In this document: in pieces, positions 1 through 64,000 of the stretch
Layout of the letters: every line of letters begins with the position of its first letter
How positions within the stretch are numbered: position 1 is the first letter of the stretch
Made by a program: the position numbers and the translations under genes
The notes under the pieces: model-generated
Told to the model about the DNA's origin: nothing
The model's database searches: none
Seen by the model: only the letters and a program-made list of their open reading frames with translations
From: Agarivorans sp. Alg241-V36
GTDB lineage: Bacteria; Pseudomonadota; Gammaproteobacteria; Enterobacterales; Celerinatantimonadaceae
Assembly: GCF_900537085.1 (NCBI RefSeq)
Contig: NZ_UNRE01000002.1
Coordinates: forward strand, 496,289 to 560,288
Direction: 5' to 3'
DNA: 64,000 bases

Positions 1-2
1 CT

Positions 3-2111
3 GCTGATATCAAGCGTAAGCAAGAAGAAGCTGCGATTGCTAAAGCAGAAGCAGAAGCTGAGAAAAAAGCGGAAGAAGCGAAAAAGCTAGCTGAAGAAAA
101 TGCTGCGCGTTGGGCTGAAGAAGAGAAAGCACGTAAGAAGCGTGAAGAGTCTGCTGATTACCATACTACAACCTCTACTTATGCCCGTGCTGCTGAAGAT
201 GAGCAAGAGCAAAAAGCAGAAGCCCCACGCCGTAAAAAGCGTAAAGCTAAGCAAAATGACGATAACAACAATCGTCGCGGTGGCCGTAAAGGTAACAAGC
301 GTCAAGTTGCTACTCCGTCGGCTATGCAGCATGGTTTCAACAAACCAGCGCAACCGGTTGAGCGTGAAGTTCGCATTGGTGAGACTATTTCAGTTGGCGA
401 ATTAGCTAACAAAATGGCCATCAAAGCCACAGAAGTTATCAAAGCAATGATGAAAATGGGCGCTATGGCGACCATTAACCAAGTGATTGACCAAGAAACT
501 GCCACTCTCGTTGCAGAAGAGCTAGGCCACAAAGTTGTATTGGTTAAAGAAAACGCGCTTGAAGAACAAGTAATGCAAGAAGCTGAGTCAACCGGTGAGA
601 AAACTAACCGTGCGCCAGTGGTTACCATTATGGGTCACGTAGACCATGGTAAAACCTCATTACTTGATTACATTCGTCGCGCTAAAGTTGCCGATGGTGA
701 AGCTGGCGGTATTACCCAGCATATTGGTGCTTACCACGTTGAAACCAACGGTAACATGATTACCTTCTTGGATACTCCTGGACACGCAGCGTTTACCTCA
801 ATGCGTGCTCGTGGTGCTAAAGCTACTGATATCGTTGTATTAGTAGTAGCTGCCGATGATGGTGTAATGCCACAAACCGTTGAAGCCATTCAGCATGCTC
901 GTGCAGCTGGCGTTCCATTGGTTGTTGCTGTTAACAAAATGGATAAAGAAGGCGCTGATCCAGATCGCGTGAAGAATGAGTTATCACAACACGAAGTTAT
1001 CCCAGAAGATTGGGGCGGCGATATTCAGTTTGTGCACGTGTCGGCGAAAAGCGGTGACGGTATCGATGACCTGCTAGAAGCTATCGTTCTTCAATCTGAT
1101 GTACTAGAGCTTACTGCTAGCCACGTTGGTGCAGCATCGGGTGTTGTGATTGAATCTCGCCTTGATAAAGGTCGTGGTCCAATTGCATCTATCTTGGTAC
1201 AACACGGTCAGTTAGAAAAAGGCGATATTATTCTTTGTGGTCTTGAGTACGGTCGTATTCGTGCCATGAAAGATGAAAACGGTAAAGACATCGACACTGC
1301 CGGTCCTTCTATCCCAGTAGAGATTTTAGGTCTTTCTGGTGTGCCACAAGCTGGTGACGAAGCAACCGTTGTTCGCGATGAGAAGAAAGCTCGTGAAGTA
1401 GCGCTATACCGTCAGGGTAAATTCCGTGATGTTAAATTAGCGCGTCAGCAGAAATCTAAACTTGAAAACATGTTTGCCAACATGGAAGAAGGTGAAGTTC
1501 AAGAGCTAAACATTGTACTTAAGTCTGACGTACAAGGTTCACTTGAAGCGATTGCTGATTCATTATCTAAGCTTTCTACTGATGAAGTGAAGGTGAACAT
1601 TATTGGTCGCGGTGTTGGTGGTATTACCGAAACAGACGCTACCTTAGCTGCTGCTTCTAACGCCATTGTGCTTGGCTTTAACGTACGTGCTGACGCTACT
1701 GCGCGCCGTATTATCGAAACTGAAAGCGTAGATCTACACTACTACAGCGTAATCTACGACTTAATCGATGAAGTTAAGAGTGCAATGACTGGCTTGCTTG
1801 CTCCAGAATTTAAACAACAAATTATGGGCTTAGCTGAGGTTCGTGACGTATTTAAGTCACCTAAACTCGGCGCAATTGCTGGTTGTATGGTGCTTGAAGG
1901 TCAGGTTAAGCGTTCTAACCCAATCCGTGTATTACGTGAAAACGTGGTTATCTATGAAGGTGAGCTAGAGTCACTTCGCCGCTTCAAAGATGACGTAAAC
2001 GAAGTCCGTAACGGCATGGAGTGTGGTATCGGCGTTAAGAACTATAATGATGTTCGTGCTGGTGACCAAATCGAAGTATTTGAGATTGTTGAAGTTAAGC
2101 GTAGCTTATAA
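3..2111 (+). CDS. infB: Translation initiation factor IF-2 (5' end outside the window)
   Basis: IF-2 is the GTPase that brings initiator fMet-tRNA to the 30S subunit and promotes 50S joining in the cytoplasm. The frame is open from the first bases, so the gene enters truncated; about 702 codons are present. The first ~100 codons are Lys/Glu/Ala/Arg-rich, as in the charged N-terminal linker of gammaproteobacterial IF-2. The GTPase core follows with G1 GHVDHGKT (near window residue 211), G3 DTPGH, G4 NKMD and G5 SAKSG, then the beta-barrel and C2 domains ending in VEVKRSL. It lies upstream of rbfA, truB, rpsO and pnp, as in the Escherichia coli infB operon. An internal ATG at 324 is not a plausible main start, because homologous sequence continues upstream of it. 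Identification is certain; only the true start is missing. Confidence 0.98.
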
Positions 2112-2137
2112 GCTAGCAACTTAATTAATCTCTAAAG

Positions 2138-2157
2138 ATGGGGGCTTGCGCCCCCAT
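2138..2157 (+). terminator. GC-rich hairpin between infB and rbfA
   Basis: An 8-bp perfect stem (ATGGGGGC with GCCCCCAT) closes a TTGC loop directly after infB. The following bases (TTGTGTTTTC) are only moderately T-rich, so this may be a leaky terminator, an attenuator or an RNA-processing site inside the operon. A second short hairpin (ACTCCC..GGGAGT, 2171-2184) lies just before the rbfA ribosome binding site. Confidence 0.6.
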
Positions 2158-2202
2158 TTGTGTTTTCAATACTCCCTTGGGAGTGGTATCAGGAGAAATG
2201 TG

Positions 2203-2619
2203 ATGCCTAGAGAATTTAGCCGCCCAGACCGGGTTGCCCAACAAATTCAAAAAGAAGTTGCGATGATTTTGCAACGAGAAGTACGAGACTCGCGTTTAAG
2301 CCTTGTCACTGTATCAGCAGTAGAAGTAACCCGTGATCTTGCTTACGCCAAAGTGTTTGTCACCTTTTTAGATGATAGTGAAGAAGCGGTTAAAGCAAGC
2401 TTAGAAGCGCTAGAAGAGCACGTGGGTTATGTTCGCCATTTGTTAGCTAAAGCAATGCGCCTGCGCGCTGTGCCAGAGTTGCGCTTTCAATATGATGGCT
2501 CATTGCGTGAAGGTTTACGCATGACCGAATTAGCAACTAAAGCCGTTAAAGACGATCAGCAAAAAGCTGAGGCTTCAGGTCGTACTTTGCACGACAGTGA
2601 AGAGCAAGAGGGCGAGTAA
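2203..2619 (+). CDS. rbfA: 30S ribosome-binding factor A
   Basis: RbfA binds the 30S subunit during late 16S rRNA processing and is needed for cold adaptation. The protein begins [18 protein letters not shown] and is about 138 aa, close to the usual ~130 aa; the single KH-like domain covers residues ~5-110 and an acidic tail follows. The start at 2203 is preceded by AGGAGA at 2191-2196. A longer frame from 2146 would run through two hairpins and adds residues unlike the family, so it was rejected. The stop overlaps the truB start by one base (TAATG), which indicates translational coupling. Position between infB and truB agrees with the conserved operon. Confidence 0.96.
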
Positions 2620-3566
2620 TGGGACAAGGACGCAGAAAAAAAGGGCGCCCGATAGACGGCATTCTTCTGCTGAATAAGCCTACTGGCGTTTCTTCTAATG
2701 GTATCTTGCAACGTATTAAACGCATTTACTTTGCTCAAAAGGCTGGGCATACCGGCGCCTTAGATCCTCTTGCTACGGGCATGCTGCCTATTTGCTTAGG
2801 TGAAGCAACCAAGTTTTCGCAGTTTTTGCTTGATTCAGATAAGCGTTATCAAGTGACTGCCCAGTTAGGAGTAAGAACTAATACTTCTGATTCTGACGGG
2901 GAAGTGGTTGAAGAGCGTGAAGTAGCCGTCAATCAAACTGATATAGAAGCGGCGTTAGACTCATTTAGAGGGCCGATTAATCAAGTGCCTTCAATGTTTT
3001 CCGCACTGAAGCATAATGGTAAACCTTTGTACTCCTATGCGCGTGAAGGCATTACCATTGAACGTGAAGCTCGACCCATTACGGTGTACGAGAATAACTT
3101 CATATCGCTTGATGGTGACATGCTGACCTTAGATGTGCATTGCAGCAAAGGCACCTATATTCGCACCATTATTGATGACTTAGGGGAAATGCTGGGTTGT
3201 GGCGCGCATGTAGTTAAGCTGCATCGCTCACAAGTGGCAACTTATCCTAGTGATCGAATGGTTACGCCTGAGCAGTTAGAAGCCTTGCTAGAGCAAGCCA
3301 ATGAGCAAGAGATTGCCCCTAAAGAATTGCTTGATCCCCTATTGTTGCCGATGGACTCTGCAGTCGCGCACTTGGCTGAGGTAAATATTCCTGAAGCCTT
3401 AGGTGGGTACTTAATGCAAGGCCAAGCCATGCAAGTAGCAGGTGCTCCGCTAAATGATGTATTTAGGCTGACCATTGGTGAGCAACGTCGTTTTGTGGGT
3501 ATTGGTCAATTGAATGATGATGGCTTAGTTGCACCAAAGCGTTTAATACAAGGTAGTGATAGTTAA
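2619..3566 (+). CDS. truB: tRNA pseudouridine(55) synthase
   Basis: TruB converts U55 in the T-loop of most elongator tRNAs to pseudouridine. The 315-aa product matches the family length. The catalytic motif [12 protein letters not shown] is present with Asp49 as nucleophile, and the family signature LLLNKPTG lies near residue 17. Downstream the PUA-like C-terminal region extends from ~residue 250. The start codon overlaps the rbfA stop by one base. The segment from ~225 to 245 is Glu/Gln-rich and probably a family-variable linker. Assignment is firm. Confidence 0.97.
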
Positions 3567-3575
3567 GCGAGTAGC

Positions 3576-3604
3576 TTGCAACTCATTAGGGCGCACTATA
3601 TAAT
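3576..3604 (+). promoter_or_regulatory. Predicted sigma70 promoter of rpsO
   Basis: TTGCAA (3576-3581) and a perfect TATAAT (3599-3604) are separated by 17 bp, placing transcription start about 55 bases before the rpsO start codon. In E. coli rpsO likewise has its own promoter inside the infB-pnp cluster. Confidence 0.75.
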
Positions 3605-3667
3605 GCGCGTCCTTCTTCGCTGAGTTAGTGATTGGCGGAGAGTAAATTTACATTTTTAGGAGTTAGT

Positions 3668-3937
3668 ATGTCACTAAGTAGCACTGAAAAAGCAGCAATC
3701 GTAGCTGAGTACGCACGTGAAGCAGGAGACACTGGTTCTTCTGAAGTTCAAGTTGCTTTGTTAACTGCACAAATCAACCACTTGCAAGGTCACTTCAAGA
3801 AGCACATCCACGATCACCACAGCCGTCGTGGTCTACTACGCATGGTTAGCCAGCGTCGTAAATTGCTTGATTACTTGAAGCGTAAAAACCAAGCGAGCTA
3901 CGCTGAATTGATCGCTAAATTGGGTCTACGTCGTTAA
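3668..3937 (+). CDS. rpsO: 30S ribosomal protein S15
   Basis: S15 is a primary 16S rRNA-binding protein that nucleates the platform of the 30S subunit. The 89-aa product starting [15 protein letters not shown] has the standard length and the conserved sections [15 protein letters not shown] and [14 protein letters not shown]. The start at 3668 follows TTTAGGAG at a good distance; an upstream TTG in frame at 3632 would add 12 residues not found in the family. A strong promoter lies upstream and a strong terminator follows. In E. coli S15 represses its own translation through a 5' pseudoknot; I did not establish one here. Confidence 0.98.
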
Positions 3938-3964
3938 TTTTAACGTCGCCAAGAAAGAATACCG

Positions 3965-3991
3965 AAAGGGAGCCTTATGGCTCCCTTTTTT
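3965..3991 (+). terminator. Rho-independent terminator after rpsO
   Basis: The perfect 10-bp stem AAAGGGAGCC / GGCTCCCTTT with a TTAT loop is followed by a T-run. It matches the partial terminator t1 position between rpsO and pnp in E. coli, where readthrough feeds pnp. Confidence 0.9.
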
Positions 3992-4122
3992 GTTGCTTAA
4001 ATAAAAGTCACAAAGTGGTGTGATAACAGTGGTTTTAGTAAGGATAAAGTTATCTTTTGATTAGCCATTGCTTTATACTTTAGCGCGAATTGAAAAGAGA
4101 ACATAAATTAAAGGAAATTCAC

Positions 4123-6237
4123 GTGAATCCTATCGTAAAAACGTTTAAATACGGTGAGAATACAGTCACCATTGAAACTGGCGCTATCGCTCGTCAAGCA
4201 ACAGCTGCCGTAATGGTTACTATGGACGATACAACAGTATTTGTATCAGTAGTGGGTAAAAAAACTGCTACACCTGGCCAAGATTTCTTCCCGTTGACTG
4301 TGAACTACCAAGAACGTACTTACGCAGCAGGTAAAATTCCTGGTGGTTTCTTCAAGCGCGAAGGTCGCCCTTCGGAAGAAGAAACGTTAATCGCACGTTT
4401 GATTGACCGTCCAATCCGTCCATTGTTCCCAGATGGCTTCGTGAACGAAGTACAAGTTGTGGCAACAGTGGTTTCTGTTAATCCACAAGTTCAACCAGAC
4501 ATCGTTGCGTTAATTGGTACTTCTGCGGCATTAAGCCTTTCAGGTATTCCATTTAACGGTCCAATTGGTGCGGCACGTGTTGGTTACATTGATGGTAACT
4601 ACATTCTTAACCCAACCACCGAAGAGCTTCCTGAAAGCAAGCTAGACCTAGTAGTAGCCGGTACTGAAAGTGCGGTACTTATGGTTGAGTCTGAAGCTGA
4701 ATTACTTTCTGAAGAAGTAATGTTAGGCGCGGTTGTTTATGGTCACGAGCAATCAAATGCTGTAATCACTGCCATTAACGAGTTGTGTGAAGAAGCCGCT
4801 AAACCAGCTTGGGAATGGGAAGCGCCTGCAGTTAACGTTGCACTTAAAGATAAAGTAGCAGCACTAGCTGAAGCTAAGTTAACTGAAGCTTACCAAATTA
4901 CTGATAAAGCTGAGCGTTATGCTGAAGTTGGCGAAATCAAAAAAGCCGTTGTTGAAGCAATAAGCGCAGAAGACGAAACTCTAGACAGCCAAGATATTGG
5001 TGATGAACTAGGTAAGTTAGAGAAAAACGTAGTGCGTTCACGCATTATCTCTGGTGAGCCACGTATCGATGGTCGTGAACCAGATATGATTCGTGCTCTA
5101 GACGTAATGACTGGCGTATTGCCACGTACTCACGGTAGCTCGGTATTCACTCGTGGTGAAACTCAAGCCTTAGTAACCTGTACTCTTGGTACAGAACGTG
5201 ATGCTCAGATGATTGACTCGCTAGCTGGCTTGCAAACATCTCGCTTCATGCTTCACTACAACTTCCCTCCATACTGTGTTGGCGAAACTGGCTTCATCGG
5301 TTCACCTAAGCGTCGTGAAATTGGTCATGGTCGTTTGGCTAAGCGTGGTGTTGCTGCGGTAATGCCAAGTGCTGAAGATTTCCCATACACCGTACGTGTA
5401 GTATCAGAAATCACCGAATCAAACGGCTCAAGCTCAATGGCTTCTGTTTGTGGTAGCTCACTAGCGCTTATGGATGCAGGTGTTCCAATTAAAGCTTCTG
5501 TTGCGGGTATCGCAATGGGCCTAGTGAAAGAAGGCGACAAGTTCGTTGTTCTTTCAGACATCTTAGGTGATGAAGATCACTTAGGTGATATGGACTTTAA
5601 AGTAGCTGGTTCTTCTGAAGGTATCTCTGCATTGCAGATGGATATTAAGATTGAAGGTATCACTAAAGAAATCATGGAAATTGCCCTACGCCAAGCGCAA
5701 GGTGCACGTTTACATATTCTAGGTGTTATGGATCAAGCTATCGGTACTTCTCGTGAAGAGATTTCTGAGTTTGCTCCACGTATTCATACGCTTAAGATCA
5801 ACCCTGAGAAGATTAAAGACGTAATCGGTAAAGGTGGTGCAACTATCCGTGCACTTACTGATGAAACTGGTACTACTATCGAAATCGAAGATGACGGTAC
5901 AGTGAAAGTTGCAGCAACTGATAACGCTCAAGCTCAAGAAGCTATTAAGCGTATTGAGCAGTTAACTGCAGAAGTTGAAGCGGGCCAATTCTACGAAGGT
6001 AAAGTTGTTCGCCTAGCAGACTTTGGTGCATTTGTTGAAATATTGCCAGGCAAAGATGGCCTAGTACACATTTCGCAAATCTCTCAAGAGCGTGTTGCTA
6101 ATGTTTCTGACCACCTAACCGTTGGTGACATTGTTAAAGTTAAAGTACTTGAAGTAGACCGCCAAGGCCGTGTACGTCTAAGTATTAAAGAAGCGGCTGC
6201 GCCTAGCGAAGCTCCAGCAGAAAAACCTGCTGAATAA
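4123..6237 (+). CDS. pnp: Polyribonucleotide nucleotidyltransferase (PNPase)
   Basis: PNPase is the phosphorolytic 3'-5' exoribonuclease of the RNA degradosome. The 704-aa product contains two RNase PH domains (about residues 10-225 and 315-540), a KH domain with GKGGATIR (near 560) and an S1 domain (about 620-690). I chose the GTG at 4123 because the family begins with NPIV and AAAGGA lies seven bases upstream; the alternative TTG at 4090 adds 11 residues without homology. In E. coli the pnp leader is cut by RNase III and PNPase autoregulates; the 130-base leader here would allow this but I did not fold it. A strong terminator follows. Confidence 0.97.
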
Positions 6238-6255
6238 ACGCCTCTTAAAACAGCT

Positions 6256-6280
6256 AAGCCGGCCTAGTGCCGGCTTTTTT
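6256..6280 (+). terminator. Rho-independent terminator after pnp
   Basis: The 8-bp stem AAGCCGGC / GCCGGCTT with loop CTAGT is followed by a run of Ts. It separates pnp from tadA. Confidence 0.92.
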
Positions 6281-6375
6281 GTTTTTGGTAGTTGCTTATA
6301 GGTGGTCGGTTGGGCTTTAGTCAGCCACCTTTCGGGTTTACAATGTGCCGCAAAATAGCAGGCTGGAGTACCGTC

Positions 6376-6885
6376 TTGGATAAAACTGATATTGACTGGA
6401 TGAAACACGCGCTGCGCTTAGCAGACAAAGCCGAGGCGCAAGGCGAGGTGCCGGTGGGTGCGGTGGTGGTTTATCAAGGTGAAGTGGTGGGTGAGGGTTG
6501 GAATCAAACCATTAGCCTTAATGATGCGACAGCACATGCCGAGATCTTAGCACTGCGCGAAGCAGGCAAAAGAATAGGTAATTACCGCCTGTTAGAAACG
6601 ACGCTTTACGTTACCTTAGAGCCGTGCTCAATGTGCGCTGGTGCGATGGTGCACGCGCGGGTTAAGCGTTTGGTATATGGCGCAAGCGATCTAAAAACTG
6701 GCGCTGCAGGTAGTGTATTTAATATTGTTGATTGTGAGCAGCTTAATCACCGAGCTGAGGTGGAAGCAGGGGTGTTAGCAGAAGAGTGCAGTGAGAACAT
6801 TAGTCGTTTTTTTCGCAAGCGTCGTGAACAACACAAGCTGCGAAAAAAACAACAGAGCAGTGATTTACTCAGCGACGCTGACTAA
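6376..6885 (+). CDS. tadA: tRNA-specific adenosine deaminase
   Basis: TadA deaminates A34 to inosine in tRNA-Arg(ACG). Zinc-site residues are visible: TAHAEI (His54, proton-shuttling Glu56) and PCSMC (Cys84, Cys87). The TTG start at 6376 gives 169 aa, close to E. coli TadA (167 aa), and follows GGAG at 6364-6367 with 8-base spacing. An ATG at 6343 and a TTG at 6292 in the same frame would add residues with no family counterpart and lack a good ribosome binding site. The C-terminal tail is Lys/Arg/Gln-rich. Its last 21 bases overlap a small ORF on the opposite strand. tadA appears to stand alone between terminators. Confidence 0.95.
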   Translation: MDKTDIDWMKHALRLADKAEAQGEVPVGAVVVYQGEVVGEGWNQTISLNDATAHAEILALREAGKRIGNYRLLETTLYVTLEPCSMCAGAMVHARVKRLVYGASDLKTGAAGSVFNIVDCEQLNHRAEVEAGVLAEECSENISRFFRKRREQHKLRKKQQSSDLLSDAD

Positions 6886-6999
6886 ACCCATTTCAGTTAA
6901 AACATAAGAACGTTGTCTTAATAGAACCTTACGGTGCTGACGAGCCAATTGAATTCGGCGGCGTGGCGAGTGAAGGGTAACGCGTTTCTTTCTAATCAT
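6865..6999 (-). CDS. Arg-rich small protein, unrecognised (44 aa)
   Basis: A 44-codon ORF reads MIRKKRVTLHSPRRRIQL and ends LTEMGLVSVAE. Roughly a quarter of residues are Lys or Arg, concentrated in the first 32 positions, so the protein would be very basic and might bind nucleic acid or ribosomes (inference). GGAGAGG lies six to seven bases before the ATG and a plausible promoter (7060-7087) lies upstream, which argues for real expression. Its 3' end overlaps the tadA 3' end by 21 bases in antisense. I do not recognise a family. It could instead be a chance ORF in a leader RNA. Confidence 0.55.
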   Translation of the reverse strand: MIRKKRVTLHSPRRRIQLARQHRKVLLRQRSYVLTEMGLVSVAE

Positions 7000-7059
7000 T
7001 CTATCCTCTCCATTGCGTAGGCAGGACGCTTTACTGTATTTAATCTCCGTAATAGATTA

Positions 7060-7087
7060 AGCATAAAACATGACAGTATTGTGACAA
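7060..7087 (-). promoter_or_regulatory. Candidate promoter for the Arg-rich small ORF
   Basis: Read on the minus strand, TTGTCA (7082-7087) and TATGCT (7060-7065) are 16 bp apart, matching sigma70 elements at 5/6 and 4/6 positions. It lies between the mltF stop and the small ORF, so the ORF would have its own transcript. Confidence 0.4.
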
Positions 7088-7104
7088 ATCGTCAAGATTA
7101 TTCT

Positions 7105-8574
7105 TTAGTTAATGGAATCAACTTCTGTTTTATTTGGCTCGCTCGCCTCAGTGTTGGGATTATTCACTGGATAAGGGGCGCGATTCTTCATTAACTCCCG
7201 GCGACGCTTCGACTCTTTCTTCTGCGCATCTAACCAAAGTAAGCTTTGATAATACTGACGAATATTGTTTACGTAGTTATAAGCTTCTTGGCCGCGAGCG
7301 TAGCCATAGCGGGTTTGTTGGTACCATTTTTTACGCATTAGTAAGGGTAAGTTTTCTTTTACGTCTACCCAAGCATCGGGATCGCCACCACGCATTCTGG
7401 TAATTCGTCTGGCGTCTAACATGTGGCCAAAACCAATGTTGTAAGATACTAAGGCAAACCAGATCTTGTCATCTTCGCGCACGCTGTCGGGCACGCGATT
7501 AATTAGCTTTTGTAAGTACTCGGCACCGCCACGTATGCTTTGCTCAGGATCAAGTCGATTAGTCACTCCCACAGACTTAGCGGTAGGTAGGGTTAACATC
7601 ATCATGCCGCGTACACCAGTAAACGATTTAGCGTGCGGGCGCCAATGTGATTCTTGATAAGAGACGGCAGCAATTAAGCGCCAGTCTAACTTCCCGGCAT
7701 ATTGCTTAAACCAATCTTCGTATTTAGGCAGGCGAGTACTAGTAGAGCGCAAGAATGCACGGGTATCTACATAATCGAAACGCTGAATGTGGCCAAAGTA
7801 GCGCTCGTATAAGCGGGTAATGTCACCGTTGCTGTGTTTGTCGCCAATAAACTCGATGAGTGCGCTGTACAAGCTGTCGTCTCGTAAGCGGTTCACCATC
7901 CACACCACGGACGTGGCTTGGTCTAAGGTGAACGCTTCGGCTAAGTCGGGATAAAAGCGCTGATGCAGGGCTAGGGTGGTGTCATCCACTAAGGCAAAAC
8001 GAATGTCTTCATCAACGATGCTTTTTAGTAACTCACTGCTGTCTAAGCGGTCTGTAGCTTCGATAGTTAATTCAGGGTTTTCTTCACGGTAGCTTTTAAG
8101 TAAAGGCTGGTGATAGCTGCCTGTAGTAATCCATAGCGGTGAATCTACCTGGCTAATATTACGTGGGCGGCGGGTATTCTTTTTATAAACTACCTTGGCA
8201 TCTACTTTATAAATTTCTGGCGAAAAGCGGAAATTTTCGCGTAGCGCTTTAGTTGGAGACAGCGCGGCTGCTAGAAGGTCGACCTGATTATTATGCAAAC
8301 CTCGATAAAGCTCTGTTTGGTTGTACAAAGGCACCATTTGCAACTCAACACCTAAGTAGTTAGCAAAGTCTTCCAATAGCTCATATTCCATACCAGTTGG
8401 CTGTTCATGCTGGTCATAGTAGAAAACTTGCTGGCTATACAAGGTGCCCACACGCAGTTTTCCGCGTTGACGAATCTGGTCTAGCTCAGAGACAAAGGGA
8501 TTGGGTTCGCAGCCTTGCAACAAGAACAAAGCGAGCAACGCTAGAAGCAGGGTGAAGCGTTGCTGTTTAATCAT
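7105..8574 (-). CDS. mltF: Membrane-bound lytic murein transglycosylase F
   Basis: MltF cleaves the MurNAc-GlcNAc bond of peptidoglycan at the outer membrane, producing 1,6-anhydromuropeptides. The 489-aa protein starts with a lipoprotein signal ending in LLQGC (Cys about residue 22). A periplasmic SBP_bac_3-like regulatory domain covers ~35-265 and an SLT catalytic domain ~290-430, with the catalytic Glu in YQESHW. The ATG at 8574 directly follows an in-frame TTG and was preferred. The C-terminal tail is Lys/Arg-rich then polar. It is divergent from purL, the arrangement seen in E. coli (purL-mltF). Confidence 0.94.
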
Positions 8575-8659
8575 CAAATCTGGTTTCCACGCTATTATTT
8601 TTATTCGATTTTAGGGATATACGCTTGGCTGTCTAGCTTTAAGCGTAGTTTTCCTCGTC

Positions 8660-8675
8660 AAGCTAACGTTTTGTT
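8660..8675 (+). promoter_or_regulatory. Candidate PurR operator upstream of purL
   Basis: AAGCTAACGTTTTGTT agrees with the E. coli PurR box ACGCAAACGTTTTCGT at 12 of 16 positions, including the central CG. It abuts the purL -35 element, as expected for repression. Whether this genome encodes PurR cannot be seen here. Confidence 0.45.
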
Positions 8676-8703
8676 TACCATTGTCGCAGTTTTTATCTAT
8701 AAT
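8675..8703 (+). promoter_or_regulatory. Predicted purL promoter
   Basis: TTACCA (8675-8680) and a perfect TATAAT (8698-8703) are separated by 17 bp. The start codon is about 50 bases downstream. Confidence 0.6.
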
Positions 8704-8754
8704 ACGCGCAATTTTCCCCCTCCCACCTCCATCTGGAAAAGCGAGCACATAAAT

Positions 8755-11700
8755 ATGTTGGTACTACGTGGTGCACCTGCACTGTCTGAGTTTCGAATTG
8801 CGCAATTGTTAAAACGCTGCGCAGAGCAAGACCTTCCTGTTACAGCTATCTATGCTGAGTTTATGCATTTTGCTGATATCTCAAGTGATTTGAGCGATGC
8901 AGAACAACAAGTATTAGATAAGTTATTGACCTACGGCCCTACTATTGCAGAGCACCAGCCTACCGGCCAGTTGCTACTAGTTGCTCCCCGTCCAGGCACA
9001 ATTTCTCCTTGGTCTTCTAAGGCAAGTGATATTGCACATAACTGTGGTTTAACTAATGTACAACGCCTAGAGCGTGGTATTGCTTATTATGTAGATACCA
9101 GCTGTGAATTGAATGAGCAGCAAAGCAAGCAGCTTAAAGGCTTAATTCATGATCGCATGATGGAAGTGGTGTTTGCTGAAACTGAACAAGCTAGTGCATT
9201 GTTCGAACACGCAAGCCCAGCACCTTTTGAGTCGGTAGATATTTTATCTGGCGGCAAGCAAGCCTTAGAGCAAGCCAACCAGGAGTTAGGTTTAGCCTTA
9301 GCCGATGACGAGATTGACTACTTAGTAGAAAATTTCGAGAAGATGAAGCGCAACCCTAACGATGTAGAGCTAATGATGTTTGCTCAAGCAAACTCAGAGC
9401 ACTGTCGTCATAAAATCTTTAATGCAGATTGGACAATTGATGGGGTTAAGCAGCCTAAGTCATTGTTTAAAATGATTAAGAATACCTATGAGCTAAATAG
9501 CGATTACGTATTGTCGGCATATAAAGATAACGCAGCGGTAATGACAGGCTCGGTAGCTGGCCGCTTCTTCCCCAATGCTGAAACCAAGCAATACAACTAC
9601 CATCAAGAAGATATCCATATCTTGATGAAGGTAGAAACCCATAACCATCCAACGGCTATTTCGCCTTACCCTGGCGCTGCTACTGGCTCAGGTGGTGAAA
9701 TTCGTGATGAAGGTGCTACTGGTCGTGGTTCTAAGCCTAAATCAGGCATGGTCGGCTTTACTGTTAGTAACCTGCGCATTCCTGGTTTCGAACAAACTTG
9801 GGAAAGTGACTTTGGTAAGCCTAGCCGAATCGTTAATGCACTAGAGATTATGCTTGAAGCGCCATTAGGCGGTGCTGCGTTTAACAACGAGTTTGGCCGT
9901 CCTAATATTTTAGGTTACTTCCGTACTTATGAAGAACAAGTAGAAAGCTTTAACGGCAGTGAAGTACGTGGTTACCACAAACCGATTATGTTGGCCGGTG
10001 GTTTAGGTAACATTCGCGAAGATCATGTTGAGAAAGGTGATATTCCGGTTGGCGCTAAAATCATTGTACTTGGCGGCCCAGCCATGAACATTGGCTTAGG
10101 CGGCGGTGCTGCATCTTCTATGGCTTCTGGTCAATCTAGCGAAGACTTGGATTTTGCTTCGGTTCAGCGTGAAAACCCAGAAATGGAACGTCGTTGTCAG
10201 GAAGTTATCGACCGCTGTTGGCAGCTAGGCGATGCTAACCCAATTGCCTTTATTCACGATATTGGCGCCGGTGGTTTATCTAACGCTTGTCCAGAGTTGG
10301 TTAACGATGGCGGCCGTGGCGGAATATTTGACCTGCGCGCAGTACCAAATGATGAGCCGGGGATGTCTCCGCTAGAAATTTGGTGTAACGAGTCTCAAGA
10401 ACGCTACATGCTAGCGGTTGCTCCTGAGCACTTAGATGTATTTGATGCAATTTGTAAGCGTGAACGTGCCTTGTACGCCGTAATTGGTGTTGCTACCGAA
10501 GAAATGGATTTAATCCTGCACGATTCGCACTTTGATAACGATCCTATCCGCATGCCATTGGAAGTATTGTTAGGTAAAGCGCCTAAAATGCATCGCGATG
10601 TTAAAACTGCCAGCTTTAATGGCCCAGCGTTTAATACTAATCAAGTTGATTTGGCTGAAGCAGCAGAGCGCTTATTACGCTTACCTGCTATTGCAGAAAA
10701 GACCTTCTTAATCACCATAGGCGATCGCAGCGTAACCGGTTTGGTAGCGCGTGACCAAATGGTCGGCCCTTGGCAGGTACCGGTGGCTAACTGTGCGGTA
10801 ACCGCAGCAAGTTACGATACTTACCATGGTGAAGCAATGTCGGTAGGTGAACGTACGCCTGCGGCCTTGATTGACCATGCTGCTTCTGCACGTTTAGCAG
10901 TAGCCGAAGCCTTAACCAACATTGCCGCCACGAATATCGGTTCGCTAAACAACATTAAGTTGTCGGCTAACTGGATGTCTGCTGCTGGTCACCCAGGTGA
11001 AGATGCCGGTTTATATGCCGCAGTTAAAGCAGTAGGTGAAGAGCTTTGTCCTGCATTGGGTCTTACTATTCCGGTAGGTAAAGATTCGATGTCGATGAAG
11101 ACAGCTTGGCAAGATGAAGGCCAAGACAAAGCGGTTACCTCGCCACTTTCTTTAATTATTAGTGCCTTTGCAAAAGTTGAAGACATTCGCTTAACGGTTA
11201 CTCCGCAATTGCGTAACGATGCTGGTGACACCGATCTGATTCTTATCGATTTAGGTCAAGGTAAAAACCGCATGGGCGCTTCTTGTTTAGCGCAGGTATA
11301 TAAGCAACTAGGTAATAAAGTGCCAGATGTAGACTCGCCAGAGTTACTGAAAGGCTTCTTTAATGCCATTCAAGTGCTTACTGCTGAGCAAAAATTACTT
11401 GCTTACCATGACCGTAGTGATGGTGGTTTGTTTACCACCGTTGCAGAGATGGCCTTCGCCGGACATTGCGGTGTAGACGTAGCCTTAGACCTATTAGCTG
11501 GCGATAGCTTAGATGTGCTGTTTAGTGAAGAGCTAGGTGCGGTTATTCAGGTGAAAACTGAAGACAAAGAAGCGGTACTTAATGTATTAGCTGGCCATGG
11601 CTTGGCGTCTTGTAGCCATGTTATTGGCTCGCTAAACAGCGATGATGCAATCCGCTTTACCCGCAATGGTGAAGTGGTATTGGCCAATTCGCGCACTCAC

Positions 11701-12648
11701 TACCGCGGTATTTGGGCAGAAACAACTTATCAAATGCAGGCGCTTCGCGATAACCCAGAATGCGCTAAGCAAGAGTTTGAGGCTAAGTTCGACGCCGCAG
11801 ATCCTGGCTTAAACATTGGCTTAAGCTTTGACATTAACGAAGATGTAGCAGCCCCATTCATCGTTAAAGGCTTAAAACCTGAAATGGCGATATTACGTGA
11901 GCAGGGTGTTAACTCGCATCACGAAATGGCAGCCGCCTTTGACCGTGCAGGCTTTGCCGCAGTAGACGTTCACATGAGCGACATTCTTGCTGGCCGAGTA
12001 AGCTTAGACAAGTTTGCTGGTTTAGTGGCTTGTGGTGGCTTTTCTTACGGTGACGTATTAGGCGCTGGTGAAGGTTGGGCTAAATCTATTTTGTTCAACA
12101 GCCGAGCGCGAGAGCAATTTAGTGCATTCTTTGAGCGTAATGATTCTTTTGCTCTTGGTGTGTGTAATGGCTGTCAAATGCTATCTAACCTCAGTGAGTT
12201 AATCCCAGGTGCCGATTTGTGGCCACGTTTTGTGCGCAACGAATCGGAGCGTTTTGAAGCGCGCTTTAGTTTAGTAGAAGTGCAGCAATCACCTTCTATC
12301 TTCCTAAACGGTATGGCTGGTTCGCAAATGCCAATTGCTGTGTCGCATGGTGAAGGGCGTGTTGAAGTGCGCGACCAAGCTCATCTTGATGCCTTAGCAA
12401 GCAGTGGTACTGTGGCGCTACGTTATGTTGATAACTATGGTGAAGCAACAACCCAATATCCTGCTAACCCTAACGGTTCTCCTCTTGGTATTACGGGTCT
12501 TTCGTCTAAAGATGGTCGAGTGACGATTATGATGCCTCACCCAGAGCGAGTATTCCGTACAGTGGCGCATTCTTGGCACCCAGATGACTGGCGCGAAGAT
12601 AGCCCATGGATGCGTATGTTCCGCAACGCACGGGTTAATGTTGGTTAA
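8755..12648 (+). CDS. purL: Phosphoribosylformylglycinamidine synthase
   Basis: PurL performs the fourth step of purine synthesis, FGAR + Gln + ATP to FGAM. At 1297 aa it is the large single-chain form typical of gammaproteobacteria (E. coli 1295). The N-terminal PurS-like domain begins [13 protein letters not shown], two AIRS-like synthase halves follow, and the C-terminal class I glutaminase (from about residue 1040) carries CNGCQML with the nucleophilic Cys and HPERVFR with the catalytic His/Glu. The frame is open to 8560, but that extension contains the promoter, so the ATG at 8755 is the start; only a weak GAG serves as ribosome binding site. A PurR-like box overlaps the promoter. Confidence 0.97.
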
Positions 12649-12664
12649 GCCGCATTGAATAAAT

Positions 12665-12688
12665 AAGCCACCTTAGGGTGGCTTTTTT
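12665..12688 (+). terminator. Terminator after purL
   Basis: The stem AAGCCACC / GGTGGCTT with loop TTAG is followed by six Ts. It lies between convergent purL and a chemoreceptor; the minus-strand side has a poorer T-run, so it chiefly serves purL. Confidence 0.9.
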
Positions 12689-12719
12689 ATTGCACTTTTT
12701 AGTGCCAATTGGCATTAGC

Positions 12720-14381
12720 TCAGAGGGTAAAGCGTTTTACTAGTTCTTCGAGTTGCTCAGCACGTTCATTAAGGTTGATGCTGCCACTGCGATTTTCTTG
12801 GGCTAAACCAGCAGATTGACTCGATTGGTCAGCAATATGCACAATGCGTTGTGATATTTCTTGGCCCACATGGCTTTGCTCCTCGGTCGCCGTTGCGATG
12901 AGGGCATTCATATCCATGATGTGTTGAATAGATTCTTTAATAAGCTGCAAGGCATCGCTGGCGGCATTGGCGCCGCTTACTGCTTCGCCACTGCGCTCTT
13001 GGCTGCTATTCATGGCTGATACTGCAGCATCAGAGCCGCTTTTCAAACGTTCAATCATGCCGTGAATTTCACCGGTACTTTGTTGAGTGCGGCTGGCTAG
13101 TTGACGCACTTCATCGGCTACAACTGCGAAGCCTCGGCCTTGCTCACCAGCTCGGGCTGCTTCAATGGCCGCGTTCAAGGCCAGTAGGTTGGTTTGTTCA
13201 GCAATGCCTTGAATAACCCCTAGAGCGGAAGAAATATTTTGTACATCGCCTTCAAGTTTACCAATCACTTCACTAGCTTGACCTATCTCGTCAGCCAGTT
13301 GTTGCACCGTGGTGACCGCACTGCCTACGGTAGTCATTGCTTGTCCAGCATTGGTATCAACTTCTTGAGCTGAATTAGCCGCTTGATTAGCATTGTCAGA
13401 CACATCGTGAGCTGAGGCTGTCATCTCGGTCATTGCTGTAGCAACTTGCTCCGTTTCTTCGCGCTGTTCTACTAGCAGTTGGTCTACACTGTTAGCGCGA
13501 TCAGACATCGATGAGGTTTCTTTTGCTACATCAGAAGAGACTTTACCCACCATGCTAATAATGTCGTGAAGAAGCGATATGAAGGCATTAAAATTATTGG
13601 CTAATTGACCAAACTCATGAACATAGTCGGTTCTGAGACGGGCGCTTAGGTCTGCATCACCACTAGCGAGTTTTTCGAAGGACTGATTTAAGTCTTGCAG
13701 TGGCGCCATAATGCTACGGTTAATAAAATAGCTGATCACCACGGCTAGGCCAAGCAAGGCAATACCAGTAATGAAGATGAAAAGCATTGATGACTCAAGA
13801 CTAGCTTGGGCTTCAGCTTCGAGTTTGGCAATCACAGCGTCAACATCATCGGTGTAAAAACCGGTGCCAATGAATAAGTCCCATTTATCTAGATAGACGG
13901 CGTAGCTTAGCTTTGGCAGTGCTTCACTACCGCCTGGTTTGGGGAAGTAGTAAGTATAGAAGTCACCGTTTTTTGATGCTTTTAGTAAATCGCGGATTAT
14001 GTATTGGTTGTGTTTATCTTGCAGCGACCAAAAATTATCGCCAATACCTTTTTCGCTAGTGCCTAATAATTTACGCACACCGGTTTTGTCGTATCCAAAT
14101 AAGTAGCCGCTTTCACCATACTTTAACCTTTTAAGAGTGGGCATCGCTTGCTCAAGGCTTCCACCATTTTCATAAATATCAGCTATCGAGGAGTATGCCA
14201 TGTCTATATAGGCTTTTAGCTCGACTTTTTTCATCTCCATCATGTTTTCTTGAGTTTCAGAAGATTGAGCCTGACTAAGTGCTTTCGTTTCGGAGTAGCT
14301 TAAGAAAAGCATACTGGCAGCCAAAATAAGAACTGGTCCTAAGGCTAAAATGAGTAGACGTTGGCGTATGGTTAGAGACAT
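12720..14381 (-). CDS. Methyl-accepting chemotaxis protein (downstream copy)
   Basis: This is a membrane chemoreceptor that passes periplasmic ligand occupancy to CheA/CheW. The 553 aa comprise TM1 (~8-30), a single-Cache (sCache_2-like) periplasmic domain with [11 protein letters not shown] and [11 protein letters not shown] (~35-190), TM2 (~198-220), HAMP (~222-275) and a signalling domain whose hairpin tip is [33 protein letters not shown], given here as the standard MCP tip motif near residues 390-425. There is no C-terminal NWETF-type CheR tether. It is a tandem paralogue, equal in length, of the gene just upstream (14536-16197). A sigma28-like promoter lies upstream. The ligand is unknown; sCache_2 receptors often sense small carboxylates. 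Confidence 0.93.
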
Positions 14382-14426
14382 GGTTTGCTCCCTGAGCTTG
14401 AGGTTTTGTAGAGGTGTTGTTGAGGT

Positions 14427-14453
14427 TTATCGGCAGGTTAGCACAAGCAATTA
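14427..14453 (-). promoter_or_regulatory. Candidate sigma28 (FliA) promoter for the chemoreceptor
   Basis: On the minus strand the exact FliA -10 GCCGATAA (14427-14434) lies 11 bp after TAATTGCT (14446-14453), which matches the -35 TAAAGTTT at four of eight positions. It is about 50 bases before the start codon. FliA control is usual for chemoreceptors. Confidence 0.5.
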
Positions 14454-14494
14454 AGTTTTTTTGTGAATTGATTCTGCTACTTAGCAATAGACAT

Positions 14495-14520
14495 AAAAAG
14501 CCCCATAAAACATGGGGCTA
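14495..14520 (-). terminator. Terminator after the upstream chemoreceptor gene
   Basis: On the minus strand AGCCCCA / TGGGGCT form a 7-bp stem with a 7-base loop, followed by a short T-run. It separates the two chemoreceptor genes, which are therefore probably not one operon. Confidence 0.8.
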
Positions 14521-14535
14521 TTGAGTGCAGTCAGC

Positions 14536-16197
14536 TCAAAGGGTAAAGCGTTTTACTAACTGTTCAAGTTGTTCTGCACGCTCATTAAGGTTAACACTGC
14601 CACTGCGGTTTTCTTGGGCTAGGCCGGCGGATTGGCTGGATTGGTCAGCAATATGCACTATACGTTGCGATATTTCTTGGCCTACATGGCTTTGCTCTTG
14701 GGTTGCGGTTGCGATGAGGGCATTCATATCCATAATGTGTTGAATTGACTCTTTAATGAGTTGCAAGGCATCACTGGCGGCATTTGCTCCACTTACCGCT
14801 TCACTGCTACGTTCTTGGCTGCTGTCCATAGCAGATACTGCAGCATCAGAGCCGCTTTTCAAACGTTCAATCATGCCGTGAATTTCACCGGTACTTTGTT
14901 GAGTGCGGCTGGCTAGTTGACGCACTTCATCGGCCACAACTGCGAAGCCTCGGCCTTGCTCACCAGCTCGGGCTGCTTCAATGGCCGCGTTTAAGGCCAG
15001 TAAGTTAGTTTGTTCAGCAATGCCTTGAATAACCCCTAGAGCAGAAGAAATATTTTGTACATCGCCTTCAAGCTTGCCAATCACTTCGCTGGCTTGGCCT
15101 ATCTCATCTGCTAGCTGTTGCACGGTAGTTACTGCAGAACCAACGGTGCTCATAGCTTGTCCAGCGTTAGTATCCACTTGTTGGGCTGAGTCAGCCGCTT
15201 GATTAGCATTGTCGGAGACATCGTGAGCTGAGGCTGTCATCTCGGTCATTGCCGTGGCAACTTGCTCCGTTTCTTCGCGTTGCTCAACAAGCAGTTGGTC
15301 AACGCTATTAGCACGCTCTGACATTGAAGAAGTCTCTTTGGCAACGTCGTGGGCAACATTACCAACCATGCTTATGATTTCGTGGAGTAATTCGATAAAG
15401 GAGTTAAAGTTAGTTGCTAGTTGTCCAAACTCGTGTACGTAGTTGGTATCGAGTCGGGCACTTAGATCTGCATCGCCACTAGCAAGCTTTTCGAAGGACT
15501 GATTGAGGTCCTGTAGGGGAGCCATAATGCTTCGATTAATAAAGTAGCCAATGACTAGCGCAAAGCCTAACAATGCTGCAGCGGTAAGGCCTAAGAACAT
15601 AAGCGAGGATTGTAAGCTGCCTTTAGCATGCTCTTCAAGAGTGCTGATTACCGCTTCAACATCGTCGGTGTAAAAGCCTGTGCCCATCATTAAATCCCAA
15701 CGGTCTAGATAAATCGCGTAACTTAATTTTGGTAGGGCTTCGGTGCCGCCAGGTTTTGGAAAGTAGTAAGTATAAAATTCGCCTTTTTTCGAGGCTTTTA
15801 TCAGGTCTTGGATTAAGTACTGGCCTTGTTTGTCTTGCAGTGACCAAAAGTTATCGCCAATGCCTTTGTCTAGAGTGCCCATAAATACGCGAACACCTTT
15901 ATTGGTGTAACCAAACATATAGCCTGTTTCACCGTATTCTAAGCGTTGCAGTATAGGTAAGGCTTGTTCTAGGCTTCCGCCGTTTTCATAGATCTCAGCA
16001 ACCGCAGAGTAGGCCAAACCCATATAAGCTTTTAGCTCATCCTTTTTCATGCCTAGCATGTTTTCACGGGTTTCGCTTGATTGACCTTGAGTGAGCTTTT
16101 GAGTTTCTGAAATGGTAAGCAATAAAATACTAACAGCCAAAATTAATACTGGTGCTAGTGATAAAAAGAGTAAGCGTTGGCGAATAGTCAGTGACAT
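14536..16197 (-). CDS. Methyl-accepting chemotaxis protein (upstream copy)
   Basis: A 553-aa paralogue of the neighbouring receptor with the same architecture: TM1, sCache_2-like sensor (~35-190, [10 protein letters not shown] and [11 protein letters not shown]), TM2, HAMP and MCP signalling domain. The two align end to end without gaps. They differ mainly in TM1, sensor and TM2, whereas the signalling domains differ at about ten positions by eye. Conserved aromatic and Gly residues in the sensor suggest a related ligand. It has its own terminator and a leader of about 110 bases. I found only a poor sigma28-like match upstream. No pentapeptide CheR tether is seen. Assignment as chemoreceptor is secure, ligand unknown. 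Confidence 0.93.
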
Positions 16198-16308
16198 AGT
16201 CTACGTTCCGAATAGTTATTTTTTTGGCTTTTTTTAAGTGTAGTCGGCTATGCGCTTTACTGGCTAAGAAGCGGCTTTGGTGCTTGAAAACGTGATCAAG
16301 CCTTTGTT

Positions 16309-17190
16309 TTAAATATGTTTGTTGTCAGCTTGGGGAGCTGGATGTTGTTGGTGCCATATTTTTGCTGGCACGATATTAATGGCAGTTTGATAGCCGGTGT
16401 CGAATAAACGCAGCTTGGCTTCATCGTTGAGGTGAAAATCTACCGGAGAAGTATTCCCAGTATTGACTACGATGGTTCTATGCCAGAATTTCTCATTAAC
16501 ATACTCTCTTGAAATGGTGGTCATGAACGTTCTAATTAACAAAGATATGTAAGCGGCTAAAGGAAAAATTCCGTTAGTTTGCAATGGCTTTATATCATTG
16601 TCGCCGCGCAGCCTAAAGCAGATGACGGGAGTGCCATCTTCGGCCCAATCTTGATGGAGAGCGTCTTCTGATAAAATGCTGCCATCTACCATTAAATGTT
16701 CTTGGTATGGTTTGAAGGAAAAAATTAGAGGAATAGACATAGAAAAACGCACCGCTCGCGATACTTTTTCGTGAGGGGTTCGAATAGCATCAAATACAAC
16801 TGGCGAACCCGAGCGTACGTCGGTAGCCACAACGTGTAATTGCATGGGCAGCTGGCTGAAAGTGACACCGTTAAGTAAGTCATCGATCCATTCTTCAAAT
16901 TTATCACCGGAGCAAAGCCCGCCATTTCGCAGTAGGCTGATCAGTGAAAAGCCTTTGAATTGCTCGAAATCGGTATCTAAGGCAATGGCTTTTATTTGAT
17001 CTACATCCATGCCGCTGGCAAATAAGGAGCTGATAATACTGCCCCCTGACACACCTACAATATGAGAGAAATGAACATTTAGCTCTTTTAAGCCGGCTAG
17101 AATCCCAATATGTGCCGGCAGGCGAGTGCCACCGCCAGCAAATATAGGAACTAGTGTCTTTGGCTCTTGAGATTGCATTTGTTTATCCAT
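16309..17190 (-). CDS. Patatin-like phospholipase family protein
   Basis: Patatin-like proteins are Ser-Asp dyad lipid acyl hydrolases. The product (about 293 aa) has the oxyanion loop AGGGTRLPAHIG, the nucleophile elbow GVSGGS, and the dyad Asp in VDGS, in the right order. No signal peptide is seen, so it is cytosolic or membrane-associated. It most resembles the cytosolic patatin subgroup, not the large autotransporter type. The start is uncertain: ATG at 17190 was chosen, with TTG at 17208 and ATG at 17178 as alternatives, none with a strong ribosome binding site. Neighbours give no functional hint. Substrate is unknown. Confidence 0.85.
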   Translation of the reverse strand: MDKQMQSQEPKTLVPIFAGGGTRLPAHIGILAGLKELNVHFSHIVGVSGGSIISSLFASGMDVDQIKAIALDTDFEQFKGFSLISLLRNGGLCSGDKFEEWIDDLLNGVTFSQLPMQLHVVATDVRSGSPVVFDAIRTPHEKVSRAVRFSMSIPLIFSFKPYQEHLMVDGSILSEDALHQDWAEDGTPVICFRLRGDNDIKPLQTNGIFPLAAYISLLIRTFMTTISREYVNEKFWHRTIVVNTGNTSPVDFHLNDEAKLRLFDTGYQTAINIVPAKIWHQQHPAPQADNKHI

Positions 17191-17315
17191 TATTTGATGA
17201 TAGCTCAAGTATGTCGCAATTTTGCCAAGCTGCTAGGCTTTGCCAAAATATCTTTTTAGTTGTGCTTAGTTTTATCCATTTGGTTTGTTATCGGCGTATT
17301 TAAAGAGGGCTGTGT

Positions 17316-18137
17316 GTGCTAGTGATTCGTTGGTTGTTCCAAGCTTTAATGCTAGCTTCCTTGCTTACTGTATTAAGCCCTTTAGCAGTTGCAGCCTTAC
17401 CCGCTTGTGATAATCAAACTCTAGACTACCAACCTGCAAATTTACAACAAATTCAAACACTCCCAGACACTGAAGACTTTTCAGTTTTAGTCTGGAACAG
17501 CTATAAAGGACAGAATCAGGGCTGGACAGAACAGCTCCAGCAGTTTTCCCAACACGTTGATTTTTTACTATTACAAGAAGCAAGCCGAGAGCGCATGCTA
17601 GCGTGGTCTGAAGGCGCTCAATGGCATCAGTATCAAGCCATTGCCTTTGAGTGGCTTGGTGACGGCCTAGGCGTGATGAACTTGGCTAAGTTTGCTAGTG
17701 AAGAGAGTTGCCTGGCGTTAAGCACCGAGCCATGGATAAGAGTGCCGAAATCAGCTTTGTTGCAGTTATACCAATGGCAACAGCAGCAGTTATTGTTGAT
17801 TAACATGCATAGCATTAATTTCACCCTGAGCGAACAAGATTACTTGCGACAACTCCAGCAGCTTGGCCCTTGGTTGGCCAGTTATCAAGGCGCGGTGATA
17901 CTTGCGGGGGATTTTAATACTTGGAGTATTGGGCGTTTAGCGGTGCTTGAACAGTTTATTACCGCACATCAATTAAGAACAGTGAGGTTTGAGCCCGATA
18001 ATCGAACCCGCTTTTTTGGTAAAGCTCTAGATCATGTATTTTATCGGGGGCTACGAGTAAATCAGAGTGAGAGCATTGTGACCGAGAGCTCCGATCACAA
18101 TGCTTTGTTAGTACACTTTGGTTTTGCTAAGCGCTAA
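17316..18137 (+). CDS. Endonuclease/exonuclease/phosphatase family protein, YafD-like
   Basis: The 273-aa product begins with a signal peptide or membrane anchor (hydrophobic ~5-26, VAALPAC) and then an EEP fold: WNSYKGQ, LLLQEAS (metal-binding Glu), GDFNTW, and the C-terminal SSDHNALLV with the catalytic Asp-His. This is the layout of YafD/UPF0294 proteins, whose gene lies in the same neighbourhood in E. coli. A GTG start at 17316 follows GAGG with seven-base spacing. Its end overlaps convergent mltD by 11 bases. Substrate is not known: DNA, RNA, phospholipid or an inositol-type phosphate are all possible for the fold. Confidence 0.85.
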   Translation: MLVIRWLFQALMLASLLTVLSPLAVAALPACDNQTLDYQPANLQQIQTLPDTEDFSVLVWNSYKGQNQGWTEQLQQFSQHVDFLLLQEASRERMLAWSEGAQWHQYQAIAFEWLGDGLGVMNLAKFASEESCLALSTEPWIRVPKSALLQLYQWQQQQLLLINMHSINFTLSEQDYLRQLQQLGPWLASYQGAVILAGDFNTWSIGRLAVLEQFITAHQLRTVRFEPDNRTRFFGKALDHVFYRGLRVNQSESIVTESSDHNALLVHFGFAKR

Positions 18138-19716
18138 CTTCTGCCACGTTAATGTAGAGTTTTAACTTTTGACCTGGCTGCAAATAGTGGTTTTTGTTTA
18201 GGTCATTCCACTTAAGTAAGTCGGTCACTGATACCTTAAATTTTTGGGCAATACGAGACAGCGAGTCACCATTGCGTACTTTATAGGTAACGGTCTGTAT
18301 GTGATTTTTATTGGCTTGAGATTTTTGCCAAATCACCAGTTTTTTACCTGGTTTTAAGGTGTCGGTAGGCGCCATGCTATTCCACTTAGCAACACTGCGG
18401 TGCGACACTTTATACTTTTGCGCAATGCTCCAAAAACTATCTCCTGACTTCACTGTGTAACTTAGTTTTATGTCGCCACGAGGTTTATTCTGTTGGCTGG
18501 CTAAACGCTGGCTCTGGCTTAAGGTGTAAGCATTTTGATTACGTGAAGACACTGGCACCAACAAATGTTGACCAATGCGAATAGTATTGCTGCTTAGCTG
18601 GTTAAGATCTCTGATCTGTTTGCTGGTGGTGTTATAGCGCTTGGCTATTACGCTAAGGCTGTCACCGGATTTTACTTTATAACGGGCCCATTGCATGCGC
18701 TCTTGTTTAGATAAAGAGGCGAGTGCTATTTCAAAATTAGGCACGTTTTTCTTTGGTACTAACAAGTAATGTGGGCCGTTTGGCGCAGTCGCCCAGCGGT
18801 TAAAGCCTGGGTTGAGCTTATGCAATTGATCTAACTTGATGTTAGCTAAATCTGCCGCCAGCGCTAAATCGATTTGGCTATAAGTTGCCACTTTCTCAAA
18901 ATGGGCGTGGTTGGCAATTTTTGGAATGTTTAGCTGGTACTCATCACGGTGTTGCAGCATTTGGCTTAGTGCCAACAGTTTTGGCACATAAGCGCGGGTT
19001 TCTCTTGGCAGGTTTAGCGACCAAAAGTCTGTGGCCTTACCGGCTTTGGCGTTAGCACGAATAGCGCGTCGCACCCGTCCTTCACCAGAGTTATAGGCAG
19101 CAAGAGCATGTAGCCAATCACCATCAAAGTATTTGTGTAGGTACTCGAGATAATCGAGTGCAGCATTGGTAGAGGCATAAATGTCGCGGCGGCCGTCGTA
19201 CCACCAGTTTTGCTCTAGACCGAATCTTGTACCGGTGCCTGGAATAATTTGCCAGATACCTGCAGCACGTCCGTGGGAGTAGGCGAAAGGTTGAAAAGCG
19301 CTTTCTACTATAGGTAGAAGAGCTAGCTCAAGAGGCATTTCGCGCCTTTCAATCTCTTCTACAATAAAAAACAAATAAGGGTCAGCCCTAACCGATACTC
19401 GGCGCATGTAGTCAGGATGTTTTAAGAACCAATTAAGCTGGGCTTGTAGGCGTTTATTGTTTTCTGGCAATGGGATCGCCAGTTGATCTTCAATACGTAC
19501 CCATACATCGTTATATACCGGAGCTTGAGGCTCTGGCTCTACTTCGGGCTCGGCTTGAACCTTGGCTTCTTCAACTACTTTGGTTTGTTCCTCTTGAGCC
19601 TGCAGCTCGCTATGGTCTGCGGTATTAGCATCAACTAATGGTTCAGTAACTTGAGGACTAGTAAGTTGGCAAGCGCCCAATAATAAAGAAAAAAGGCCAA
19701 CAATGAGCGCTTTCAT
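18127..19716 (-). CDS. mltD: Membrane-bound lytic murein transglycosylase D
   Basis: MltD is an outer-membrane lipoprotein cleaving peptidoglycan glycan strands. The 529-aa product has a lipobox LLGAC (Cys16), an acidic Glu/Pro-rich linker (~40-70), an SLT domain (~105-230) with the catalytic Glu in LPIVESAF and the conserved GIWQIIPGTG, then three LysM repeats (about 345-390, 425-470, 478-525), each opening with Y-x-V-x-x-GDS. E. coli MltD (452 aa) has two LysM units, so the extra one explains the length. It lies downstream of gloB on the same strand, as in E. coli. Confidence 0.95.
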   Translation of the reverse strand: MKALIVGLFSLLLGACQLTSPQVTEPLVDANTADHSELQAQEEQTKVVEEAKVQAEPEVEPEPQAPVYNDVWVRIEDQLAIPLPENNKRLQAQLNWFLKHPDYMRRVSVRADPYLFFIVEEIERREMPLELALLPIVESAFQPFAYSHGRAAGIWQIIPGTGTRFGLEQNWWYDGRRDIYASTNAALDYLEYLHKYFDGDWLHALAAYNSGEGRVRRAIRANAKAGKATDFWSLNLPRETRAYVPKLLALSQMLQHRDEYQLNIPKIANHAHFEKVATYSQIDLALAADLANIKLDQLHKLNPGFNRWATAPNGPHYLLVPKKNVPNFEIALASLSKQERMQWARYKVKSGDSLSVIAKRYNTTSKQIRDLNQLSSNTIRIGQHLLVPVSSRNQNAYTLSQSQRLASQQNKPRGDIKLSYTVKSGDSFWSIAQKYKVSHRSVAKWNSMAPTDTLKPGKKLVIWQKSQANKNHIQTVTYKVRNGDSLSRIAQKFKVSVTDLLKWNDLNKNHYLQPGQKLKLYINVAEVSA

Positions 19717-19778
19717 GATTCATCCATTTACGTAAAATTCAGTGCCCAATGGTATTGAGCTAAACCTTGTTTGGCAAG

Positions 19779-20549
19779 TCAGTAGCGGTCTTTCCATGAT
19801 CTTAGGCCAGCGAATACTGCTATCTCATTGTTTAATGGCTGTAATTCTTCCAATTCAACGGCGGCCTTAATATTGGCATTATCGCAGCGTAAAAAAGGAT
19901 TTATCGCCAGCTGTTGATTTAAGCTGGTAGGAAGGCTGGGTAAGCCCATTTGTCGCAGCTTACTCACTTGCTGCTGGTAACGGTGTAGCTCAACATTGTC
20001 TGGTTCCGCAGCAAGCGCAAATTGTAGATTAGCCTGAGTGTATTCGTGTGCGGCGTAAACAAGAGTCTCGGGGGAAAGCTTTTTAATTTTTGATAGCGAT
20101 TGGTGCATTTGCTCAGCACTACCTTCGAACAACCTACCGCAGCCTGCCGAAAATAGGGTATCACCGATAAACAGATGGCCTTCACTTAAATAGGCAATAT
20201 GGTCGAGCGTATGCCCTGGAACCTCAATTACCGAGAAAGGACTGTTCAAGCCTTCTGGAGTGATAATGCTAGCTTCATCAACAACCTGATGTTCAAAGCT
20301 ATATTTGGCGTTTTTGGGGGCGTACACCCGCGCTTGTGGGTAACTAGCCAGTAAGCGTTCTACACCGCCAATATGATCAGCATGATGATGGGTGATAAGT
20401 ATTGCGCTTAATTGTCCGCCAATATCTTTAAGTCGCTGTTCTACAGGCGCAGCGTCACCTGGGTCAACCACAACACAATCGTTTGAATTTGCCTCTTTTA
20501 TTAACCAGATATAGTTATCATTAAAGGCGGGTATATGGATGATTTGCAT
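19779..20549 (-). CDS. gloB: Hydroxyacylglutathione hydrolase (glyoxalase II)
   Basis: GloB hydrolyses S-lactoylglutathione to lactate and glutathione, the second step of methylglyoxal detoxification. It is a metallo-beta-lactamase-fold enzyme: the dinuclear metal motif THHHADHIGG is near residue 54, with further ligands in GHTLDHIAY and GDTLFSAGCGR. At 256 aa it has the usual length. The gene is divergent from yafS and upstream of mltD, a conserved E. coli order. Confidence 0.96.
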   Translation of the reverse strand: MQIIHIPAFNDNYIWLIKEANSNDCVVVDPGDAAPVEQRLKDIGGQLSAILITHHHADHIGGVERLLASYPQARVYAPKNAKYSFEHQVVDEASIITPEGLNSPFSVIEVPGHTLDHIAYLSEGHLFIGDTLFSAGCGRLFEGSAEQMHQSLSKIKKLSPETLVYAAHEYTQANLQFALAAEPDNVELHRYQQQVSKLRQMGLPSLPTSLNQQLAINPFLRCDNANIKAAVELEELQPLNNEIAVFAGLRSWKDRY

Positions 20550-20620
20550 TATGATATCTCTGTCGTTAAAGTCGATGACACATTATTGCCTTAACTGCAG
20601 TAGATTGGTACGGGGAATTG

Positions 20621-21337
20621 ATGAAGCCGGCGAAAATTCGTGAAGTAATTGCAAGCCCTGACTTCTGGCAAGATCTGCCATTAGGTGATTGGTTAATGGA
20701 GCAACAGCAAAGTTTGCTTGACCAACATCTGCCTGTGGCCTTTGGCTATCACATGTTAAAACTGGGCAATTTAAGTGCTCAGCTAAACTGTCATGCCTCA
20801 ATGATTCGTCATCAATTAAATGTAGGTAAACAAGGGCACTTAATTGGTTTGCGAGCTCACCCCGAGCAATTACCTTTTCAAGAAAGCAGTATCGATTTGT
20901 GCTTACTTGCCCACAGTTTAGATTTTTCCAAAGATCCCCATCAAATGTTGCGAGAGGTTGAGCGAGTGCTCACTGCCGATGGTTACGTGATTATTAGTGG
21001 CTTTAACCCATTTAGTTTGCTGGGAATGCGTCGCTACTTTCCCTTTAGAAAACGTGGAATGCCTTGGTCATGTCGCATGTTTACCCCTGCGCGGGTCAAA
21101 GATTGGTTAAATTTATTAGGGTTTGAAGTGCTTAATGATGAACGTTTTGCTTACACCTCGTTTGTAAACAGCAGGCCAGCACCACAATGGTTTGAGCGCT
21201 GGGGAAAACGCTATTTTCGAGCCACAGCCTCAGCGTATTTTATAGTGGCACGCAAACGCCGCGCACCTTTAACTCCGGTTAAAAAAGCCTGGAGAGTGAA
21301 GCAGCGTATTCCAGTGCCTTCGTCAATTAGTGGCTAA
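20621..21337 (+). CDS. yafS: Class I SAM-dependent methyltransferase, YafS-like
   Basis: The 238-aa product matches the Methyltransf_11 pattern: a short N-terminal region, a SAM-binding core with [27 protein letters not shown], given as core positions ~88-116, and [10 protein letters not shown]. The glycine-rich motif I is degenerate. GGGG at 20612-20615 supports the ATG at 20621, which directly follows an in-frame TTG. The gene sits between gloB and rnhA as in E. coli; its substrate is unknown. It ends four bases inside convergent rnhA. Confidence 0.86.
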
Positions 21338-21804
21338 TTGAGTTGCTCATATGCTTCATCAATTAAATTTGCATTGTTGCTGGCAGCTTCTCGGGCTAAG
21401 TCATCTACGCGTTCGTTCTCTGGATGGCCGGCGTGGCCCTTTACCCAATGCCATTCTACTTGGTGGTGCTGACAAGCGGCGTCTAAGCGCTTCCATAGGT
21501 CAGCATTTTTTACCTCGGCTTTTGCTGCGGTTTTCCAGCCTCGTTTTTTCCAGTTGTGGATCCACTGAGTTATGCCTTGGCGAACATATTGGCTATCGGT
21601 AGTTAATATCACCTTACAACTTTGAGTTAGGCTTTCTAGGCCAATGATGGCGGCGAGCATCTCCATGCGGTTATTGGTGGTGAGTCGATATCCTTGGCTA
21701 AGCTCTTTGCGATGCTCTTGGTAAACCAATAATGTGCCATAACCTCCTGGCCCCGGATTACCTAAACAAGAGCCGTCGGTAAACAAGTGGACTTCTTTCG
21801 CCAT
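21334..21804 (-). CDS. rnhA: Ribonuclease HI
   Basis: RNase HI degrades RNA in RNA-DNA hybrids, preventing spurious replication initiation and removing R-loops. All four catalytic carboxylates are visible: Asp10 in [14 protein letters not shown], Glu48 in RMEML, Asp70 in TTDSQYV, and the fourth in ERVDDLAR (Asp134). The length of 156 aa matches E. coli (155). It is divergent from dnaQ with 51 bases between start codons, the classic rnhA-dnaQ arrangement with overlapping promoters. Confidence 0.97.
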
Positions 21805-21855
21805 ATTTTTGTTAAACTTGCAGGATTATCTGCTTAGTGTCGCATAGGAGCTGTT

Positions 21856-22632
21856 GTGAACCAATCCAAGAACCATCGCTTAATTGTATTTGATACTGAA
21901 ACCACCGGTATGAATGACAGCGGTGGACCTATTTATCAAGGCCATCGAGTCATTGAAATTGGTTGTGTGGAAGTGATTGACCGCAAACTTACCGGCAATA
22001 CTTTTCACGTTTATATCAACCCCGAGCAGTTGATTGATGAAGAAGCGATTCAAGTTCACGGCATTACCGATGACTTTGTTGCAGACAAGCCTTTGTTTAG
22101 AGACGTTGCTCATGACTTTGTCGAGTTCATCCGTGGCGGTGAGCTGGTGGCGCACAACGCAAACTTCGATATTAGTTTCCTTGATCACGAGTTTGAGATG
22201 ATGTCGCGCACCTTAGCTAAAGCGATGCCCAAATGTGCCGATATCTGTACTATCACCGACTCATTATTGGTGGCGCGACGTGGCGAGTACAATAAGCGTG
22301 AAGTTCAAATGGCCGGCAATAAGCCGCTGCCTTCACGTAAAAACTTAGACTCCTTAAGTGATTATTATGGCGTAGACCGTACATCAAGGACTTACCACGG
22401 CGCATTACTGGATGCCGAGTTGCTGGCCGACGTTTTCTTAAAAATGACCGGTGGCCAAAATAAGCTGAATTTGAAGCAAAAAGGCAGTGGTGATGGTGTG
22501 GGAGTGCGCTTAGTTGATAGCAATAGAGCGCCGCTAAAAGTGGTATTTGCCACAGAGCAGGAACTAAGTGCTCACCAAGAACGCTTAGACCTTGTCGAGA
22601 AAAAGGGAGGCCAGTGTCGCTGGCGCAATTAA
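21856..22632 (+). CDS. dnaQ: DNA polymerase III subunit epsilon (proofreading exonuclease)
   Basis: DnaQ is the 3'-5' editing exonuclease of the replicase core. Exo I FDTETTG (Asp13, Glu15) is near the N-terminus, Exo II surrounds HNANFDISFLDHEF (~99-112), and Exo III surrounds YHGALLDAELLADV (~178-191), completing the DEDDh set. The GTG start at 21856 follows AGGAG with five-base spacing. At 258 aa it is slightly longer than the E. coli protein (243). It is divergent from rnhA and followed closely by a TIGR03503-type gene. Confidence 0.97.
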   Translation: MNQSKNHRLIVFDTETTGMNDSGGPIYQGHRVIEIGCVEVIDRKLTGNTFHVYINPEQLIDEEAIQVHGITDDFVADKPLFRDVAHDFVEFIRGGELVAHNANFDISFLDHEFEMMSRTLAKAMPKCADICTITDSLLVARRGEYNKREVQMAGNKPLPSRKNLDSLSDYYGVDRTSRTYHGALLDAELLADVFLKMTGGQNKLNLKQKGSGDGVGVRLVDSNRAPLKVVFATEQELSAHQERLDLVEKKGGQCRWRN

Positions 22633-22637
22633 ACTTG

Positions 22638-23891
22638 ATGATAAAAAACATATTGTGGTTATTGTTGTGTGTAGTGATACCCGTTCAAGCTTCAACCATT
22701 TTCGAGAATCGAGATATTCCTTTAATCGATAATCGTTTTCGCCTCGATCAAACTATTGATAAGGCGACTTTTCTTTTATACCGCTCTCCTGGTTCTCCCG
22801 CCGCTATTTTGGTGCGCCCCGATGGCAGCAAAATTTACGCTTGGGACGTGCCCAAAAACGTTAGTTGGTTAGAAACTGACGAACTCGACATTGTGACCAT
22901 TGAAAAGCCGATGCGTGGTCCATGGCAGGCTGTGGCCGAAAACAAAGGCCGTAACCGTATTCGTATCCTCAGCGATGTTGAGTTAACAGTAGACCCTATT
23001 CCTCACCAGCTATATCAAGGAGAGCGTTTGCGCGTAACGGCACGCCTCAGTAGCAAAGGAGAGCGGATTGATTTAGAGGTAATGCTACAAGAAGCCTTAA
23101 TGAATGTGTCGTTAATGCGCCAGCAGCTGCTTGAAGATCAAACCGTAGAAGTACGCCGTGATGAGTTGGGTAAATTTTTTGATGATGGTAAAGATTATGA
23201 TGAATATGCTGATGACGGCGTGTTTACCACTTTTATTGAGCTAGAAGCACGCCCCGGCAAGTACGAAATGATCGTCAGCACCTTAAACCAGATTTTTACT
23301 CGCGCTCAAATCTCTCCGGTACTGATATACCCTAATCCTGTTGAAATAAATGTGATGTCGCCAAAAGATGAAGAGCGTCAAGCGCGTATGGGGTTAACCA
23401 TAGATACCGATGAAATTCGGCCCGAATCGGTAGTGATTAGCGGTAAGGTTTATAACAATGTGGGTTGGGAGCAGGATTTTCGAACCGATGCTGAAAGCGA
23501 TGAGTTTACGGTAGCTCTACCTACGCCGACCGAGCAGGGGCGTTATCGCGTTATGGGTACCTTGCTTGCTACCACAATTCAAAATAGAGAGATTGTGATC
23601 GACTTGCCAGAGGAGGATTTTGTGATCCTTCCACCGCCGCCACCGCCGCCAGAGCCAGTTGAAATAAAAGAGGTAGTGGTTCCAGAGCCTGAGATGTCTT
23701 TATGGCTAGTAATTCTGCTTTACGTATTTGGCTTCTTATTGTTAGCAGGCTCAGCCTTTGGCTTTATTTGGTGGCGGAAACGCAAGGCTTTTGAGGCAGC
23801 TTTAAAAGGGGCTAGAGAAGCACCTGCAGCAGAGCCAAGTGCAGAACCAAAAATGGACGAAGCCAACAGCTTAAAAATGCCGTCAGAGTGA
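22638..23891 (+). CDS. TIGR03503-type periplasmic/membrane protein of unknown function
   Basis: The product has a cleavable signal peptide (MIKNILWLLLCVVIPVQAS), a long periplasmic portion of beta-rich segments (~20-335), a Pro-rich stretch with eight consecutive prolines (~335), one transmembrane helix (about 358-380) and a short basic cytoplasmic tail. From memory it matches the gammaproteobacterial TIGR03503 family, often found beside dnaQ. I chose the ATG at 22638, five bases after the dnaQ stop. A GTG at 22614 overlaps dnaQ and has GGGAGG only three bases away, adding eight residues to the signal peptide. Middle residues resemble the von Willebrand-associated choice-of-anchor proteins in layout, but no function can be assigned. 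Confidence 0.8.
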   Translation: MIKNILWLLLCVVIPVQASTIFENRDIPLIDNRFRLDQTIDKATFLLYRSPGSPAAILVRPDGSKIYAWDVPKNVSWLETDELDIVTIEKPMRGPWQAVAENKGRNRIRILSDVELTVDPIPHQLYQGERLRVTARLSSKGERIDLEVMLQEALMNVSLMRQQLLEDQTVEVRRDELGKFFDDGKDYDEYADDGVFTTFIELEARPGKYEMIVSTLNQIFTRAQISPVLIYPNPVEINVMSPKDEERQARMGLTIDTDEIRPESVVISGKVYNNVGWEQDFRTDAESDEFTVALPTPTEQGRYRVMGTLLATTIQNREIVIDLPEEDFVILPPPPPPPEPVEIKEVVVPEPEMSLWLVILLYVFGFLLLAGSAFGFIWWRKRKAFEAALKGAREAPAAEPSAEPKMDEANSLKMPSE

Positions 23892-23901
23892 TTTGTAGGC
23901 G

Positions 23902-23934
23902 GCTTTGGCTAAAAGCTCGACGCTTTGGCTAAAA
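23902..23934 (+). repeat. 13-bp direct repeat upstream of the tRNA array
   Basis: GCTTTGGCTAAAA occurs at 23902-23914 and again at 23922-23934, 20 bp apart, between the TIGR03503-type gene and the tRNA promoter. No function is apparent. Confidence 0.5.
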
Positions 23935-23979
23935 CATCAGCGCTTGAACGGATTTTTAAAGAAATAAGACAATTCTTTG

Positions 23980-24008
23980 TTGACTCGTAATAGGCATAAC
24001 CGTATTAT
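23980..24008 (+). promoter_or_regulatory. Strong stable-RNA promoter of the tRNA-Asp array
   Basis: TTGACT (23980-23985) and TATTAT (24003-24008) are separated by 17 bp and followed by a GC-rich discriminator (CTGCGCCGC), the hallmark of stringently controlled stable-RNA promoters. Confidence 0.75.
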
Positions 24009-24037
24009 CTGCGCCGCACCAGACGAGATGGTTCTGC

Positions 24038-24114
24038 GGAGTGGTAGTTCAGTTGGTTAGAATACCGGCCTGTCACGCCGGGGGTCGCGGGTTCGAGTCC
24101 CGTCCACTCCGCCA
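24038..24114 (+). tRNA. tRNA-Asp (GTC), copy 1
   Basis: The 77-base sequence matches E. coli tRNA-Asp closely: acceptor GGAGTGG pairs with CCACTCC, the anticodon loop CTGTCAC carries GTC, TTCGAGT forms the T-loop, and CCA is encoded. First of four identical copies. Confidence 0.98.
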
Positions 24115-24150
24115 AGTCTGTTTAGTCTGTGTGTAATGTTTCGATGTAGC

Positions 24151-24227
24151 GGAGTGGTAGTTCAGTTGGTTAGAATACCGGCCTGTCACGCCGGGGGTCG
24201 CGGGTTCGAGTCCCGTCCACTCCGCCA
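24151..24227 (+). tRNA. tRNA-Asp (GTC), copy 2
   Basis: Identical over all 77 bases to copy 1, with encoded CCA; a 36-base unrelated spacer separates them. Confidence 0.98.
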
Positions 24228-24250
24228 ACGACGAAACAATTTAATGCGTA

Positions 24251-24327
24251 GGAGTGGTAGTTCAGTTGGTTAGAATACCGGCCTGTCACGCCGGGGGTCG
24301 CGGGTTCGAGTCCCGTCCACTCCGCCA
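24251..24327 (+). tRNA. tRNA-Asp (GTC), copy 3
   Basis: Identical to copies 1 and 2; the spacer before it is 23 bases. Confidence 0.98.
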
Positions 24328-24366
24328 GCATTAAAGTAGTAATACAATCGTGACGTTAGTATATGC

Positions 24367-24443
24367 GGAGTGGTAGTTCAGTTGGTTAGAATACCGGCCT
24401 GTCACGCCGGGGGTCGCGGGTTCGAGTCCCGTCCACTCCGCCA
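24367..24443 (+). tRNA. tRNA-Asp (GTC), copy 4
   Basis: Identical to the other copies; the spacer before it is 39 bases and a terminator follows. Confidence 0.98.
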
Positions 24444-24456
24444 CTACTAAACAAGA

Positions 24457-24479
24457 GCCTCGTTTATCGAGGTTTTTTT
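24457..24479 (+). terminator. Terminator of the tRNA-Asp operon
   Basis: The stem CCTCG / CGAGG with loop TTTAT precedes seven Ts, 14 bases after the last tRNA. Confidence 0.88.
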
Positions 24480-24536
24480 GTATCTGCGATTCGAGTTTTC
24501 GGGCTTTAAGTCTCGCTCAAGATCTTGAGTAATTAA

Positions 24537-26063
24537 CTAGTCTTGGTACTTATCTCTAATTTGCACAAACTGTGCAAAGTTGTTGAGTAGGGCATCTACC
24601 AGCTTTGGATCAAACTGTTTACCACGTTGTTCTTCTAAGTACTCAATAATCTGCTGGTCATTCCAAGCATTTTTGTAACAACGAATACTGCCTAGGGCGT
24701 CAAATACGTCAGCTATAGCGGTGAGTCGCCCGCTAATCGGAATATCTTCGCCTTTTAAGCCTCTTGGGTAACCATTGCCATCCCATTTCTCGTGGTGAGA
24801 GCCGGCGATTTCAGAGGCCAGTTGCATGACCTCGATGTTTGAATCTTTCAGCATGTTTTCGCCAATCGCTGCATGGGTTTGCATTACTTCCCACTCCTCG
24901 GCCGTTAACTTACCCGGCTTGTGCAGTATTGCATCGGGTATGGCTACCTTGCCCACGTCATGTAACGGAGACGCTAATTTTAGCTGTTCTACCCTCATTG
25001 CGGGTAAATCCAGTAACTCGGCCAGCAAGGCGGTAAACAGTGCTACACGGCGAACGTGCATGCCTGATTCTTTAGAGCGGGTTTCTACAATTTCCCCTAA
25101 GCGATAAAGCACTTCTTTTTGGTTGGTGCTAATCACCTCGTTAAGGCGAATGTTCTCTAGGGCAACCACAATATTTTCGCTAAGCAGGTCGATGAAGTGC
25201 TGATCTGCTTGATTAAAAGAGGTGTTTCTCGTGATGTAAAACAATAAGTTATAAGCGCTGTTTTCACAGTAAATTGCTAAGGCCTTATCTTGAAACACAT
25301 TGGTCTTTTGCTCGATTGCTTGGCTGAATATTTGTTGCTGGGTGTTAGGAAGTTCTGATAATTGTTGGTGGGCTTTACTGGGGCGCTGCTGTCCTTGGTA
25401 AGCCAGTAGTTGCAGTTGGGTCGCATTAACTTGGTAGGCGTATTGTTCAACTTGATAAATACAGCTGTCTTCTAAATTTAGTATTACTGCCAGTTGTTCT
25501 AAAGCGCCTTCAACAAAGGTAAACAAAGCATTTTTTTCGAAAATGCCTCGAGAGGCTTTAACTACCTTTTCTAAACCGAGTTTGTGCTTTTCTAGTGAGC
25601 AAATATCACGGTAAGAGCGTAAGCTTGCTCTGATTAGAGTGCGTAGTTTTTGCGAGGTAAGCTCGGTTTTGTCTTTGTAGTCGTTAATATCGTAGTTTTC
25701 TACTACTTCATCTTCGGGGGCTTGTCCTGGCTGACCAGTGCGCAGAACAATTCGAACGCTTTGATTGTTTAGTTCTTGGCGAATATGACGAACGAGGCAC
25801 AAGCCCGCATCGTCGGTTTCCATGACTACATCAAGCAGGATTAAAGCAATGTCGGCATGTTCTGCCAATATACCTTTTGCTTCTTGAGCAGAGTTAGCAT
25901 GCAGAAACTGTATCGATTTATTATCAAAAACAAACTGTGACAGGGTCATGCTAGTGATGTGGTGAACTTCTGGCTCATCGTCAACCACTAACAACTTCCA
26001 TTGCTCGCCTTGCTCTTGAGTCTCGTTGGCTGTGTCATCTAGTAAAAAGATGTCGTCGCTCAT
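24537..26063 (-). CDS. Response regulator with DUF3369 and HD-GYP domains
   Basis: This 508-aa protein joins a receiver domain (~20-150; acidic DDE at 28-30, phospho-acceptor Asp78 in ILLDVV, Lys near 133), a central DUF3369 sensory region (~170-310) and a C-terminal HD-GYP phosphodiesterase domain (~320-500). The catalytic residues HDVGK, HHEKWDGNGYP and DVFDAL are intact, so it probably hydrolyses cyclic di-GMP in response to phosphorylation. No histidine kinase adjoins it. It has its own leader between the gene and the fadE terminator. The family is common in Alteromonadales and Vibrio. Confidence 0.9.
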   Translation of the reverse strand: MSDDIFLLDDTANETQEQGEQWKLLVVDDEPEVHHITSMTLSQFVFDNKSIQFLHANSAQEAKGILAEHADIALILLDVVMETDDAGLCLVRHIRQELNNQSVRIVLRTGQPGQAPEDEVVENYDINDYKDKTELTSQKLRTLIRASLRSYRDICSLEKHKLGLEKVVKASRGIFEKNALFTFVEGALEQLAVILNLEDSCIYQVEQYAYQVNATQLQLLAYQGQQRPSKAHQQLSELPNTQQQIFSQAIEQKTNVFQDKALAIYCENSAYNLLFYITRNTSFNQADQHFIDLLSENIVVALENIRLNEVISTNQKEVLYRLGEIVETRSKESGMHVRRVALFTALLAELLDLPAMRVEQLKLASPLHDVGKVAIPDAILHKPGKLTAEEWEVMQTHAAIGENMLKDSNIEVMQLASEIAGSHHEKWDGNGYPRGLKGEDIPISGRLTAIADVFDALGSIRCYKNAWNDQQIIEYLEEQRGKQFDPKLVDALLNNFAQFVQIRDKYQD

Positions 26064-26142
26064 GCGCTATCCATTGCTTACGCTTTTCTTTAAGTTAAGT
26101 GTATTTTAGACTCAAATTCAATGCCTTGCTTGCGATAGTGAT

Positions 26143-26173
26143 AAAAAAAGCGAGCTGACTCAGCTCGCTTTTT
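26143..26173. terminator. Bidirectional terminator downstream of fadE
   Basis: A near-perfect 14-bp palindrome (AAAAAGCGAGCTGA mirrored around one base) with A/T runs on both sides lies 20 bases beyond the fadE stop. It chiefly ends fadE transcription on the minus strand. Confidence 0.9.
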
Positions 26174-26194
26174 GGGCTTTTGTGAAGTTAAACC

Positions 26195-28666
26195 TTAGGC
26201 TACTGAATCTAAATCCGCAGCTTCTGCTTTTGGTATGCTGGGGCGATTCTCTAGCTGTTGATGGTCAAAATCGTCAACGTTAATTGCTGCTAACCTGCCT
26301 TGCTCTGTCTTACGCATTAAGGCTGCCTCGTCAGCGTTGATGACGCCAAGCTTAATACCTTCATCGGCCAGTTTATCAAGCTGAGTAAAGGGACGCTTTT
26401 CGCCCAGTGCTTTACACACTTTGTCGTACAGTGTTTCGCAAGCTAGTACATCTTCTAAGGTTTGCTCTAGTTCACCATACACATTACCTTCAACGCGGCT
26501 ATCAAAGCGACCTTGTCCTACGCGATTACGGGTTTCACTTGGCTCTTGGAGGATTCGAGCAAGTTTATGGTCGAGTACATCACTTGGCGCGTGGAAAGGC
26601 TTACCTAGTGGGAACATGACTAAACGCATTGCTTTGCCTACCCATTTGTTAGGGAAGTTAAGCAGCAATTCATCTAAGGCGTTTTGTAATTGAAACAGCG
26701 AGTCTTGCATACTCCAGTGAAGTAGCGGTAAATCTTCTTGCTTACGGCCGTCATCGTCAAAGCGTTTTAATGTAGCTGAGCTTAAGTAAAGTTGGCTGAG
26801 CATATCGCCTAAACGAGCCGATACACGCTCTTTACGTTTTAAGTTACCGCCTAGGGTCCCCATCGCTACGTCAGATAGCAGTGCCAAGTTACTACTAAAG
26901 CGGGTTAGTTGTTTGTAGTAGGGTGCTGTTTGGTCGGAATAAGGCGTGCTAATTAAGCTATTGCTGGTTAGGCCAAACCAAAAGCTGCGTACAAAATTGC
27001 TAGTGGCAAAACCTAGATGGCTAAATAGTGCTTTATCAAACTGCTTCAAGCCTTGGTTAAAATCAGGATGTTGGGCTGCTTCCATCTCGCTAAGCACGTA
27101 AGGGTGGCAGCGAATAGCGCCTTGCCCATAAATAATCATGCTACGGGTAAGAATATTTGCCCCTTCCACCGTAATCGCAATAGGTGCACCTTGATAAGAT
27201 CGCGCGAGGAAGTTTTTAGGCCCCAAGCAAATGCCTTTACCACCCACTACATCCATTGCGTCAATGCTAGCGCGCTGGCCACGGTGAGTAAGGTGGTATT
27301 TTACTATCGCCGAGACCACCGATGGCTTTTCGCCTAAGTCGATAGCGGTTACGGTTAAATCAGAAGCCGCGCCCATCATGTAAGCATTACCAGCTAAGCG
27401 GGCCAATGGTTCTTCAACACCTTCCATTTTACCAATCGGCAGTTTGAACTGGCGACGAATGCGGGCGTAAGCACCGGTTGCTAAAGCAGCATTTTTAATG
27501 CCGCCAGTGGCGCTAGATGGCAAAGTAATACCGCGGCCAACAGACAAACACTCTACTAGCATACGCCAGCCTTGACCGGCCATCGCTTTACCACCAATGA
27601 TAAAGTCGATAGGAACAAACAGTTCATTAGCGCGGGTTGGGCCATTCATGAAAGGAATATTGAGTGGGAAGTGACGACGGCCTACTTCAACACCTTCGAT
27701 ATCGGTTGGAATAAGTGCACAGGTAATCCCCAGCTCTTCTTGCTCACCAATCAACTTATCGGGATCAGACAGTTTGAAAGCTAGACCTAAAATAGTGGCT
27801 ACTGGCGCTAGGGTGATGTAGCGCTTGTTCCAAGTGATTCTCATCCCAAGCACTTGTTCGCCCTGCCATTCGCCCATGCAAACTACGCCGGCATCGGGAA
27901 TTGAACCGGCATCTGAGCCAGCTTCTGGGCTAGTTAAGGCAAAACAAGGGATTTCTTTACCCTCTGCTAAGCGAGGAAGGTAATGGTCTTGTTGCTCTTT
28001 TGTACCGTAGTGTTGCAGCAATTCACCTGGCCCCAAAGAGTTAGGTACCCCAACGGTACTAGAAAGCACCGCTGAGATACTGGCTAGTTTTTGTAGTACA
28101 CAAGATTGGGCATAAGCAGAGAACTCCAGACCACCGTATTTCTTTTTAATGATCATGGCGAAGAACTTATGTTGTTTCAAAAAGTCCCAAATTTCTTCTG
28201 GTAAGTCTGCTAGTTCATGGGTGATTTCCCAGTCTTTAGTCATTGCACATACTTGCTCAACCGGACCATCTAGAAAAGCTTGCTCTTCTGCGCTGAGGCG
28301 TGGAGCAGGGTAACTATGTAGTTTTTTCCAATCGGGAGCGCCGCGAAACAGCTCGCCTTCCCACCAGGTTGTGCCTGCATCGATGGCTTCTTTCTCGGTA
28401 CGTGACATCTCTGGCATGATTTTTTTGAAGATTTTGAACAGCGGCTTTGAGATCAGTTGTTGACGCAAAGGCTTAAAGTTTAATCCACCTACAATTAACA
28501 AATAAGCTAGCCAGAATAACTCGCTAAAGGGCGATACAAAACTGTAAGCAACCAGTGAAGCGGTTAGCACTAAGCTAAATGCTAGTAATGAAGCTCTAAA
28601 ATAAGCGAGGCCGCCCATCAGTAATAGGCCGCCGATGGCAGCAAAAAGGGGTAAGTAACTTTGCAT
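26195..28666 (-). CDS. fadE: Acyl-CoA dehydrogenase FadE
   Basis: FadE performs the first oxidation step of fatty-acid beta-oxidation, making trans-2-enoyl-CoA. The 823-aa protein is the long FadE type (E. coli 814): two N-terminal membrane helices (~5-50), then [17 protein letters not shown] and the acyl-CoA dehydrogenase core (~130-530), and the family-specific C-terminal domain. The ATG at 28666 is backed by AAGGAGAG five to six bases upstream; an upstream extension to 28732 runs through the operator and was rejected. It is divergent from gmhA as in E. coli. A FadR-like palindrome overlaps the presumed transcription start. Confidence 0.96.
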
Positions 28667-28686
28667 CAATCTCTCCTTGGACTTAT

Positions 28687-28703
28687 AAGAGGTCTGACCT
28701 CTT
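28687..28703 (-). promoter_or_regulatory. FadR-like operator at the fadE promoter
   Basis: AAGAGGTCTGACCTCTT is a perfect 17-bp palindrome sharing the GGTCNGACC core and AA/TT ends with the E. coli FadR consensus (AACTGGTCNGACCAGTT). On the minus strand it directly follows a possible promoter: TTGAAG (28734-28739), 17 bp, TACAAA (28711-28716). That would place the operator at about +1 to +17, suited to repression relieved by acyl-CoA. Confidence 0.6.
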
Positions 28704-28881
28704 TGGTGTATTTGTAACGCAGTGGTTAACAAACTTCAAGTCTTTTACAAAATATCAACATAAGTTTAGCTGTATTTTTTAGTTAACAAATTGAGATATG
28801 AGCCAAATAGAACGCTGATCATGACTAAAAAAAACGTTATAGTGTGCAGCTAATAAGCCTTGCCCAGATAAGGGAACCTAG

Positions 28882-29457
28882 ATGAAAAATTTGATAGTTG
28901 AAGAGTTACAAGAAGCGGTAACTGTTCTAAATGCTTTTATTGCCGACGAGAAGAATATTGACGCGATAGAGCAAGCTGCGCGTTTGTTAGCCGACAGTTT
29001 TAAGCAACAAGGCAAAGTATTATCTTGTGGTAACGGCGGTTCTCATTGTGATGCCATGCATTTTGCCGAGGAATTAACCGGCCGCTATCGAGAAAACCGC
29101 CCTGCTTATCCTGCCATTGCTATTTCAGACCCAAGCCACTTGTCTTGTGTAAGTAACGATTATGGCTATGAGTATGTATTCTCTCGTTATATTGAAGGCT
29201 TGGGTCAAGCGGGTGACGTTCTTTTTGGCATTAGCACCAGTGGTAACTCGGGTAACATCATTAAGGCCATAGAAGCGGCTAAAGCCAAAGGCATGAAAGT
29301 GATTATTTTGTCTGGTAAAGATGGTGGCAAAATGGCCGGCCAAGCCGACGTAGAGATCCGCGTGCCACATTTTGGTTTTGCTGACCGCATTCAAGAAATT
29401 CACATTAAAGTGATTCATATCTTGATTCAGTTAATCGAAAAATACATGGCTGAATAA
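28882..29457 (+). CDS. gmhA: Sedoheptulose 7-phosphate isomerase
   Basis: GmhA (LpcA) makes D-glycero-D-manno-heptose 7-phosphate for the lipopolysaccharide inner core. The 191-aa product closely follows the E. coli protein, with [30 protein letters not shown] (sugar-phosphate binding SIS motif) and [19 protein letters not shown] (metal-ligand and catalytic residues). GGGA precedes the ATG. It is divergent from fadE and followed by yafJ, the E. coli order, and distinguishes itself from DiaA by these motifs. Confidence 0.96.
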
Positions 29458-29494
29458 GCCTGTTACATAAGTATTGTAAGTAGCGAGTAGTTGT

Positions 29495-30259
29495 ATGTGT
29501 GAGTTATTAGGAATGAGTGCTAATGTTCCTACTGATATTTGCTTTTCTTTTACCGGTTTGGTGCAGCGCGGTGGCGTGACAGGCCCGCATGTGGATGGCT
29601 GGGGCATTACCTTTTATGAAGGTAAGGGCTGTCGCAGTTTTAAAGATCCTGCGCCTAGCTGCAAATCAAAGATTGCAGAATTAGTGCAGGCCTTTCCGAT
29701 TAAAAGCCAAGCTGTGGTAGGGCATATTCGCCAAGCCAACCGCGGGTGTGTGTCTTTAGAGAATACCCACCCTTTTACTCGCGAGTTGTGGGGACAAAAC
29801 TGGACTTACGCACACAATGGTCAGCTAAAGGGCTATAAAACGCTTGATACTGGCTTCTTTAGGCCAATTGGCGCTACTGATAGCGAGCGTGCTTTTTGCT
29901 GGATTTTGGAGCAGTTGCGAATTAAATACCCGCGTAAACCTGCGAATATGAAGGCCATGTTTAAGTTTGTGGCGAGTTTAGCGGATCAACTACGTGCAAA
30001 AGGCGTATTTAATATGCTGTTGAGCAATGGCGAGTTTGTAATGGCTTATTGCTCAACTAATCTGCATTGGATTACTCGTCGTGCGCCATTTGGCGAGGCT
30101 CAGTTAGCAGATGCAGATGTTACTATCGACTTCTACAAAGAAACTACACCAAACGATGTGGTGACGATGATTGCCACTCAACCTTTAACCAATAACGAGC
30201 AATGGCAAAAAATTGCCAGTGGTTCATACGTGTTGTTTAAAGATGGTGAAGTGCAGTAG
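29495..30259 (+). CDS. yafJ: Class II glutamine amidotransferase, YafJ-like
   Basis: The 254-aa product is a stand-alone N-terminal nucleophile glutaminase: the sequence opens MCELLGMSAN, so Cys2 becomes the catalytic N-terminal residue after Met removal. GHIRQANRGC, ENTHPF and YAHNGQL are the family's glutamine-site motifs. It follows gmhA with a 37-base gap and probably shares its transcript. No synthase partner domain is present and the acceptor is unknown. A shared terminator separates it from convergent purN. Confidence 0.92.
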   Translation: MCELLGMSANVPTDICFSFTGLVQRGGVTGPHVDGWGITFYEGKGCRSFKDPAPSCKSKIAELVQAFPIKSQAVVGHIRQANRGCVSLENTHPFTRELWGQNWTYAHNGQLKGYKTLDTGFFRPIGATDSERAFCWILEQLRIKYPRKPANMKAMFKFVASLADQLRAKGVFNMLLSNGEFVMAYCSTNLHWITRRAPFGEAQLADADVTIDFYKETTPNDVVTMIATQPLTNNEQWQKIASGSYVLFKDGEVQ

Positions 30260-30294
30260 GGCAGATTTAGTTGCTATATATGCTGAAGAACAGT

Positions 30295-30324
30295 TAAAAA
30301 AAGCGCCTTAAGGCGCTTTTTTTT
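30295..30324. terminator. Bidirectional terminator between yafJ and purN
   Basis: AAAAAAGCGCC..GGCGCTTTTTT forms a perfect hairpin with A/T runs on both sides and serves both convergent genes. Confidence 0.92.
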
Positions 30325-30964
30325 ATGAGTTAGCGTAACCGCTGCTTGGGAGTATCTTGCCATCGAGTAGGGCGCTATCATTTTCCATGTTCAAGCGTCC
30401 TTCAATAAACCAGTTTACTACCAAGGGGTAAATGGCGTGCTCTTGTACTTGTACTCTGGCGGCCAAAGCGTCGGCATCATCTTCACTAAACACTGGCACT
30501 TTGGCCTGTAAAATAACAGGGCCTCCATCAAGCTCTGGTGTTACAAAGTGAATACTGCAACCGTGTTCTTGGTCTTTCGCTTCAATGGCGCGCTGGTGAG
30601 TATTTAAACCCTGATACTTAGGCAGCAAAGAGGGATGAATGTTTAGCATCTTGCCGCTAAAACGTTCCACAAATGCTTGGCTAAGAATACGCATGAAGCC
30701 AGCCATAACAATTAAGTCAGCATTATGCTGTTCAATTACCTCGGCTAAAGCCATGTCGTAGCTTTCGCGATCGCTATATTCTTTAGGGTTTACAACTACC
30801 GTGTTAATGGCTGCCTGTTTAGCGCGTTCAAGGCCATAAGCATCGGCCTTGTTACTCACTACTGCAGAAATAGAGGCGTTAATACGCCCCTCTTCGCAGG
30901 CATCAATAATGGCTTGCAGGTTAGTCCCTGAACCTGAAATCAGTACAACAATGTTGCGTGCCAT
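30323..30964 (-). CDS. purN: Phosphoribosylglycinamide formyltransferase
   Basis: PurN transfers a formyl group from 10-formyl-THF to GAR, the third step of purine synthesis. The 213-aa enzyme has the N-terminal ISGSGTNLQAIID phosphate loop, the folate/catalytic segment NIHPSLLPKYQGLNTHQ with the essential Asn-His, and FVTPELDGGPVI with the catalytic Asp. It lies 8 bases after purM on the same strand, forming the usual purMN operon. Confidence 0.96.
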   Translation of the reverse strand: MARNIVVLISGSGTNLQAIIDACEEGRINASISAVVSNKADAYGLERAKQAAINTVVVNPKEYSDRESYDMALAEVIEQHNADLIVMAGFMRILSQAFVERFSGKMLNIHPSLLPKYQGLNTHQRAIEAKDQEHGCSIHFVTPELDGGPVILQAKVPVFSEDDADALAARVQVQEHAIYPLVVNWFIEGRLNMENDSALLDGKILPSSGYANS

Positions 30965-30972
30965 TACTTACC

Positions 30973-32013
30973 CTATTTAAATTCTACTTGGCCTTCGCCT
31001 TCAGCTACATCTTCAATGTGGCCAATTTTCCAAGCCGTTTCGCCATGTTCTGCTAATAAAGCAAGAGCGGCTTCTACTTCAGCTTCTGGTAGCGCGATAA
31101 CCATGCCAACACCACAGTTGAAAGTGCGGTACATTTCTTCGCGAGCAACGTTACCGTTTTCTTGTAACCAGTTGAATACTTCAGGCCACTGCCAGCTGTT
31201 TTCATCAACAACGGCTTTTGCACCAGCAGGTAAAACGCGAGGAATGTTTTCCCAGAAGCCACCACCAGTAATGTGCGATAAAGCGTGTACTTCACATTGC
31301 TTAAGCAGTGCTAATACAGATTTAACGTAGATCTTGGTAGGTGTTAATAGGGTTTCACCTAAAGTACTTTCACCTAATACTTGCTTAGGGTCAGCGTTAG
31401 ATACTTCTAGAATCTTGCGAATTAGCGAGTAGCCGTTTGAGTGAGGACCGCTAGACGCTAGTGCGATTAGTGCGTCACCGCTAGCGACTTTAGTGCCATC
31501 AATAATTTCTGACTTTTCAACAACACCCACACAGAAACCAGCGATGTCGTAGTCGTCGCCATGGTACATGCCTGGCATTTCTGCAGTTTCACCACCAATT
31601 AAGGCACAGCCAGATTGCTCACAACCTTGACCAATACCCTTTACAACGTCGGCTGCGGTATCAACTTCAAGTTTACCCGTAGCGTAGTAGTCTAAGAAGA
31701 ATAGAGGCTCAGCACCTTGAACAATAAGGTCGTTTACACACATTGCGACTAAGTCGATACCAACGGTGTCGTGTTTTTCCAAATCTAGCGCTAAACGTAA
31801 TTTAGTACCCACACCGTCGGTGCCAGCAACTAATACAGGCTCTTTGTAACCAGTTGGCAATTGACACAATGCACCAAAGCCTCCTAGTCCACCCATTACT
31901 TCTGGGCGCTGGGTACGTTTACTAACACTTTTGATACGTTCTACTAATGCATTACCAGCTTCGATATCAACGCCAGCATCTTTATAACTCAGAGGGGTGT
32001 TTTGTTTGGTCAC
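30973..32013 (-). CDS. purM: Phosphoribosylformylglycinamidine cyclo-ligase
   Basis: PurM closes the imidazole ring (FGAM + ATP to AIR), the step after PurL. The 346-aa product has [17 protein letters not shown] at the start, [12 protein letters not shown], and [11 protein letters not shown], all family signatures. The GTG at 32013 gives the standard length and follows AAGG; an ATG at 32055 in frame adds 14 non-conserved residues without a ribosome binding site. It is first in purMN and divergent from upp, as in E. coli. I could not find a convincing PurR box in the intergenic region. Confidence 0.96.
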
Positions 32014-32186
32014 GGGATTACCTTGCAACGAACATGGAAAAAAATTTCGCGACATTTTAGCAGTGTTAGCGGTTCGGTAACAGTAATAAACGATAACTAA
32101 GACATTTTGTTGATTTTTGCTAACATATCCTCATTGAGCCTGATTTAAACTAGCGGCTCACAATTCGGTAAATCAAAGGAATAGAG

Positions 32187-32813
32187 ATGAAAGTTGTTGA
32201 AGTAAAGCATCCTTTAGTTCGTCACAAAATTGGCCTAATGCGCGAAGCAGACATTAGCACAAAGCGTTTTCGCGAATTAGCCCGCGAAGTTTCTGCTCTG
32301 CTTACCTACGAAGCAACAGCCAACTTAGACATTGAAGAAGTGACAATTGCCGGTTGGAATGGCCCTGTGAAGGTAGAACAGATCAAAGGCAAAAAGGCTA
32401 CGGTAGTGCCTATTTTACGAGCCGGTCTAGGCATGATGGATGGTGTGCTAGAGCATATGCCTTCAGCAAAAACCAGCGTAGTGGGTATTTACCGTGATGA
32501 AGAAACCCTAGAGCCAGTTCCGTATTTCCATAAACTAGTGAGCCAAATTGACGAGCGATTAGCCCTGGTGGTTGACCCAATGCTGGCCACGGGCGGTTCT
32601 ATGATTGCCACTATCGACTTACTTAAAGAGCAAGGCTGTAAAGACATCGTGGTATTAGTATTGGTAGCTGCGCCAGAAGGTTTAAAAGCCTTGGAAGCTG
32701 CACACCCCGATTTGGTCTTGTATACTGCGTCAATTGATGAAAAGCTAAATGAGCAAGGTTACATCCTTCCTGGTTTGGGTGATGCCGGCGATAAGATTTT
32801 TGGTACTAAATAG
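32187..32813 (+). CDS. upp: Uracil phosphoribosyltransferase
   Basis: Upp salvages uracil to UMP using PRPP. At 208 aa it has the expected length, with [11 protein letters not shown] as the PRPP-binding loop and the C-terminal uracil-binding [25 protein letters not shown] precedes the ATG. In E. coli upp is followed by uraA, but here a DUF2066 gene follows instead, so the permease is missing from this spot. Confidence 0.97.
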
Positions 32814-32852
32814 TACGTCAAAAATAGTTAATAGAATCTCTAGGAGAGCGCA

Positions 32853-33848
32853 GTGATTAAAAAGTGGTTGTTGGTACTTAGTTTGGCAGTTGTGATTTTG
32901 CCGGTTCAAGCATCCTTGCAAGAGGAGCTTTACCGCGTTGAAGCACAGGCCACAGGCGATACCCAACAAGATCAACAACAGGCTTTTGAGTTATTAGTAC
33001 TGCGCCTAACCGGTGAGCAAGCCAGCAACACTAATCCTTTGGTAGCTAAAGCAAAAGCCAATATAAACCCTTATATTCAGCAATTTGCTTACCGAGATGA
33101 TGCTATCTCAGTATTGTTTAACGAAGCGAAAGTTAATCAGCTGCTAATGCAGGCGCAATTGCGTTTATGGGGTAAGCAGCGTCCTGACATCATTTTATGG
33201 TATGCCAATGAGCAGAACTTTAACCGTGAATTGTTGGCCGATAGTGCTCAGCAAGACTGGTTAGTTAAAGGTCGCGAACAAGCTCAACTCCTAGGTTTGC
33301 CAGTGCGCCTGCCAGTTATGGATTTAGAAGATAGCATGGCGGTAACTGTTAATGATGTGTGGGGCGGCTTTGATGGCCCGTTGTACGCCGCTAGCGAGCG
33401 TTACTCGGTGCCATTGGTGCTTAGCTTTCGTCAGTATCCGCAAGGGCAAAACTGGCAGATCCAATGGCGCTTGTTAGACAGCTCCAGTCAAACTCAACTG
33501 GATAGTGGCCAAGTTCAAGCTCCTTTAGAGGAAGTTAGTGCAGAGGCGATGAGCGCAGTCAGTGCTAGCTTGGCTGAGCGTTATGGTGTGGTACTTGGCG
33601 AAAATGCCGACGAAGCAATGTTAGTGAGTTTTGCTAACGTAACTAGCATGAACAAATATGTTGAGTTAGAACGTTTTTTAAACCAGCAACCTAGCGTGGC
33701 AAGAGTCACCTTACACAACGTAAAACAGGATACCTTTACCTTTGAGGTGCAATTGCTTAGCCCGTGGGAAGACCTTAAATCTTCACTTGATATCGCTCCG
33801 CGCTTACAAGCGGATGAAACGCGAACAAAGTACTACTATTACCAGTAG
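32853..33848 (+). CDS. DUF2066 domain-containing periplasmic protein
   Basis: The 331-aa product has a signal peptide (MIKKWLLVLSLAVVILPVQA) and a mature region recalled as DUF2066, a family of unknown function found next to upp/hda in many gammaproteobacteria. No catalytic motif is evident; the protein is Gln-rich, with alternating helical and beta segments. The GTG start at 32853 is backed by AGGAGAG. It sits 39 bases after upp and 70 before hda on the same strand. Confidence 0.83.
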   Translation: MIKKWLLVLSLAVVILPVQASLQEELYRVEAQATGDTQQDQQQAFELLVLRLTGEQASNTNPLVAKAKANINPYIQQFAYRDDAISVLFNEAKVNQLLMQAQLRLWGKQRPDIILWYANEQNFNRELLADSAQQDWLVKGREQAQLLGLPVRLPVMDLEDSMAVTVNDVWGGFDGPLYAASERYSVPLVLSFRQYPQGQNWQIQWRLLDSSSQTQLDSGQVQAPLEEVSAEAMSAVSASLAERYGVVLGENADEAMLVSFANVTSMNKYVELERFLNQQPSVARVTLHNVKQDTFTFEVQLLSPWEDLKSSLDIAPRLQADETRTKYYYYQ

Positions 33849-33918
33849 CAAAAATTTTTCATCTTAATAGCGAGCTGGTACAATGCACCTAGTTTTGTAT
33901 CAGCTTTGATTTATCACT

Positions 33919-34623
33919 TTGAGTTTTTCCCCGCAATTATCACTTCCTGTACTACTACCTGACGATGAAACCTTGGTAAGTTTTTACCCGGGCGATAATC
34001 AACAGTTATTAAGTGCACTGCGTAATCTTGCTTTAGATAAAGGCGAGAGGATGCTTTATTTGTGGGGCAGTGAGGGATCGGGTAGAACCCATTTGTTGCA
34101 TGCTAGCTGTACCGAAATGGCTGACGTGGGCGCGGCAAGTGCTTACTTACCCTTAGAGATGCATGCTGCAATGTCTCCTAAAATGCTCGAAGGCCTCGAG
34201 AGCATGGCATTGGTTTGCCTAGACAACATTGATGCGATAGTGGGGATTTCGGCTTGGGAAGAAGCGATTTTTGATTTTTATAATCGTCGTAAAGAGTTAG
34301 CCTCTACCACCCGTTTAATCGTTACCGCCAATGCGCCAGCTCCTCAATTGTCTTTTGGTTTGGCTGACTTACAGTCTCGCTTAAATTGGGGCGTCACTTA
34401 CAAGCTGCATGAGCTAGATGATGAGCAGAAGCTTAGCGCCTTACAATTACGAGCAGAGTTACGCGGCTTGAAAATGCCACTAGAGGTTGCCCGATTTTTA
34501 CTGAAGCGTTTATCTCGTGATATGCCTACCTTACTGAACAAGCTTGATCTGCTCGACCAAGCTTCAATTACTGCGCAACGTAAGCTAACCGTTCCCTTTG
34601 TAAAAGAGATTCTAGAGCTTTAG
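33919..34623 (+). CDS. hda: DnaA regulatory inactivator Hda
   Basis: Hda, with the DNA-loaded beta clamp, triggers hydrolysis of DnaA-bound ATP after initiation (RIDA). The 234-aa product has the clamp-binding motif QLSLPV near residue 6, a Walker-A-like GSEGSGRTHLLH, and a DnaA-like AAA+ core ending in ITAQRKLTVPFVKEIL. An in-frame stop at 33907 leaves TTG at 33919 as the only plausible start, and no Shine-Dalgarno is visible. E. coli hda likewise uses a rare, weak start codon. It overlaps a convergent DUF2069 gene by four bases. Confidence 0.95.
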   Translation: MSFSPQLSLPVLLPDDETLVSFYPGDNQQLLSALRNLALDKGERMLYLWGSEGSGRTHLLHASCTEMADVGAASAYLPLEMHAAMSPKMLEGLESMALVCLDNIDAIVGISAWEEAIFDFYNRRKELASTTRLIVTANAPAPQLSFGLADLQSRLNWGVTYKLHELDDEQKLSALQLRAELRGLKMPLEVARFLLKRLSRDMPTLLNKLDLLDQASITAQRKLTVPFVKEILEL

Positions 34624-35015
34624 TCTTTAGTTTTATCTTTTAGCTTCTTTAAGCCTATTCCCAGCTCTTTACCGCGAAACTTGGCGTATTGTAATCCAAA
34701 CCAAAAAGCGCTCAGTACTAATACTAGCTCTACCGCTGCCAGCCAGCGCTCTGTGTCTGATACCACTAATAGCGTAGTGCTGTGCAGTACATATAACAGC
34801 AGTACAAAGCAACTCCAAGCGTAGGTATAGGGTTTACCCGCTAGTATCCCTTTTAGTGGAAATAGTAGGGGAACAACCCAAAAGACCAGCATCATAGTTA
34901 GGCTAATATCCACAGGCGGTGATAGCCATAAATGCCATAACAATACCCAGGCTAGCAGCAACAAATAGCTGCTTTTTGCTAGCAGTAATAGCTGGGAAGT
35001 AGTGAGCTTAGACAA
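34620..35015 (-). CDS. DUF2069 family inner-membrane protein
   Basis: The 131-aa product has about four transmembrane helices (roughly 10-29, 38-56, 64-84, 92-108) and a basic cytoplasmic C-terminus (LKKLKDKTKD). It matches the DUF2069 pattern, which occurs next to yfgD and hda in Vibrio and Alteromonadales. It overlaps upstream yfgD by 8 bases, indicating an operon bepA-yfgD-this gene. Function unknown. Confidence 0.8.
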   Translation of the reverse strand: MSKLTTSQLLLLAKSSYLLLLAWVLLWHLWLSPPVDISLTMMLVFWVVPLLFPLKGILAGKPYTYAWSCFVLLLYVLHSTTLLVVSDTERWLAAVELVLVLSAFWFGLQYAKFRGKELGIGLKKLKDKTKD

Positions 35016-35358
35016 TCTCTAACACCTGCTCTGGTGGACGACCGATGCGTGCTTGACCTTGGTTGATCACTATTGGGCGCTCAATTAGTTTTGGATTAGC
35101 GTGCATAGCGGCAATTAGCTGAGCCGGCGTGAGTGAAGCATCGGCCAAGTTCAATTCTTTGTAGAGTGCTTCTTTGGTGCGCATTAGCTGGCGAGGCTCA
35201 AGCTGCATCATGTCCAGCATATTAGCGATATCGGCTTCACTTGGAGGCGTTTCCAGATAAAGTACTATTTCTGGCTCGATGCCTTTCTCTTGAAGAAGCT
35301 GTAGAGTTTGACGGCTTTTTGAGCAGCGCGGATTATGCAGGATCTGAATACTAGACAT
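35008..35358 (-). CDS. yfgD: ArsC-family reductase-like protein, YfgD
   Basis: The 116-aa product has the ArsC thioredoxin-like fold with HNPRCSKSRQTLQLL; Cys12 corresponds to the arsenate reductase nucleophile. The C-terminal ERPIVINQGQARIGRPPEQVL is the family's substrate-proximal Arg segment. In E. coli yfgD lies beside bepA and hda as here. Arsenate reductase activity is often annotated but the genomic context does not suggest arsenic resistance. Confidence 0.92.
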   Translation of the reverse strand: MSSIQILHNPRCSKSRQTLQLLQEKGIEPEIVLYLETPPSEADIANMLDMMQLEPRQLMRTKEALYKELNLADASLTPAQLIAAMHANPKLIERPIVINQGQARIGRPPEQVLEIV

Positions 35359-35378
35359 GTTGGTTCCTTGTATAAATC

Positions 35379-36818
35379 TTAGTTGAGCGACTCGAGCTCT
35401 TGCTCAGCAGCTTTAAATTGTTCAATTCTTGCTTGAATGCGAGCTTGCTCGAGATTGTTTTCTGTTAGGTTATAGGCGCTATGCAGTTCGTCAACGGCGC
35501 GGCGATAATCTGAGTGCAATGAAAGATACTCGGCTCGTGCAGTATGGCTAGCAGCCATATTTTTGAGGCGTCGTTGGCTGCGGCTAAGTTCTCCCCAAGC
35601 GAGAGCATCGTTGGGGCGCTCGCGTAAGTAACGATCAAGCAGTTTAGCACCTTCTTCAAATTGGCCATTTTCACTAAATGCATGGGCTAAGTTGAGCACA
35701 ATAACTTGGTTATTCGGGTAGCGAGTCTGCGCTACTTGCAAACGTTTAATTGCAGGTTGGTAGTTTTTCATCGCCAAATCGATGTCGGTTTGGGTATCGA
35801 TGATAAACAGGTTGTCGGAATGGCGTTTGGCTAGGCCATCAACGATTGCTTTTGATTCTTTATATTTGCCCATGCCAAATAGTGCCAGGGCTTTGCCATA
35901 GAGAGCTGCATCTTCAATTCGATATTCTTTGCGTTTAATTACACGATTGTAGTGCTCTAAGGCTTCTGAAGGAGACAAGGTGCCATGGCGCACAATAATC
36001 CGAGATTTAGCAAACTGGAACGACAAAGAAGGTGCAACGTAGCGATTAGGATATTGGTTTGCCCGAGCACGTGCTTCACTAACCCGAGTTTCTGGTAATG
36101 GGTGAGTGATGAGCATTTGTGGTGGTTTGCTAGCATAACGGTACTTCTCAGAGAGCTTACCAAAAAAGTTGCCCATGCCTATAGGGTCGTAGCCGGCATT
36201 AGCCAAGGTGCGTAGACCAATTCGGTCTGCTTCAAATTCGTTAGCACGGGTGTAGTTAATTGAGTTTTGCACACCTGCCGCCATGGTAGCTTGCAGTGCT
36301 GCGATACCTGCAACTGGGTTAGCAAGGCCCAGCAATAAAGACCCTAACATACCAGCCATTGACAGGTTTTGTGCAGCGGCTTGGTTTTCAATACTACGGG
36401 CAATGTGGCGTTGAGTAACGTGGGCGATTTCGTGAGCAATTACCGAGGCAAATTCGCTTTCTGTATCAGCATATAAAAATAAACCGGTATGAATTTTTAC
36501 ATAGCCACCTAAAAAGGCTGCTGCGTTAATTTCGTTATCAGTGACTAAAAAGAAGTTGAAAGGAGTACGTACTAAATCTGCTTTACCAACAAGGTGGTTG
36601 CCTAACTCGGTAACATATTCAGATAACACCGGGTCATTGGTCATGCGGCTGCTAGCGCGAATAATTCGCATGTAGGCATTGCCGTAGATAATTTCTTTGT
36701 CGATGGATAAAGCCGAGGCACCGGCAGTCCCTATTTCAGGCAATTGATTATTAGCAGACATTAGAGGGGCGTAGCCGAAAAGCAGGCCTGCGAGAACAAA
36801 ATGTGCGAAACGCGTCAT
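35379..36818 (-). CDS. bepA: Beta-barrel assembly-enhancing protease
   Basis: BepA is a periplasmic M48 metalloprotease and chaperone that helps mature LptD and degrades stalled outer-membrane proteins. The product (about 479 aa; E. coli 487) has a signal peptide ending LMSA, the zinc motif HEIAH with the downstream Glu ligand in NEFEADR, and a C-terminal TPR region (~320-470) needed for BAM interaction. I chose the ATG at 36818 because a signal peptide starts there; ATG at 36839 adds seven residues. It heads an operon with yfgD and the DUF2069 gene. Confidence 0.94.
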   Translation of the reverse strand: MTRFAHFVLAGLLFGYAPLMSANNQLPEIGTAGASALSIDKEIIYGNAYMRIIRASSRMTNDPVLSEYVTELGNHLVGKADLVRTPFNFFLVTDNEINAAAFLGGYVKIHTGLFLYADTESEFASVIAHEIAHVTQRHIARSIENQAAAQNLSMAGMLGSLLLGLANPVAGIAALQATMAAGVQNSINYTRANEFEADRIGLRTLANAGYDPIGMGNFFGKLSEKYRYASKPPQMLITHPLPETRVSEARARANQYPNRYVAPSLSFQFAKSRIIVRHGTLSPSEALEHYNRVIKRKEYRIEDAALYGKALALFGMGKYKESKAIVDGLAKRHSDNLFIIDTQTDIDLAMKNYQPAIKRLQVAQTRYPNNQVIVLNLAHAFSENGQFEEGAKLLDRYLRERPNDALAWGELSRSQRRLKNMAASHTARAEYLSLHSDYRRAVDELHSAYNLTENNLEQARIQARIEQFKAAEQELESLN

Positions 36819-36947
36819 TGAAATCCGATAACTTTCCATTTGTATCGCGAGAATACCCCGATTTTGTTTGTTATTCAAAAGCTATAAATTGAGTCCTGAT
36901 CAATAGCCTGTAATAATGCCATGGTTATTTTATGGTAATTATTACAA

Positions 36948-37175
36948 ATGCTTTGCCTCGATTTACAAAAACATAACTGTCCTTACCCATTATTGGAAAG
37001 TAAGCTTTGGCTTAAGCAAGCTAGAGTGGGTGATCAAATTCAGTTGCTGCTGGGGGATAGTGGTTCACGTAGTGATATCCCCAAATACTTTCGTCGACTA
37101 GGGCATGGCGTAAGTATAGAGCAAAGTGCCCGTGGTTTTTGTGTCACCATTACTGTCCAACCGCTAAAGGATTGA
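36948..37175 (+). CDS. TusA-family sulfurtransferase-like protein
   Basis: The 75-aa product shows the TusA fold signature with NCPYPLLESKLWLKQ; the Cys in CP-x-P would carry persulfide sulfur. In TusA proper this motif is CPxPV/L as well, but the next-door location (before perM, divergent from bepA) is that of a YedF/SirA-like paralogue, not tRNA-thiolation tusA. Ten bases separate it from perM, so the two probably form an operon. Sulfur acceptor unknown. Confidence 0.83.
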   Translation: MLCLDLQKHNCPYPLLESKLWLKQARVGDQIQLLLGDSGSRSDIPKYFRRLGHGVSIEQSARGFCVTITVQPLKD

Positions 37176-37185
37176 AGCTGTAACT

Positions 37186-38274
37186 ATGTTTAAAGTCTTA
37201 TCAAATTGGTACCGCCGCATGTTTTCTGATCCAGAAGCGGTGGCGATGGCGCTGGTGTTGGTCATTGGTTTTGTACTGTTGTACTTTTTTGGCAACTTAT
37301 TAGCGCCATTACTGATTGCCCTAGTTTTGGCTTACTTACTTGATTGGCCGGTGAGCTTTTTAGCTAATCACGGATTTCGACGAGGCTTTGCCAGCGCCTT
37401 AGTGCTGCTTATTTTTTTCCTGATTGCTACCTTTACCGTATTGCGCATTCTACCCACCGTGTGGGGGCAAGGCATGAACTTGCTGAGTGAATATCCGGTG
37501 ATGCTCAATAGCACTCAGCAATGGCTAGAGTCTTTACCGCAGCAATACCCAGAGTTTATCGACGGAGCCTTAGTTGAAAGTGTGGTGGATAATGTAAGAA
37601 CCCGCTTAATGGGCGTAGGGGAACAATTATTACAGTCTTCACTTTCGTCGATTATAAATTTGGCCACGGTATTGGTGTATAGCGTATTGGTGCCGTTAAT
37701 GGTGTTTTTCATGTTAAGCGATAAGAAAGTATTGCTTAGCAGTGTGTCGCGTTTTCTACCTAATGACCGTCGTTTGCTAACTCAGGTTTGGTCGGAAATG
37801 AATGGCCAAGTAATTAACTATATTCGCGGTAAAGCGATTGAAATCTTGCTAGTGGGGGGGGCCAGTTACATCGTATTTGCGATTATGGATTTACGTTACT
37901 CAGCACTGCTTGGCGTATTGGTGGGGTTGTCGGTGCTTATCCCCTTTATTGGCGCCTTCGCTGTAACTCTACCAGTGGCTATGGTGGGTTTATTCCAGTG
38001 GGGTTTAAGCCCTCAGTTTGGTTACCTTATCTTGGCTTACGGCATAATACAGGTGATTGATGGCAACGTATTAGTGCCTATTTTGTTCTCAGAAGCGGTA
38101 AATTTGCACCCCTTGGCGATTATCGTTGCGGTGCTGGTATTTGGCGGCTTGTGGGGCTTTTGGGGAGTATTCTTTGCGATTCCGTTAGCCACTTTAGTGA
38201 AAGCGGTAATGAATGCCTGGCCACATCATATAGAAAAAGTTGAGGACAGCGAGCCCTCAACTTCTGCGGAATAA
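37186..38274 (+). CDS. perM: AI-2E family transporter, PerM-like
   Basis: A 362-aa polytopic membrane protein with about eight helices: two pairs in the first 95 residues, a long extracytoplasmic amphipathic segment (~100-150), and a C-terminal bundle with GYLILAYGIIQVIDGNVLVP, given as the family signature near residues 280-300. E. coli perM (yfgO) lies next to bepA, matching this site. Family members export AI-2, act as Na+/H+ antiporters, or are of unknown substrate, so the substrate is left open. It ends one base before convergent bcp. Confidence 0.88.
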   Translation: MFKVLSNWYRRMFSDPEAVAMALVLVIGFVLLYFFGNLLAPLLIALVLAYLLDWPVSFLANHGFRRGFASALVLLIFFLIATFTVLRILPTVWGQGMNLLSEYPVMLNSTQQWLESLPQQYPEFIDGALVESVVDNVRTRLMGVGEQLLQSSLSSIINLATVLVYSVLVPLMVFFMLSDKKVLLSSVSRFLPNDRRLLTQVWSEMNGQVINYIRGKAIEILLVGGASYIVFAIMDLRYSALLGVLVGLSVLIPFIGAFAVTLPVAMVGLFQWGLSPQFGYLILAYGIIQVIDGNVLVPILFSEAVNLHPLAIIVAVLVFGGLWGFWGVFFAIPLATLVKAVMNAWPHHIEKVEDSEPSTSAE

Positions 38275-38739
38275 TTATTGGTTTAAGTAATCGAGCACTA
38301 CTTGGTGGTGCTCTTTGGTTTTAAACTTATTAAATACATGTTCAACCTGGCCTTGCTCATCAATTAAAAAGCTAATGCGGTGAATACCGTCATATTCTTT
38401 GCCCATAAATTTCTTCAAGCCCCACACGCCAAACTGATCAGCAACTGCGTGGTCTTCATCTGACAATAAGTCAAAGTTTAGCTGATGTTTTTCGATAAAT
38501 TTAGGCAGACGTTTTACAGGATCTGGGCTTACACCAAATACAACCGTGTTTGCGTCTTTAAGTTGCTCAATGCTGTCACGTAAGCCGCACGCTTGAGTAG
38601 TACAACCAGGCGTTAAGGCTTTAGGGTAAAAATACACTAATACCTTTTTGCCTGCGTAGTCGCTAAGTTTAATGCGTTTTTCATCTTGGTTTGGCAAATC
38701 AAATTGCGGAGCAGCAGCTCCGGCCGTCAATGTGTTCAT
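38275..38739 (-). CDS. bcp: Thioredoxin-dependent thiol peroxidase
   Basis: Bcp (PrxQ type) reduces hydrogen peroxide and organic peroxides. The 154-aa protein has the peroxidatic Cys46 and resolving Cys51 in TPGCTTQACGLRD, the atypical 2-Cys spacing of this subfamily. AAGGA precedes the ATG. It lies 24 bases after gcvR on the same strand, as in E. coli (gcvR-bcp). Confidence 0.96.
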   Translation of the reverse strand: MNTLTAGAAAPQFDLPNQDEKRIKLSDYAGKKVLVYFYPKALTPGCTTQACGLRDSIEQLKDANTVVFGVSPDPVKRLPKFIEKHQLNFDLLSDEDHAVADQFGVWGLKKFMGKEYDGIHRISFLIDEQGQVEHVFNKFKTKEHHQVVLDYLNQ

Positions 38740-38763
38740 TAAGGGTGTCCTTTGTAGTGGTAC

Positions 38764-39291
38764 TTAATTTGACAAAATTTGAAGATCAAATTGTTCGCTG
38801 CCTAATTCTTGGCATAGGCGGGCGAACGCTTGCTCTATTTGTTCAGGTTGATGTGTTTGGTTGAGTTTTACGTCGAACTCAGCGTGTAACATCTCAATAC
38901 TGTTTTTAGTGAATAGGTTAGATTTTAAACTCACCATATTCATTTGATGATCGCTAATAAACTGCGTCACTTTGCTAATAACCCCAGTGGCGTCGGGCAG
39001 AGTCAGTTGCAAAACGGCAGCATGTGAGTAATCGATCAACTCGTGGCGAGAGGTTTTTTTCATTACCGTGAGCAGTTGCAGTTCTTGGGCGGTAGCGGGT
39101 AAGCGGGTTTCTATTTGAATCACCGCATTGTGCGAACCTGCAATCAGCATAATTAAGGTAAACTCTGAGCCAAATAGCGCCATGCGGCTATCCACAATGT
39201 TGCAGCCGCAGCTAGATACTAGCTGAGTGAGTTGATTTACGATGCCTGGCCGATTACTGCCAACAGCGGTGACCACAAGATGTTGACTCAT
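38764..39291 (-). CDS. gcvR: Glycine cleavage system transcriptional repressor
   Basis: GcvR binds GcvA and blocks activation of the glycine-cleavage operon when glycine is low. The product of about 175 aa has two ACT domains: one near residues 6-75 (TAVGSNRPGIVNQLTQLVSS) and one near 90-165 (LTLPDATGVISKVTQFIS). The ATG at 39291 begins the conserved region; an extension to 39375 was rejected. Its 3' neighbour is bcp. The dapA gene that separates gcvR from bamC in E. coli is absent here. Confidence 0.92.
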   Translation of the reverse strand: MSQHLVVTAVGSNRPGIVNQLTQLVSSCGCNIVDSRMALFGSEFTLIMLIAGSHNAVIQIETRLPATAQELQLLTVMKKTSRHELIDYSHAAVLQLTLPDATGVISKVTQFISDHQMNMVSLKSNLFTKNSIEMLHAEFDVKLNQTHQPEQIEQAFARLCQELGSEQFDLQILSN

Positions 39292-39525
39292 ATTCCGTTT
39301 TATATATTTAGCAAGATTTAGTCTGTCAGGATACTTGCTTAAAGCAGGGAATTCTAGCGCATATAAAATTAGCACAAAGCAAAAGGTGAGTTTGTATCAA
39401 GCCCTGAATGTTTTCGCCTTGTGTTTATGAAAGTGGCTAAGTAGTATAGCGCCCTTACTCTGGATTGTTTTCGCTGAATGAAACCACTTACCAGTAAATG
39501 TTTTTGTTTGTAGATGTAGTGGGAT

Positions 39526-40713
39526 ATGCAACTAGTTTCTTTTCCAACGATGAAAGTCGTGTTTTTTGGCAGCCTAGTAGCCACTCTAGCAGCGTGCTCT
39601 AATAGTGGCGATAAACACCGCCAAGCAGAGCGTGGTTTTGAGTATTTAGACGCTACCCAAGTTGAGCCTTTAGTGATCCCTGATGGGATTACACCACCTG
39701 AGCAAAGCACTGAATTTAATATTCCAACACCCCAAGCTAAAGATGAGGTTTTTGTGGGTTCGGCGGTGGATGTTCGCGCACCAGTGCAGATTATTCCGCT
39801 GATTGCCGGAAGCCGTATTGAAAACACCGATGACGGTTTGATTTTCTGGTTTGATATTTTGCAAGCGCAAACGGCTATCGAAACCTCCGAAACAATGATG
39901 CAAACCATTAGCGACTATATCGCTTATCGTAATTCTTCCATCGCTCGTCGTGACGACCAACTGTCGTTAATTGAGTCTAATTGGTTGGTTGATGCAGAAA
40001 CCGTTGAAGGTAACTGGTGGCTCTTTTCCAGCGATACAGTTATGGAGCAACGCCAAAAATTTATTTATCAGTTAGAAGTTAAGCCTCATGGTCGAACTGC
40101 TGGCTTAAGAGTAAGCTTTGTAGACGGTGAAATTTACCGTGATGGCGGTGACTTAGCGATTGATCTAGACGAATTTGATAAACAGCGTCTGGCGATTGTT
40201 GAATTGAATCGTTTGATTGGTTACGTAAGTGACCGACGCGAAGAGTTAGAAGCTCAGCTGGCGGCACAACGTGAAGAAGCACGCATAGCCACTATGAGTG
40301 AAACAGAGAAAGAACAACTGTTCGATGAAACGGTTAGTTTGGTACTCGTGAACGACAGTGGTGCTGCTTACTATAAAGCGCGAGCCAACATGGAAAAAAC
40401 CATGAAGCGTTTGCGTTTAGTATTGCCTTTGGCGGGCTTCACCATTACAGATTACATTGCTAATTCTGGCAGTTTATATCTAACCTACGAGCGCCCACCT
40501 GAAGAGGTTCTAGAAAACTATGGCCTAAGCACCATGGAGTTCGAAGAAAAAGATTACATCTTTACGGTTGGCTCAAATGGCAATGTGACCCAAATAACCC
40601 TAAGTGATAACGAAGGGGTAGTGCTTAAGCCAAGTGAAGTAAAAGGCTTGTATCCTTACCTGGCTATCTTGATGAAGATGGGCTTAGATACTCGCGATAG
40701 CTTGTCTCGTTAA
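39526..40713 (+). CDS. bamC: Outer-membrane assembly lipoprotein BamC
   Basis: BamC is a lipoprotein of the BAM complex that inserts beta-barrel proteins. The product has a lipobox LAAC following a short hydrophobic stretch, an unstructured N-terminal segment with GFEYLDATQ, and two helix-grip domains (~110-210 and ~265-380). Starts at 39526 and 39550 are both possible; the latter leaves a compact signal peptide (MKVVFFGSLVATLAAC). Length of 387-395 aa is typical of Alteromonadales-type BamC (E. coli 344). It is followed by a strong terminator. Confidence 0.9.
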   Translation: MQLVSFPTMKVVFFGSLVATLAACSNSGDKHRQAERGFEYLDATQVEPLVIPDGITPPEQSTEFNIPTPQAKDEVFVGSAVDVRAPVQIIPLIAGSRIENTDDGLIFWFDILQAQTAIETSETMMQTISDYIAYRNSSIARRDDQLSLIESNWLVDAETVEGNWWLFSSDTVMEQRQKFIYQLEVKPHGRTAGLRVSFVDGEIYRDGGDLAIDLDEFDKQRLAIVELNRLIGYVSDRREELEAQLAAQREEARIATMSETEKEQLFDETVSLVLVNDSGAAYYKARANMEKTMKRLRLVLPLAGFTITDYIANSGSLYLTYERPPEEVLENYGLSTMEFEEKDYIFTVGSNGNVTQITLSDNEGVVLKPSEVKGLYPYLAILMKMGLDTRDSLSR

Positions 40714-40739
40714 CAAAAAACACAGCTTGAGCTAAACTT

Positions 40740-40767
40740 AAAAGGCCTCTAACTAGAGGCCTTTTTT
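40740..40767 (+). terminator. Terminator after bamC
   Basis: The stem AAAGGCCTCT / AGAGGCCTTT with loop AACT is followed by Ts. Confidence 0.92.
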
Positions 40768-40899
40768 ATTGCCTGTTGTTAATGATGTTAGCTAATTACG
40801 CTAAGGGATTTTTTATTAACACTATGGGCCTCCAAGTCATGCATTAACACTTAAGAACTGTTAATCACAAAGTGTTTTTCACCAAATAAGGTATCTATT

Positions 40900-41286
40900 A
40901 TGAAGGCATTATTACTAGTTAGTCTGGCGCTGACTCTCGGCGCATGCAGCAATAGTCCGAGCAGTGATTCAAGTGACGTTGGTACGCCGGCTGAACCTAG
41001 CTATTCTAGTGTGGAAAGCGTAGGCGCTAACTCTACAGAAGTGGCTACCAGTAGTGGTGCCGGGGAAGCGAGTAACTCGAGTGTAGATACTATTGGCGCA
41101 AATGAGGCGACTAGCGATACGACAAGGCCGGTTATAGATCCTGAAGTAGACGCTATGTTTGGGCAGCTCATTCGACAATCTATTTCCAACGGTAATGAAC
41201 AGCAGGCTTTAAAGCTTGTAGAAGATGCTGAAGAAGCGGGTTCACTTACAGCCAGAGATGTTTACTTACAGGCTTTAGAACAGTAA
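40900..41286 (+). CDS. Small lipoprotein with an internal repeat, function unknown
   Basis: The 128-aa product has a signal and lipobox (LGAC, Cys16), a Ser/Thr/Ala/Glu-rich, probably disordered stretch (~17-85) and a C-terminal helical segment (PEVDAMFGQLIRQSI onward, ~88-128). The disordered part repeats a unit: SSVESVGANSTE (~37-48) and SSVDTIGANEAT (~61-72). No family is recognised. The gene stands alone behind the bamC terminator with a leader of about 130 bases. Confidence 0.72.
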   Translation: MKALLLVSLALTLGACSNSPSSDSSDVGTPAEPSYSSVESVGANSTEVATSSGAGEASNSSVDTIGANEATSDTTRPVIDPEVDAMFGQLIRQSISNGNEQQALKLVEDAEEAGSLTARDVYLQALEQ

Positions 41287-41321
41287 TAGTAGGCTTGGGG
41301 TGTTAACTGTAGCTGGGGGAC

Positions 41322-41468
41322 TTAGCGCGGCTTTGAGTCCTGCGACTTTTTTGTTTTAGGTAGCTTTCTCTTGATATCAAATCGGTCCATGTGCTTGAGC
41401 AGCATCAAATTGCCGAGGATAAAGCCTAGAACCAGAACAATGATCAGAATAACGTAGCCGATTGCCAT
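41322..41468 (-). CDS. DUF2897-like small membrane protein (48 aa)
   Basis: A 48-codon ORF reads MAIGYVILIIVLVLGF, continues with GNLMLLKHMDR and ends with a Lys-rich cytoplasmic tail (KRKLPKTKKSQDSKPR). One hydrophobic helix followed by GNxMLLK and a basic tail is the DUF2897 pattern from memory. GGAGA lies seven bases before the ATG. It follows the membrane-protein gene at 41535-42236 by 66 bases and may belong to the yffB-dapE run. Function unknown. Confidence 0.72.
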   Translation of the reverse strand: MAIGYVILIIVLVLGFILGNLMLLKHMDRFDIKRKLPKTKKSQDSKPR

Positions 41469-41534
41469 AGTAAGTCTCCAAAACGTGTTATCGCAGATTA
41501 TTTAATCTAGCTCAGCGAGAGTTGGTTTGGCCAG

Positions 41535-42236
41535 TTAAACGCTGAGTGCTTGAAGGTTAAGGCTAGAAATAAAGCTGATAAACGCCACAGCGAGTAACAA
41601 GGGCGCTGGCGGGGCGGTTTTCTTTAGTTGAGGGAATAACCACAGCAAAGTAGCTAGCAATAATAAACTGCTCATGACTACAAAATGCTTAACTGTATCG
41701 CCTTGTTCCAAGAGTGTTTGGTTTAAAACCAGGTAAATACAAACTGCTACAAGGCTACACATTGCTGCTGCGAGCCCGGCAAAAGGCAGCAGATTATCAA
41801 AGCTGGTTAAACGGTGTTTAGCCTTAACCATTAGCCAATGAGCAATTGCTGCCGCGCAGGCCATAAAGCTAAAAATCGCGATGCTATGTTGCAATAAAAC
41901 AACTGCACTAGCTAATAACAGTGGCGCACCCATTAACCACCAATAGTTTAGATTCAAGCTACGTTTGTGTTTAAGCTTGTTGATTTTGTAAGTTAATACC
42001 CAACCGATTAAAGCACTCGTGAAGACTAAGCCAAGCAACCAAGTCGCTTGCTGGCTTTCAATGCCACTTAATCCCGCTAAAGTTATAAAGCTAACCAGCG
42101 TGCTCAATTGGCGTTGAATTCTGCCTGTTTGTCCCGGGCATAATTCGCCTTTATGTAAAACCAGCATCAATACCAAAAACGCCAGTGCAGAGCAGCTAAC
42201 AAGGCTAACAAACAAGGTGGTGTACAAGCTGGGCAT
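41535..42236 (-). CDS. Polytopic membrane protein, unrecognised
   Basis: A 233-aa protein with seven or so predicted transmembrane helices (for example ~8-27, 45-58, 66-83, 100-116, 120-137, 150-172, 184-201 and 208-226), short loops and no conserved motif I know. Its ATG overlaps the stop of the M15 peptidase gene by one base (TAATG), so the two are translationally coupled. That pairing suggests a role with the peptidase in envelope metabolism, but this is inference. Confidence 0.75.
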   Translation of the reverse strand: MPSLYTTLFVSLVSCSALAFLVLMLVLHKGELCPGQTGRIQRQLSTLVSFITLAGLSGIESQQATWLLGLVFTSALIGWVLTYKINKLKHKRSLNLNYWWLMGAPLLLASAVVLLQHSIAIFSFMACAAAIAHWLMVKAKHRLTSFDNLLPFAGLAAAMCSLVAVCIYLVLNQTLLEQGDTVKHFVVMSSLLLLATLLWLFPQLKKTAPPAPLLLAVAFISFISSLNLQALSV

Positions 42237-42925
42237 TAGGTCTCCGGTAAACAGATATTAGTAACGTATTGGCTAAAGATTTGTTCGATGTGTTGCTCAA
42301 TACAAGCAAAGCCTGCCACTTGCTTGTTACTTAAGTGCTCTATTACTTGGCGGGCATCTAGCTTGTTCATCATGGTTTGGCTGGTGGCAAGGTGGCTTAA
42401 ATGCCAAGGCTCAAATTCCACGCCACCCTTAAAGCTTAAGTAGGGGTAGAAAAAACCGAAATCTTGAGCATATTCACTTAACCATAAGGACAAAGCGTGC
42501 TGGCAACCTTGCTCCGCATATTCTTGGGGAATAAGCTCTAAACTGCTGCCTGCCGGTAATAACTTAGGGTCATAAAAATCAAAATCAGTGCCCCAATGAT
42601 GGCGACTTGTGCCCGGTAAAGCTGACCAACGCAAAATAGCATGCAGCTTTTGCTCATCACTCAGGGTAGAGATGTCCAGCGCTTGACTATTGGCATCTAG
42701 AATCGGTCGCAGGCCATTCCACTTGTTATTCCAGATTGCAAGTTGGCGGTTAAAATCTCGATAACCGCTAAAAATGCTTAAGTTAAATCCAGCTTGTGCT
42801 GCAGCTTTGATAAGCTTATTTAGATCAGGCAATACTAATTGATGAACCCAAGCAAGCTTGGGGTCATCAATTAGCTCGGCCTTGTCTAGCCCATAAAGGG
42901 CTAGAGGATTGGCAGGGTTACTCAT
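42236..42925 (-). CDS. M15-family D-alanyl-D-alanine carboxypeptidase (VanY-like)
   Basis: The 229-aa product has the M15B zinc-peptidase motifs: SGYRDFNRQ (catalytic-site Arg), [11 protein letters not shown] (zinc His and Asp) and EPWHLSH (catalytic Glu and zinc His). These enzymes trim the terminal D-Ala from peptidoglycan stems. There is no signal peptide in the reading, so it may be cytoplasmic, or rely on the co-encoded membrane protein. Its start lies inside the dapE 3' end (8-base overlap) and its stop overlaps the membrane-protein start by one base. Confidence 0.87.
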
Positions 42926-44060
42926 TGCCACCAAGTACGTTAACTAATAGCTCGTAATACATGTCAGCCAGTTGTTCTAAATCGGCCACTTTAACGCACT
43001 CATTCACTTTATGAATAGTGGCATTTACAGGGCCAAGCTCAACAACTTGGGTGCCCATTTTGGCGATAAAACGACCATCTGAAGTACCTCCAGTAGTGAG
43101 TAACTCAGGCGCTTTCTTGGTTACTTTGCTTACCGCATTACTTACCGCTGATAAGAAGTCGCCTTCTTCGGTTAAGAATGGTTGGCCGTTGTAGGTCCAA
43201 TCTAACTGGTAATCTAAACCGTGGGTATCAAAGATATTGTGCACACGTTTTACAATGTCGCTGTCTGTTAGCTCGGTGGAGTATCGGAAGTTAAATTGAA
43301 CATCTAATTCACCAGGGATAACGTTTGATGCGCCGGTACCAGAGTGAATGTTGGCAATTTGAAAGCTCGTAGGCGGGAAGAACTGATTGCCATTATCCCA
43401 ATGCATAGCCGCTAATTCTGCAAGCGCAGGAGCTGCATCATGAATTGGGTTTTTAGCGAGGTGAGGGTAAGCTACGTGGCCTTGAATACCTTTTACTCTA
43501 AGGTCTCCAGTTAGTGAACCGCGGCGACCGTTTTTAACTACATCTCCTACCTGATGGGTAGATGATGGTTCACCCACCAAACACATATCAATTATTTCGT
43601 TGCGCTCCATTAAGGTATCTACCACGCGGGTAGTGCCGTTGATAAATGGGCCTTCTTCGTCAGATGTGATCAAGTAAGAAATAGAGCCAATGTGATTAGG
43701 GTAGTCAGCCACAAACCGCTCGGTAGCAACCACCATTGCTGCTAATGAGCCTTTCATGTCAGCGGCGCCACGCCCATGTAAAACACCATCAATAACCGTG
43801 GGCTCAAAGGGTGGGGTATGCCATTTTTCGGCAGGTCCTGGAGGCACTACATCGGTATGGCCAGCAAAACAAAATAATGGGCCGCTATCACCTTTGCGTG
43901 CCCACATATTTGTAGTGTCTTCAAATATCATCTCTTCAATTTTAAAACCAACAGCGGATAACCTATCGGTCATTAGTTTTTGGCAATCACAATCTTCCGG
44001 AGTAACCGAAGGGCGGCTAATGAGATCTTTTGCTAAATGTAAAACGGGACTATCTGACAT
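42918..44060 (-). CDS. dapE: Succinyl-diaminopimelate desuccinylase
   Basis: DapE makes LL-diaminopimelate for lysine and peptidoglycan. The 380-aa M20 metallopeptidase-like enzyme has the zinc motif [12 protein letters not shown], the catalytic ITSDEEGP (Glu general base), and the C-terminal [11 protein letters not shown]. The ATG at 44060 gives the standard length (E. coli 375); the frame extension to 44132 overlaps yffB. It lies 4 bases after yffB and overlaps the M15 gene by 8, so all three are one operon. Confidence 0.96.
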
Positions 44061-44064
44061 GGAT

Positions 44065-44430
44065 TTATGCTTCCGGAGAAAAGAGTTGTTGATATTGGTC
44101 GGCTTTAAAGCCAAGCGTGAATGATTGCTCAACTTGAAGCAATGGGCGCTTAATCATTGCTGGATGCTCGGCTAGCAATTGAATGGCTGAATCTTTATTT
44201 AGTTCAGCCTTTTGCTGGTCGCTTAGCTGGCGATAGGTAGTGCCGCGTTTATTCAAAACGGCTTCCCAGCCTAGTTGCTCGCACCAATGGCTAATTTGCT
44301 CAAGGCTTACTCCATCTTTACGATAGTCGTGGAAGCTAAATTCTATGTTGTGTTCGTTTAACCAACGGCGAGCTTTTTTAATGGTGTCGCAGTTGGGGAT
44401 CCCGAACATCACTATGTTTGTTGCAGACAT
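44065..44430 (-). CDS. yffB: Spx/ArsC-like protein YffB
   Basis: The 121-aa product is an ArsC-superfamily thioredoxin-fold protein with [15 protein letters not shown]; the Cys is the ArsC-like residue, without CXXC. In E. coli yffB sits directly upstream of dapE, as here with a 4-base gap. GGGA precedes ATG at 44430; the longer frame from 44478 adds 16 non-family residues. Its biochemical role is not established; glutathione-dependent reductase activity has been proposed. Confidence 0.93.
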
Positions 44431-44536
44431 GTATGTTCCCTTTTTTATTTTGGCTAAGAATACCAGAGCTGAGGGCAAAGCTCATCGACCAATTAAGCTG
44501 GTAGGGGAATTAGTAGGGTTAAGGCGAATTTAAGGC

Positions 44537-44565
44537 AAAAAAAACCACGCTAACTAGCGTGGTTT
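44537..44565 (-). terminator. Terminator of the pts operon
   Basis: On the minus strand AAACCACGCTA / TAGCGTGGTTT form an 11-bp stem with a 2-base loop, followed by a long T-run. It lies just after crr. Confidence 0.9.
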
Positions 44566-44587
44566 CATCACTTAGGCAAAGCCCAGT

Positions 44588-45097
44588 TTATTTAATAATG
44601 GTTAGTACCGGCGTTTCGCTAATGGTTACAGAGCCAGATTTTTTCACTAACTCTTTAATTTCGTCCATGTTAGAGATAACCACAGGAGTTAGTGTTGATT
44701 TTGCTTTTTCTTCTAGCACTGCTAGATCAAACTCAATAATCACATCACCTTGTTTCACTTCTTGGCCTTCAGCCGCGACGCGAGTGAAACCTTCACCTTT
44801 TAGCTCAACAGTATCAATACCGAAGTGAACAAACAGTTCTACACCGTCGGTTGATTCCAAAGAAAACGCGTGGTTAGTTTCAAAAATCTTACCAATGGTA
44901 CCGTCACATGGCGCTACCATTTTGTTACCGCTTGGCTTAATCGCGATACCATCGCCCACGATTTTCTCAGCAAATACTACATCAGGCACTTCTTCAATAG
45001 GAACGATTTCGCCTGATAGTGGGGCGATAATATCGATCCCGCCTTTGCTTGAACTATCATCTGAAACCATTTTCTTGAATTTGTCGAATAGACCCAT
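44588..45097 (-). CDS. crr: PTS glucose-specific enzyme IIA
   Basis: EIIA(Glc) relays phosphate from HPr to sugar permeases and, by phosphorylation state, controls adenylate cyclase and inducer exclusion. The 169-aa product has the expected length with active His75 in TNHAFS and His90 in FVHFGID, and the N-terminal amphipathic GLFDKFKKMV. It is the last gene of ptsH-ptsI-crr, 44 bases after ptsI, and is followed by a strong terminator. Confidence 0.97.
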   Translation of the reverse strand: MGLFDKFKKMVSDDSSSKGGIDIIAPLSGEIVPIEEVPDVVFAEKIVGDGIAIKPSGNKMVAPCDGTIGKIFETNHAFSLESTDGVELFVHFGIDTVELKGEGFTRVAAEGQEVKQGDVIIEFDLAVLEEKAKSTLTPVVISNMDEIKELVKKSGSVTISETPVLTIIK

Positions 45098-45141
45098 TGT
45101 GGCGCTCCTAAATTCTTATGTATTGTGCAGTTGTAACTATC

Positions 45142-46869
45142 TTAACAGACGGAATTTTGTTTAACAAAAGTGTCAACTAGCGTTTCAATCTCAGCGGCTG
45201 TTGGCAACGCTAAAGCTTGGTCGGCTAACTGCTTCACATCAGCATAGTTTGAATTACGGATCAGTTTTTTGATCCTTGGTATAGAAATGGCACTCATTGA
45301 AAATTCATCCAAGCCCATTCCCATCAATAACAAGGTGGCAGTTTCATCACCAGCCAACTCACCACACATACCAGTCCACTTACCTTCCGCATGGGAAGCA
45401 TCAATAACTTGTTTGATTAAAGTAAGAACTGCCGGTGACATTGGGTTATAGAGTGACGAAATAAGCTCGTTACCACGATCTACTGCTAGAGTGTACTGAG
45501 TTAAGTCGTTGGTTCCAATACTAAAGAAGTCTACTTCTTTTATTAAATGGTGAGCAATAGCAGCCGCCGCAGGTGTTTCAACCATTACGCCAACTTCAAC
45601 TTCTTCATCAAAGGCGATGTCTTCAGCGCGTAACTCGGCTTTTAGCGTATCTAATACACCGTTTAACTTGCGAATTTCTTCAACCGAAATAATCATCGGG
45701 AACATGATGCGCACTTTACCAAAAGCTGAAGCGCGTAATAGTGCGCGAAGTTGAGCATTCATGATTTCTTCACGGTCGAAGAAAATACGAATCGCACGCC
45801 AACCCAAGAATGGGTTCATCTCTTTTGGCAAGTCTAAATAAGGTAAGTCTTTATCGCCACCAATATCCATAGTACGAATAATCACAGGGTGGCCTTGCAT
45901 CGCTTCTACTACAGCTTTGTAAGCTTCGAACTGCTCGTCTTCGCTTGGCAGTGAATCGCGATCCATGAACAAAAACTCAGTGCGGTATAAACCCACACCT
46001 TCTGAGCCGTTGCGGTGAGCGCCGTCGACATCTTTAATGGTGCCAATGTTGGCACATACTTCAATTTGATGACCATCTAAAGAAACCGCTGGCAAGTCTT
46101 TTAACTTAGCTAACTCGGCTTTTTCGTCTATGTAGCTTTGTTGACGCTGCTTGTAAGTAGCTAGTTGTTCGTCGCTAGGGTTAATAATCACTTCGTTGTT
46201 AAGTGCGTCTAGCGCAATGATGTCACCGTTGTTAACTTGTTGGGTAACATCGTTGGTACCTACTACGGCGGGTAGCTCTAATGAGCGAGCCATAATAGAG
46301 GTATGTGAAGTGCGACCGCCGATATCGGTAACAAAACCTAGCACTTTGTCTAAGTTAATTTGCGCCGTTTCTGATGGTGTTAAATCGTTGGCAACTAAAA
46401 TTACTTCTTCAGTTATGGTGCTTAAAGAAACAATTTCTATGCCTAGAATGTTTTTAACTAAACGAGAACCTATGTCGCGAAAGTCCGTAGCGCGTTCTTT
46501 TAGGTAAGGGTCGTCTAACTCAGCTAGCATCTGCGCGTTTTGCTCAATAATGGTATGAGCTGCGTTGTCTGCGCTAACTAAGTTATCTTTAATGCAGGCT
46601 AGAATTTCCTCTTCAAGCTCTTCATCTTCTAACAACATGATATGTCCTTCGAAGATAGCTTCTTTCTCTTCGCCGAAGGTTTTACCTGCCATTACTTTAA
46701 TTTCTTCGAGCTGTGCAGACGTTTTATTTCGTCCATCGAAAAAGCGTTGTACTTCGCTTTCTATCTGCGCTGCGTCGATATTAGTTTGGTTAATCACTAC
46801 TTCTTGTTCCGCAAGTAGCAGTGCTTTACCAATTGAAATTCCTGGAGATGCCAGAATACCTGAAATCAT
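45142..46869 (-). CDS. ptsI: Phosphoenolpyruvate-protein phosphotransferase (Enzyme I)
   Basis: Enzyme I takes phosphate from PEP and passes it to HPr. The 575-aa product matches E. coli in length. The swivelling His domain has [21 protein letters not shown]-type motif (active His near residue 190) and the PEP-binding domain has [12 protein letters not shown] and [14 protein letters not shown] with the catalytic Cys in GMCGELAGD. It follows ptsH by about 50 bases. Confidence 0.98.
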
Positions 46870-46920
46870 AACCTACACCTATTTAGTTGAACTGATTAAC
46901 GGACTTATAAAAATGCTGAC

Positions 46921-47178
46921 TTATTCAAGTTCATCCATTAACGCAACTAGTTTTTCTACTGCAGCAGCTTCGTCTTCGCCTTCGGCACGAATTACCACAC
47001 TAGTGCCTTTGGTTAGGCCAAGAGTTTGTAGTTTAAAAAGGCTTTTTGCACTGGCTGATTTGCCATTGCTCTCAACAGTGATATCGCTAGAAAATGCTTT
47101 TGCTTCTTTTACGAATTGTGCCGCAGGGCGAGTATGAAGACCATTTTCAGCGGTGATAACAACACTTTTCTCAAACAT
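46921..47178 (-). CDS. ptsH: Phosphocarrier protein HPr
   Basis: HPr shuttles phosphate between Enzyme I and enzyme IIA. The 85-aa product has active His15 in NGLHTRPA and regulatory Ser46 in [11 protein letters not shown]. The ATG at 47178 follows GAGGA at good spacing; the frame from 47193 starts with TTG and adds five residues. It heads the operon; a long AT-rich upstream region (47179-47592) carries possible regulatory repeats. Confidence 0.97.
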
Positions 47179-47540
47179 ACAATCATTCCTCAAATTAAAT
47201 TATGTCGCCTATAGCTTGATATAAGCTTAGACGCTTATTAGTAAAACGTTTTCGAGAAAAAAATAACGTAAAAACCTCGAGTAAAGTTTAATCTACGTCA
47301 AATTTTCCTATTTAGTTGTACAATGTTACTTAATATTACATAAGGGTTTTTAGTATAACTCTATGTAATTTAATAAATAATACTAATTTATCGAAGTGAA
47401 CAATGTATCTATTTTGATACCTTTTGTTACAAATTGATACATTGTGGAGCGCATTATTTAGCGGTTTGGAGTATAGATTTTGCAGTTTTGTTGCACAAGT
47501 CTTAATGGTTAATTTTCTTTGAAAATAAAGTCTTGGTCGC
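47179..47540 (-). other. AT-rich region without genes upstream of ptsH
   Basis: This ~360-base stretch has no credible coding frame. It holds a palindromic AAAACGTTTT (47243-47252), and a repeated pentamer: GTATC at 47405-47409, GATAC at 47416-47420 and at 47436-47440. CAATGTATC (47401-47409) and GATACATTG (47436-47444) form inverted 9-bp arms 26 bases apart. It is likely the ptsH promoter and regulatory region; I could not fix the promoter. Confidence 0.45.
47241..47256 (-). promoter_or_regulatory. Candidate LacI-family (Cra/FruR-like) operator upstream of ptsH
   Basis: The palindrome centred on AAAACGTTTT at 47243-47252 resembles the Cra consensus TGAAACGTTTCA at 9 of 12 positions and lies ~65 bases before ptsH. 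Cra controls ptsHI in E. coli. A PurR-type site is the main alternative. Confidence 0.35.
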
Positions 47541-47568
47541 AAAAAAAAGCAACCTATTGCAGGCTGCT
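47541..47568 (-). terminator. Terminator after cysK
   Basis: On the minus strand AGCAGCC / GGTTGCT pair with one G-U and a 7-base loop, followed by eight Ts. Confidence 0.85.
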
Positions 47569-47592
47569 TAGTTATTGCTTGGTTTTATTTGC

Positions 47593-48561
47593 TTATTGAA
47601 CGTTTTCTTGTTCAGTAAAGATGTTGGCAAATAAAGCACTTGATAGGTAACGCTCACCTGAACTTGGTAGTATTACAACAATCGTTTTATCGGCAAACTC
47701 TGGCTTTTCAGCGATGCGGTTAGCAGCTACAACAGCGGCACCTGAAGAGATACCCGCTAAAATGCCTTCTTCTTCCATTAAGCGTTGTGCCATAGCAATG
47801 GCGTCTTCGTTGCTTACTTGCTCAACAGCGTCAACCATTTCTAAGTCAAGGTTGCCAGGAATGAAACCTGCACCAATACCTTGGATTTTGTGTGGACCAG
47901 GAGTAAGTTCTTCACCCGCTTTAGCTTGAGCAATAATCGGTGAATCTACCGGCTCTACAGCAACAGAAGTGATGTTTTTGCCCTGTTCCAGTTTAATGTA
48001 ACGGCTAACACCTGTAATAGTACCACCGGTACCTACGCCCGCCACAAACACATCAACTTCGCCATCGGTGTCTTCCCAGATCTCTGGACCAGTGGTTTTT
48101 TCGTGGATCTCTGGGTTAGCTGGGTTATCAAATTGACCAAGTAATACGTATCTTTCTGCATTGCTATCGCGAATTTCTTCTGCTTTAGCAATAGCGCCTT
48201 TCATGCCTTTAGCACCTTCAGTTAGTACTAAGTTTGCACCCAATGCTTTAAGCAGTTTACGGCGCTCTAAGCTCATGGTGTTTGGCATTGTTAGCGTGAT
48301 TGGGTAACCACGTGATGAAGCAACAAATGCTAGTGCAATACCGGTATTACCACTGGTAGGTTCAATGATTTCTTTACCTGGGCCAAGCAAACCTTTCTTT
48401 TCTGCGTCCCATACTAAGTTTGCACCGATACGACATTTAACACTGAAGCTAGGGTTACGGCTTTCTACTTTAGCCAGTACGTTACCTTTGCTTACGCGGT
48501 TAAGGCGAACTAGTGGTGTACGACCAATAGTCAGGGAATTGTCTTCGTAAATCTTACTCAT
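47593..48561 (-). CDS. cysK: Cysteine synthase A (O-acetylserine sulfhydrylase)
   Basis: CysK makes cysteine from O-acetylserine and sulfide. The 322-aa PLP enzyme has the lysine motif [10 protein letters not shown] (CysK type, not the SVKDR of CysM), the substrate loop [11 protein letters not shown], and the phosphate-cup [13 protein letters not shown] precedes the ATG at 48561. In E. coli cysZ lies immediately before cysK; here they are about 3.5 kb apart with three inserted genes. Confidence 0.96.
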
Positions 48562-48826
48562 TGAAACGTCCTTTTTAAGGTTTATAGGCTTGCTACAATC
48601 AGTGATTATCAGCACTTAGCAGCATTACTGTGTTACTAGCATAACGCGCTATTTGGTAAGGTGAAGTAACGTTTATTTATAACGTTATGTAATTAAGAGA
48701 TAAATTGATATGCCATTAGGCGCAGTATTGTTGAAAACTTGTGAAGAAGCATTGCTACGACAAGGCTGGTATCTACTAAGCTGAGTTTATTCACTAAAGC
48801 TTTTGGTCGCTGTGAGCGGAGAATTT

Positions 48827-50107
48827 ATGTTTGTACGCGAGTGTGTATTGCGATGTAACGCCAAAATAGCCTTTGTTTTATTGCTTGCCAGTGCTCTATT
48901 GGCTTGCAAGGATGTAGAGCAAAGTTCTGAGCTACTAAATAGCTTTGAGCCAGAATTTGTTGCCCAGTGGCAAAAAGTTGTTGAGGCCAGTGAGCCTCCA
49001 GCAGAGTACTCTTTGCAAGCCGCTTGCACACCTCAAGTGATTGAAGCCAACTCTCAGCTAGCCGTAAAAGGTACCATCATTATGGTGCACGGCTTTACCG
49101 CATGTAACCAACAACTTTTTGATTGGGGCTTGCAGTTGGCGGCTGCCGGTTACCATGTTGTGTTGCCGGCTCTGCCTGGTCACGGCCTTGTGGGTGAACA
49201 GCAAGATTTGCTGTTGGAGTCTAGTGGCTTGGCTAATAGCGCCCAAGTATATTCAGATTTTGCTGATCAGCTGGTCTTGCTCGGGCAGTTATCTCCCGGC
49301 CCTTCAAAAATTATTGCTGGATTAAGTGTTGGTGGCGCAGTGGCGGCTGCGGTTGCAATACGCGGAGAGCAGACCTTTGATAAAGCCTTGCTTATGGCAC
49401 CTTTTTTGGCGATACCGATGACTTACTCCCCAGAAGAGGGTCCCCAACTTGAACCGCTAAGCCCACAAGAAGAGCTAGATTTATTGGATTTACTTAATTC
49501 TGAAACAGATAATTCTGAGCAGTTAGAACAACTATGGCAGCAGTTTGCCCAGTTACTAGAGCAATTTAGAACCGGTGTCGCGCAGTCTTTATTGGCGCTG
49601 CTAAAGCTTAGCATCTTTATTCCACAATTAGATTATAACTGGGGCCCAGACTGCGAAGATGAACGCATGGCAGGTAGAGCTGGAATATGTAACTTTAAGA
49701 TAAGCAATTTGTTTGCCGTAGACAGTTTTGGCCGAGAAACCCTCGAAGCTTATCAACAAGCCGACTCACTTGAGCTGCAAATTCAACTGGTGGCTGTTGA
49801 AAATGATAACGGCGCAGACCCACTGGCTATTCAAATTCTGGCGGAACGTTTGAATAGCTTAGTTGGAGAGCAGGCGTCAGGTTACTGTTTGTATGACGGT
49901 ACGATTGTGCCGCACTCTTTCATATCGAAATATGACAACATTGTATTGGCCGATGAGGGCGTTGTTGATGTACATAGCTCTGCTTTAGCTAATATGGAGG
50001 CACTATGGTTAAGTCGCTTTTATAGCGAAGCCATGGAGTTTATTGATTTCGATACTCCAAACTTGTTTGCCAATGAACAGGGCTTTTGTATACAGCAAGC
50101 TTTATAA
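48827..50107 (+). CDS. Lipoprotein alpha/beta hydrolase
   Basis: The 426-aa product begins with a lipobox signal (ASALLACK, Cys27), then an alpha/beta-hydrolase core: oxyanion VHGFTACNQQ, nucleophile elbow GLSVGG (Ser), and the acid/His region near VPHSFIS and VDVHSSALANME at the C-terminus. An acidic Leu/Glu-rich insertion (~205-235) sits in the cap region. It would be anchored in the membrane and act on an ester or thioester in the periplasm; substrate unknown. ATG at 48827 follows GGAG at six bases. Inserted between cysK and cysZ with the HD-GYP gene downstream. Confidence 0.82.
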   Translation: MFVRECVLRCNAKIAFVLLLASALLACKDVEQSSELLNSFEPEFVAQWQKVVEASEPPAEYSLQAACTPQVIEANSQLAVKGTIIMVHGFTACNQQLFDWGLQLAAAGYHVVLPALPGHGLVGEQQDLLLESSGLANSAQVYSDFADQLVLLGQLSPGPSKIIAGLSVGGAVAAAVAIRGEQTFDKALLMAPFLAIPMTYSPEEGPQLEPLSPQEELDLLDLLNSETDNSEQLEQLWQQFAQLLEQFRTGVAQSLLALLKLSIFIPQLDYNWGPDCEDERMAGRAGICNFKISNLFAVDSFGRETLEAYQQADSLELQIQLVAVENDNGADPLAIQILAERLNSLVGEQASGYCLYDGTIVPHSFISKYDNIVLADEGVVDVHSSALANMEALWLSRFYSEAMEFIDFDTPNLFANEQGFCIQQAL

Positions 50108-50295
50108 ACCTTGGTTTTGTTATCGCCTAAGTGAGCTCAAGGTCTAGGTGCTGGCTATTTTTATGTCACTAGATCTAAGGGCCTAACTCGCATCACTATT
50201 AATGCTTTGATAGCTTTACTTATTTGGGTTTCTTTGATTATTGTTTAAGGGGTTTGAAACTATTAACAAACTTAGCCTTGGCAGTGGGAGAGCGA

Positions 50296-51762
50296 ATGGA
50301 AAAGGTTGCGCGTTTAGCAAGTAAGCACTGGCTCATTGCTATGGTGTTGTTTTCTATATATGGCGTTCAAGTTTGTCCGTTTTTAGAGGCGCAAACACCA
50401 CTCCAGCTACTGCTTCCTATTATTGTTAGTTTTCTGGTCACCTTGTTGGCGAGGCGCTTTGCCTGTTTGGCAATTGAAAGGAAACCAAAGGAACAGCAAG
50501 TAAGCGCCCAATTTACTCTCGATTTATCGCTATTTTTAATCATGAGCGCAAGCATTGTTAGCTATAACTTGATGATGTTTGAGCCGCCTTGGGAGTCAAA
50601 CTTAAAAGTTATCTTAGGTTTAGCAGCTTTAGGCTTTTATGTCGCGGCAGACTTAGCCTTGTTTAAAGAGTGGCAAATTGCACAAGACTTAGAGAAGGCT
50701 GGTCAGCACTTACTCATTAAAGCGAAACCCAATTCGCTGAGTCAAAAATTTGCAGTTTTTGCAGCGGCCAGCGCTGTTGTACTGGCAGGTGTAATTTTTT
50801 TGGTGATTAACAAGGATCTGGATTGGTTGGTCAATGTCGGTTCAGATCTCTATCCCATAGACGTGGCCCAACGTTATATTGTTATCGAGTTGAGTTTTGT
50901 ATTGCTGGTGGTATTGGCTTATGTGCTGCGAGTAATAAGCAGTTACTCACGTAATCTGAAACGTTTGTTAGAAAACGAAAACCGTAGCTTGGCAATGGTA
51001 CAAGCTGGCCAATTAGATACTCAAGTCACCATTAGTAGTAGTGATGAATTTGGCTTAATCGCCCAGCGAACTAATTCAATGATCGCCAGTTTACAACGCA
51101 GCACCTTGTCGCTTCAGCAAACGCGGGATATTGCCATTCACAGTTTAGCGACACTGGCAGAAACCCGAGATAACGAAACTGGTGCGCATATTCTACGTAC
51201 TCAGTACTACGTTAAAGCCTTAGCTGAGACGCTGCAAAATGAGCAAGGTTTTAGCACTTTGTTAAGCCCTCAGATTATTGATTTAATCTATAAATCAGCA
51301 CCCTTGCATGACATTGGCAAAGTCGGCATTCCCGATGCTATTTTGCTCAAACCAGGTCAACTTGATGATGAAGAATGGCAAATTATGCGCCAGCATCCTG
51401 AGATAGGTGCAAATGCTTTAGCTGAAGCGGAGCGCCAATTTGGTAGCGAGGATGCGGCCTTCCTGCAATTTGCTAAAGAAATTGCCTTGTCTCATCACGA
51501 GAAATGGGATGGAAGTGGTTACCCCGAAGGGTTAGCCGCAAGTGACATTCCCGTAAGTGCGAGATTAATGGCCTTAGCGGATGTTTACGATGCGCTCATT
51601 TCTAAGCGAGTATACAAACCAGCTTTTTCTCACGACAAAGCTAGGCAAATTATCTTAGAAGGAAAGGGATCGCATTTTGACCCTGCAGTGGTTGAAGCAT
51701 TTTGTAAATGTGAGCAGCAATTCGTTGAGATTGCTGCTCAATACAGTGATAAACCAGAGTAG
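50296..51762 (+). CDS. Membrane HAMP-HD-GYP cyclic di-GMP phosphodiesterase
   Basis: The 488-aa product has about six transmembrane helices in the first 220 residues (~11-26, 36-52, 75-93, 103-125, 155-175, 200-220), a HAMP-like linker (~222-275) and a C-terminal HD-GYP domain (~285-480). Catalytic motifs HDIGKVGIPD, SHHEKWDGSGYP and ADVYDAL are intact, so it probably degrades cyclic di-GMP in response to an unknown membrane signal. ATG at 50296 follows GGGAG at five bases; an extension to 50224 begins with TTG and was rejected. Not adjacent to the other HD-GYP gene; no partner kinase or sensor. Confidence 0.87.
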   Translation: MEKVARLASKHWLIAMVLFSIYGVQVCPFLEAQTPLQLLLPIIVSFLVTLLARRFACLAIERKPKEQQVSAQFTLDLSLFLIMSASIVSYNLMMFEPPWESNLKVILGLAALGFYVAADLALFKEWQIAQDLEKAGQHLLIKAKPNSLSQKFAVFAAASAVVLAGVIFLVINKDLDWLVNVGSDLYPIDVAQRYIVIELSFVLLVVLAYVLRVISSYSRNLKRLLENENRSLAMVQAGQLDTQVTISSSDEFGLIAQRTNSMIASLQRSTLSLQQTRDIAIHSLATLAETRDNETGAHILRTQYYVKALAETLQNEQGFSTLLSPQIIDLIYKSAPLHDIGKVGIPDAILLKPGQLDDEEWQIMRQHPEIGANALAEAERQFGSEDAAFLQFAKEIALSHHEKWDGSGYPEGLAASDIPVSARLMALADVYDALISKRVYKPAFSHDKARQIILEGKGSHFDPAVVEAFCKCEQQFVEIAAQYSDKPE

Positions 51763-51767
51763 GCAGC

Positions 51768-52064
51768 TTAGTTGCTGTAAACCACAATCGATACGCGGTA
51801 GCGATCTCTTTTAGGGCTGCGCTCTACGGTATAAACCGAGTAGTGGCTGGCGTTTTGGGTACTCGCCCATTCCACGGCATCTTTTTCTGCTAAATCTAAA
51901 TCTATGTTACTCAAAAAGGTTTTTTGGGAAATTTTAGATAAGTTCATTTCTTGAGCTTCGCCGTAGGTTATTTTTTGCAGTGAGCTGCTTTCAGCTAATA
52001 CTGAAGCTGTGCTAAATAAGCTGGCGCTTAATACTAAGCCTGATAATAGTTTATTGATTTTCAT
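51768..52064 (-). CDS. Small secreted protein coupled to cysZ
   Basis: The 98-aa product has a signal peptide (to ASVLA, about residue 24) and a mature domain of ~74 residues, with two beta-rich segments around HYSVYTVERSP and YRVSIVVYSN and a helix between. The outline resembles YdgH/BhsA/McbA-type small periplasmic proteins (DUF1471), but I could not confirm this. The ATG overlaps the cysZ stop by one base, so it is co-translated with cysZ. Function unknown. Confidence 0.72.
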   Translation of the reverse strand: MKINKLLSGLVLSASLFSTASVLAESSSLQKITYGEAQEMNLSKISQKTFLSNIDLDLAEKDAVEWASTQNASHYSVYTVERSPKRDRYRVSIVVYSN

Positions 52065-52825
52065 TACTGCTTCTCCTCAATCAATTGGTCGCGATAACTA
52101 TCGACCCAAATGGCAGTGGCGCCACATACCGCAACAGGCATGATAATTAGGTTTAATAGGGGTACGGTGCTAAAAAATAAAACGATCGCACCAAAGCCAC
52201 TGTTGCGGATGCGATCTTGTTTAAGTTGGTCACGCATGGTGGCAAATGGAATACGGTGATTATCAAAGGGGTAATCAATGTATTGAATGCACATCATCCA
52301 AGCGCAGAATAAGAACCATAGTATCGGCGCAACGGTTTGACCAATAGCTGGAATTAAAAACAGCAGCAATAAACCCAAGGCCTTGGGTAGCCAGTACCAT
52401 AGTTTCTGTAATTCACGAGAGAAAATGCGTGGTAAATCTTTAATCAGATCAACAATCGACATATCGTCGACTTTTTTACCGCTAAGGTGCATTTCCACTT
52501 TTTCAGCCAATAGGCCATTAAAGGGTGCTGCTATCCAGTTGCCAATGATACTAAAGGTAAAGCCAAACACCATAAGGATGGCAATAATCGCGCTGGGCCA
52601 AATCAGCCAGCTTAGCCAATCTAACCAGCTAGGCAGGTAATCAATAATTTGCTGAACCCAAGTACCTAGCTGTTGATACAAAAAATAGAAAGCAGCACCA
52701 AATAGCAGGATGTTGGCCAGCAAAGGAATCATCACAAAAAGCCGAAGACCAGGTTGAGTAATTAAGCCAAAACCCTGGGCGATGTAAGATATTCCGCTGC
52801 GAGAAGCAAGCGAATGCTGCGTCAT
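52064..52825 (-). CDS. cysZ: Sulfate transporter CysZ
   Basis: CysZ is an inner-membrane sulfate-uptake protein for cysteine synthesis. The 253-aa product has about four helices plus hydrophobic hairpins, with the family's QPGLRLFVMIPLLANILLF near the N-terminus and PFDNHRIPF in the central region. Length matches E. coli. It precedes a small secreted protein in the operon and is divergent from smc. It is separated from cysK here. Confidence 0.93.
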   Translation of the reverse strand: MTQHSLASRSGISYIAQGFGLITQPGLRLFVMIPLLANILLFGAAFYFLYQQLGTWVQQIIDYLPSWLDWLSWLIWPSAIIAILMVFGFTFSIIGNWIAAPFNGLLAEKVEMHLSGKKVDDMSIVDLIKDLPRIFSRELQKLWYWLPKALGLLLLFLIPAIGQTVAPILWFLFCAWMMCIQYIDYPFDNHRIPFATMRDQLKQDRIRNSGFGAIVLFFSTVPLLNLIIMPVAVCGATAIWVDSYRDQLIEEKQ

Positions 52826-52927
52826 TGTTGTGATCCCTCGTTTGTTTATGGACTCATATATTACAAAGCGTTGATAGCTCTGGTAAAGTCTTGCATAACA
52901 ATAGTAACAAATTAAGCAAAATCATTT

Positions 52928-55900
52928 ATGCGCTTGAAACAAATCCGCTTAGCCGGGTTTAAATCTTTCGTTGACCGAACCACCATCCCTTTTCCCACCG
53001 ATATGACCGCCATAGTAGGGCCAAACGGCTGTGGTAAGTCGAACGTGATCGACGCTGTTCGCTGGGTATTAGGTGAGAGCAATGCTCGCCATTTGCGTGG
53101 TGGTTCAATGACCGATGTTATTTTTAATGGTTCAACCAAGCGCGCCGCTGTATCAAAAGCGATGGTGGAGTTGATTTTTGATAATCAGCAAGGGCGAATT
53201 GGCGGCGAGTTTGCCAGCTACAGCGAAATTGCGGTTCGCCGAGAAGTTAGCCGCGATGGTCAAAATAATTACCTGTTGAACGGCGCTAAATGCCGCAAGC
53301 GTGATATTACCGACTTATTCCTTGGTACCGGGCTTGGCCCGCGCAGCTACGCGATTATTGAACAGGGCATGATTAGTCGCTTAATTGAGTCTAAACCTCA
53401 AGAGCTGCGGGTATTTATTGAAGAAGCTGCTGGTGTGTCTAAATACAAAGAACGCCGACGTGAAACCGAGCTGCGGATTAAGCACACCGACGAAAACATC
53501 CTTCGACTACGCGACATTGAATCAGAACTTGCTCAACAGGTTTCTAAGCTTAAAACTCAAGCGCAAGCGGCTAAGCGTTATCGTCAGTATCGAGAGCGGC
53601 ACCGTGAGCTAAAGGCGCTTATTTGCCTTCAAGAGCTGCGTCAATTAGACGCAAACATTGATAGCGGTAATCAAGGCAACGACCAGGCTGAACAGCAGCA
53701 ACGCCACGAAGAACACCTTATTACTCAAGCCGAAAACCAACTGAGTTTGCTTAATAACCAGATTGCAGAGCAGCAAGAGAACATTCAAAGCTTGCAGCAG
53801 CAAAGCTATCAGCTAAAAACCGAACTGGCTAAGTTAGAGCAGCAACAACTGCATACCAAGCAACAGCAAAGTCAGTCGCAACAAAGTCGTGAGCGTAACT
53901 TAAACCAACAAGCCGAAATTAACACAAGCTTAATGGCGTTGAGCGAGCAACTAGAGCTTGAGCAGCAAACGATTGAAGAGCTGGAATTGCAGTTGGAAAT
54001 GCAGCAGCAAGTGCTGTTAGAGCTTGAGCCTCAGCTGGAAGATGCTGAACAACAACATGCCGATGCTATAACAGAGAACAATGCCTTTTTAGCGGCTAGC
54101 CAACAGGCGCGTCACACTGTGCAGCAGTGCGAAGCCCAATTGCGCCACTGTCAGCAAATGCAGCAGCGTCATCAGCAGCAGATCGCTCAATTAGAGCAAA
54201 CCTTAAGTCACACCGCCGATGGTGATGAAGTGGCGCTGCAGCAATTAACTCAGCAGCTTGAAGAAGTCGAACCTAAACAACAAGTGCTTGAGACGCAGTT
54301 AGCACAGGCTGAGCAGGCTAAACAGCACTTAGCCGACAAACTAACGAGTTGCCAACAACAACTGCAACAAACCCAACTGCAGCAAGCTGCCGAAGAAACC
54401 CGTCTACAAGGTGTAGAAAAATTGCTTAGTCAGGTTGAGCAAACCGCTCAGCAGCCACTGCTTGAAGTACTGGGCGTTAAAGCTGGGTGGGAATTGGCAG
54501 CAGACGTAGTTCTAGGCGCGTGGTTACAAGCCGAATGGTGCGAGCAACTAGATGCCCAGTTTCCCTTGGCATTAAGCGCTGTTGCGCCTCCAGTAAACCA
54601 ACAGCTCGCTTCTCAGTTAGCAGGCTTAAACAGCTTGGCTGAGCAGCTTGAGAATGTTGAACTCGGATACTTATGTGGCCAAGTACTAGTGGTAGAGAGT
54701 CTCGAGCAGGCGCTAAGCTTGCGTGAGCAACTAAGCGATGAGCAATCATTGATAACCGCTAAGGGCGAATGGATAGGAAAATACTGGCAGCAGTTAAGCC
54801 CTCCTAACTATCAGCATTCGCTATTAAGCCTGCAACAAGAGCGACAGCAATTAAGCGAGTTGTTAGCGCAGTTGGAAGAACGCTCAACACAGCTAACGCT
54901 TCAACAGCAAGATTTGCAGCAGCAATCTCAGCAGCAAGAAGAACAGTTCAAAGGGCTTAGCCAAGACTTAGTGAATGTGAAAGGCGAGCTTGCTGATTGG
55001 CGCAGTCGCTTAGCTTTATTAGAACAGCAGCAGGCATTTGCTAAGCAACAAGCCGAGCAAGTGCAGCAGCAAATCGCTGAACTGCAGATTACGCTGGAGC
55101 AAGATCAAGAATCGCAGTTATTGCTTGAAGAACAGCTTGAGCAGCATCAAGCAGAGTTAAACCAGCAAAGTGAAAAACAACAATATTTGCAACAAAAAAC
55201 TGAGCTGACGACAGATGCATTGAAGCAGCAACGCTTGAGCTTGCAACAACAGCAACAGGCTGGTCATCAGCAGCAATTACTATTGCAGCAACAGCAAGCG
55301 AAATATCAAGCGCAACTGCAACAGCAAGGCTATCAGCAGCAAAAATTGACGGAGCTAGAGCAGCAGTTGCAGACGCAGCCAGAAGAGCACGATGAGCAAC
55401 TCGCTCTGCTTGGCGAGCAAATTGAACAGCTGCTAGAGCAACACCTAGAATTGGAAGAGCAGCAGGCGGGTGCTAGCGAAGCGCACCAACAAAGTGTTGA
55501 GCAACAACAAGCTTTGGCGCAGCAGCTTAAAGACGCTCAAGTGCGTTTAAAACATTTAATAGAACAAGGCACGCAACAGCGTATAGAGCAGCAAGGCTTA
55601 TTGGCGCGGCGCACGGTGTTACTAGAACAACTCGCCGAACAAGGTGAAAACTTAAAACACCTTGAGTTATCTCTTCCAGAAGCCAGTTTGGAAGATGACT
55701 ATGCCGCAGAGCTAAATCAAATAGATGCGCGCTTAAAACGCTTAGGTGCGGTGAACCTTGCCGCAGAAGAAGAATTTGAACAGCAGAATGCACGTTATCA
55801 AGAGTTAAACACGCAGCTTGCTGATTTAGAGGCGGCCATTGAAGTGCTACAAACGGCAATCGCCAAAATTGACCGTCAAACCCGCTCTAAATTTAGTGAA

Positions 55901-56353
55901 ACTTTTGCTAAAGTAGACGCAGACTTACAGCAGCTTTTCCCCAAAGTTTTTGGTGGCGGAAAAGCCTGGCTTGAATTGTCTTCTGATGATTTGCTAGAAA
56001 CCGGCGTAACCATAATGGCGCGACCTCCCGGTAAAAAGAATGCTAGCATTAGTTTATTGTCGGGCGGAGAAAAAGCGCTCACTGCGCTGGCCTTGGTTTT
56101 TGCTATATTTCGCTTAAATCCTGCGCCATTTTGTATGCTTGATGAGGTAGATGCGCCGCTAGATGAAGTAAATGTGGGACGTTTTGCCGATTTAGTGCAT
56201 AGTATGTCTGATACGGTTCAATTTATATTTATCAGTCACAATAAAGTGACAATGGAAAAGGCCTCGCAACTTGCTGGGGTAACAATGCAGGAGCCAGGTG
56301 TATCACGCTTGGTAGCAGTGGATATCGCAGAAGCGATAGCCATGGTGGAATAA
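52928..56353 (+). CDS. smc: Chromosome segregation protein SMC
   Basis: SMC is an ABC-type ATPase that organises chromosomal DNA. The 1141-aa protein has Walker A GPNGCGKSN (residue ~32), coiled coil (~170-500), a globular hinge (~510-630), returning coiled coil (~640-975), the signature LSGGEKALTALAL and Walker B FCMLDEVDAPLDEVN. The coiled coils are strikingly Gln-rich. Its presence next to zipA-ligA resembles Pseudomonas and Alteromonadales. Enterobacteria and vibrios use MukBEF instead. SMC partners ScpA/B are not in this window. The nearest upstream gene is divergent cysZ. Confidence 0.95.
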   Translation: MRLKQIRLAGFKSFVDRTTIPFPTDMTAIVGPNGCGKSNVIDAVRWVLGESNARHLRGGSMTDVIFNGSTKRAAVSKAMVELIFDNQQGRIGGEFASYSEIAVRREVSRDGQNNYLLNGAKCRKRDITDLFLGTGLGPRSYAIIEQGMISRLIESKPQELRVFIEEAAGVSKYKERRRETELRIKHTDENILRLRDIESELAQQVSKLKTQAQAAKRYRQYRERHRELKALICLQELRQLDANIDSGNQGNDQAEQQQRHEEHLITQAENQLSLLNNQIAEQQENIQSLQQQSYQLKTELAKLEQQQLHTKQQQSQSQQSRERNLNQQAEINTSLMALSEQLELEQQTIEELELQLEMQQQVLLELEPQLEDAEQQHADAITENNAFLAASQQARHTVQQCEAQLRHCQQMQQRHQQQIAQLEQTLSHTADGDEVALQQLTQQLEEVEPKQQVLETQLAQAEQAKQHLADKLTSCQQQLQQTQLQQAAEETRLQGVEKLLSQVEQTAQQPLLEVLGVKAGWELAADVVLGAWLQAEWCEQLDAQFPLALSAVAPPVNQQLASQLAGLNSLAEQLENVELGYLCGQVLVVESLEQALSLREQLSDEQSLITAKGEWIGKYWQQLSPPNYQHSLLSLQQERQQLSELLAQLEERSTQLTLQQQDLQQQSQQQEEQFKGLSQDLVNVKGELADWRSRLALLEQQQAFAKQQAEQVQQQIAELQITLEQDQESQLLLEEQLEQHQAELNQQSEKQQYLQQKTELTTDALKQQRLSLQQQQQAGHQQQLLLQQQQAKYQAQLQQQGYQQQKLTELEQQLQTQPEEHDEQLALLGEQIEQLLEQHLELEEQQAGASEAHQQSVEQQQALAQQLKDAQVRLKHLIEQGTQQRIEQQGLLARRTVLLEQLAEQGENLKHLELSLPEASLEDDYAAELNQIDARLKRLGAVNLAAEEEFEQQNARYQELNTQLADLEAAIEVLQTAIAKIDRQTRSKFSETFAKVDADLQQLFPKVFGGGKAWLELSSDDLLETGVTIMARPPGKKNASISLLSGGEKALTALALVFAIFRLNPAPFCMLDEVDAPLDEVNVGRFADLVHSMSDTVQFIFISHNKVTMEKASQLAGVTMQEPGVSRLVAVDIAEAIAMVE

Positions 56354-56373
56354 TAGCTTTAGAGAACAGTTAA

Positions 56374-57360
56374 ATGCAGGAATTACGCATCGTACTTATC
56401 GTTGTTGGAATCATTTTAATTATTGCTTTGCTCGCACATGGTTTTTGGAGTAGTCGCAAACAACGACCTGAAAAACTGGTGAGTCCCAAACAATCTTTAG
56501 GGGCTCAAGAATCTTCTGCAACACGTGACGACCAAGGTTTTGACGACCTAGGAGTAGGGCAAGCGCGAGTGATTGGTGACCCTATTGAAGAAGCCATTAC
56601 TCAGCAAGAGGTAACGCCAGCTGCGGCACCAGCAGCTAAACCGCTTGAGACAAATAACAGCCCAGAGTTTGCGGTAGAGCCTAGCGCGCCAGTTCAGCGT
56701 AAAGAGCCTGAGTTCAGCTTTTCTGCGGTAGACGAAGCACCAAGCATCAGCGACAGCCAAGGTTTAGAGAGTTTAGAGCCTAAAGCCAATTCAGAGCCAG
56801 CTAGTGCTGAGCCAGAGCAAAATTCTTTAGCTAGCGAACCAGAGTTTGCCTTTGATATGGAAGAAGCTAAAGAAGAGCTGGTAGAGCCTGCGGTTGAAGA
56901 ACCACAAGAGCCGGTTAAAGATCCTAACGCACCCGATGACGTGTTTATTTTAAATGTAATGGCGCAAAGTGGCCGTTTCTTAAAAGGTGCAGCTCTTTTA
57001 GCTAGTTTAGATAAAATTGGTTTGCGCCATGGTGATATGGATATTTTTCATCGCCACTTAGATAACAGCGGCACTGGTCCGGTGATTTTTAGTTTGGCTA
57101 ACATGGTTAACCCTGGCACTTTTGATATTGATGCCATGGACCAGCTGGAAACCCGTGGCGTGAGCATATTTATGACTGTGCCATGTAAGGGCGAACCAAC
57201 TAAAAACTTTGCCTTGATGTATAACGCAGCAATGACTTTGGCTAAAGACTTAGACGCGATCATGCTAGATGACCAGCGTAACCCTTTAACCAAGCAGACC
57301 GTTAATCACTATGAGCAACGGGTGCGTGAATACGAGCGTAAGCAACTGCTCGTAAACTAA
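56374..57360 (+). CDS. zipA: Cell division protein ZipA
   Basis: ZipA tethers FtsZ filaments to the inner membrane at the division site. The 328-aa product has a single N-terminal helix (~5-25), basic charge cluster (SSRKQRPEK), a Pro/Glu/Ala-rich disordered linker (~45-185) and a C-terminal FtsZ-binding domain (~190-328) starting near DDVFILNVMAQSG. This is the ZipA architecture. It follows smc by 20 bases and is ended by a terminator before ligA. Confidence 0.93.
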   Translation: MQELRIVLIVVGIILIIALLAHGFWSSRKQRPEKLVSPKQSLGAQESSATRDDQGFDDLGVGQARVIGDPIEEAITQQEVTPAAAPAAKPLETNNSPEFAVEPSAPVQRKEPEFSFSAVDEAPSISDSQGLESLEPKANSEPASAEPEQNSLASEPEFAFDMEEAKEELVEPAVEEPQEPVKDPNAPDDVFILNVMAQSGRFLKGAALLASLDKIGLRHGDMDIFHRHLDNSGTGPVIFSLANMVNPGTFDIDAMDQLETRGVSIFMTVPCKGEPTKNFALMYNAAMTLAKDLDAIMLDDQRNPLTKQTVNHYEQRVREYERKQLLVN

Positions 57361-57378
57361 TAAATTGTGTGTATTTTT

Positions 57379-59441
<2,063 letters not shown>

Positions 59442-59464
59442 GCTTAATTCTCCCACTACTATAG

Positions 59465-59495
59465 AGGCCCGCTAGATTACTAGCGGGCCTTTCTT
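59465..59495 (+). terminator. Terminator after ligA
   Basis: AGGCCCGCTAG / CTAGCGGGCCT form an 11-bp stem with loop ATTA, followed by a T-rich run. Confidence 0.9.
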
Positions 59496-59535
59496 GTTGA
59501 ATAACCATTAAGGTCAACCGACCCTAGCAAAGCCT

Positions 59536-59549
59536 TTGATTTTGTTAAA
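59536..59549 (+). promoter_or_regulatory. Candidate FNR-like site upstream of the formate channel gene
   Basis: TTGATTTTGTTAAA matches the FNR consensus TTGAT-N4-ATCAA at 8 of 10 positions. It lies about 70 bases before the start codon of a FocA-like gene, a known FNR target in E. coli. No clear -10 was found. Confidence 0.35.
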
Positions 59550-59609
59550 TGGCTTGCTATGCATGGATTCAGCTACGCTTAATCAACCACCATCAATAAA
59601 GTGATCCCT

Positions 59610-60452
59610 ATGAGCCAATTTGATTCTTTGCTCCCACCTCAAATGGCAGAGCGCGCAGCCGACGTTGGAGTAAGTAAAGCCACCAAAGATCCGCTTAAAG
59701 CTTTTATGCTGGCACTTACTGCGGGTGCACACATCGGCATAGCCTTTGTTTTTTATACCACTGTCACCACTGGAGCTGGTGAGTACCCTTGGGGATTCAC
59801 CCGCTTAATTGGCGGCATGGCATTTAGCTTAGGCCTGATTTTTGTGATTATTACCGGTGGTGAATTGTTTACCAGCTCTGTATTGACGCTGGTGGCAAGA
59901 GCTAGCGGTAAAATCTCATGGAAAAGCTTATGTGTTAACTGGTCTTTGGTTTACTTAGGTAACCTGGCGGGGGCTATTCTGTTGGTATCGCTAATGCTAA
60001 TGACCAAGCAATATACCTTTGCAGAGGGGGAGGTTGGCATCAATACCATGCGGATTGCTCAACACAAGCTCCATCATGATTTCTTTCAAGCGGTTGCCTT
60101 GGGCATTATGTGCAATGTACTGGTATGTATCGCGGTGTGGATGACCTTTAGCGCCCGCAGCTTAACCGACAAAGTTATGGTTATGATTCTACCGGTAGCA
60201 ATGTTTGTATCGGCCGGTTTTGAGCACTGTATCGCCAATATGTTTCAAGTACCTATGGCCATTGGCATTAAAAACCTTGCTGGCCCCGAGTTTTGGCAGG
60301 CTACTGGTTTAAGCCCCGCTGACTTTGCCGACCTCACTTTTGGCAACTTCTTCATCAATAATTTAATTCCAGTTACTCTTGGTAATATTATTGGTGGCGG
60401 GGTATTTGTGGGTTTAGGTTATTGGCTTATTTACCTACGAAAGCCCGATTAA
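59610..60452 (+). CDS. focA: Formate/nitrite transporter family protein (FocA-like)
   Basis: The 280-aa product is a pentameric FNT channel subunit with six helices. Diagnostic segments: AGAHIGIAFVFYTT in TM1, GGELFTSS in the TM2 loop (channel constriction), GNLAGAILL in TM3, CNVLVCIAVWM in TM4, GFEHCIANMFQVP in TM5 (His of the FNT family), and the C-terminal GNIIGGGVFVGLGYW. FocA is more likely than NirC because of these features, but the pair is hard to separate by eye. No pfl gene adjoins it. The gene symbol is tentative. Confidence 0.88.
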   Translation: MSQFDSLLPPQMAERAADVGVSKATKDPLKAFMLALTAGAHIGIAFVFYTTVTTGAGEYPWGFTRLIGGMAFSLGLIFVIITGGELFTSSVLTLVARASGKISWKSLCVNWSLVYLGNLAGAILLVSLMLMTKQYTFAEGEVGINTMRIAQHKLHHDFFQAVALGIMCNVLVCIAVWMTFSARSLTDKVMVMILPVAMFVSAGFEHCIANMFQVPMAIGIKNLAGPEFWQATGLSPADFADLTFGNFFINNLIPVTLGNIIGGGVFVGLGYWLIYLRKPD

Positions 60453-60675
60453 TCGCTGTTGTTGCATCGTTTAGGTGCGATTGTTCATCACTTAACTAAG
60501 CCTGTGGCTCGTCAATATTTGCTGTGCTTAACATGGTTGCAGCTTAGTTGTGCTAAGCATTGCTATATGAACCAAGAGTAAAGAGTGATTCCTCTGAATT
60601 TTTACCTCTTTTGGTGTATATTTTGCTTCGTTAATTCTTGAGTTTAGTTGTTGTACTTCGTGATTTAGGTTGTTT

Positions 60676-61986
60676 ATGTCGGTTCTTTCCCCAAACAGTG
60701 TTTTTACTTCGCTTCAGCAAGATGGCCCCTTTTCGGTGAGCCGTGATGCCTTTGTGGCGCACCCATTTTCTACTAGCGTTCGCAGCTGGGTAAAACGCTT
60801 GCAGCAAGACAGCAATAATGTGTCTAAGTATCGCGCGCTGCGCAGCCAAATATTTGAGTTTTTGGGCATCGACAGCTTCTCACAAATCCAAAACTTAATA
60901 GACGATGTAAGCTTGCGTAAACAGCGCAGTGAGCGAGCCTTATCTCTATTGGGGAATATGTTTGGTATTGATGGCAACTTGAATGAAATTGAGAGCCGAA
61001 TTGATGAATATGCGCGTACTGCAGACGCGGTGATTCACTCAATTAAGGGGAAAATTCTTTCTCCTTATGCTTCGCATATTGAAAATACCAACGAAATTGA
61101 AGTGACCAATAATCCGGTAGAGCTATTGTTGATTATGTTCAACGATGACTACCACAAAAAAGCCCGCTTTGAAGCGCGGCGTAAACTGATTCTAATGACC
61201 TTGGCTGGTAGTATCGAGCAGCGTGAGCGAGAGACCGAAATTGAAAATAAATTCTCGGCATTTCTCGAGTTTTTAAATGGTTATGTGTGGAGCAAGGAAC
61301 TCAAGATTGGTGAGTTAGACCCAGTGTACTTGCATTCCAAACATCCAAGTGAAGACTACGCTTGTAGTGAGGTTAAAGTATTAAATCCTCAGCAAGCTAA
61401 GCTTATTCAACGTGGTGAGCGCGAGAAGCTAACTCTTCTTAAACGCCGTAGCTTTAGTGTGGGCGAGCGTAAAATTCCCATCTACGTATCTATTCGCAAA
61501 AAGCCGCCAGAAGCCAAAGTATTAAAACTGCTTCGCAAAAACCAAAAGAATCCAGCGGTTGCGGTTGATGATGAATTAGGGCTTATGGCGGTGCTAGATT
61601 CAGTTAGTGATATTAAGGCTTTTCAAAAGCACCTCACACGCAGTGCTTCTAGTGCTAATTCTTTAATGGTGCTTGAAGATATATCCGACACCTTAACCGA
61701 ACGGTCTGAATATCGTGGCAGGGCGGTGGGCTCTAGTGAAAAAACGCCAATGATGAAGTTTTTTGCTCGCTTAGGCGGGATGCGGGTGGAGTTTATTATT
61801 CATACCAACCGTACTTGGCTTAACTATATGTACCAGCAAGATGTGGCGCACAACGAGTATGAAGTAAAAAGAATGTTCGACACAGGGGTCATTGAGCTGC
61901 TATTCCCTATGGACATTTTTCATTTAAATCACCGTAAAACCCGTGATGAAATGATTCAATTTTTCAGAAAACAGATTGAGGCTTAA
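60676..61986 (+). CDS. Unrecognised 436-aa protein with faint RelA/SpoT-like features
   Basis: No family is recognised. The N-terminal half (1-200) is helical and charged; the C-terminal half (~260-415) has alternating strands and helices. Three elements fall in the order of a (p)ppGpp synthetase: IPIYVSIRKK (268-276) like the basic ATP-site strand, DDELGLMAVLD (298-308) like the D-x-x-G-x-R motif but with Met in place of Arg, and RVEFIIHTNRTWLN (370-383) like VEVQIRT. This is a resemblance by eye only. No signal peptide or membrane segment is visible. ATG at 60676 was chosen over a GTT-to-ATG extension (60670). It stands alone between focA and the copper-like trio; a ~220-base upstream gap has no terminator for focA. 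Confidence 0.7.
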   Translation: MSVLSPNSVFTSLQQDGPFSVSRDAFVAHPFSTSVRSWVKRLQQDSNNVSKYRALRSQIFEFLGIDSFSQIQNLIDDVSLRKQRSERALSLLGNMFGIDGNLNEIESRIDEYARTADAVIHSIKGKILSPYASHIENTNEIEVTNNPVELLLIMFNDDYHKKARFEARRKLILMTLAGSIEQRERETEIENKFSAFLEFLNGYVWSKELKIGELDPVYLHSKHPSEDYACSEVKVLNPQQAKLIQRGEREKLTLLKRRSFSVGERKIPIYVSIRKKPPEAKVLKLLRKNQKNPAVAVDDELGLMAVLDSVSDIKAFQKHLTRSASSANSLMVLEDISDTLTERSEYRGRAVGSSEKTPMMKFFARLGGMRVEFIIHTNRTWLNYMYQQDVAHNEYEVKRMFDTGVIELLFPMDIFHLNHRKTRDEMIQFFRKQIEA

Positions 61987-62095
61987 GCCATAAAGTCTGC
62001 GGCATGTCTGATATCGCCATCAAGCTAGCGAGCCTGCTTGCAATGGCATATTGGTGGCGCTAGAGTGTTTCTTAAATTAAGTTGTTGGTTGTGTA

Positions 62096-62476
62096 TTGTT
62101 GAGTTTAGCGCGTTTATCGATAGTGGTTTATACCGTTCTGGCATTTGCTTTAACTAGCATTAATGCCAGTGCTAGCCCGATTATCGAGCCGCAAAGCAAG
62201 GCTGAAGAGTTCTCGGCAATCAGTCATTCAACGATGCAAGATTGTCATGTCAGTCTAGGCGCTTTTGCTGCTTCAAATAACGAAGAACATGCGCACAGCC
62301 ATACAATGCCTATTGGGGCCAGTTGTTGCACAGTAAGCTGCATGGCTCCGCCTCTGATTAACCTGTTTGGGCTCAACATAGCTGAATCTCCGAGCAGCCT
62401 ATTAGCTTTCTTAGCTATGCGCAGTATTGCCCCAACTAATACAGCAGAACCTCTTTACCGCCCTCCCATCAGTTAA
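62096..62476 (+). CDS. His/Cys-rich secreted protein, possibly copper-related
   Basis: The 126-aa product has a signal peptide (~1-28, ending ASASP) and a mature part with a metal-ligand-rich stretch: DCHVSLG, EEHAHSHTM and CCTVSCM. A hydrophobic segment SLLAFLAMRS follows. The order resembles the CopL/DUF2946-type small metal-responsive proteins, but I could not verify this. The start is weak: tandem TTG codons at 62096 and 62099, with no clear ribosome binding site. It precedes a cytochrome c and a CopG-type gene and probably shares their role. Confidence 0.6.
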   Translation: MLSLARLSIVVYTVLAFALTSINASASPIIEPQSKAEEFSAISHSTMQDCHVSLGAFAASNNEEHAHSHTMPIGASCCTVSCMAPPLINLFGLNIAESPSSLLAFLAMRSIAPTNTAEPLYRPPIS

Positions 62477-62560
62477 GTACCCACTATATTTACGCACTAT
62501 CAGCCTTTGGTTCGATAGTGGAAACATTAAGCCCTAGCGAGCTGGGGTAAAAGTGGAACA

Positions 62561-63154
62561 ATGATGAACATTTCTTTTTATAAATTGGCGGCAGCGATGC
62601 TGCTTAGTGCCTATGCAAACTTGGCTTATGCAGAGCCGAATGCCAATGCGCTTGGCCAAAATCTGTATTTAACTATTGGTGGCTATGGATGCGCAGCTTG
62701 CCATGGCAAATACGCTAATGGTGCTGGTAACGTGGGTGGAAACATTCGTGGCGCCAGCTTAGAGCAGCTCAATCAAGCCCTAGAAAATGAACCTACTATG
62801 AAGTTGCTAGGCGACGCTTTCGCGCCAGGGCAACGAGAGCAAGTGATTCAATATCTAGCCAGCTTAGGTGCTATGCCGCTGGTGGAATGGAACATAGGTG
62901 ATGATACCAACATTAAATTCCAGCAGCTCATACCTCAACAGTTGAGCCAACTGGTTGTTAAAAACGACACCTTGGCTGCTGTAGCGGTCGATCTTAGCCC
63001 CTTGGCAATAAAACAAACATTAGATATAGAACCTTTAGATACCCAAGCCGTGCAATTTGTTGCGCCAGCAAGCTTGGTAAACCTACAAGTGGAAGAGCAG
63101 GTTCTACAATTAACAGTAAATGAATATGAGAATAATGATGAAAATACTAAATAA
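62561..63154 (+). CDS. Periplasmic c-type cytochrome
   Basis: The 197-aa protein has a signal peptide (to about Ala24) and a single class I heme motif CAACH (Cys44, Cys47, His48). A Met in NEPTMKLLGD is a plausible sixth ligand. After the ~75-residue cytochrome domain a C-terminal extension (~115-197) of unknown fold follows. It overlaps the next gene by up to 35 bases. The pair with a CopG-type gene suggests copper-linked redox chemistry, by inference. Confidence 0.84.
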   Translation: MMNISFYKLAAAMLLSAYANLAYAEPNANALGQNLYLTIGGYGCAACHGKYANGAGNVGGNIRGASLEQLNQALENEPTMKLLGDAFAPGQREQVIQYLASLGAMPLVEWNIGDDTNIKFQQLIPQQLSQLVVKNDTLAAVAVDLSPLAIKQTLDIEPLDTQAVQFVAPASLVNLQVEEQVLQLTVNEYENNDENTK

Positions 63155-63575
63155 ATTACTACTAAGCCTATTGGTTTGTTTCAGCAGTTCGGTATTGGCT
63201 AAAACTAGCATCGAGCTTTATAAGTCACCTACCTGCGGTTGTTGTACCGAGTGGGCCGAAATCATGGAGCAAAAAGGTTATCAGGTGAATGTGCATCACA
63301 AACAGCAGTGGAATGTACTAAAACAAAGCTACGACATGCCTGCTCAGTTGCAGTCTTGTCATAGCGCTGTGATTGATGGCTATTTGATAGAAGGCCATGT
63401 GCCTGAAAGTGATATAGCCCGCTTGTTAAAAGAGCGCCCTAAAAACATCAAAGGTTTAGCTGCGCCCGGTATGCCGCAACATTCTCCGGGTATGGCTCGA
63501 GAAGGTGAGGCCTATAAGGACTTTAAAGTTATCGCTTTTTCAGAGGATGGCTTAAGTATCTACAAGGAGTATTAG
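63135..63575 (+). CDS. DUF411 (CopG-type) metal-binding protein
   Basis: The product of about 146 aa has a signal peptide (to about Ala22) and a thioredoxin-like mature domain opening with ELYKSPTCGCCTEW, whose Cys34-Gly-Cys36-Cys37 is the family metal site; later QSCHSAVI and MPQHSPGM provide further family ligands. Vibrio cholerae CopG, a DUF411 member, contributes to copper tolerance. Several ATGs (63120, 63126, 63135, 63138) are possible starts, all within the cytochrome 3' end. The two genes are therefore translationally coupled. Confidence 0.86.
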   Translation: MMKILNKLLLSLLVCFSSSVLAKTSIELYKSPTCGCCTEWAEIMEQKGYQVNVHHKQQWNVLKQSYDMPAQLQSCHSAVIDGYLIEGHVPESDIARLLKERPKNIKGLAAPGMPQHSPGMAREGEAYKDFKVIAFSEDGLSIYKEY

Positions 63576-63711
63576 AGCCTTTAAAGTGATCTTAACTTAG
63601 GCCAGCCCAGCGTTGGCCTATATTGCAAACTCGTAAAGCCAATTATTCGCAATAACTAAAGGAGTGAATTAAGCTTTAAATAAGTCACTCATAGGAATTG
63701 AAGACTTTCGA

Positions 63712-64000
63712 ATGAAGCTGTTTTTGCTTGTAGCTCTGCTGTTTTGTTGGCCGATATATGCCAAGCCTCAATCCGACGTATCGACCTTGTATTTCACTAA
63801 TCTTCCTAATAATTTTACCGCGTCTATTGGTGCAGAAGTGGTTAAGGTTGCATACCAAAAACTGGGTATTCAGGTCGAGTTTGTAGATATGCCCACTAAA
63901 CGCGCATTAGTACAATCTAATGAAGGTAAGGTTGATGGTGAGATTCACCGGATTTGGAGCATCGCCGATAGCTACCCAAATCTAATCCGTGTTCCCACTC
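63712..64000 (+). CDS. Periplasmic solute-binding protein (SBP_bac_3-like), 3' end outside the window
   Basis: An ORF of 96 codons runs off the window end. It begins MKLFLLVALLFCWPIYAKP, a signal peptide, and continues with TLYFTNLPNNFTASIGAEVVKVAYQ and FVDMPTKRALV, the beta-alpha start of type II periplasmic binding domains. EIHRIWSIADSYPNLIRVP follows, the family's typical second half-strand. Only the N-terminal lobe is visible, so ligand and domain fusions cannot be judged. A GAGTGA..TCACTC inverted repeat lies upstream at 63662-63690. Confidence 0.7.
   Translation, partial: MKLFLLVALLFCWPIYAKPQSDVSTLYFTNLPNNFTASIGAEVVKVAYQKLGIQVEFVDMPTKRALVQSNEGKVDGEIHRIWSIADSYPNLIRVPT

Follow-up and report, generated by a model that had tools for sequence, protein, structure and literature searches.

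A predicted RelA/SpoT-fold protein family of Agarivorans and Desulfobulbales with a conserved donor site and a probably altered acceptor site

The 436-amino-acid protein P0001, encoded without annotation in a stretch of 64,000 nucleotides of Agarivorans sp. Alg241-V36 (hereafter referred to as the window), very probably carries an RSH-type (RelA/SpoT-type) nucleotidyltransferase domain in its C-terminal half. The reading favoured here, with a confidence modestly above even, is that it represents an unclassified branch of the RSH superfamily and probably transfers pyrophosphate from ATP to an acceptor other than the usual one. A widespread family that is not recognised by Pfam, with a largely intact donor site and a rebuilt acceptor site, would widen the chemistry associated with the RSH fold. 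No published description of the family was found in the literature searched, which under-covers subscription journals. The available part of the 2011 RSH survey gives names and taxa for 12 SAS groups, including bdRel of the beta/delta-proteobacteria, with RelV, gRel and capRel also among the subgroups (PMC3153485).

The open reading frame at 60676-61986 of the forward strand, part of the original prediction, was confirmed by the ORF listing. Its ATG at 60676 is common to seven homologous sequences, the alternative start given by the ORF finder being a TTG two codons upstream. Comparison of the window gene with two relatives from the genus gave 132 synonymous and 8 non-synonymous codon differences for one (L002) and 196 and 43, respectively, for the other (L007); judged by this synonymous excess, the gene is under purifying selection. 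The gene and the parts of its product referred to below are as follows.

60676-61986, forward strand: coding sequence of the 436-aa RelA/SpoT-fold protein P0001 (ORF call; start and length conserved among homologues)
60772-61287, forward strand: N-terminal all-helical domain, aa 33-204 (secondary structure of the model)
61288-61461, forward strand: beta-rich segment ahead of the catalytic fold, aa 205-262 (model)
61462-61884, forward strand: predicted RelA/SpoT-type nucleotidyltransferase (SYNTH-like) fold, aa 263-403 (model, structure searches)
61495-61536, forward strand: putative donor (ATP) site motif R274-x-K276-x7-K284-x2-R287 (mapped on published spacing)
61570-61587, forward strand: putative metal/adenine site D299-x-x-G302-x-M304, with Met for Arg (alignment, sequence)
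61675-61689, forward strand: acidic strand E334-D335-I-S-D338, immediately before the loop at the G-loop position (model, alignment)
61690-61752, forward strand: loop at the G-loop position, aa 339-359 (model, alignment)
61783-61806, forward strand: putative second metal-site strand R370-V-E372-F-I-I-H376-T377, counterpart of E-x-Q-x-R-T (alignment, sequence)

Searches with the P0001 sequence against Pfam, NCBIfam, PADLOC, PHROGs and the PDB sequences gave no match in any of them at E-values up to 10. The PF04607 profile, which likewise did not detect P0001, has just two matches in this genome, with open frames of 744 and 705 aa, presumably RelA and SpoT; for the 77 aligned family members, PF04607 was absent among the 25 of 29 matched Pfam families that were listed. 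For profile-profile comparison with hhalign, three reference profiles were built from RelA/SpoT synthetases (27 rows), other SAS proteins (3 rows) and RelV-like proteins (10 rows). Rows were available for 27 of the 30 RelA/SpoT loci and for 13 of the 15 SAS/RelV-like loci, the remainder being dropped for want of the anchor motif. The family was not significantly similar to any of the three profiles taken alone, the best local matches lying elsewhere, whereas the positive control in the same set-up, RelA/SpoT against RelV-like, gave a Prob of 79.8. With the combined 40-row RSH profile (Neff 5.6), the best local match fell at the predicted E372 on the E-x-Q-x-R-T strand (P 0.012-0.021). Proof of RSH membership by profile-profile comparison was thus not obtained, the hhalign results being non-significant.

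An AlphaFold2 model from a 7-row alignment was unusable (pLDDT 35) and a 77-row alignment was used instead, giving a model with a pLDDT of 90.8 and a pTM of 0.89. The N-terminal helical domain, best conserved at aa 161-204, and the beta-rich segment precede the catalytic fold, the boundaries of which (aa 263-403) were drawn by eye from the secondary structure. From aa 263 onwards the model has a strand (265-275), a helix (278-287), a strand (301-307), a helix (310-326) and a strand (332-338), followed by a weak loop, two strands (360-366 and 369-377) and further helices. The three short elements on which a remote RelA/SpoT-like core had originally been proposed, IPIYVSIRKK, DDELGLMAVLD and RVEFIIHTNR, are located at aa 267-276, 298-308 and 370-379, respectively. 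When the structural comparison that had been set beforehand as a check on this proposal was run, the first 26 rows of Foldseek against the PDB were all RelA/SpoT-type synthetases, the best being 6fgx (E 1.2e-3, probability 1.00, TM 0.22 by query and 0.45 by target). No PDB match was found by Foldseek at an E-value of 1e-3 or below, and the best rows have low whole-chain TM and large rmsd; the SYNTH fold is thus seen in the predicted model only, with a Foldseek E-value just above 1e-3. Of the top 20 VIA-align rows (Z 7.4-9.2), 19 are named RSH and the remaining one is 3l9d (smu.1046c), taken here to be an RSH synthetase; these are followed by TdT at Z 7.3 and other nucleotidyltransferases mixed with further RSH rows, and by the tool's own warning a Z below 8 may reflect merely a common arrangement. 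Four of the seven top rows in the BFVD library of viral structures are also named RelA/SpoT. The confident model and the RSH proteins at the top of both the Foldseek and VIA-align results support the proposed remote RelA/SpoT-like fold.

The moderate Z and E values and the lack of sequence-profile detection would fit a chance sharing of a common alpha/beta arrangement by a protein of unrelated function. The uniformity of the RSH top rows in Foldseek and VIA-align, and the independent conservation of six donor and metal residues in register, make this very improbable.

These residues were compared with those of characterised synthetases. In the available part of the SaRelP report, R78 and R112 stack the adenine, K80, K88, R91 and S84 hold the phosphates, D107 and E174 bind Mg and the G-loop Tyr151 binds guanosine (PMC5794853), and in the available part of the FaRel2 report the donor residues are R64, K66, S70, K74 and R77 (PMC11782079). 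The spacing of R274, K276, K284 and R287 in P0001 is exactly that of R78/K80/K88/R91 and R64/K66/K74/R77 as given in those parts. These four residues, together with D299, G302 and E372, are invariant in all 77 aligned rows, which come from two phyla. D299 and E372 are the putative Mg-binding Asp and Glu, an equivalence based on the order of the secondary structure elements and the motifs. Two donor-side positions are changed: A280 replaces the donor-site Ser (S84 of SaRelP), the 77 rows having Ala (72), Thr (3), Ser (1) or Asp (1), and M304 replaces the second adenine-stacking Arg (R112 of SaRelP), with Met in 75 rows and Leu in two, as had been noted earlier from the single sequence.

The specificity of this pattern was examined with a regular expression for the donor and metal residues, built on the published SaRelP/FaRel2 spacing, the final [RH]T being loosened to admit the His of the family. 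Among 1138 non-family ORFs of at least 200 aa from the collected loci it was found in 13, one being a divergent family member (L075) and the other 12 RelA/SpoT-type proteins from loci that had been fetched for PF04607. It matches all 90 ORFs picked as family, a figure that is partly circular because the motifs used for picking overlap the pattern, so that the invariance in 77/77 rows is the cleaner figure. Of 28 long RSH proteins, just 10 carry it, and it is therefore specific rather than sensitive. Shuffling of residues 205-436 reproduced the pattern in 27 of 200,000 trials; on this sequence-based measure it is in excess of chance expectation.

A catalytically dead RSH relative, retained as a nucleotide-binding sensor or scaffold, would fit the presence of Ala for Ser (72/77) and Met for Arg (75/77) and the missing invariant G-loop Tyr. 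Against it, the Lys/Arg and Asp/Glu residues mapped as phosphate-binding and metal-binding, respectively, are invariant in 77/77 rows across two phyla, which is unusual for a dead enzyme, and such a role is considered rather unlikely.

The acceptor side also appears to differ from that of the known synthetases. The loop at aa 339-359 corresponds to the G-loop by position only, the distance from T357 to E372 being close to the Tyr-to-Glu distance in the two long RSH proteins of this genome. Within it G352 and T357 are invariant, and no invariant Tyr is present at aa 339-362 among the 77 rows, Y346 occurring in 53 of them. The label 'alarmone-like', given in the original prediction, is consequently not established, the guanine-binding tyrosine having no invariant counterpart. 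The strand immediately preceding the loop contributes E334 (77/77) and D338 (76/77).

Pyrophosphate transfer is the reaction of characterised RSH synthetases, which make (p)ppGpp, (p)ppApp and pyrophosphorylated tRNA. In the mechanism proposed for P0001, the predicted synthetase fold of the C-terminal domain (aa ~263-403) would hold ATP and Mg via R274, K276, K284, R287, D299 and E372, with Met in place of the second adenine-stacking Arg on the donor side. Since the residues expected to hold ATP and Mg are conserved, binding of ATP-Mg and transfer of pyrophosphate are the most likely activities of P0001. The acceptor side appears to be rebuilt, with an acidic strand ahead of the loop and without the invariant G-loop tyrosine, and the acceptor is for this reason probably not GDP/GTP in the usual mode; candidates are another nucleotide, an RNA or a protein. 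The conserved N-terminal helical domain and the beta segment may serve in the recognition of the acceptor or of a signal. Classification of P0001 as a (p)ppGpp synthetase is not warranted, since the second adenine-stacking Arg is replaced, the G-loop Tyr has no invariant counterpart and PF04607 is blind to the protein.

An alternative to pyrophosphate transfer is nucleotidylation, in which an enzyme of the same broad fold would attach AMP or UMP to a target protein, for instance PII or a component of nitrogenase; GlnD and GlnE transfer nucleotides to proteins in this manner. The additional acidic residues E334 (77/77) and D338 (76/77), in an arrangement that resembles three-carboxylate sites, the TdT/TUT-type rows following the RSH rows at Z 6-7.3, and the occurrence of PII and NifH genes close to some family members are consistent with such an activity. 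The R-x-K-x7-K-x2-R donor motif with RSH spacing and the higher rank of RSH rows over all other nucleotidyltransferases in Foldseek and VIA-align argue against it, and it is held to be unlikely.

P0001 was also compared with the known groups. It shares with RelP/RelQ (SAS2/SAS1) the predicted fold, the R-x-K-x7-K-x2-R donor motif and the metal-site Asp and Glu, but differs from them in the replacement of Ser by Ala and of the adenine-stacking Arg by Met, the missing invariant G-loop Tyr, His for Arg in E-x-Q-x-R-T, the extra N-terminal helical domain and beta segment, and the lack of a PF04607 match. The long RSH proteins (RelA, SpoT, Rel) similarly have helices followed by the synthetase fold, with D-x-x-G-x-R where P0001 has Met for the Arg. 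No HD hydrolase, TGS or ACT domain was recognised by Pfam in a search with full-length P0001, and the 'HD' dipeptide does not occur anywhere in the protein. Ten proteins of related genomes (L152-L161), which we take to be RelV-like, have an E-V-Q-[LI]-H-L strand in which His takes the place of the RelA Arg (compare H376), and most of them then carry H-x-x-Y, similar to H392-x-x-Y395 of P0001. Unlike P0001, they have no Arg at the first position of R-x-K but retain G-Y-R-D, all these likenesses and differences having been read by eye; their profile compared with the P0001 family by hhalign was not significant. The ten proteins have hydrophobic N-termini and are perhaps exported, and some of them fall under the PF04607 cut-off. 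The toxSAS/CapRel tRNA pyrophosphokinases (FaRel2, CapRel-SJ46) resemble P0001 in the donor spacing (FaRel2), the fold match and the helices N-terminal to the synthetase fold. They keep the G-loop Tyr, given as Y128 for FaRel2 and Y155 for CapRel in the available parts of the reports (for CapRel, PMC9712102), whereas the P0001 family has no invariant one, and they have an antitoxin or a fused regulator, whereas none was recognised for P0001, a conserved gene of its genus.

The distribution of the family was examined in several genome samples. Among 99 relatives the gene was found in 10, comprising all seven sampled genomes of the genus (its own included), two of the same family and one Psychromonas. 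The gene had been described as lying in the most accessory part of the window, a view that its presence in 7/7 sampled genus genomes overturns. In a relative of the genus (L011), the sole one for which longer flanks were examined, the four upstream ORFs (1141, 320, 669 and 279 aa) occur in the same order as in the window. A genome-contig scan gave 25 loci in Agarivorans, Psychromonas, Celerinatantimonas, Desulfobulbales, other MAGs and one MAG labelled Tepidiphilus. In the Desulfobulbales, the NCBI order of Desulfosediminicola (G470), 165 of 242 genomes gave a match at an E-value of 0.01, a few of which are short pieces. Broader samples gave 3 of 398 Pseudomonadota genomes (its own, one more of the genus and one Psychromonas), 2 of 249 genomes from the phylum that contains G471 (namely G471 and one Psychromonas) and 6 of 247 genomes of the phylum of G470, all six already included in the 242; no matches outside the Desulfobulbales and a few gammaproteobacteria were found in these three samples. 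Desulfosediminicola flagellatus has a second, divergent family copy (L076, G470:C1:5681926-5683218), about 50% identical to P0001.

No relatives were found in viral contigs and plasmids, and four phage matches at E-values of 3-4 were taken as chance. These searches and PADLOC gave no support for a mobile or defence gene. A toxSAS-type toxin or phage-defence enzyme is suggested by the structural matches to CapRel (Foldseek, VIA-align) and FaRel2 (Foldseek), and is regarded as highly improbable in view of the missing PADLOC match, the viral, plasmid and phage results, the absence of a constant neighbour among ORFs of at least 80 aa and the presence of the gene in 7/7 sampled genus genomes and 165/242 Desulfobulbales.

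A quick unrooted tree was inferred from 77 rows, left after removal of rows redundant at 90% or more from 114. The 12 gammaproteobacterial rows come together in a single clade (SH-aLRT 100), which lies within a 39-row group, starred in the tree, with Desulfobulbales rows, for which a single transfer into the gammaproteobacteria is the simplest reading of this unrooted topology. The family member of the MAG labelled Tepidiphilus (L033, 57%) lies on a long branch among Desulfobulbales rows, in a genome with nifH, and may represent either a transfer or mis-binning of the MAG.

The gene neighbourhoods were compared as well. In the window, a formate/nitrite transporter (PF01226) precedes the gene, and the gammaproteobacterial loci have no constant neighbour among ORFs of at least 80 aa. 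In one part of the Desulfobulbales, the recurrent neighbours are an ammonium transporter, PII, a class-I glutamine amidotransferase, a homocitrate-synthase-like protein, a GAF-sigma54 activator, NifH and a nitrogenase component-1 protein. These families were named from the Pfam matches of one representative each and the others assigned by BLAST to the representatives, so that the NifV-like and NifDKEN-like classes may include relatives. In this part, to which L033 also belongs, 23 of 41 loci have one or more of the Amt, PII, NifH, NifDKEN-like and NifV-like genes within 6 kb, compared with none of the 30 loci from the clade of Desulfobulbales closest to the gammaproteobacteria and none of the 13 gammaproteobacterial loci, the window included; some contigs end sooner, the mean flank scanned being 9.9-11.4 kb in all, and some loci were grouped as near-copies of tree rows or by name, not being themselves in the tree. 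On the same strand and within 200 bp of the family gene are the amidotransferase in 10 and the NifV-like gene in 7 of the 41 loci. The original statement that the gene has no obvious partner and sits alone thus fails for the family, relatives elsewhere having nitrogen-gene neighbours. The class-I glutamine amidotransferase at L103:5150-5890 is one of several similar cases that repeatedly adjoin the family gene.

Co-occurrence with nifH was counted at a limit of E 1e-60 for the 242 Desulfobulbales genomes and at the curated cut-off for the 99 relatives. The Desulfobulbales comprise 125 genomes with the gene and nifH, 40 with the gene only, 26 with nifH only and 51 with neither (Fisher p 8e-10, ignoring phylogeny and MAG incompleteness), and the corresponding numbers for the relatives are 9, 1, 6 and 83 (Fisher p 3e-8, with the same two factors ignored). 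For the 111 genomes with both positions among the matches listed, the two genes lie within 10 kb on one contig in 15 and on different contigs in 80. The source genome of Agarivorans has nifH on another contig. In 7 of 10 Psychromonas genomes carrying the gene nifH was not seen, which counts against a strict nif role, and the lack of nitrogen-type neighbours in the 30 loci of the nearest Desulfobulbales clade and the 13 gammaproteobacterial loci counts against a nitrogen link. The recurrent PII, Amt, amidotransferase, NifV and NifH neighbours suggest a role in nitrogen status in one part of the Desulfobulbales; for Agarivorans such a link is no more than suggestive. In a fuller form of the favoured reading, which is put forward tentatively and is on balance doubtful, a branch with the RSH donor site acting on a new acceptor would originally have belonged to the control of nitrogen fixation and ammonium in Desulfobulbales and would later have passed to marine gammaproteobacteria. 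Pyrophosphorylation would then be a signal or switch for nitrogen status, encoded beside PII, Amt, glutamine amidotransferase, NifV and NifH. The location of family genes next to those for PII, Amt and Nif proteins, seen in one part of the Desulfobulbales, would tie an alarmone-type enzyme to nitrogen control in a testable manner.

Upstream of the gene, one short element is conserved.

60610-60628, forward strand: 19-bp block TTTGGTGTATATTTTGCTT, likely promoter element (alignment of six Agarivorans sequences, Psychromonas comparison)

The block is identical in the six aligned Agarivorans upstream regions, the surrounding sequence having diverged, and is partly kept in the aligned Psychromonas sequences; this conservation makes it likely to be a promoter element. 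A GG-N10-GC fit is seen in Agarivorans only, and a sigma-54 promoter was rejected, the GG being absent from the aligned Psychromonas sequences. Sigma-54-like sites (score of at least 12) occur upstream of 18 of 90 family genes and 77 of 502 other ORFs, and this lack of enrichment likewise led to the rejection of sigma-54. The block may therefore be an ordinary promoter element. Elsewhere in the window, positions 24038-24443 hold four tandem tRNA-Asp genes with one anticodon.
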